Made by a program: the position numbers and the translations under genes. From IMG/VR virus record IMGVR_UViG_3300007712_000061, positions 1 to 27,509 of that record: a DNA stretch of 27,509 nt, one strand, 5' to 3'. This DNA comes from a virus. Shown here piece by piece: positions 1-27,509 of this stretch. The number at the start of each line of letters is the position of its first letter. The first letter of the stretch is position 1. The notes beneath the pieces are model-generated. The model made no database searches and was not told where the DNA came from. It saw nothing but the letters and a program-made list of their open reading frames with translations.

Positions 1-845
1 ACTTTGATATGCCGGTGTTATTCCAGCGCCAAACAGATTGTCGCTTTGTTAGAATAGAAGTTGATCTGCGTAAGTTGCCATGGACGGCTGCTAATCGTGT
101 ATTAGATAGCTTTGTAGATAACGACAAGACAACCGTAGACGACGACGGTACAGAACGACCAGAAAAGGTTGCGTTGAGTAAAACCGTCAAAGCAAAAGTT
201 AGTTCGTCGTTACAAGATGAAATCGTTCTTGAGGGTGACACAGACTCCAATGATGCCGCTACCACAACACCAAACGAACCGCCAGTGGCGGTCTTATCTG
301 CAACCCCGTCAGGAGGAGATATTCCGTTGGTTGTAAACTTTGATGCAGGCGGGAGCTATGATATAGATGGTACAATCGTTAGCTATTCGTGGGATTTCGA
401 TACTGCAAATCCTGGTACTTCGATTGGTGTTGGTAAAACAACAGTTCATACCTATACAACATATGGTGTATATACGGTAACGCTAACAGTGACCGATAAC
501 AAAGGTGCCACGGGACAAGCCACAGTTGATATTGATGTTTCAAACATCGGCCCTAACGCAGTCATCAATGCATTACCAACTGGAGGATTTGTTCCTCTAG
601 AGGTCACATTTGATGGTAGCGGATCTAGTGACCCAGATGGAACTATTGTTTCTTACGATTGGAATTTTGGTGATGGTAATGTTGACAGCGGAGTCAACGT
701 GGTTCACACATATAACAACGGCGGAAGCTATGTAGTCACTCTAACTGTGACCGATGATGGTGGCGCTACCGCTACCGATACAACCAACATTACTGTAAAT
801 ACCACAACTATTTTTACAACAGACTTCGGTCCCGAATTTGAATAA
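1..845 (+). CDS. PKD-domain virion-type protein, 5' end outside window
   Basis: The reading frame is open to the left edge of the window (two more in-frame codons lie before the ATG at 9), so this is probably the C-terminal part of a longer protein. Counting from that ATG, two PKD/Ig-like beta-sandwich repeats follow each other at about residues 91-178 and 180-267. Each shows the typical pattern: a P-x-A-x-I/V start, D-x-D-G-T-I-V-S-Y, then W-D/N-F-D/G, then H-T-Y and V-T-L-T-V-T-D. The first 85 residues are not recognised. PKD repeats in phages usually decorate virion surfaces and may bind glycans or other proteins; that role is inference here. It sits in front of a gp15-like tail gene and is followed after 12 bp by another unknown virion-like gene with an AGGAGC ribosome site, so it is probably part of a late structural operon. 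Confidence 0.8.
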   Translation, partial: FDMPVLFQRQTDCRFVRIEVDLRKLPWTAANRVLDSFVDNDKTTVDDDGTERPEKVALSKTVKAKVSSSLQDEIVLEGDTDSNDAATTTPNEPPVAVLSATPSGGDIPLVVNFDAGGSYDIDGTIVSYSWDFDTANPGTSIGVGKTTVHTYTTYGVYTVTLTVTDNKGATGQATVDIDVSNIGPNAVINALPTGGFVPLEVTFDGSGSSDPDGTIVSYDWNFGDGNVDSGVNVVHTYNNGGSYVVTLTVTDDGGATATDTTNITVNTTTIFTTDFGPEFE

Positions 846-857
846 CAGGAGCTTATA

Positions 858-1511
858 ATGGCTGATACAATTAGAACAGAAACAGGATTGGTTGATCAAA
901 CCACAGGAATCTTTCGTGATGGTCAACCCGACAATTCAATCACTGCTCAAGATATGCGAGACTTCATTGTCAGCACAAAATTCCTTGGCATGAGTGAAAT
1001 GAGTTGGGAATTTGTATATGACGGCCAATATACAGATTCTAGTACCACATTATCTATATCAGACGGGGTTCGAACTCAATTAACTATTGCTCCTAATCCC
1101 GGTGAAGACCTTAAGTATCCTCCGGCGGCGGCGCCGGCGCCGCCGCCGTCGGCGCCGAGTTGTTGGGACGAAGTAAGTAATACCATTCAGCCTCCGGGAT
1201 TAAATAGCTTTGGGTTTATAAGGCTTTCTTTTCTTTCTTATCCGAATTCGTCGAATATAAGATTTGATCTTGAAATGGATGTTAGCGCAACAGGACAAGA
1301 TAACACAATTTATGAACAGACATCGGTCTTTGCAAAAGGCGCCGGTTCTTCTAATACAGAAGGTTTCAATTTCATCATACCATTATTTTGCGGGCAAGAT
1401 TTTGTTGATAATGGCGGCAGATTTTATATTACTCCGACGGGTGGAACGATTGAGGTCTTCCGAACCACTCTTACTATGTTCAAGGCATTCGCACCAAACC
1501 CTGCGGCATAA
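858..1511 (+). CDS. Unknown virion-like protein with Pro/Ala linker
   Basis: 217 residues, start preceded by AGGAGC at a good distance. The N-terminus holds a D-N-S-I-T-A-Q-D-M-R-D-F-I-V-S segment (about residues 25-39). This resembles the short motif near the N-terminus of many phage fibre or head-decoration proteins that contain a D-N-x-G-x-I-T-x-x-D-x-R-D stretch. A Pro/Ala linker (about 88-99) joins this to a beta-rich C-terminal half (about 115-217) that could be a jelly-roll or TNF-like head. The linker DNA is much more GC-rich than its surroundings and contains a 26-bp perfect palindrome. No enzyme motif was seen. Position between the PKD protein and the gp15-like gene suggests a surface or fibre protein of the virion; this is inference, the family was not recognised with certainty. 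Confidence 0.75.
   Translation: MADTIRTETGLVDQTTGIFRDGQPDNSITAQDMRDFIVSTKFLGMSEMSWEFVYDGQYTDSSTTLSISDGVRTQLTIAPNPGEDLKYPPAAAPAPPPSAPSCWDEVSNTIQPPGLNSFGFIRLSFLSYPNSSNIRFDLEMDVSATGQDNTIYEQTSVFAKGAGSSNTEGFNFIIPLFCGQDFVDNGGRFYITPTGGTIEVFRTTLTMFKAFAPNPAA
1123..1148. repeat. 26-bp perfect GC palindrome inside coding sequence
   Basis: Positions 1123-1148 consist only of G and C and read identically on both strands, centred between 1135 and 1136. It encodes part of the Pro/Ala linker of the surrounding gene. The neighbouring sequence is near 43% GC, so this block is strikingly different and could form a strong hairpin in the mRNA or a cruciform in DNA. Confidence 0.9.
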
Positions 1512-1522
1512 CGGAGTAAACG

Positions 1523-1615
1523 ATGCGCATTGATGAAATTTTCAAAACAACAACCTTATCGAATATAATACTGAAGAATACGAATAAACAACATTTGAGA
1601 TATAATCATGCCTGA
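1523..1615 (+). CDS. Possible 30-aa peptide between structural genes
   Basis: An ATG at 1523 follows a GGAG ribosome site (1513-1516) and opens a 30-codon frame ending with TGA at 1613-1615, overlapping the first 8 bases of the next gene. The peptide begins M-R-I-D-E-I-F. It may be a real small gene or a leader that couples translation to the gp15-like gene, whose own ATG (1608) has no strong Shine-Dalgarno sequence in the preceding AT-rich stretch. No function is proposed. Confidence 0.35.
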   Translation: MRIDEIFKTTTLSNIILKNTNKQHLRYNHA

Positions 1616-2888
1616 TTTTTATTATGATCAACAAGTAAGAAGATACATCTTACAATTTCTAAGATGTTTCGCAGACTATAAAATTGAGCTTCCGCCTGAC
1701 GAAAATGGCCTTCGGGTTCAGAAGCGCGTGCCAATTCGTTACGGTGATATGAGCAGACAGGTAGCACAGATCCTGCGCGACAATTCACAAAACGCAGCGC
1801 AGATGGCTCCTGCAATGGCGGGATATATCACAGGACTCGAGATGGCACCTAAGAGAAGACTCGACCCTATGAATGTTGGTAAACAGCGAATACTTGAACG
1901 CCAGTATAATAAAGAGACTGGCGAGTATACAACAGAAATGGGAAATAGATATACTGTCGAAAGTTATATGCCTGTTCCGTATGATATGGCTATGAATCTC
2001 GATATATGGACCACTAATACAACAGATAAGATGCAGCTCTTTGAACAGATTTCTTTTGTTTATAATCCTACTGTGCAAATACAGACGCATAGTAATCCAA
2101 CAGATTGGAGCACGATTACAGAAGTTGAGATGACCGGAGTACAATGGTCTAGTAGATCAATTCCGACGGGTGTCGATAGCCCAATTGATATTATGACATT
2201 TACGTTCCGTGTACCAATTTGGATCAGTCCTCCAGCTAAGATTACTCGTCAAAAGCTTGTCGAACAAATCAATGTCACATTTTTCGATGTCGATATTGAT
2301 AAAGAAGATCTCGATCTTGTTTATGACCCTCTTCGTAGTTGTTTTGAGGAACTTGATCAAGTTATTGTTACTCCGGGGAACCATAGAATCAATGTTACTT
2401 CTATGGATCCTCTTCGAAGTGAAATTGAGTTACTTACTGCCGGAGGATTATCCGACAACAATCTTACATGGGATTCCTTATTTGCTATCTATGGGCGTAT
2501 TGATCCAGAGACAACCAAACTTCGTTTAAAAACTTCAAATAACATAGAAGATACGAGCGGTGATATCTTGGGTTCGCTAGAAGTTAGCTCAACAGAGCCC
2601 AATAAAGCAACATTCACTGTGGATGTAGACACGCTTCCTATGACAATACCTAGTGGTCCAGTAACAGCGATTATCGACCCATTAAAGTCTTTCCCTCCTC
2701 ATGATTCGAATCCTGGAAAAGGTTTACCTGCCGCATCGCCTGGACAGAGATACTTGCTTCTTGATACGAATGGTGTTACAATGGGTGAAGAACCACTCAT
2801 CCCGTGGGATACAGGAACAAATCCATGGGGCATTGTAATGCATGGGAAAATGATATTATCGAGTATAATGGTACAAACTGGTTCGTAA
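1608..2888 (+). CDS. gp15-like tail sheath stabiliser, frameshifted near 3' end
   Basis: The first half matches the plan of T4 gp15, the tail terminator that caps sheath and tube and docks the head: an early F-Y-Y/R-R-Y segment, an R-V-P-I-R-Y segment near residue 40-46, and a Y-M-P-V-P-Y-D-M-A-M-N-L-D-I-W strand region near 120-135 followed by a W-S-S-R region. T4 gp15 has 272 residues; this frame has 426, with an extra C-terminal region. The zero frame ends at 2888 with an unlikely tail, while the -1 frame from about 2841 continues into a plausible 60-residue C-terminal domain ending at 3028. So the intact protein is probably about 473 residues. The break lies at the GGGAAAA run 2844-2850. 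A lost A there, a true mutation or non-canonical frameshifting are all possible. The gp15 assignment is by recalled family pattern, not by search. Confidence 0.7.
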   Translation: MPDFYYDQQVRRYILQFLRCFADYKIELPPDENGLRVQKRVPIRYGDMSRQVAQILRDNSQNAAQMAPAMAGYITGLEMAPKRRLDPMNVGKQRILERQYNKETGEYTTEMGNRYTVESYMPVPYDMAMNLDIWTTNTTDKMQLFEQISFVYNPTVQIQTHSNPTDWSTITEVEMTGVQWSSRSIPTGVDSPIDIMTFTFRVPIWISPPAKITRQKLVEQINVTFFDVDIDKEDLDLVYDPLRSCFEELDQVIVTPGNHRINVTSMDPLRSEIELLTAGGLSDNNLTWDSLFAIYGRIDPETTKLRLKTSNNIEDTSGDILGSLEVSSTEPNKATFTVDVDTLPMTIPSGPVTAIIDPLKSFPPHDSNPGKGLPAASPGQRYLLLDTNGVTMGEEPLIPWDTGTNPWGIVMHGKMILSSIMVQTGS

Positions 2889-3028
2889 GTTTTTCTGCTA
2901 GGGAAGCAAAAGGTATATCTTATGTTCAAAATCTTGATGATGGACAGCAATACAAATTTGAGAACGGCGAATGGGTTTACTCTTATCTTGGCGAATATAT
3001 GCCGGGATACTGGAGAATCGAGCAATAA
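2841..3028 (+). pseudogene. Displaced C-terminal part of the gp15-like protein (-1 frame)
   Basis: This -1 frame codes a coherent domain with N-D-I-I-E-Y-N-G-T-N-W followed by a Y-V-Q-N-L-D-D-G-Q-Q-Y segment and W-V-Y-S-Y-L-G-E-Y. This is the type of small C-terminal domain found on marine T4-like neck and tail proteins. Its only upstream start is a GTG at 2804 inside the previous gene without a ribosome site, so it is unlikely to be translated alone. It is best read as the continuation of the gp15-like gene after one missing base or a -1 shift around 2844-2850. It ends with TAA directly abutting the next ATG. Confidence 0.7.
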
Positions 3029-3460
3029 ATGAGCGATATGAAAGTTGGTGCTGGAGCAGTTTTTCTATCTGCAAAAACGGGTCGCGTTCTATTCAACCTT
3101 AGGGCACCCTATAAAACACATCGCAATCAATGGAGCTTATGGGGAGGCATGGTTGAAAATGGTGAGTCTCCTAAGGAATGTCTTCTTCGAGAAATAGAAG
3201 AAGAAGCAGGCTTTGTCCCAGATATTAGCAAAATATACCCCTTTGATATTTACGAAAGTAAAGATAAACATTTCCGCTATTACACTTTTATCTGTGTTGT
3301 TCAAGATGAGTTTGTACCTAAGATAAATCATGAAGCCGTTGGCTATTGTTGGGTCAAGCTAGGCCAATGGCCATCCCCAATACACCAAGGTGCTAGAGCA
3401 AGTCTGTGTTCGCAAAAAGCCTTGGCACTTCTAGAAATTATTCTCAGTCAACATCAATAA
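3029..3460 (+). CDS. Nudix hydrolase
   Basis: 143 residues with a complete Nudix box at residues 40-62: G-x5-E-x7-R-E-I-x-E-E-x-G-F. The paired Glu residues of the R-E-x-x-E-E core bind the metal that activates water for cleavage of a nucleoside diphosphate linked to another moiety. The substrate (ADP-ribose, dNTP, NADH, capped RNA end) cannot be told from the sequence. T4 has one Nudix enzyme, NudE, but this one sits at the end of a structural operon. The ATG abuts the previous stop (TAA-ATG); GGAGA lies 12 bases upstream. A second Met at codon 4 is an alternative start. A strong hairpin terminator follows 16 bp after the stop. Confidence 0.93.
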   Translation: MSDMKVGAGAVFLSAKTGRVLFNLRAPYKTHRNQWSLWGGMVENGESPKECLLREIEEEAGFVPDISKIYPFDIYESKDKHFRYYTFICVVQDEFVPKINHEAVGYCWVKLGQWPSPIHQGARASLCSQKALALLEIILSQHQ

Positions 3461-3476
3461 GATTTTACGGTCAAAA

Positions 3477-3502
3477 AGAGAGGGGGATTGCTCCCCCTCT
3501 CT
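3477..3502. terminator. Bidirectional intrinsic terminator between convergent genes
   Basis: A perfect 10-bp stem (3477-3486 with 3493-3502, AGAGAGGGGG against CCCCCTCTCT) encloses the 6-base loop ATTGCT. On the minus strand it is followed by five T residues (AAAAA at 3473-3477 on the plus strand, the last shared with the stem). On the plus strand three T residues follow two bases later. It lies between the Nudix gene (+) and gp23 (-), and would end both transcripts, best for gp23. Confidence 0.88.
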
Positions 3503-3528
3503 CCTTTGCTTTACCTACTAACTTCTTC

Positions 3529-4701
3529 TTAGAAGAACGATAGCGTACCAGTGTCGATACCGACCTGCGATAGGTAGTCAGCAGCGTTACCTAGGGAGTT
3601 AGCCGTGTTGGATAGCTCCTGATAGCCGTAACGTGTCATGAAGCTTACTACTGGCTCGAAGGTTGTTGGATCCATTACTGGTCCGGTGCTCATTAGAGGA
3701 ATGTATGGGCAATAGAATGCCGCTGCATCTGTCTCTGTTGGGCCCTTATAGCCTAGTAGAACTGCTGTGTTGTCTGCTGCATACTGGTCAACGTAGACCT
3801 TCATGCTACCATTTAGAACACCAACTAGCTTGGTGTTGGTTGGTGCTTCGAACGTACCTTCAGTCGTACGAGCAAACGAGGATGTCGTTGCACTCTGTAG
3901 GATTGTTAGTGTGTTCGGAGAAACAACCGCCCAGTTAGCTGCGCCACGACGTGTGCGTGCTGCAACTAGGTTGGACTGCTGGTTGATCATGATGGCTAGA
4001 GCAGCGTGCTCATCACCGACGTATGTTGCTGTACCGGAAACTGCGCTCTGGTCGAACGTAGTTGGTGCTGGACCAGCTAGAACACGCAGGTTGTTTAGCA
4101 TCTCCTGATCGATTTCAACTGTGATCTCTTGGGCTAGTGCCTGCATGATCTCAGCTTCAATGTCGATGCCGTGTACTGCCGAAGCGTCCTGTGCAGCCTC
4201 AAATGTCCAGCGAGCCGATAGCTTACGCGACTTGGCTTCTACTGTTTCCTTGAGGATCTGGATGCTTAGGCGATTACCTGGCTGTCCTTCTAGGGTTGCT
4301 GTACCAGCTGCTGCTGGTGCGCTATCGTTCTCGTTACCTGCGTATGCCTTGGCAATGTCGAACGGTCCTAGTGCTTCTGTACCTGCTGCTACGCCTGCTG
4401 CGGTATCAGCATAACGAACACGAAGTGTGTGGATCTGACCTACAGGGCCAGTCATTGGCTGTACGCCAAGGATTTCGTTAGCGATAACCGTCGGCATAAC
4501 ACGACGGATTAGAGGTAGCATTACCTTGTTTAGGGTAGCAATGTTACCTGCTCCTGTTGCGCCGGTGGATGCCGACTCTGTTAAGTGCTTGCGGGTGTTC
4601 TCTAGAACCACACCAAGCGAATCACGGCGGGAACCGGTTAGACCTTCTAGTAGAGCTTCCTTAGTTGCCGCCCACTTGCTTTCAAATAGCTTATTTGCCA
4701 T
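3529..4701 (-). CDS. 23: Major capsid protein gp23
   Basis: 390 residues, shorter than T4 gp23 (521). The family signature is clear: M-L-P-L-I-R-R-V-M-P-T-V-I-A-N-E-I-L-G-V followed by Q-P-M-T-G-P-V-G-Q-I (about residues 61-90), and the C-terminal region with A-D-Y-L-S-Q-V-G-I-D. A likely gp21 maturation site of type L-x-E lies at L40-T41-E42, so the first about 42 residues would be removed in the mature shell; this is inferred from T4. The gene has a strong ribosome site (AGGAGATAAGGAA) and is last in the order gp20, core, gp21, gp22, gp23, before a strong terminator. Leucine codon use is extreme: 28 of 34 Leu codons are CTA, fitting a very highly expressed gene with a dedicated tRNA. Confidence 0.97.
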   Translation of the reverse strand: MANKLFESKWAATKEALLEGLTGSRRDSLGVVLENTRKHLTESASTGATGAGNIATLNKVMLPLIRRVMPTVIANEILGVQPMTGPVGQIHTLRVRYADTAAGVAAGTEALGPFDIAKAYAGNENDSAPAAAGTATLEGQPGNRLSIQILKETVEAKSRKLSARWTFEAAQDASAVHGIDIEAEIMQALAQEITVEIDQEMLNNLRVLAGPAPTTFDQSAVSGTATYVGDEHAALAIMINQQSNLVAARTRRGAANWAVVSPNTLTILQSATTSSFARTTEGTFEAPTNTKLVGVLNGSMKVYVDQYAADNTAVLLGYKGPTETDAAAFYCPYIPLMSTGPVMDPTTFEPVVSFMTRYGYQELSNTANSLGNAADYLSQVGIDTGTLSFF

Positions 4702-4723
4702 TTCCTTATCTCCTTTTCTTTGT

Positions 4724-5857
4724 TTACTTGATTCCAGCCATTTTTCTTAGCTGTTGGATTTCTGCAATGACATCGCTGTCGTCTTGCTGTTGGGCAGCAT
4801 TCGCCCTCTTATCACCTGTCCGTTCAGAAATTACTTGCTTTTCAGAAGGCTTCGAGCCTTCTACAAGCGTTTTCTTACGTGGGTGTCGGTGTGTGTTTTC
4901 GTTCAATACTGCTGGTAGATACTTCTTATAGCTCTCGTCCAGCTTCTCTGTCTTTACTGTCTCCAGTAATTCTTCCATCACTGCTCTGTGCTTCTTACCA
5001 AGCGGACCCAATAGCTCGGACATTTTGCTCTGTCGAGTTAGACGATCCTTAGCTGCGCGTAGCTTTAGCTCGGCTTGCTCATTGAGCTGCTTCTGCTTCG
5101 CTAGTGCAACCTTCTGCTCATCAAGCTTTGCAACCAGTGCCTTCATCTCCTTCGATAGCTTACTTACTTCACCACCCTCATTGAGGTATGATGTCATATA
5201 TTCGCTAGCGAATGCTTCAAAGATACGACGACCAAAGTCGTTATTGCGTGCTTCCATAATATCCTTACGGAAAGACTTGATCTCTGAACGAAGAGCTGTA
5301 TTAATATTCTCCTCGATGACTGCTGCTGCTTTCTTGATAAACTTCTGCTTAGTTTCTACGAGTTCACGCTTGCCTTCTCTAACAAGCTTGACACGCTGTT
5401 CGGATAGAGCTTTCTTATCGGAATGGAATTCACGTACTTCTTCAGATAACTGCTTTAGTACGAAATCTTCCAGCTTGTGTACGTTACTGGACATCTTAAC
5501 ACGGTCTTCGCGAAGTTCTCTAACTTCCTTCGCCAACGCTTCTGTAATGAAACGCTCTAGTGTCTTGACGTTTTCTGCAACGCGAGCACGATATTTAACT
5601 CTTTCTTCAACTAGTGCCTTCTTGTCTGCGGCAAATTCGGACATTTCAGCGCGGACTTTGTCGGATAGAAACTTGTCCATCGACTCAACCATCACCGCCT
5701 TATCATGCTCAAACTTTTGTGCAAACTCTTCACGAAGCTCGGCAGTAAGTTCTTCCCTAGCCTCAGCAAGGCGTGAGTTCCACGCTTCCTGAATAGACTG
5801 CGTCGCCTCTTCGGAGAGGTTCAGCTTCTCAGCTAGGATATCTTCGAACTTTTTCAT
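4724..5857 (-). CDS. 22: Prohead core scaffold gp22
   Basis: 377 residues, nearly all charged alpha-helix with heptad-like patterns. It lies directly between gp21 and gp23, the invariant place of the T4 scaffold gene. T4 gp22 is the main core protein around which gp23 assembles and is destroyed by gp21 protease. The opening M-K-K-F-E-D-I-L-A-E-K-L-N-L-S and a late region near residues 270-320 (L-L-G-P-L-G-K-K-H-R-A-V-M-E-E-L-L) look like gp22 proteins from marine T4-like phages. L-A-E and L-S-E tripeptides offer gp21 cleavage sites. The gap to gp23 is 22 bp, so they are co-transcribed. Antisense ORFs across this gene are shadows. Confidence 0.92.
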   Translation of the reverse strand: MKKFEDILAEKLNLSEEATQSIQEAWNSRLAEAREELTAELREEFAQKFEHDKAVMVESMDKFLSDKVRAEMSEFAADKKALVEERVKYRARVAENVKTLERFITEALAKEVRELREDRVKMSSNVHKLEDFVLKQLSEEVREFHSDKKALSEQRVKLVREGKRELVETKQKFIKKAAAVIEENINTALRSEIKSFRKDIMEARNNDFGRRIFEAFASEYMTSYLNEGGEVSKLSKEMKALVAKLDEQKVALAKQKQLNEQAELKLRAAKDRLTRQSKMSELLGPLGKKHRAVMEELLETVKTEKLDESYKKYLPAVLNENTHRHPRKKTLVEGSKPSEKQVISERTGDKRANAAQQQDDSDVIAEIQQLRKMAGIK

Positions 5858-5869
5858 GTGTAGTTCTCC

Positions 5870-6493
5870 TTATATCTTTAGGTCTTTAATCAACTTGACG
5901 ATATCCTTCGCCAAATATCTCTGCGCGACTTCATCGTGTGTGGCATCGGCTGCTAGATCATACATAGTCTGTCCACCGCGCATATTGAATAAACTCTCAT
6001 AAATGGTCTTTGGAAATGCATTTGGTGCTGATGGTTGTGCCACGATATCTACTGTAACAATTTCGAAATCGCTAACATTACCATCATTACCTACATTACC
6101 GGAACCTCGAGAGCTTACGCCAAGCTTGGCGCCAGCTTCTAATAGTGTCTTGACAATGTTGCCTGTGGGTGTTGTAATAATCTTCAGCTTACCATGTCCA
6201 TCCGCACTCTCCATCCACATGTCTTGAATGATGTGACTCACTCGGTCCAAGTTAATAGAAAGCTCTTCTGGATGATCCAATTCACCTAGCACAGTCTCAC
6301 CTTTCTTAATCCTATCATTAATATGCGTTACCGCAGAATTGATTTCATTAATTGGGTAGACTCGCTGGTTTTGGTTCTTTACATTACCTTGAATGAAAAT
6401 TCCCTTCATATAAAGGTCCTTTCCATCGTTGGCACGTTCTAAGACAATGTTTGCCTTATCGAACGACATGTATTCATATAGCTTATTAGTCAT
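5870..6493 (-). CDS. 21: Prohead core protease gp21
   Basis: 207 residues (T4 gp21 has 212), a serine protease of the herpesvirus-assemblin-like fold that matures the prohead. The two family motifs are present: G-E-L-D-H-P-E with the likely catalytic His74, and G-V-S-S-R-G-S-G with the nucleophile Ser at 127 or 128. An acidic residue (D149 in T-V-D-I-V) could complete the active site, by analogy. The early G-N-V-K-N-Q-N-Q-R-V-Y-P segment (about 36-47) is also typical. It lies 12 bp upstream of gp22 and downstream of the acidic core protein, all probably read from the late promoter at 7439-7446. Confidence 0.96.
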   Translation of the reverse strand: MTNKLYEYMSFDKANIVLERANDGKDLYMKGIFIQGNVKNQNQRVYPINEINSAVTHINDRIKKGETVLGELDHPEELSINLDRVSHIIQDMWMESADGHGKLKIITTPTGNIVKTLLEAGAKLGVSSRGSGNVGNDGNVSDFEIVTVDIVAQPSAPNAFPKTIYESLFNMRGGQTMYDLAADATHDEVAQRYLAKDIVKLIKDLKI

Positions 6494-6520
6494 TAAATAG
6501 CCTCCACACCGAAGCGATAA

Positions 6521-7381
6521 TTACTCACCAGTTGGGTTACCCTTCGAGCCCAATGTGCTCTTAGTATTTACGGAACCCATCTTCGAACCCTTGCCGGTGC
6601 CGGTGAACTTGCCGTCACCCTTCATCTCACCAGCATCTTTCTTCTTAGGTTCTACATTGAGGTTGTCACTTGGTGTGTGTTCTTTACCCTGACCAGCCTT
6701 CATGCCCTTCTCGTCTCCGCCCTTGCCGATTTCGTGTGCCGAGGCACCGTGATCTGCTTTGCGAGGAGCCTTTGTGAACATGCTCTCCTTGCCAGTTGCT
6801 CCAGTCTTGGAATTCTTACCTGTTCCTGCTAGACGACCTTCCTGATTCTGGACGGCTGGGACTTCGTCCTGTAGCTTGGTTGCTTCGCCGAGGCCTTCGT
6901 AGTCCTCTTCTTCGAAGTCGCTACCTTCTTCGTCACCGAAATCGCCACCAAAGTCTTCGTCCCCGAATCCTTCGCTGTCCATTTCTTCATCGCCCATCTC
7001 CTCGTCACCGAGGCCTTCTTCATCGCCCATTAGACGATCGAACTCTGCCTGTAGCTGTGCTAGGGCATCCTCAACGTCTTCTAGACGGTCTTCAACTTCT
7101 TCTTCTTCCTCACCTTCGTCTTCATCTTCTTCAGACTCAGACTCATCGCCACTGTCGAAGTCGTCTTCTCCAGTTTCGGCATCTTCTACTTCTTCCTTAT
7201 CAGCTTCGATTTCATCAGCGAAATCTTCCTTCTCATCACCGCCAAAGTCTTCTTCGACAAGTTCTTCATATGCAGAACGAGCCTTTTCGACCATTACGGA
7301 GTGTAGAAGGTTAGAAGCTGCTTCATGCTCTTCATTCAAGAGTAGGTCTAAGACCTGTTCAAGCTTCTGGCTATGGGACAT
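6521..7381 (-). CDS. Acidic prohead core protein (gp67/gp68-type)
   Basis: 286 residues in three parts. A helical N-terminus (1-45) contains A-S-N-L-L-H-S-V-M-V-E-K-A-R, like the start of T4-type core proteins. Then comes a very acidic stretch (about 42-165, almost only E, D and G, with G-D-E-E-M type repeats), and a C-terminal region rich in G and K (about 175-286, repeated G-T-G-K and G-K-G motifs). T4 has two small core proteins here (gp67, 80 aa, acidic; gp68, 141 aa). Position immediately before gp21 and the N-terminal helix support a core role; which of the two it replaces is unclear. The long low-complexity tail is longer than in T4. It is the first gene after the late promoter at 7439-7446. 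Confidence 0.75.
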   Translation of the reverse strand: MSHSQKLEQVLDLLLNEEHEAASNLLHSVMVEKARSAYEELVEEDFGGDEKEDFADEIEADKEEVEDAETGEDDFDSGDESESEEDEDEGEEEEEVEDRLEDVEDALAQLQAEFDRLMGDEEGLGDEEMGDEEMDSEGFGDEDFGGDFGDEEGSDFEEEDYEGLGEATKLQDEVPAVQNQEGRLAGTGKNSKTGATGKESMFTKAPRKADHGASAHEIGKGGDEKGMKAGQGKEHTPSDNLNVEPKKKDAGEMKGDGKFTGTGKGSKMGSVNTKSTLGSKGNPTGE

Positions 7382-7438
7382 TTTTCACTCTCCTTTATAA
7401 AAGTTAATAGGTCTACGCAAAGTGTAGTATTACACCTT

Positions 7439-7446
7439 TATTTATA
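7439..7446 (-). promoter_or_regulatory. T4-type late promoter TATAAATA for the prohead operon
   Basis: Exact T4 late promoter consensus TATAAATA on the minus strand, 57 bp before the start of the acidic core gene. It would drive the core protein, gp21, gp22 and gp23 up to the terminator at 3477-3502, using gp55-RNA polymerase. Confidence 0.85.
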
Positions 7447-7473
7447 AAGAGCTAATAAAATGGTGGGAAAACC

Positions 7474-7498
7474 AGGCAAAAACCGACGTTTTTTGCCT
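7474..7498 (-). terminator. Hairpin terminator after the gp20 operon
   Basis: A 9-bp stem (7474-7482 with 7490-7498, AGGCAAAAA against TTTTTGCCT) lies 42 bp past the stop of the 75-aa gene and just before the next late promoter. On the minus strand it is followed by GGTTTT. A second smaller hairpin (7511-7515 with 7524-7528, AGCAG against CTGCT) lies between it and the gene. The poor T-run makes it a likely but not certain terminator. Confidence 0.55.
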
Positions 7499-7539
7499 TT
7501 TAGAATATTTAGCAGACTAAATCCTGCTATTAAAACGCA

Positions 7540-7767
7540 TTAAAATCCAGGCATGTCTCCTTCATCGTCCTCTTGCGAACCATACATAGACTGAACAAAC
7601 TCTTTATGAGCCGCTGTTTCTAGCTTACGCATTTCTTTAACTTTCCGTATCTTGTTAAGATGTCGTAAAGTCAATCGAGGGCGCCTGGTATCGCCCATTT
7701 CTCTTGATACGGAATCATCGTCTTCGGGGAAGTAATATTCAAGTAGAGTATTTTTCTTGTTGCTCAT
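7540..7767 (-). CDS. Small conserved protein between gp20 and the prohead core genes
   Basis: 75 residues: acidic N-terminus (P-E-D-D-D-S-V), then a basic helix with R-R-P-R-L-T-L-R-H-L-N-K-I-R-K-V-K-E-M-R-K (about 28-48), and an acidic end. Marine T4-like phages commonly carry a short protein of this look between portal and protease genes, in the place of T4 gene 67. A core or portal-associated role is inferred from position only. The gene has almost no leader: a GATAAATA late promoter box ends 5 bases before its ATG, and the only possible ribosome site (AAGAGA) lies upstream of that box. Confidence 0.75.
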   Translation of the reverse strand: MSNKKNTLLEYYFPEDDDSVSREMGDTRRPRLTLRHLNKIRKVKEMRKLETAAHKEFVQSMYGSQEDDEGDMPGF

Positions 7768-7772
7768 ATTTT

Positions 7773-7780
7773 TATTTATC
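7773..7780 (-). promoter_or_regulatory. Late promoter variant GATAAATA at the start of the 75-aa gene
   Basis: GATAAATA on the minus strand, in the gap between the gp20 stop (7783) and the ATG at 7767. T4 late transcripts start about 5-7 bases after the box, which here is at the ATG itself, so a transcript from it would be leaderless or nearly so. Confidence 0.6.
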
Positions 7781-7782
7781 TC

Positions 7783-9495
7783 TTATTCAATACCTTCGCC
7801 TTCTTCGCCGCCAGCTTCTTCGCCACCTTCTTCACCGCCTTCTTCACCGCCCAATTCTTCTTCACCTCCTAGATCGCCAGCGTCTAGGTCAAGATCAGTT
7901 GGTGGTGAGATCCCAGCACTTCTCATATCAGCGGAAGCATTTTCATCCTGCGTTAGATGTTTCTTACCCTTTTCTTCTCTCCAAAGTCTTTCATTCTCAG
8001 CGATCTCATCTTCTGATAATCCGAGATACCTTTTGAGAGCAAACCTCTTACTAATAAACTCAACATCTTTCACCTGTGTAAATAGGTTCATATAAGAACT
8101 ATCAATCTCCATCTGCCGATACTCAGAGAAATTCTGCGGCGCTACGAAAGCAAGATCAAAGATTGCCGAATCAATCTCGATGCCGTTGTATTTTAAATAA
8201 AGTTTAAACTCTTCATTTAGTTTCTCAATCATTAATCTTTGGTACCGTTCACAGACTCTTGCGAAGCGAAATTCCTGAATCATTGCAGCACCGACTCTAC
8301 CATCACTATAGGTATTTGTGCCATCTTCAGGACCTGTCGGTAGGTAACCTGACGGTACACCGAGGCCTCTAAGCATCTTATTATTGAAATATCTAAGATC
8401 ATCAATCTGACCAAGGTTTTCGCCGCCAGGGAGCGTATTTACGTCTGATCCTCGTCCGTCTGCTGTGACAGCAAAGAAATAATCTTCCAGCATGGACATT
8501 GGATTGTATGCGCTATCGACCATGCTTTGGCCGCCGCCTGTTCGCGATGGGATGCGCTTCTGCTGCACTTCATAGCGAACGCGGTTGAGGTACTCTGCCG
8601 CCTTGTTCGGTGGCATCGTACCAACGTCGATCTTGAAGATGCGACGTTCTGGAGCACGATGGACGCGATAGATAAGAATGGCGTCTTCCAGTAGCTCCTT
8701 CTGTTTGTACACCTTAAACACGGACTCAAGCACGCTAATGCCAAAGGGCCACGCATTGTTCATACCTTCTGACAGGGAAAGGTGAACCACATGATTCGCG
8801 TCGACAGGAAACGCTTGGCTTGTTGAATCTAGCCCACCTTGTGAGCTTATGTGTGGAGTTGCGGACCCAGTGGCATAGTTCGCTTGGCCCGTGTAAGGTG
8901 CGTTCGGAAAAATTGTATCTTGAGCATTATAGCCCATTTCAGATTTGCGGACAACATTCGTTGCCACTGATGCCTGCATGTTCAGATCCAAATCACGAAT
9001 GTAATAAACCTCAATCTTCTTACCTTCACTCTCGTTGACTAGTACCTTATCTACCGTCGACGGGTCTACCCAGTAAAGCTTATATGTCTCAGGGTCGCGG
9101 ATGAAGAATTGATCTCCGTACATTAGAGTAGAACGAAAGATTCGGAAAATACGACGGCGCATTTCATTTAGATTGCACCAATTTCTGAGATAGTTGGTAA
9201 GGATTTCTTTCTCCGAAGGTGTTGCCTCGTCGTTATATTCAATTTCAAATGGTAGATAGCTATGCTCATTAAGATGTGTTGAGAAGTCTGCAATCGTATC
9301 TAATGCGGCAGCTACCTCATGATCAAGATCCATCTGCTCATATTGCATATAACGCATAAGACGATTAGGCGGCCCTTGATAGAACTCTGGTAACCAGCTG
9401 CTAAATCTCGACACCGCCGCGGCGCCTGGTTGAATGCTAGCGTTCTGTGATGGTAATGTTGAGTTTACCGGTTGAAAAAATTTTGTCCAAGCCAT
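7783..9495 (-). CDS. 20: Portal vertex protein gp20
   Basis: 570 residues (T4 gp20 has 524). The T4-type portal signature is plain: I-Y-R-V-H-R-A-P-E-R-R-I-F-K-I-D-V-G followed by M-P-P-N-K-A-A-E-Y-L (about 276-304), then M-L-E-D-Y-F-F and the L-P-G-G-E-N-L-G-Q-I-D-D-L region. The dodecameric portal starts prohead assembly and is the channel for DNA packaging. The last about 35 residues are an unusual Gly/Glu tail made of repeated G-G-E-E units, encoded by 12-base repeats at about 7795-7865. A ribosome site AGGAA precedes the ATG. It follows the tape-measure-like gene by 11 bp and is probably read from the late promoter at 11732-11739. Confidence 0.97.
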   Translation of the reverse strand: MAWTKFFQPVNSTLPSQNASIQPGAAAVSRFSSWLPEFYQGPPNRLMRYMQYEQMDLDHEVAAALDTIADFSTHLNEHSYLPFEIEYNDEATPSEKEILTNYLRNWCNLNEMRRRIFRIFRSTLMYGDQFFIRDPETYKLYWVDPSTVDKVLVNESEGKKIEVYYIRDLDLNMQASVATNVVRKSEMGYNAQDTIFPNAPYTGQANYATGSATPHISSQGGLDSTSQAFPVDANHVVHLSLSEGMNNAWPFGISVLESVFKVYKQKELLEDAILIYRVHRAPERRIFKIDVGTMPPNKAAEYLNRVRYEVQQKRIPSRTGGGQSMVDSAYNPMSMLEDYFFAVTADGRGSDVNTLPGGENLGQIDDLRYFNNKMLRGLGVPSGYLPTGPEDGTNTYSDGRVGAAMIQEFRFARVCERYQRLMIEKLNEEFKLYLKYNGIEIDSAIFDLAFVAPQNFSEYRQMEIDSSYMNLFTQVKDVEFISKRFALKRYLGLSEDEIAENERLWREEKGKKHLTQDENASADMRSAGISPPTDLDLDAGDLGGEEELGGEEGGEEGGEEAGGEEGEGIE

Positions 9496-9506
9496 AATCG
9501 TTCCTA

Positions 9507-11705
9507 TTAGTGAGGCATTCCTACACCGTTTCTATTGAGTCTTACCAATTGATCTGAATGCCGCTCAATTTCTGTCAATTTTTCTGCAATGTGGGCCATT
9601 ATTTGTACCTCAGTCATTGTATCTGTATTTATCGTCGGTTCGTCGGCTTCTGGTGTATTTCTTGTCTCCGGTGCTGCGCTATTGATTCGAGGAGTGCCTG
9701 GTTCTCGAATTTCGGCTGGTGTAGCATTAAGAGCTTCTGCTTCTTGATGTGCAGCTAATCTACGTTGAGCGGCATCATTTCCGAAAAACCCTAATATGCT
9801 GTCTACCCCTCGGCCTACTCTATCTGCTGCATCTATGAATTCTTCATCATCGCCGACTTCTTTGTATATAGCTCCTCCAATTTTCCACCCGGTGTATGCA
9901 GCGGCAGTTAGCATAGCAGCCGATGCCGCTGCGCCCATTGCTCCGGCGCCAAGTGCCGTTCCGGCGGTGGCGCCGGCGACTGTTCCGCCTGCCACGGTTC
10001 CAGCCGTACGGCCGAGCCCTGCAAGACCTGCTGTTCGCCCTAGTAGACTTGCAACAGCTTTTGACCCCCACCAAATAGTAATACCTGTGACAATCGTTTG
10101 CATGAGTGCTCCTGCCGCTCCGAAAAGTCCTACTAGAGCCATTACATTCTTTCCCAAACTATCAAACGGCATTTCAGGGATTAGTTCAATAAAGTCATTG
10201 GCTAACCAATCTGCCGCAATATTTGCACCCGATGTAAATGTTTCTAATGCATCAGTTGCACCATCCTCTCCCAACGCCTTATTAAATGCTTCTAACCTTG
10301 CTGTATCAAATCCTTCTATCAACCTAGTTGCAGCCTCAGTAGCATTTGCTAGCTGTCCTACCATTGGATCTGTTGCTTCAGCAAGTATTTTCTCTTTCAA
10401 TTCTTCTCGATTGGTGGCATCGCCCATCATGTTAAATAGCCGTTCCATCGCATCTGCACCCACCATCGCAACGGCACCCATCTTTTCCATTCCTGGACGA
10501 AGTTCGTCTACAGACTGTATTGCTGATGCATATTTTGTTGCGGCCTGTGCGCCTTCTTGCAGGGCTTTAGCCTGCTCCAAGGTCATCTTTTCTCCTCGTT
10601 TTGCTGCTCGCGCCACGTCTGCCATCGCTTCTGCATACTGTACGCCACCAGCTTTTACTGCTTCTTTATATGCCGGTGACATTGTTGGGTCAGCACGACT
10701 CATCATATCCACAATATCTGCCTGCATCTCGGAACCAACTTCACCAAATGTGCCTCGCAAGAATAGTGCATTTTCTTCTGCTGCTGCCGACACCTTTGCA
10801 CGGGTTTCTTCATCCATACCCATTAGTACCGCTTGAAGATCTCTTCTCTTAGCTGTAGCTTCTAATTCTGCCTCCATGTCTTTACGTGATACATTCATTA
10901 TGCGCGAATATGCCGTTAGACTACTCAAGTAGTCAGTCATACCTTGTTGAACTTCGGCGTCGCTTTGGCGGCGGAACATGCCCATCTGTCTTTGAATGTC
11001 TAAGTAGTTAGATGTATATTCAGTTATTTCGCTTGTTGTCAGGCCAAACTGTTCTATACCTTCTTTTGTTGCTTTTACTGACTTGGCAAAATCAATAACT
11101 TGATTAAATCCATAACGACCAATTGCCGTCGAATACTTATTCATCATTTCCGAAGCTTGCTCAGTTGTCATACCAATACTAGCCAGATCTTTTCGGAATT
11201 GAATAAAATTGCCCTTCGGCAACATCATACCCACTTCATGAATGGACCGCATTGCTTCGCCTGTCTCAATAAAGGTTTCAGCAGCTTTCTTTGCCTGATT
11301 GATAAGAAAACCAATACCAGATAGTGCGCCAGCACCTGCCGCGGCTCCTAAGCGAGTCAAATTACTTCGTGCCTTATCTGTAGAGTCAGACATGTCTGAC
11401 ATACCTTCAGCAGTCTTGTCTGAAGCTTTACTGAGGTTGCCTAGATTATGATTTGCTCTCTCAATGGCTTCGGATGTATCCTTTCCATCACCGCCACCGC
11501 TTGCTTTGGCAATTTCGCGGAGATTCTCAATAATCTTCTTGTTTAGTTGGTGACCTTGTTTAAATTCTCTGAGAACACTTTTGCTCATGTCTGACACTTC
11601 TTTCTTGAAGTCGTCACCAATCGACGCCAAAATCTTCTGTAGCGTTATCTCTTTTGCCCATTCTGGAGTTGAACCAGCAGCAATCGAACCTGTATCATCA
11701 GCCAT
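9507..11705 (-). CDS. Tape-measure-like tail protein
   Basis: 732 residues with the build of a tail tape measure: helical N-terminus (1-120), a long helical Ala/Met/Lys/Glu-rich middle, and a hydrophobic Ala/Gly segment (about 525-625, with G-L-F-G-A-A-G-A-L-M and repeated G-T-V-A-G-G-T-V-A-G-A-T-A-G). This is the place where many tape measures hold transmembrane or pore-forming segments. T4 gp29 (590 aa) has this job in T4, but no direct gp29 signature was recognised, so the call rests on composition and context. Unusually it lies next to the portal gene and is divergent from gp26/gp51 across a 132-bp promoter region. Ribosome site GAGGAAA. A 346-aa antisense ORF inside it is a composition shadow. 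Confidence 0.7.
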   Translation of the reverse strand: MADDTGSIAAGSTPEWAKEITLQKILASIGDDFKKEVSDMSKSVLREFKQGHQLNKKIIENLREIAKASGGGDGKDTSEAIERANHNLGNLSKASDKTAEGMSDMSDSTDKARSNLTRLGAAAGAGALSGIGFLINQAKKAAETFIETGEAMRSIHEVGMMLPKGNFIQFRKDLASIGMTTEQASEMMNKYSTAIGRYGFNQVIDFAKSVKATKEGIEQFGLTTSEITEYTSNYLDIQRQMGMFRRQSDAEVQQGMTDYLSSLTAYSRIMNVSRKDMEAELEATAKRRDLQAVLMGMDEETRAKVSAAAEENALFLRGTFGEVGSEMQADIVDMMSRADPTMSPAYKEAVKAGGVQYAEAMADVARAAKRGEKMTLEQAKALQEGAQAATKYASAIQSVDELRPGMEKMGAVAMVGADAMERLFNMMGDATNREELKEKILAEATDPMVGQLANATEAATRLIEGFDTARLEAFNKALGEDGATDALETFTSGANIAADWLANDFIELIPEMPFDSLGKNVMALVGLFGAAGALMQTIVTGITIWWGSKAVASLLGRTAGLAGLGRTAGTVAGGTVAGATAGTALGAGAMGAAASAAMLTAAAYTGWKIGGAIYKEVGDDEEFIDAADRVGRGVDSILGFFGNDAAQRRLAAHQEAEALNATPAEIREPGTPRINSAAPETRNTPEADEPTINTDTMTEVQIMAHIAEKLTEIERHSDQLVRLNRNGVGMPH

Positions 11706-11731
11706 TGTGTTTCCTCAAAGCGAATCAACAG

Positions 11732-11739
11732 TATTTATC
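11732..11739 (-). promoter_or_regulatory. Late promoter GATAAATA for tape measure and gp20
   Basis: GATAAATA on the minus strand, 26 bp before the ATG at 11705. ATTAAA occurs 24 bases upstream of the box, as in the late promoters at 19106 and 25597, with a shifted ATGTTT. Confidence 0.75.
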
Positions 11740-11803
11740 TATTAGATAAACATAGTATTTAATGATACTCAGATAAGAATAAAATAACTATACTTTATGA
11801 AGC

Positions 11804-11811
11804 GATAAATA
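11804..11811 (+). promoter_or_regulatory. Late promoter GATAAATA for gp26/gp51
   Basis: GATAAATA on the plus strand, 26 bp before the gp26 ATG at 11838, divergent from the promoter at 11732-11739. An A/T-rich stretch beginning TAAAAT lies 24 bases upstream. Confidence 0.75.
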
Positions 11812-11837
11812 CTGTTAGAATGAATATGTGAGGTATT

Positions 11838-12686
11838 ATGAGCACACAAAAGAATCCATTAACACAGTTTTATCGTGTTGTAAAGACAACGGTAAAGTTA
11901 CCGTCAAGAGGATTATACTATAAGAAGAACGAAGTTGATTTCAATGAGGATAACGAAGTAGGTATTCTTCCTATGACCGCTGCCGATGAAATCACATTGA
12001 AGAACCCAGATGCGTTGCTTTCCGGCGAAGCTATTGTAAATGTGATTAAGAGCTGTGTTCCTGCGGTCAAAAAGCCGAAGCAGCTTCTAAGTTGCGATAT
12101 TGAAACACTAATCGTAGGCATTCGAGATGCTTCATACGGCGACGATCTTTCAATGGAAATTCGTTGCCCTGAATGTTCACATAATAATACATATTCTTTA
12201 GACTTAGATTCGTTATTAAATCAAACAGAACAGTTAGAAGATGAATATGTTGCCGAACTTTCAAATGATATTCAAGTATATGTGAAGCCCGGAACATTCG
12301 ACGCAACCTTAAAACATCAAAAGATTCTAATCAACAACAAAAAGATTGGACGTCTTGTCGACCAGGATGACATCTCCAATGAGCAGAGGGAGGCGTTATT
12401 AAATAGTGTCTTCAACAGTTTAGGAAAATTACAATACGAATTGATTCTTGATGGAATTGAAAAAGTAGTGTATTTAGACGAAGAAGGCAACGAACAAGAA
12501 GTTACAGAAAAGAGATTTATTGACGATTTCATTCGTAATATCGACGCAACAGAAATTAATAAAATTGAAACAAAATTAAAAGAAGCCAATTCTGTCGGCA
12601 TAGCAAAAGAAATGCCAGCGGTCTGCACAAACTGCGGGCATGAATGGGAGGCAGCTATAGAGTTTAACCCTGTAAATTTTTCGTAG
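11838..12686 (+). CDS. 26: Baseplate hub protein gp26
   Basis: 282 residues, longer than T4 gp26 (208) but of the length and pattern seen in marine T4-like gp26: V-K-L-P-S-R-G-L-Y-Y near the N-terminus, then V-G-I-L-P-M-T-A-A-D-E-I-T-L-K-N-P-D-A-L-L (about 42-62), V-I-K-S-C-V-P-A (about 69-76), and two C-x-x-C knuckles (C-P-E-C near 110 and C-T-N-C near 263) that could bind zinc. T4 gp26 is needed to assemble the central hub. The zero frame ends at 12684-12686 (TAG) just after an A-AAT-TTT heptamer in slip phase. A -1 shift there would add 79 gp51-like residues and give a 360-residue fusion. Late promoter 26 bp upstream. Confidence 0.88.
   Translation: MSTQKNPLTQFYRVVKTTVKLPSRGLYYKKNEVDFNEDNEVGILPMTAADEITLKNPDALLSGEAIVNVIKSCVPAVKKPKQLLSCDIETLIVGIRDASYGDDLSMEIRCPECSHNNTYSLDLDSLLNQTEQLEDEYVAELSNDIQVYVKPGTFDATLKHQKILINNKKIGRLVDQDDISNEQREALLNSVFNSLGKLQYELILDGIEKVVYLDEEGNEQEVTEKRFIDDFIRNIDATEINKIETKLKEANSVGIAKEMPAVCTNCGHEWEAAIEFNPVNFS
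12674..12680 (+). other. Canonical -1 frameshift heptamer A-AAT-TTT
   Basis: The last codons of gp26 read GTA AAT TTT TCG TAG. The heptamer A AAT TTT fits X-XXY-YYZ exactly in the zero frame. A slip back by one base here continues into the frame that codes the gp51-like protein. Possible downstream stimulatory pairing: CCTCC (12704-12708) with GGAGG (12712-12716), nested in AAGG (12700-12703) with CCTT (12724-12727). The tight 3-base loop and the distance from the slip site mean the structure should be tested by folding. Confidence 0.7.
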
Positions 12687-12919
12687 GGTTTCTAGCATCA
12701 AGGCCTCCTGAGGAGGTTAGAGACCTTCTGAGAAGATATAAGAGGGAGGCGCTCGACATAGAAGATTCGTTGATTGAGCTTTGTTACCATATGCAAGGCT
12801 CTGTGACATGGACTGAAGCATGGTTGCTAAGTCCATTTCAAAGAAATAGAATGATTAAATTCTTAAACCAAAAGTTTAAGGAAGAAAGAGAAGCAATTAC
12901 TGGTAGGGAGCAGATGTGA
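12680..12919 (+). CDS. 51: gp51-like chaperone domain, read by -1 frameshift from gp26
   Basis: The -1 frame is open from 12668 and codes 79 residues from the slip site to TGA at 12917-12919. It is helical and includes R-P-P-E-E-V-R-D-L-L-R-R-Y, then L-I-E-L-C-Y-H-M-Q-G-S-V-T-W-T-E-A-W-L-L-S-P and a basic C-terminal helix. That layout and its place right after gp26 match the short gp51-like hub-assembly proteins of marine T4-like phages. T4 itself has the order 26-51 with separate genes. Here no ATG or GTG starts the frame before the conserved part, and the first ATG (about 12792) would delete half of it. An AGGAGG at 12711-12716 could serve a CTG at 12728, so non-AUG initiation is the main alternative. 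The stop overlaps the next start (TGATG). Confidence 0.75.
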   Translation, partial: FVGFLASRPPEEVRDLLRRYKREALDIEDSLIELCYHMQGSVTWTEAWLLSPFQRNRMIKFLNQKFKEEREAITGREQM

Positions 12920-13521
12920 TGGCATTTATTGGATTAGACACAAACACAACGAAAGAGGTATTCTGTACCTTAGAATCATTAGCCGATATTCCTTTAACGG
13001 ATGAAGCCGCATGGAGAATGTATCCTAAATATTCTTGGGTGTATTCGACATCTCGATTACTAGACCTACAGAATATAAAATGGCAACCATTTTATAGTAG
13101 CGAGTATTCTTCTTCGCTCACCGAATTTAATATTGGTGACGACTCTACAGAATGCTCAATTACTGGTGAAGGGTGCGTTTCATCTGCAGGTGAGATTTTT
13201 GTTGTTCCGATACAAGGGCGACATCTTACGACGAATGTCGTCTTACTAAAGGGCGAAGTTAAATGGCTCTCCCATCACACCACTGGTGGAGATCTACAGA
13301 AACATGTACTCGATGACGTTGATGGTGGCCTCGAGCTAAGAATATCTGCTGTGGCAAAGATGGCATTAGCAAAATTCACTGGAGTGATCACAGTACATTC
13401 TATCGGTGGTGTGGTTGTAGGTATTAGACTTAGAATGACGTCCGACGTCATCGACCAATACCCTAAAGATTGGCTTAAGAATGTTGTGAAGCTCTATAAT
13501 CGTAAGCAATGGCCTAAGTAA
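12919..13521 (+). CDS. Unknown protein of the gp26/gp51 operon
   Basis: 200 residues counted from the ATG at 12919, chosen because it overlaps the previous stop as TGATG and has GGGAG about 10 bases upstream; a GTG one codon earlier would also read. The protein is mixed alpha/beta with a W-Q-P-F-Y-S-S-E-Y segment (about 55-63), a central beta-rich half and a basic end (Y-N-R-K-Q-W). No known motif, signal peptide or membrane segment was recognised. Tight translational coupling to the gp51-like frame suggests a role in baseplate hub or tail assembly; this is inference. A GC-rich hairpin begins 10 bp after its stop. Confidence 0.85.
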   Translation: MAFIGLDTNTTKEVFCTLESLADIPLTDEAAWRMYPKYSWVYSTSRLLDLQNIKWQPFYSSEYSSSLTEFNIGDDSTECSITGEGCVSSAGEIFVVPIQGRHLTTNVVLLKGEVKWLSHHTTGGDLQKHVLDDVDGGLELRISAVAKMALAKFTGVITVHSIGGVVVGIRLRMTSDVIDQYPKDWLKNVVKLYNRKQWPK

Positions 13522-13530
13522 TTATGAGAA

Positions 13531-13545
13531 GGCGTCAGTGACGCC
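13531..13545 (+). terminator. GC hairpin after the hub operon
   Basis: GGCGTCA and TGACGCC (7 bp, in practice 5-6 bp with a larger loop) 10 bp after the stop of the upstream gene. No T-run follows, so as a terminator it is weak. It may instead be the first element of the structured region. GTGACGCC (13538-13545) is also an exact complement of GGCGTCAC at 13987-13994. Confidence 0.45.
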
Positions 13546-14150
13546 TAAGTCTTCGCGCTTCGTTACGCTCGTTCTCACTCGCTAACTCATCACTCGACTT
13601 CTTTTTAATTATTGATTGATGTCTATAGTTCTCAATCCTAGGAGTCATGATTCGCCCGTTAGGGGCAAATCATGAAACTATCCTCAATCCTGAGTTAGTC
13701 ATCCAAAGGTCGTACCAAGCTGGGAACTTGTGAGGCGGGCACCATTGACCTCTAAAACCGATTCGTCTATCTACTCGATAGTTATGCCGCGGCCCACATA
13801 CAGCGAAACCCTGGCAATTCTGTATGTGAGTTAGTGTTGTATCTTTTTCTAACAGAGCACTATCCTTTTTAAAGTATCATAGGTCGATAAAGTATAGCCT
13901 CTCATGTGCTAACACAACTCCCTTGCCTCTTAACAAGGGCGCGACAGACCCAGCTGTCTATTGAGGTACACACGAATTCATCCTATGGCGTCACCCATAG
14001 CCTACTCATTACAGAGTAGCGCGTCAACCTACTTACTTCGGAAAAATTTGTTTACGAGAACAGTTTCCAACGCTGTTCAAGGCAGCACCCAGATCTGAAC
14101 AGTCCGCCTTTCGACGCTGCCCTCAAGGGTATGTATTAGGGCTGCTTATT
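13531..14150. ncRNA. Candidate large structured RNA, strand unknown
   Basis: No ORF of 60 codons or more occurs between 13522 and 14277, yet the stretch is full of perfect stems. Examples: 13645-13652/13668-13675 plus 13654-13657/13663-13666, enclosed by 13625-13630/13676-13681; 13707-13711/13747-13751; 13767-13771/13777-13781; 13795-13803/13820-13828 (9 bp); 13828-13838/13911-13920 with one bulge, holding 13856-13860/13906-13910; 13920-13925/13934-13939; 13943-13947/13954-13958; 13983-13988/13995-14000; 14002-14007/14014-14019; 14058-14063/14073-14078; 14081-14086/14116-14121. Several have loops of exactly 5-6 bases and follow one another closely. The size and look recall the ornate phage-linked RNAs GOLLD and ROOL, but identity was not established. 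It lies between convergent genes; no clear promoter was found for either strand. Confidence 0.6.
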
Positions 14151-14159
14151 ATCCATGAT

Positions 14160-14206
14160 TAATGATTTTTGATTTTACTTTAGAGAACCTAAGTAATGAT
14201 TTTTGA
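14160..14206. repeat. 13-bp direct repeat in AT-rich gap
   Basis: TAATGATTTTTGA occurs at 14160-14172 and again at 14194-14206, 34 bp apart. A second pair, CCTGTCA, occurs about 30 bp apart near 14230 and 14260. The rest of 14150-14277 is AT-rich, without an ORF or a recognised promoter. Confidence 0.7.
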
Positions 14207-14277
14207 AAGCCTGTGTATACCATAATTAAACCTGTCACTACTATATATCTATTTTATTTTCCTGTCAGTATAATTCT

Positions 14278-14775
14278 TTAATCCTCGAAAAAGAAAGAAT
14301 TATCTAGTCGAAGAATATCATCAAGCATATAGATTGATGTATCCTTATACCTAATTATGATCGGTAAATCCGTTACGCCATTGTTAAGAACTGCAAGACT
14401 GGTTGTGCGATTATACTTGATAATTAATAGCATCTCTTTTCCGGCTGCCTCAGCATCTTGACGAGCCTGTGCAATCCAGCTGTCCCAGTCACTAATCTTT
14501 TCTGTAAGAATAGCATTAAGATTCGGTGCTGTTTTATAGTTCTTACATTCAATAGCAAACTTAAATTTTCTCGGACATATAAGATCGCCATAGACTGCCC
14601 ATTCAGTATCGTGTGTTTCTGCCCGCTCTAAGTTCTTACCGCCGAAGAATGATCCCGAGTCGGGATTTCTTCTAAAGGCTTGTTCGATACCTGTGTGCTC
14701 TTTAAATCGTGCTGATAATAGGTTGGCGATGTCTCGCTCAAATCGATTGCCCTTTTGTTTTCCATTAACTGCCAT
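14278..14775 (-). CDS. PD-(D/E)XK nuclease, Holliday-junction-resolvase-like
   Basis: 165 residues with the layout of Hjc-like resolvases: K-G-N-R-F-E-R-D-I (catalytic Glu13), a R-R-N-P-D-S-G-S-F segment (36-43), Y-G-D-L with Asp64, and I-E-C-K-N-Y with Glu76 and Lys78. In this fold the E/D/E-x-K residues bind two metals and cut DNA. T4 uses gp49 (endonuclease VII) to resolve branched DNA before packaging; this protein could do that job or be a repair nuclease. It is coupled to the upstream gene by TAATG and lies at the end of the gp47-gp46 recombination operon, which supports a role in recombination. Ribosome site GGAGAGGA. Substrate specificity is inference. Confidence 0.8.
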   Translation of the reverse strand: MAVNGKQKGNRFERDIANLLSARFKEHTGIEQAFRRNPDSGSFFGGKNLERAETHDTEWAVYGDLICPRKFKFAIECKNYKTAPNLNAILTEKISDWDSWIAQARQDAEAAGKEMLLIIKYNRTTSLAVLNNGVTDLPIIIRYKDTSIYMLDDILRLDNSFFFED

Positions 14776-15320
14776 TATAATCCTCTCCGTAATTCTTCTC
14801 GATAAGCGTAGAACATATCTCTTCGAATCTCGTCAACAATGCTCTCCGAATCGTTGTAATGTGAATGAAGTATTTGAGACATTGCTATCGTAGCAATCTC
14901 AGGTTGCGAATATCGAGCACCGCAATCCATCAAACGGTATATATGACTGCCAGTGATACTATCGACACTTTGAGTAAGATGAACATTACCAAAATCAATC
15001 TTACGATCTCGCAGATAAAAATATGCGTGGTCGGTTGTGACCACATAATCGTCGGGATAATGAGCACGAATAATCTGTGTTGTGGTTGTCCTGCTACCGA
15101 TTTCTACACGATTCGGTATAATTCTTGCTCGATGATAAAGTTCTCTGCATTCGTGAATATCATAGACGTACCAATTGTCGAGGTGTCCACCATATTCTAA
15201 ACCGCGAAGAGAAAGTAAAAAGACTAGCTTCTCAGGTATGCGATGATGATAGCTTGCGCCCTCGCTGGTCATGTACCGTTGCGACGAATATTTGCTCGGT
15301 TGTGCGAATTGGTTACTCAT
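14775..15320 (-). CDS. Unknown protein in the recombination operon
   Basis: 181 residues from the ATG at 15320. This start is chosen because AGGACGAGG lies directly before it and it overlaps the gp46 stop by only 8 bases; a start 9 codons further upstream is possible but lacks a ribosome site. The protein is rich in Tyr, His, Arg and Asp, with no membrane segment. Its N-terminal third holds F-L-L-S-L-R-G-L-E-Y, the middle V-V-T-T-D-H-A-Y-F-Y-L, and the end is a charged helix. No family was recognised. It is sandwiched by overlap between gp46 and the nuclease, so it is made together with them; a role in DNA recombination or repair is inferred from position only. Confidence 0.85.
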   Translation of the reverse strand: MSNQFAQPSKYSSQRYMTSEGASYHHRIPEKLVFLLSLRGLEYGGHLDNWYVYDIHECRELYHRARIIPNRVEIGSRTTTTQIIRAHYPDDYVVTTDHAYFYLRDRKIDFGNVHLTQSVDSITGSHIYRLMDCGARYSQPEIATIAMSQILHSHYNDSESIVDEIRRDMFYAYREELRRGL

Positions 15321-17073
15321 CCTCGTCCTGAAACGATGTAAACCCACTTTCCTTTATGACTCGGAGAACGCTGTTCACGCGCCCCACTAGCTCGTCACGA
15401 TGCGAAATGAGGAATATATTCTTTTTATTGTCGCGCGCCATGCGCTTCAGTACCGAGAGCGAACTCTCCACACCAGCACTATCAAGCCCGCTGTCAATCA
15501 GCTCGTCAATGAACAGAAGACTGATTGGCGTGTTGAGGCTCTCGTAGACATCGCGGAACGCCCACGATAGGCTAAGAATAAGACGCGTTCTCTCACCACG
15601 GCTGAGATTATCAAAATCGAGATCCCTGCCATGCTCTTGAATTTCTACCGATAGGTCTGATTGGAATTTTACACTATGCGGCAATCCGATCTTGTCTAAA
15701 TAAGACTCTAACCTTGCATTTAAAAATGCAAGATTTTGGTCAATAATTTTTCGACGTATGAAACTGTCTTTACTGGTTAGAAGTTTGTATAAGAATTCCT
15801 GATGGTCTTTTAATGTGGTAAGGTCATTAATTTTATCAAACGAGATCTCTTGAAGACCCGACTCTTCCAAAGATGTAATTTGTTCTGTGTATGGGTTTTC
15901 TCGAACTGTTTCGCTCTCTAGGCTAGACATCAATGTGTCTAGACTTGTCCGGTGATTATATGCTGCGTCTATGTCGTCGTAAAATGTTTTCGGAAGATCA
16001 CCGACAACAATGGCATCTCTATTTTTTATTGCTTCGGCAATCTCAGCATCGTGTTCAGCGACTTCGGCTTTTAGCTCATCTAAATATTTTTGTGCTTCTG
16101 TCTCTAGCTGACTGTGTTTTTCGTCCTCTAAGTCGTGTCCGCAAGTAGGACAAGACTGTTGCTCTAAGGCAGCGAGGTAGGTCTCCTGTTTAGCGACCGC
16201 TCGCTGAGCCTTTGCCATAGCCGCTTCGTGTCGCTTCAGCGATCTTTCATATCCTTCTTTCTCAGCAATGCGAGCAACAATTTCTGCCGTTTCTTTGTGT
16301 GTTTCTATCTCTTTATCGATGTCAATATTCTGAAGGACAACAATTGCTTCCGCAGTTTCTTCGATAGTCTTTTCGTGCTTCTTTAGCCACGCCGAAGCCT
16401 TGAGCTTGAGAGATTTAATATTTTCTTCAATGCGGCGATTAGCTTCTCGAACCGCGTTGATACGGAACTCTTCTTCTTTAAGATTATCCTTCGTTTCTTT
16501 GAGTAACGTCTTTAAAATCTCAGCTTTTTCACTAAGCTGAGTGATTCCTAGAAGTTGTTCGATAATTGCTCTCTGGTCCCCTGACCTCATACTTAAAAAA
16601 GGTTCGCTATAGGTATTAAGAGCAATAAGAAGTTTGAACATCTGATGGCTTATACCTAAATGCCGTTCCAGTTCCTTTTGAGTTACGCGACTGTCGCCTT
16701 GCGATTCTTCACTATCTTCCGAGGAATATTCGTTACCGGCAATCGAAAAAGAAAACACATTTGGTCGTCTGCCTCTCTCAACCTTGTATTCGATGCCGCC
16801 CTTTTCAAATTCAATCGTGACCACCATATTCTTACCATTTGTTAGATTGATAAGATTGTCTTTTCGAATATTGGTAAGGGCGACGCCGTAAAGAGCATAC
16901 GATAATGCGTTCACAATTGTAGATTTGCCCACACCATTTCGACTATCGTTTCCGCCAAGATCCAAATTCTCGCCAAGGACTAAAACAAGGTCTCGATCAA
17001 CAAAATTGATGCTTTGTGTTACTTGACCGACACTAAGGAAATTCTTAACTGTTATATTCTTGATGTTAATCAT
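15313..17073 (-). CDS. 46: Recombination endonuclease ATPase subunit gp46 (Rad50-like)
   Basis: 586 residues (T4 gp46 has 560). SMC/Rad50 architecture in order: Walker A G-V-G-K-S-T (47-52) after an insert-bearing loop beginning G-E-N at 34; a coiled coil; a zinc hook C-P-T-C near the middle (about 311-314); a second coiled coil; an ABC signature L-S-R-G-E-R-T-R-L; Walker B L-L-F-I-D-E-L; a D-loop S-G-L-D; and an H-loop I-S-H. With gp47 it forms the Mre11/Rad50-type complex that resects double-strand ends for recombination-dependent replication. Its ATG overlaps the gp47 stop by four bases (ATGA), a sign of coupling. Confidence 0.97.
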   Translation of the reverse strand: MINIKNITVKNFLSVGQVTQSINFVDRDLVLVLGENLDLGGNDSRNGVGKSTIVNALSYALYGVALTNIRKDNLINLTNGKNMVVTIEFEKGGIEYKVERGRRPNVFSFSIAGNEYSSEDSEESQGDSRVTQKELERHLGISHQMFKLLIALNTYSEPFLSMRSGDQRAIIEQLLGITQLSEKAEILKTLLKETKDNLKEEEFRINAVREANRRIEENIKSLKLKASAWLKKHEKTIEETAEAIVVLQNIDIDKEIETHKETAEIVARIAEKEGYERSLKRHEAAMAKAQRAVAKQETYLAALEQQSCPTCGHDLEDEKHSQLETEAQKYLDELKAEVAEHDAEIAEAIKNRDAIVVGDLPKTFYDDIDAAYNHRTSLDTLMSSLESETVRENPYTEQITSLEESGLQEISFDKINDLTTLKDHQEFLYKLLTSKDSFIRRKIIDQNLAFLNARLESYLDKIGLPHSVKFQSDLSVEIQEHGRDLDFDNLSRGERTRLILSLSWAFRDVYESLNTPISLLFIDELIDSGLDSAGVESSLSVLKRMARDNKKNIFLISHRDELVGRVNSVLRVIKESGFTSFQDEDE

Positions 17074-18089
17074 AGGCTATTATATATCTTCATTAATGTG
17101 GATTTATCGTATGTTGAACTTTCGACGGCGTTTAATTGTTCGGTAACAATCTGATCGACGGTTTCAAACTTAATGTCCCCTGGAGTTGTATCTTGTTCTA
17201 CATTATCTCGAATTGGAACAAGCTTCAGCTCTCTCATATTATATTCTTCAGCAAATGTCTCACGTAAGAAGGAAGCTTCCTCATATGAAATGTCGACATC
17301 AAGTGTGACCTTGGCATAGGTGTATTCGTTGAGATATTTCGCTGGGTCTTCTAACAGTTGACTAAGATTTAAAGAGATGTATCGTGGACCTTCTTCCCAA
17401 TTAACATATTCGGGTTCTTTTCCCCATTCTAAAAACATCGCCCCTCGGTCTGTATCCCAAACATCAGCATAATTATGACCGAAGGGATTGCCAATATAGT
17501 GTACCTTGCCATTGGTTTGTCGTTTATGAAAGTGTCCAGAGAAGACATAGTCTTGATGTTTGAAATGCTCTTTCTTCAGTCCGCCATGATCAGGCATCTC
17601 CACAAGCGCATTCATCTTGAAATAAGGCAGCTCAAAGTGACCAAAGATATATTTTGTTTTAAGCTTGGTCATTTGCTTCCATTCTTCGCCTACTAGCCAC
17701 GGAACGATGGCTACATCGTCTTGAACAAGAGGCTCGTCAACTAACACGATATTCGGAAACTTATCAGCCATAGGAAGCGAATGTAATTCACGCTTCTCTT
17801 TGTAATAGAGATCATGATTTCCGGTAATGAAATATACCGTTTCAAATGCACTATCAAGAAGACTTAGCGTCGATAAAGTATAGTTAAGAGTTGTGACATT
17901 GATGGATGCACGATGGTGATGCCAATCACCAAGGAAGATACAGGTCTCACAATTACGACTTTTTGCTTCATCAATAAACCACTTCACAAACCGCATACAA
18001 TCTTCATTATGAAGGCGAGAGTTATGTTTTAGTCCAAAGTGAATATCCGTGAAGGCTGCTAGATTTTTAAATAATTGGTTATTCGACAT
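17070..18089 (-). CDS. 47: Recombination endonuclease nuclease subunit gp47 (Mre11-like)
   Basis: 339 residues, the same length as T4 gp47. Calcineurin-like phosphoesterase motifs in order: T-D-I-H-F-G (Asp15, His17), L-G-D-W-H-H-H (Asp55), T-G-N-H-D (Asn91, His92), G-H-F-E (His151) and S-G-H-F-H (His186, His188). These residues bind the two Mn ions of Mre11 nucleases. The partner gp46 follows with a 4-base overlap. A sigma70 promoter (TTGACA-17-TATACT) ends 46 bp upstream, so the operon is expected to be transcribed early by the unmodified host polymerase. Confidence 0.97.
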   Translation of the reverse strand: MSNNQLFKNLAAFTDIHFGLKHNSRLHNEDCMRFVKWFIDEAKSRNCETCIFLGDWHHHRASINVTTLNYTLSTLSLLDSAFETVYFITGNHDLYYKEKRELHSLPMADKFPNIVLVDEPLVQDDVAIVPWLVGEEWKQMTKLKTKYIFGHFELPYFKMNALVEMPDHGGLKKEHFKHQDYVFSGHFHKRQTNGKVHYIGNPFGHNYADVWDTDRGAMFLEWGKEPEYVNWEEGPRYISLNLSQLLEDPAKYLNEYTYAKVTLDVDISYEEASFLRETFAEEYNMRELKLVPIRDNVEQDTTPGDIKFETVDQIVTEQLNAVESSTYDKSTLMKIYNSL

Positions 18090-18134
18090 TTATATTTCCC
18101 ACTCTTTCCAACCTTTGTGTGTTTGCCTTTGAAT

Positions 18135-18163
18135 AGTATACAACAGATTATCTGTAATGTCAA
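18135..18163 (-). promoter_or_regulatory. Sigma70 promoter for gp47-gp46 operon
   Basis: On the minus strand TTGACA (18163-18158), a 17-bp spacer, then TATACT (18140-18135). It lies just upstream of gp47. A start of transcription near 18128 would give a leader of about 40 bases. Confidence 0.85.
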
Positions 18164-18170
18164 AACAACA

Positions 18171-19013
18171 CTAAACATCGTCTCCATTTAGAGTACTCTC
18201 TCGCAATCGTCGAATAGACTCTTCATGTTCGATTTGCTTGGAGAAGCTTGGTGTTTGACCAGAGTCAATCAAAATTTCATCTCGAATATTCTGATTCTTC
18301 TTTTCAAGATTTTGAACTCGGGTAAACGCATGATAGATTGACTGAGTGTAGTATGCAAATGGGTTATCACTTTTTGCCTCATTGAACTGAAGCCCCATTG
18401 AAGAAAGCTGTAAAAGGCTTTGTCCTTTCATTTCATCAATATAGGAATAACCTCGCCAATTAGATAATTGGCTATAGCGTTCTACTAAGAGCATAAACAT
18501 CCTTGCAAGCTTGTCAGTCATATTGCCGTGAGACTGAGAGAACTCTCCGTTCTTAGAATGACTACGCCCAACTTCTAAGGCTTCATTATTAACAATGATG
18601 TAATGCTTAAACGGAATAAAATTTAATCTAACATGGTGCTCGGCTTCTTTCTTTGGGTTCTTCTTCCTGCCCGGATCCTTCGGAATATGATCATAGGTAA
18701 TAACACGATATACAAGACTATCGATATCTACTTCAGACGAGTCATATCGATATTCTGCAAGTTTCGGCTTGCCACTAGCTGGCCCAGTGTAATTCTTAAG
18801 ATCGGTTCGATATGCTTCTTGAGCAGTTCTTTCGGCACGATTGTCACGTGCCTGTTGCTGTATTTCAGCATTAAACATATCATTAAAGTCGTCGAGAATA
18901 ATGTCGTATTGGCTGTATTTTTCATCTGTAAATTCACAAAACGAACACTTGCTCTTGTGAATCTCTTTTAATATGTCTCTATTATTTAAATAATTGGTCT
19001 TTTGAGTGGACAT
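18171..19013 (-). CDS. 55: Late sigma factor gp55
   Basis: 280 residues. The C-terminal two thirds match T4-type gp55: an L-A-R-M-F-M-L-L-V-E-R-Y helix, Y-I-D-E-M-K-G-Q-S-L-L-Q, N-P-F-A-Y-Y-T-Q-S-I-Y-H-A-F-T-R-V (the sigma region-2-like core helix that binds polymerase and melts the late promoter), and a tail with I-R-D-E-I-L-I-D-S-G-Q-T-P-S-F-S-K-Q. T4 gp55 has 185 residues; this one is longer with an extra N-terminus holding C-S-F-C. The start at 19013 is chosen over the ATG six codons upstream because AAGGAGGAG stands directly before it. It is read from a consensus sigma70 promoter, as expected for an early-made switch to the late GATAAATA promoters found throughout this window. Confidence 0.93.
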   Translation of the reverse strand: MSTQKTNYLNNRDILKEIHKSKCSFCEFTDEKYSQYDIILDDFNDMFNAEIQQQARDNRAERTAQEAYRTDLKNYTGPASGKPKLAEYRYDSSEVDIDSLVYRVITYDHIPKDPGRKKNPKKEAEHHVRLNFIPFKHYIIVNNEALEVGRSHSKNGEFSQSHGNMTDKLARMFMLLVERYSQLSNWRGYSYIDEMKGQSLLQLSSMGLQFNEAKSDNPFAYYTQSIYHAFTRVQNLEKKNQNIRDEILIDSGQTPSFSKQIEHEESIRRLRESTLNGDDV

Positions 19014-19042
19014 ACTCCTCCTTATAGTCATAGTATCTTGTA

Positions 19043-19071
19043 ATTATAGCGAAAGAATATAAGTTTGTCAA
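19043..19071 (-). promoter_or_regulatory. Consensus sigma70 promoter for gp55
   Basis: On the minus strand TTGACA (19071-19066), a 17-bp spacer, TATAAT (19048-19043): both hexamers are exact consensus. It lies 29 bp before the gp55 ATG at 19013 and is divergent from the late promoter at 19106-19113. Confidence 0.92.
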
Positions 19072-19081
19072 GTGTTTTTAA

Positions 19082-19096
19082 ATTAAAATATGTTTT
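19082..19096 (+). promoter_or_regulatory. Upstream element shared by two late promoters (copy 1)
   Basis: ATTAAAATATGTTTT, ending 9 bp before GATAAATA. The same 15-bp block with a single change, at identical spacing, precedes the late promoter at 25597. The core AAAAYATGTTTT is (near-)palindromic. Confidence 0.6.
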
Positions 19097-19105
19097 AATA
19101 TTGGT

Positions 19106-19113
19106 GATAAATA
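19106..19113 (+). promoter_or_regulatory. Late promoter GATAAATA for the hub/spike operon
   Basis: GATAAATA followed by ACA, 19 bp before the ATG at 19133, with ribosome site GGGAG between. It would drive the gp48/54-like gene, gp53, the gp27-like hub and gp5. Confidence 0.85.
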
Positions 19114-19132
19114 ACATAAAGGGAGATGTCGC

Positions 19133-19951
19133 ATGAGTATAAAAGATACATTAAAAACAGGCCTAAGGGATTCAGTGACCGATGGCGCACGGCGTTTTCT
19201 CGGCGGCGATCGCGAAGCATCTTCTAGTAGATTGGGAGACGCAAAAGAATTTACAGATAATTCGACAAAGCCGGCGCGACTAGGTCCTGCTAACAATGAT
19301 GATGCACGTCGCGCACTATTAGGTGCAAAGCTTCCGTCGAACCTGTTGTATCCGCTTTATGAAACAAACGGAATAGTATTTCCGTATACACCAGACGTAC
19401 AATATGGAAAAAGCGCATCGTACGACGCATTCCATTTCACACACAGCAATTATCAGTATCATCAATATGCAAAAACTGCACCTACTGAGATTCAGATTAC
19501 TTCACAGTGGACGGCACAGTCAAACGAGGAAGGACATTATTTAACAGCAGCTTTGAGATTTTTGTCTGCGAGCTCGATGATGGAATTTGGTAAGGCAGCA
19601 AAAGATGCAGGACGGTCGGGGACACCTCCGCCTGTGTTGAGATTTAATTACCTCGGCGATTATATGTTCTCAAACATTCCAGTTGTAATTACTAATTTTT
19701 CTTATCTTCTAGAAAAGGACGTAGATTACGTTGGTATTCGATTACCGCCAGGTGTAGGAATTGAGGGCGAAGAAGCACCTCCTTCCGTTACAGGTAAGAC
19801 CGGCGGTCGCCAAGCACCGGTAACCTATGTGCCTACAAGAATGATACTAACAGTTCAACTACAAGTCCAGCAGAACCCGAAGAAAGTTCGAGAGAACTTT
19901 GATCTCGAAAAGTTCCGCCAAGGACAACTGGTTAAGAAGGGTTTTCTATAA
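19133..19951 (+). CDS. Baseplate or tail-tube-cap type protein (gp48/gp54 position)
   Basis: 272 residues. Low-complexity N-terminus (1-60), then a conserved-looking core: L-L-Y-P-L-Y-E-T-N-G-I-V-F-P-Y-T-P (about 72-88), the H-T-N-Y-Q-Y-like segment H-S-N-Y-Q-Y-H (about 103-109), I-T-S-Q-W-T-A-Q (about 121-128), and P-P-P-V-L-R-F-N-Y-L-G-D-Y-M-F (about 164-178). This pattern is seen in baseplate proteins of marine T4-like phages near the gp48/gp54 genes, which close the baseplate and start the tube. The exact T4 counterpart is uncertain. First gene of a late operon with TAATG coupling to the next gene. Confidence 0.75.
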   Translation: MSIKDTLKTGLRDSVTDGARRFLGGDREASSSRLGDAKEFTDNSTKPARLGPANNDDARRALLGAKLPSNLLYPLYETNGIVFPYTPDVQYGKSASYDAFHFTHSNYQYHQYAKTAPTEIQITSQWTAQSNEEGHYLTAALRFLSASSMMEFGKAAKDAGRSGTPPPVLRFNYLGDYMFSNIPVVITNFSYLLEKDVDYVGIRLPPGVGIEGEEAPPSVTGKTGGRQAPVTYVPTRMILTVQLQVQQNPKKVRENFDLEKFRQGQLVKKGFL

Positions 19952-20247
19952 TGGCAAATATTCATCGACCAAATAGTATGTATTATAATACGCCGCTTCG
20001 TGATTTTTACCTTGACATCGCAAAGTTTAAACCAGTGAGGGAATCAGCGAATGATAGACTGGTAACCATCACTCCTGAGTATGAAGGTCGCCCTGACCTA
20101 TTCGCAAATATGATTTATGGTACACCATACCTATGGTGGGTCTTGGTAATGCGTAACATGGACATTCTTATCGACCCAGTAGAAGATTTTCGTGCTGGCG
20201 TGGAAATATGGGTACCTTCTCCGCAGTCGGTTGGGGGCGAGGCTTAA
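19951..20247 (+). CDS. 53: Baseplate wedge protein gp53
   Basis: 98 residues (T4 gp53 is about 196, so this is a short form). The gp53 pattern is visible: Y-Y-N-T-P-L near the N-terminus, then Y-E-G-R-P-D-L-F-A-N-M-I-Y-G-T-P-Y-L-W-W-V-L-V-M-R-N (about 44-69) and a final G-V-E-I-W-V-P-S LysM-like strand. In T4 gp53 joins neighbouring wedges around the hub. Start and stop are both coupled by TAATG to the genes on either side. Confidence 0.85.
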   Translation: MANIHRPNSMYYNTPLRDFYLDIAKFKPVRESANDRLVTITPEYEGRPDLFANMIYGTPYLWWVLVMRNMDILIDPVEDFRAGVEIWVPSPQSVGGEA

Positions 20248-22931
20248 TGGCTAGAAGAAGCGGTCCGCTTAATGAAGAGCTTATTTTTAACTCTGAATTA
20301 CAATCGCCTGTCGGAGAAGAGTCTATTAAAGACGAGCCTACAGGATGGGAACGAATTACGGGTCCTATAAAGAATCTATTCACACCAGCTACTGCGGATC
20401 GTGAAGAGTTTGAACGACGCCAGGAAAGAATACGACGAGAGTTTGAAGGAACCCAACTTGAAAAACAGCAGTACCTTGATATCTTTACTGGTACAGGACC
20501 CGCAGAATGGGTTCGAGATCGTTTTGGTAGATTAATACCTGTCCCAAAAACCGAGTACCGAGAGACTAAGGATGAAACCGTAGCAACATCATCTTCAACA
20601 AGTGTTACGAAAAGCAAAGTAAAAAGATCACCACCGAAGTTTGAAGATACGCTTGAATCAAGAATTGAAGAAAATATTTTAGATTACTATGATGCAGCAA
20701 CATACCATTTTCGATTGTTCTTGATGGGAGAGAATACAAATCGCACGGGTGGCAATATCCCGTATGAAGAATTAGAACAAGTGACATTAGCTGAGTCGGG
20801 TTCTTCAACTGTCGGTATAGACAATGTTCAAATCAAGACATACGGAGGAATGACAAAGGAAGCAGGTTCTGGTGTTGCAACAGCCATCACATTTGAATTA
20901 AAGCAGGCATTCAGTGTGACATTCTTAGACTTAATTACAGCGGCCGCAAAACGACTAGGCATTAAGAACTATACCAAGGCGCCGTTCTATTTAGAGCTAA
21001 CCTTTCGAGCAAGAGATGTAGAAACACAGGAAATTATCAAAGACGGGCCACTATCGAATCTTAAGTGGGTATGGCCAATGATCCTAACTAAAACAAATGT
21101 CCGTGTTATTGCTGGTGGTAGTGAGTACGCCATTGAAGGCGTAAATATGGGCGACCTTGCATTTAGCAATCAGGCAGCCGACCTTAAGAAAGTGGAGGCA
21201 ATACCAGCCACGACCGTCGGCGACTTTTTCGACGAATTAAAGTTGCGATTAGAAAAACAGCAAATTGATTCTTCAGTACCAGACAAAGGTGATGAATACT
21301 TTTTCTATATTGATGAAAAATTTATTAACGAACGAATAATAGTGGACGATCAAGAATCAGCACCTCAGCGAAGCGGTCTGTTTGAAATATCTGATGATAA
21401 AAAGACAATTACGTTCAATCAAAATACCTCCATCGATCGTGTTGTAGATTCAATTCTATCTATGACCAAATATTTTCAGAAGAAAGGCACAGGCATGAAA
21501 GACCCAGACGAGGATAATGAGCCAACGGAAAATAAAGACAATATTATTTTGAGCGGCCTTTGGAGAGTTATTAGTGACGTCGAACTGTTAGGATATAACA
21601 AAGCTAGAGGAGACTATAATCGTCGCTATAAGTATTTGATTGTAGAATATGAGAAAGGAACAAATAAATTTCCGGTTAAAAATGAAGTAGAAACTGAAGA
21701 AATTGTAAGCGTTATTCGAAGAAGAAAAAGATTAAAGAAGCTTTATAACTATGTATATACAGGCGAAAACGATCAGGTACTAGACTTTGATGTCAATTTT
21801 AATTTCAACTGGTATGCAACATTGCCGTATAATGCAGGATTATTCGCAAGCGGAGATGAAACCGATAATCCTTCGACGAGCACAAACGTGGCGCAGGTAT
21901 CACAGGCAGAGAAAGCAGACTTCTTATATAATAATCCAGAATATCAGATTGATGGTCGATTTAGCTTGGTGAAATATTTACAAGCGTCTGATCTCAGAGC
22001 GGCTGAAGATTCGGTAACAGAACCTTTGCAAACTCAGGCACCACCTCGGCCATTCTCAGCTCGCGAAACATTGGGGCTATCTGATGTCTCACCAACGGGC
22101 GATGATATTGATCCATTAAGTGGGTTACCGACGAACCTGCCGAGAACCGTTGCACCAAGTTTTACTAATGTTCGCAACAACTTCATATTGAATCCGTCTG
22201 AATCGAGATTATCAGAAACGTCAGCGGCGGGTACAGGCGCACGAGAATTGACCAGAGACGCAGGAAAAGGAAACAGAACGGCCATTGATGATATAGAGTT
22301 TCCAGACCTACAAGTTGATGTTGAAGATATCATCCCTGTTTCATATCGCGAAATGGGTCCAGGCAGGTCCGAACATGTGGCGGCATCCGGAGAACATACA
22401 AGAGGTAAATCGTTCCTAAGTGCTGTGTTTGAGCAGGTGACCACTCCAGCGGTTGCAGATTTGTTAAACATTGATATCAAGGTTAAAGGAGACCCTTATT
22501 GGTTAGAACCATCTCCAATTAGCAGTAGACAAAAACCAAAGAATAATATCGATGTCGCTCTTCAAGAGCGTGGTCTAAAGATTGATAATACTGGCGAGTT
22601 AGTGGCGGTTACAAATACTGATAATGAAGATACGGTACCAAACAACTTTTCGAGTGCTAGCACAATGACTGGAGAAACATTCTTTGGATTTCGTATGTTT
22701 ACACCTCAAGAATATGATGAGAGAACCGGGTTGATGCTACAAAATACGTCTGGCAATCTATTAAACGGTCTATACGGAGCCGTGGAAATAACACACGAAT
22801 TTGTTGATGGCAAGTTCACACAAAATATTCAGGCGATCAGGTTGGTAGATGCAAGGATGAACGCAGCAATATTTGAAGATTTATTTGCCGGCAAAGACAT
22901 TACAACAGAGTCAGGAGGAAATGGGGCATAA
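20247..22931 (+). CDS. Large baseplate hub protein (gp27 position)
   Basis: 894 residues from the ATG at 20247, chosen because it overlaps the previous stop as TAATG with a purine-rich GGGGGCGAGG just before; a start 13 codons upstream lies within gp53. N-terminal about 130 residues are charged and probably flexible. A mixed alpha/beta region follows with a hub-like F-x-L-x-L-T-F-R-A-R strand and a central W-R-V-I-S-D-V-E-L-L-G-Y-N-K-A-R-G-D-Y-N segment. Then come a disordered Pro/Ser/Thr linker (about 610-690) and a C-terminal domain ending with I-T-H-E-F-V-D-G-K-F-T-Q. It lies directly before gp5, as gp27 does functionally in T4, and is much larger than T4 gp27 (391 aa). Assignment is positional and by general pattern. 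Confidence 0.7.
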   Translation: MARRSGPLNEELIFNSELQSPVGEESIKDEPTGWERITGPIKNLFTPATADREEFERRQERIRREFEGTQLEKQQYLDIFTGTGPAEWVRDRFGRLIPVPKTEYRETKDETVATSSSTSVTKSKVKRSPPKFEDTLESRIEENILDYYDAATYHFRLFLMGENTNRTGGNIPYEELEQVTLAESGSSTVGIDNVQIKTYGGMTKEAGSGVATAITFELKQAFSVTFLDLITAAAKRLGIKNYTKAPFYLELTFRARDVETQEIIKDGPLSNLKWVWPMILTKTNVRVIAGGSEYAIEGVNMGDLAFSNQAADLKKVEAIPATTVGDFFDELKLRLEKQQIDSSVPDKGDEYFFYIDEKFINERIIVDDQESAPQRSGLFEISDDKKTITFNQNTSIDRVVDSILSMTKYFQKKGTGMKDPDEDNEPTENKDNIILSGLWRVISDVELLGYNKARGDYNRRYKYLIVEYEKGTNKFPVKNEVETEEIVSVIRRRKRLKKLYNYVYTGENDQVLDFDVNFNFNWYATLPYNAGLFASGDETDNPSTSTNVAQVSQAEKADFLYNNPEYQIDGRFSLVKYLQASDLRAAEDSVTEPLQTQAPPRPFSARETLGLSDVSPTGDDIDPLSGLPTNLPRTVAPSFTNVRNNFILNPSESRLSETSAAGTGARELTRDAGKGNRTAIDDIEFPDLQVDVEDIIPVSYREMGPGRSEHVAASGEHTRGKSFLSAVFEQVTTPAVADLLNIDIKVKGDPYWLEPSPISSRQKPKNNIDVALQERGLKIDNTGELVAVTNTDNEDTVPNNFSSASTMTGETFFGFRMFTPQEYDERTGLMLQNTSGNLLNGLYGAVEITHEFVDGKFTQNIQAIRLVDARMNAAIFEDLFAGKDITTESGGNGA

Positions 22932-24403
22932 TGGCAAGGTATTCTAGAACCAATAAACCGTTGACGTATGAAGAGCCGCAAGGCCGTGTAAAGATCTATG
23001 ATCGTATTTACGCCGCCTTTGTGAAAGATACGCAAGATGTACAGAAGATGGGAAGGCTGAAGGTTTGGATACCGGAGTTTGGTAGCCAGCCCGGAGATCG
23101 AGACTCTTGGGTAACCGTATCATATGCATCGCCCTTCGCAGGAGCAACAGACCCAACAAAGGTGCTTGGCACACCTGACCGAAGCGATCCACGAACGAAA
23201 AGAGATGTAAACACGCAAACGAGCTATGGGTGGTGGGGCGTTCCTCCGGACCTTGAGAATATCGTTCTTGTTTTCTTTATCAACGGCGAACCATCTCGAG
23301 GCGTTTGGTTTGCATGTATGTATCAACAGTATATGAATCAGATGGTGCCAGGCGTGGCGGCGAAGGACGAAAATTATGGTGACAACGGTAAGGCGCTGCC
23401 GGTTACAGAATACAACAAGGCGACCTCAGAACGTTTCCGAGACGCGATTCAAAGACCAGAGAGTACCATACAATCAAAAGCAATAAAAGAACAGGGGCTA
23501 ATAAACGACAATATTCGAGGAGTGACGGATACAAGCGCACGTCGCGAAGCACCTTCCCAAACCTACGGGATCCTAACACCGGGACCGAAAAGGGAAGGTA
23601 GTGACTCCATGCGGACCGGTGGCTCGTCTTTTTATCTTGATGATCATCCCGACCACGAGCATGTGCGCGTTCGTACCAAGAGCGGCGCACAGATTTTGAT
23701 TGATGAAACCAACGGTCTCATTTATGCGATCAACAAACCAGGAACAGCATGGATACAGATGGACTCGGATGGCAATGTGGACATCTTCGGAGCTAAAAGT
23801 TTCAGCGTTCGTTCACAAGAAGATATCAATCTTCGAGCCGACCGCGACGTCAATGTCGAGGCGGGCAGAAATCTAAATCTAAAGGCATCCAAAGACCATA
23901 AAGGCGGAACGGATGGAAGCGTTGGTAGCGAAGGATCCGGCTCCGGCGGTGATGTAAATATTGAAGGCTTGAATACCATCTCGACGAAAGCTCCGGGTAC
24001 TATTTCCTTCGATACAGATGCAAACTATCTTTTAAAGAGTGCGAATTTAAACATCACTAGCAGTTCGTTGGGATTTGGCGGCGTCGGTCGTTATGCAGGC
24101 AATCTTCATGGAGCAAACATGATTACACCACAGATTACTTTAAACAGCCTAAATAATCATGTTCATGGTGGGGTACAATCTGGTGGTTCTTCTACAGCAC
24201 CATATTTAGGTACAGGGAGTGCTGTGGGCACGGTAACCGGACCACCTGTCAGTAAGATAGATACACAGTCAAAAACAAACGTATTGAACACATTTAGAAC
24301 AGAAAAGAAATATGATAGAAACACCGAAGGTGTTCTCACTCTGGTAGGTAGGTTCCTTACATTTGAACCTTGTCCAGAACATAAAAACAATGGTCAATCA
24401 TAA
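22931..24403 (+). CDS. 5: gp5-like central spike, no lysozyme domain
   Basis: 490 residues. The N-terminal OB-fold-like domain (about 18-135) has G-R-L-K-V-W-I-P-E-F and V-F-F-I-N-G-E-P-S-R-G-V-W. A linker (about 150-230) follows with L-T-P-G-P-K-R, then a beta-prism region (about 240-390) with alternating strands such as G-N-V-D-I-F-G, D-I-N-L-R-A-D-R-D-V-N-V-E-A-G-R-N-L-N-L, typical of gp5C/VgrG spikes. T4 gp5 carries a lysozyme between these; here the linker is too short and no lysozyme motif is seen. An H-V-H (410-412) in N-N-H-V-H-G-G-V-Q looks like the iron-binding tip motif of phage spikes, but about 78 residues follow it. AGGAGG ribosome site; TAATG coupling to the hub gene. Confidence 0.88.
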   Translation: MARYSRTNKPLTYEEPQGRVKIYDRIYAAFVKDTQDVQKMGRLKVWIPEFGSQPGDRDSWVTVSYASPFAGATDPTKVLGTPDRSDPRTKRDVNTQTSYGWWGVPPDLENIVLVFFINGEPSRGVWFACMYQQYMNQMVPGVAAKDENYGDNGKALPVTEYNKATSERFRDAIQRPESTIQSKAIKEQGLINDNIRGVTDTSARREAPSQTYGILTPGPKREGSDSMRTGGSSFYLDDHPDHEHVRVRTKSGAQILIDETNGLIYAINKPGTAWIQMDSDGNVDIFGAKSFSVRSQEDINLRADRDVNVEAGRNLNLKASKDHKGGTDGSVGSEGSGSGGDVNIEGLNTISTKAPGTISFDTDANYLLKSANLNITSSSLGFGGVGRYAGNLHGANMITPQITLNSLNNHVHGGVQSGGSSTAPYLGTGSAVGTVTGPPVSKIDTQSKTNVLNTFRTEKKYDRNTEGVLTLVGRFLTFEPCPEHKNNGQS

Positions 24404-24408
24404 AACCT

Positions 24409-24416
24409 TATAAATA
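24409..24416 (+). promoter_or_regulatory. Late promoter TATAAATA for the 2OG oxygenase
   Basis: Exact TATAAATA, 30 bp before the ATG at 24447 and just after the gp5 stop, with an AGAGGGA ribosome site between. The oxygenase can therefore be made late, independently of the upstream operon. Confidence 0.85.
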
Positions 24417-24446
24417 CTAGAATATTATAACACAGAGGGACACATT

Positions 24447-25019
24447 ATGTTTCAGCCTTGGATGGTATGGTATGGTGATACCGGAATTACCGATCTTTTT
24501 ATACACGATGTAGAAAAAGCGGCATCAGAGATGCAATTTATAGACGCTCAATTGGGGCATCACGAAACTGGTCGACAAGATAATGCCATTCGCCGGTCGA
24601 AGGTGAAATGGTTAACTAAAGATCAACATTTCTACTTAGTAGACACCGCATATCAGTTTGTCATAAATGCTAATAAAGAAGCTTTTGGCGTAGACATCAA
24701 TGATTTGCCTAGTCTACAATATACTGTATATGATGGCAAGGATAAGGGATACTATGATTGGCATGCAGACGTGTTCTGGACAATGCAACAACCTTATGAT
24801 CGAAAACTATCGGTAATTATTCAATTATCTGATGGCGACGGGTACGAAGGCGGTGACATCGAATTGGAAGGTGGAATCCCCTCACCCGACCCAGTTCAGC
24901 TTCGAAAGAAAGGCACGGTGTTTGTTTTTCCTTCTGTATACTATCATCGGGTGACACCGGTCACACGCGGCATTCGAAAGTCTCTTGTTGGATGGGTTGA
25001 CGGTCCGGCTTGGCGTTAA
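24447..25019 (+). CDS. 2-oxoglutarate/Fe(II)-dependent dioxygenase
   Basis: 190 residues with the prolyl-4-hydroxylase-type double-stranded beta-helix. The iron ligands are His106 and Asp108 in W-H-A-D and His167 in Y-Y-H-R-V, and Arg177 in G-I-R-K-S-L-V-G-W should bind 2-oxoglutarate. Such enzymes are common among marine T4-like phages and hydroxylate proteins or small molecules, but their phage substrates are mostly unknown. It has its own late promoter, directly after the spike gene, which suggests modification of a virion component; this is inference. The gene ends 11 bp from a convergent small gene. Confidence 0.93.
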   Translation: MFQPWMVWYGDTGITDLFIHDVEKAASEMQFIDAQLGHHETGRQDNAIRRSKVKWLTKDQHFYLVDTAYQFVINANKEAFGVDINDLPSLQYTVYDGKDKGYYDWHADVFWTMQQPYDRKLSVIIQLSDGDGYEGGDIELEGGIPSPDPVQLRKKGTVFVFPSVYYHRVTPVTRGIRKSLVGWVDGPAWR

Positions 25020-25030
25020 TTGAAGTAAGA

Positions 25031-25219
25031 CTATCTCTGCCAAAAGTCGTCCTTTAGGTCAAACAACTCATGCAGACTATCTAGTGCCTTGTCCACATCT
25101 TCACGTGTGCTTGCACGAAGACATCCATGTCTTTCACGAAGTAATGCATTAACCAATAAACGGGCTCGTACCTCAATGGCAACGAGCCGTTTCACTTTTT
25201 GATGAAGTTCATCGTCCAT
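25031..25219 (-). CDS. Small unknown helical protein (62 aa)
   Basis: 62 residues, predicted entirely helical and highly charged (R/K-rich first half, D/E-rich second half). It lies 34 bp downstream of another small gene on the same strand and both probably use the sigma70 promoter at 25522-25550. No strong ribosome site is seen; the start sits after a GGTGG/CCACC hairpin (25229-25245), which might limit its translation or end part of the transcripts. No family recognised. Early small genes of T4-type phages often act on host proteins, but nothing specific can be claimed. Confidence 0.6.
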   Translation of the reverse strand: MDDELHQKVKRLVAIEVRARLLVNALLRERHGCLRASTREDVDKALDSLHELFDLKDDFWQR

Positions 25220-25253
25220 AAAAGTAAGGGTGGCATTGCACCACCTTGGTCAT

Positions 25254-25487
25254 CTATCGAGCACCGATCATTCGCTCAATTTCTGTTAGCACTCGAGGTG
25301 CGTTATTATCATGAATATTCGAGAGAATGTATCGCTTTGTCTGATAATCATACATACCGAAATCGACCAATCGCCCTCCACGATTCTCTTGCATTGGGTA
25401 GAATCGCCTATTGCGGGCTCTTGCATTTGCGGCATGTGCCTTGTCTACGATATCTGCAAAACGAACTGTAATTTCATTCTTCTTCAT
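25254..25487 (-). CDS. Small unknown early protein (77 aa)
   Basis: 77 residues, basic N-terminal half (V-D-K-A-H-A-A-N-A-R-A-R-N-R-R-F-Y-P near 14-31), then V-D-F-G-M-Y-D-Y-Q-T and a C-terminal helix. Weak ribosome site. It is the first gene after a well-spaced sigma70 promoter, on the strand opposite to the flanking late baseplate operons, so it is likely to be expressed early. No family was recognised. Confidence 0.65.
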   Translation of the reverse strand: MKKNEITVRFADIVDKAHAANARARNRRFYPMQENRGGRLVDFGMYDYQTKRYILSNIHDNNAPRVLTEIERMIGAR

Positions 25488-25521
25488 AATCCGAGATCCA
25501 ATAGTTGTTTAACACCCGTAT

Positions 25522-25550
25522 AGTATACAGAAAATGAGCAAAAACGTCAA
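25522..25550 (-). promoter_or_regulatory. Sigma70 promoter for the two small early genes
   Basis: On the minus strand TTGACG (25550-25545), a 17-bp spacer, TATACT (25527-25522), 34 bp before the ATG at 25487. Divergent from the late promoter at 25597-25604. Confidence 0.85.
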
Positions 25551-25572
25551 CTCATGATGAAATACGAGTAAG

Positions 25573-25587
25573 ATTAAAACATGTTTT
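25573..25587 (+). promoter_or_regulatory. Upstream element shared by two late promoters (copy 2)
   Basis: ATTAAAACATGTTTT, ending 9 bp before GATAAATA. Its core AAAACATGTTTT is a perfect 12-bp palindrome. It differs from the copy at 19082 in one base and has identical spacing to the late box. Confidence 0.6.
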
Positions 25588-25596
25588 TTCTTTAGT

Positions 25597-25604
25597 GATA
25601 AATA
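25597..25604 (+). promoter_or_regulatory. Late promoter GATAAATA for gp25-gp6
   Basis: GATAAATA followed by ACA, 21 bp before the gp25 ATG at 25626, with GAAGGGAG as ribosome site. Confidence 0.85.
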
Positions 25605-25625
25605 ACACGTGGAAGGGAGCAAGTA

Positions 25626-26003
25626 ATGAGTAGAGAAGTTTACATTGGATTTAGCACCACAGATATGGTGGAACCACCATATCGAGTGGTTGACATTGAA
25701 TTGGTAAAACAAGACATTCGGAATATGCTCAATACTCGTCGAGGCGAAAGGGTGATGCGCCCAGAATACGGCACAAGAATTTTTGATCTTCTAATGGATC
25801 CATTTGATGAAGAAACTCGTGAAGCCATTATTGAAGATGTTATTCGAGTAATAGAAACCGAACCTCGGGTAACCTTGCTGAACATCAATGTATTTGAAAT
25901 GGAACATGTTATTCGAGTAGACTTAGAACTACAGTTTCGTCCACAGGATAGTGTCGACCAGTTATTTTTAGAATATGATCGCAGAAACCTTCAAGCATTT
26001 TAA
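25626..26003 (+). CDS. 25: Baseplate wedge protein gp25
   Basis: 125 residues (T4 gp25 has 132). The conserved gp25 features are present: V-K-Q-D-I-R-N-M-L-N-T-R-R-G-E-R-V-M-R-P-E-Y-G (about 27-49), a short D-L-L-M-D-P-F segment, and the E-P-R motif in E-T-E-P-R-V (about 77-82) followed by a beta-strand pair. gp25 is a universal contractile-tail wedge protein that nucleates the sheath. Late promoter directly upstream; gp6 follows after 12 bp, as in a wedge gene set. Confidence 0.96.
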   Translation: MSREVYIGFSTTDMVEPPYRVVDIELVKQDIRNMLNTRRGERVMRPEYGTRIFDLLMDPFDEETREAIIEDVIRVIETEPRVTLLNINVFEMEHVIRVDLELQFRPQDSVDQLFLEYDRRNLQAF

Positions 26004-26015
26004 TAGGAAAGAAGT

Positions 26016-27509
26016 ATGTCACAGTCAGTAAGACAGAATCGCTTATTTGCCGCAGAAGATTGGCAAGCAATCTATCGCAGCTTTCAAAGCATTGATTTCA
26101 CCGCATATGATTTTGATACATTGCGCAATGCAATGATCGATTATATTCGGACCCAGTACCCAGAAGATTTTAACGATTATATTGAGTCATCCGAATTTAT
26201 TGCGATGATTGAGCTACTTGCCTATCTCGGGACAAGCCTTAGTTTTCGGCACGATCTAAATACAAGAGAAAACTTCTTGGATACAGCAGAGCGGCGAGAC
26301 AGTATTGTTCGTCTAGCTCGCATGTTGAGTTATACTCCGCGCAGAAATATCACTGCGTCTGGTGTATTCAAAGTTACTGCGGTACAAACTAATCAACCGG
26401 TTCAAGACAGTCTTGGTAGAAACTTATCGAACGCAACAGTATTCTGGAATGATCCGAATAATCCAGATGCGCTTGAGCAGTTCACAACCATTCTAAACGC
26501 CGCGTTTGATCCTAATCACACATTCGGTCGACCTTATAAGTCAGGAACGATCGGAAATATTCCAACTGATCTTTATCGGCTGAGAAACGAGAATTCTCAG
26601 ATTGCATATAATGTAACGATTCCCGTTCGCGGCGAAAAGTTCCCTTTTGATATTGTAAATCCAGATTTTGAAGATGGCAGATTCTTTTTTGAGCGCCATC
26701 CTGATCCAGCTGACCCATTCTATATGATCTACCGTAACGACGGTGAAGGGCTTGGCTCAGCGAATACAGGTTTCTTTTTACTATTCAAACAAGGAACCTT
26801 GCAGAACGTTGATGTAAGATTTGATACGCCTATTAGGAATCGCACACTTGATGTTGATATTAATAATGTCAACGAAGCAGATGTTTACGTTCAGGAGATT
26901 GACGAAGCTGGAAGCGTGGTTAATAAATGGCAGAAGGTTCCTGCACTAATTGGCAGCAATGTTGTTTATAACAGCTTAAATAATCAAATAAGAAATATTT
27001 TTAGTGTTATTCCGAGACTGAATGATCAGATTACATTAAAGTTTGCCGATGGTAATTTTGGTAATATCCCAACGGGCATTTTCCGTTCATGGGTGCGCAC
27101 AAGTGCCAATCGAAAGATTGTTGTTCGTCCGGAAGATGTTAGGAACTTCGACGTAAACATTCCGTATACCGGAGCAGACGGTCAGCAGTATCGTTTAAGA
27201 TTGGTATTTACATTAGAACAAACAATTGCCAATGGTGAATCCACCGAAGCAAACTTCCAGATCAAAGAAAGAGCACCTCAAGTATTCTATAGTCAAAATC
27301 GCATGGTTAACGGAGAAGATTATAATGTCTTCCCATTGACACGAGGTAATGAAATTTTAAAGCTGAAGGCAATTAATCGTACGCACGCGGGACATAGTAG
27401 ATTTATTGATCTAAATGACCCCACGGGCACATATCAAAATGTTACGGTATTCGGTGATGATGCGGCGCTATATTCGGACAGTGAACCCGCTCGTACTGTC
27501 GTGTCAGGA
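26016..27509 (+). CDS. 6: Baseplate wedge protein gp6, 3' end outside window
   Basis: Start at 26016 with ribosome site TAGGAAAG. The frame stays open for 498 codons to the last base of the window. T4 gp6 has 660 residues, so perhaps 150 or more remain outside. The N-terminus matches gp6/BaseplateJ-like wedge proteins: F-D-T-L-R-N-A-M-I-D-Y-I-R-T-Q-Y-P-E-D-F-N-D-Y, E-L-L-A-Y-L-G-T-S-L-S-F-R-H-D-L-N-T-R-E-N-F-L-D-T-A and a later L-K-F-A-D-G-N-F-G-N-I-P segment (the G-D-G-x-x-G-like turn). gp6 dimers form the continuous ring of the baseplate. Co-transcribed with gp25. Confidence 0.94.
   Translation, partial: MSQSVRQNRLFAAEDWQAIYRSFQSIDFTAYDFDTLRNAMIDYIRTQYPEDFNDYIESSEFIAMIELLAYLGTSLSFRHDLNTRENFLDTAERRDSIVRLARMLSYTPRRNITASGVFKVTAVQTNQPVQDSLGRNLSNATVFWNDPNNPDALEQFTTILNAAFDPNHTFGRPYKSGTIGNIPTDLYRLRNENSQIAYNVTIPVRGEKFPFDIVNPDFEDGRFFFERHPDPADPFYMIYRNDGEGLGSANTGFFLLFKQGTLQNVDVRFDTPIRNRTLDVDINNVNEADVYVQEIDEAGSVVNKWQKVPALIGSNVVYNSLNNQIRNIFSVIPRLNDQITLKFADGNFGNIPTGIFRSWVRTSANRKIVVRPEDVRNFDVNIPYTGADGQQYRLRLVFTLEQTIANGESTEANFQIKERAPQVFYSQNRMVNGEDYNVFPLTRGNEILKLKAINRTHAGHSRFIDLNDPTGTYQNVTVFGDDAALYSDSEPARTVVSG

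Follow-up and report, generated by a model that had tools for sequence, protein, structure and literature searches.

A predicted structured RNA gene family in a noncoding gap of T4-like phages

The window analysed here, a stretch of 27,509 nucleotides of viral DNA, belongs to a T4-like phage with homologues of Gp23, portal, prohead protease, baseplate protein, gp46 and gp47 and with a late sigma factor. Between two convergent genes it contains 756 bp (13522-14277) overlapped by no ORF of at least 60 aa, and the question is what this gap encodes. A previous sequence-only reading had described it as lacking an ORF of 60 codons, which was confirmed, and had proposed a structured noncoding RNA, of a known class or a new one, giving no strand. 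Stop-to-stop frames in the gap reached at most 68 codons, and a tRNA scan of the window (ARAGORN) returned none. Only a small number of large structured RNAs are known from phages, GOLLD and ROOL among them, and what they do has yet to be settled. Another family, unrelated to these, with a mostly fixed location next to core T4-type genes and a probable copy in Atu_ph07, a cultured phage of the laboratory strain Agrobacterium C58, would offer a tractable system for studying their role, and an unannotated RNA gene would be present across a sizeable set of uncultured phage genomes. At the edge of the window (9-845) a PKD-domain protein is encoded.

Comparative structure of the core

Local hairpins were abundant in the gap, as had been claimed, e.g. 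at 13675-13645, 13939-13920, 14000-13983, 14019-14002 and 14077-14059. That such stems exceed chance on energy grounds was not borne out. Folding of 13522-14160 gave z values of -4.4 for the plus and -3.3 for the minus strand (20 shuffles), and the predicted RNA at 14235-13580 gave -1.95 and -1.87, respectively (40 shuffles), the two pairs of values differing in the number of shuffles and, slightly, in the stretch folded; six coding stretches of the same window ranged from +1.0 to -4.0. Folding energy was therefore rejected as evidence for the RNA, a z of about -1.9 being no better than that of the window's coding DNA. The sequence-only reading had taken an energy no better than that of shuffled sequence as counting against an RNA; such an energy was indeed nearly obtained, yet it proved uninformative. 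Neither hairpin count nor folding energy distinguishes the gap, and comparison was decisive.

Relatives of the window were gathered with the PDDEXK nuclease as bait. The minus strand of the window could be aligned with L002 and L004 across most of the gap, and a core was common to the window, L025, L027 and L054. From an alignment of six core sequences (A5), the helices d, e and m and the pseudoknot helix p were written down (Table 1). Standard pairs made up 98.6% of the pair cells, and two-sided changes were found in 18 cells against 6.9 in shuffles (0/500), so that the proposed check for covarying stems in homologous gaps gave a positive outcome. Partners slid by 1-3 columns paired in at most 51%, a control that favours the A5 structure since the structure had been derived from these same sequences. 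In the window's relatives the pair types of helix p were GC, CG, UA and AU, UA. Two long-range pairings suggested earlier, 13707/13751 and 13828/13920, are not the conserved ones, which join 13752-13750 with 13734-13732 and 13830-13823 with 13800-13793. An RNAalifold run on three sequences had yielded several long-range pairs that were unsupported by later data and were discarded.

A second alignment (A7), which gave the better, independent test, comprised 24 other phage contigs, apparently marine, and was made with MAFFT with no reference to structure; these contigs came from a short-pattern scan and had been recognised as carriers of the core by the covariance model of the six A5 sequences. 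A blind helix search in A7 returned d, e, m and p again; 99.4% of the pair cells were standard, 89 two-sided changes were counted against 24.4 in shuffles (0/500), and helix p was formed in 24/24 sequences. Covariance models were built from the six A5 sequences, the window included (R1), and from the 24 A7 contigs alone (R2). Although it contained no window sequence, R2 detected the window at 13867-13723 on the minus strand with 50.5 bits (E 1.4e-10). Covariation was also seen in 38 aligned matches, an alignment that had been fitted to the structure and is hence biased. The G-U pairs counted in this alignment favour the minus strand, as they would become A-C on the opposite one. The covariation in the relatives and in the 24 other sequences supports the earlier proposal of a structured noncoding RNA: comparison demonstrates that the minus strand of 13522-14277 bears a member of a predicted structured RNA family whose core has been maintained in T4-like phages through compensatory changes. 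That this prediction corresponds to a real RNA gene family is almost certain.

Table 1. Positions of the predicted RNA gene, its elements and its neighbours in the window
Feature	Position	Strand	Remarks
Predicted RNA gene, length about 620 nt, 5' end near 14240 and 3' end near 13620	13620..14240	-	both ends are estimates; noncoding throughout
Promoter-like element CTGACA, 17 nt, TATAGT	14240..14268	-	10/12 matches; overlaps GATATATAG
5' element ACTTAGGTTCTCTAA	14180..14194	-	common to window and L002
5' domain motif CCCTTGAGGGCAGCGTCG	14112..14129	-	conserved in L002 and L004
5' domain hairpin AACAG-CGTTGGAAA-CTGTT	14059..14077	-	in L002/L004 loop letters kept, stem changed
Two successive hairpins, 14019-14002 and 14000-13983	13983..14019	-	also in L002/L004, with changed stems
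Conserved core of RNA family	13723..13869	-	R1 121 bits (window in R1 training set); R2 50.5 bits
Helix d, 13862-13858 with 13836-13832	13832..13862	-	comparative; loop TGCTCTG...GAAA.AG...CAACA nearly invariant
Helix e, 13830-13823 with 13800-13793	13793..13830	-	comparative
Helix m, 13790-13784 with 13742-13735	13735..13790	-	comparative; encloses hairpin n
Hairpin n	13781-13767	-	inside helix m; read by eye, misaligned by MAFFT
Pseudoknot helix p, 13752-13750 with 13734-13732	13732..13752	-	crosses helix m
3' hairpin 13675-13645, then tail ATGACTCC...	13625..13675	-	conserved among core loci
PDDEXK / RusA-like nuclease gene	14278..14775	-	PF24608 3e-24; phrog_244 6e-22; directly upstream of RNA
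Convergent genes, 76 aa and 201 aa	12689..13521	+	kept in relatives; without family match
T4-type baseplate gene	11838..12686	+	PF12322 6e-24; second syntenic anchor
gp46, gp47 and late sigma factor gp55 genes	15313..19031	-	upstream on the RNA's strand
Palindrome AGGCGTCACTGACGCCT	13530..13546	.	after convergent gene; read from sequence

Extent and genomic position of the RNA gene

For the 5' end of the RNA the estimate relies on a promoter-like box that closely follows the nuclease gene, for the 3' end on the hairpin and tail conserved there. The sequence GATATATAG at 14249-14241 (minus strand) resembles the T4 late-promoter box; the promoter-like element carries little weight alone, since four such sites were found in the region against 2.2 expected. 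Upstream of the core, loose late-promoter boxes were present in 12/33 loci against 2.3 in shuffles (maximum 6). The strict consensus TATAAATA was found in 1/33 loci, the same as in shuffles, only the looser box being enriched; TATAAATA occurs upstream of the core in L132. A promoter box was missing from most typical loci of a larger set, so that transcription there may continue from the nuclease gene into the RNA. The RNA might be made in middle or late infection, along with the gp55-gp47-gp46-nuclease cluster or shortly afterwards.

Among members the 5' part varies, while the core and the 3' hairpin are conserved. A remnant of the 5' domain motif, CCTTGAG...AGATACTGG, could also be observed in L027 and L054. 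A hairpin followed by a TATGR-like tail was present in 36/38 core loci against 44/400 control windows. The fold would begin with a 5' domain that differs between members, followed by the core with its pseudoknot and by a 3' hairpin whose tail is conserved. A terminator scan revealed no intrinsic terminator with a T run at the 3' end of the RNA. Transcription from either side might possibly end at the palindrome after the convergent gene, to which the terminator scan gave no score.

About 35 distinct loci showed, after the nuclease gene, approximately 400 to 2200 bp in which conserved proteins were largely missing, and beyond this stretch a gene encoding about 70 aa together with a baseplate gene of T4 type on the opposite strand; some of these loci have additional small genes in between. 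The order in many loci from a pattern scan was gp46, a small nuclease gene, the RNA, a gene of about 190 aa, gp26 and a homologue of the window's 732-aa protein. In many loci of the larger set the RNA lies about 100 nt downstream of a co-directional nuclease gene, often of SegE-type GIY-YIG rather than PDDEXK. Such a SegE-type GIY-YIG endonuclease (PF19835) is directly upstream of the RNA in L090, L098, L123 and L160, where the window has PDDEXK.

The RNA probably acts in trans. Because the window's downstream gene is convergent, the RNA has no gene to lead, which argues against a cis-regulatory leader such as a riboswitch or RNA thermometer and for action in trans; some relatives do have a same-strand gene downstream, so that the argument against a leader applies to the window's own locus. 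Since the RNA persists where its neighbours differ in strand and family, and since the flanking gene is on the other strand in several genomes, the RNA appears to be an independent transcript from a gene of its own. Six loci, L101, L166, L132, L136, L109 and L152, have their upstream gene on the opposite strand; this gene is a PDDEXK relative in L101 and L166 and a frame of 179-232 aa of no known family in the other four. These arrangements speak against the RNA being a structured 3' UTR of the nuclease operon, which would stabilise or end the gp46/nuclease mRNA or from which a small RNA would be cut, a reading to which the position directly downstream of a co-directional nuclease, in the window and in many relatives, and the lack of a promoter box in most typical loci of the larger set would otherwise point. 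It is further opposed by the switch of nuclease family from PDDEXK to SegE GIY-YIG while the RNA stays, by the probable copy in phage Atu_ph07, which lies about 19 kb from the PDDEXK gene of that phage, and by a structure far exceeding the size of a terminator. A 3' UTR is unlikely as the overall explanation; where the RNA directly follows the nuclease, such a role is possible.

Distribution and comparison with known RNAs

The core was found in over a hundred virus sequences, mostly uncultured and related, including about fifteen relatives of the window phage. Among the matches listed of a pattern scan with TGCTCTG...GAAA.AG...CAACA, 94 of the first 100 contigs tested carried the core, the six without it being L167, L168, L177, L180, L184 and L185; the pattern has further matches beyond those listed. 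A pattern comprising the whole motif of the group that includes the window occurred in three contigs only. Coding noise had been considered as a reading of the pattern matches and was rejected, as the covariance model showed most of them to be true homologues. Most of the pattern-scan contigs are apparently marine, although contig names give no habitat; other carriers would be jumbo phages. The cultured jumbo phage Atu_ph07 gave a weak match at 490110-490269 on the minus strand (17.6-18.9 bits, E 0.03-0.04). This match falls where no genes are annotated. Its sequence, when read, forms helices d, e and m, and GGGTACAGGACAACCGCC matches L039. Atu_ph07 therefore probably carries a copy of the RNA; the paper describing the phage makes no mention of noncoding RNA (PMC6102473). 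Isolate phages, searched at the nucleotide level with the window gap and the relatives' RNAs as queries, gave no match, a 40-nt motif query gave chance matches only, and the models matched neither the large jumbo contigs G298-G302 nor Campylobacter phage NCTC12673.

GOLLD, ROOL, OLE and group I/II introns had been named as candidate classes. A search with Rfam 15 (cmscan, permissive threshold) gave no match at the locus in the window (E up to 1) or in 33 relatives, so the core is none of these; the few Rfam hits listed in the window and its relatives were weak and outside the RNA. One of the weak matches in the window, to PrrB/RsmZ at 3473-3583 on the minus strand, at the end of the gp23 gene (26.2 bits against a gathering threshold of 44), is a GC hairpin with a T run and resembles an ordinary terminator. 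ARAGORN detected neither tRNA nor tmRNA near the RNA, whether in the window or in the 23 loci to which it was applied.

GOLLD is known to form a 14-mer RNA cage. It is phage-borne, its 3' region is conserved and its 5' region less so, and one marine member is known (PMC12286853). The predicted RNA is also phage-borne; its core and 3' hairpin are conserved and its 5' part varies, which may or may not correspond to the division of GOLLD, as the sequence is unrelated. It has no Rfam match to GOLLD and no tRNAs nearby, and it is smaller than many GOLLD RNAs, whose length exceeds 800 nt. ROOL, an RNA of phages and prophages with a solved example of 659 nt, has a complex fold with pseudoknots, its function being an open matter (PMC12286853). 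The predicted RNA shares with ROOL its phage-borne nature, a comparable length and a pseudoknotted complex fold; unlike ROOL, which is often near tRNA islands, it has no tRNAs nearby and no Rfam ROOL match, and it mostly occupies one position, next to gp46/nuclease and gp26. OLE, described in the same source (PMC12286853), differs in that its Rfam covariance model matched neither the window nor the relatives. The RNAs manA, wcaG and PhotoRC-II are structured RNAs of marine cyanophages, manA and wcaG occurring in T4-like ones (PMC2864571). They resemble the predicted RNA in being structured RNAs carried by marine phages; however, all three are in Rfam, yet were unmatched, and they are named for associated genes, whereas the next gene of the window RNA is convergent.

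The RNA is classed as a new family among large structured phage RNAs, outside GOLLD and ROOL, subject to a caveat concerning the motifs IMES-1 to IMES-4. These are RNA motifs reportedly obtained from marine metagenomes in 2009, and the core is common in marine-looking contigs. They are the main threat to the novelty of the family, but that the RNA has already been described outside Rfam, notably as one of these motifs, is judged quite unlikely.

Outside phages, the core was detected in a few alphaproteobacterial genomes. Two copies are present in Terasakiella pusilla DSM 6293 (40-52 and 31 bits) and one each in G180, G602 and G068, about 1000 bacterial genomes having been searched. None of the plasmids searched with the Terasakiella copy carried it. 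Gp23 was not found in the Terasakiella genome, a result that leaves its absence unproven, as the control also matched nowhere. One Terasakiella contig contains a resolvase and a transposase. Bacterial core copies lie at L236:2822-2977, L242:1501-1646, L238:1501-1622, L241:1501-1626 and in L244, Terasakiella pusilla being among the genomes concerned, and some of them are near recombinases. In L236 and L238 the frame just upstream has, by eye, a similar peptide end (..WLL.ILERTE..).

Bacterial copies near a resolvase, transposase or tyrosine recombinase, together with a nuclease of the PDDEXK or SegE GIY-YIG type adjoining the RNA in many phages, might suggest that the RNA is one half of a mobile or nuclease-linked element, either intron-like or a guide or cofactor RNA of the adjacent endonuclease. 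Such an element is very improbable: the Rfam intron (group I/II) and HEARO models were unmatched, the RNA lies between two complete genes and interrupts none, the type of nuclease is inconstant and the upstream genes of L132, L136, L109 and L152 have no family match, and the place in the phage genome is mostly fixed and not scattered. Decayed gene remnants or an unconstrained spacer with chance hairpins, to which the folding z of about -1.9, like that of the window's coding DNA, would lend itself, were refuted for the core 13869-13723 by the compensatory changes, the conserved noncoding position and the cross-detection at E 1e-10, and their probability is practically nil.

Proposed role and other RNAs of the same slot

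Overall, the best explanation is rather likely to be a structured RNA gene in its own right, acting in trans as a partner-binding scaffold. For the scaffold role taken separately, the chances are slightly short of even. The nearly invariant loop of helix d suggests a conserved partner. The RNA scaffold may present this loop to that partner during takeover or late infection; the partner could be a protein of host or phage, the ribosome or a second molecule of the RNA itself. Tentatively, the family might constitute a class of trans-acting RNA that is new to the literature. Its carriers would be T4-like phages, many of them apparently marine and others jumbo phages, and in rare cases mobile DNA of alphaproteobacteria; its pseudoknotted core would show the nearly invariant loop to a conserved host target during infection.

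Further RNA-like sequences were observed in the same slot. An RNA of about 430 nt, cluster C2, was found in L212:1090-1600 and relatives (L038, L046, L047, L055, L058, L066, L067, L217, L219, L223, L230, L232 and L234); it is covarying and occupies the same slot in most members, while in L075/L076 its position is a different one and it is encoded on the other strand. In 16 C2 sequences, 90.8% of the pair cells were paired, and 81 two-sided changes were counted against 25.7 in shuffles (0/500). Members searched gave no Rfam match. Like the core family, C2 has a AAAAAGGAT run before the first hairpin and, in 11/15, a 3' hairpin with a TATGR-like tail, and common descent of the two is possible. 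Models R1-R3 matched none of clusters C2 and C4, L003, L005 and L015, and none of these is claimed as a member. Cluster C4 (L011:4870-5180, L030, L033, L052 and L057) is a conserved noncoding block in the same slot with the motif CACTGCGATGAGCAGTCC. The regions of C2 and C4 and a third one, in L005, might be either diverged members or replacements; the last, L005:4517-6716 (also in L006-L009), comprises about 2 kb without a conserved gene and contains a 28-nt match to the window's d hairpin.
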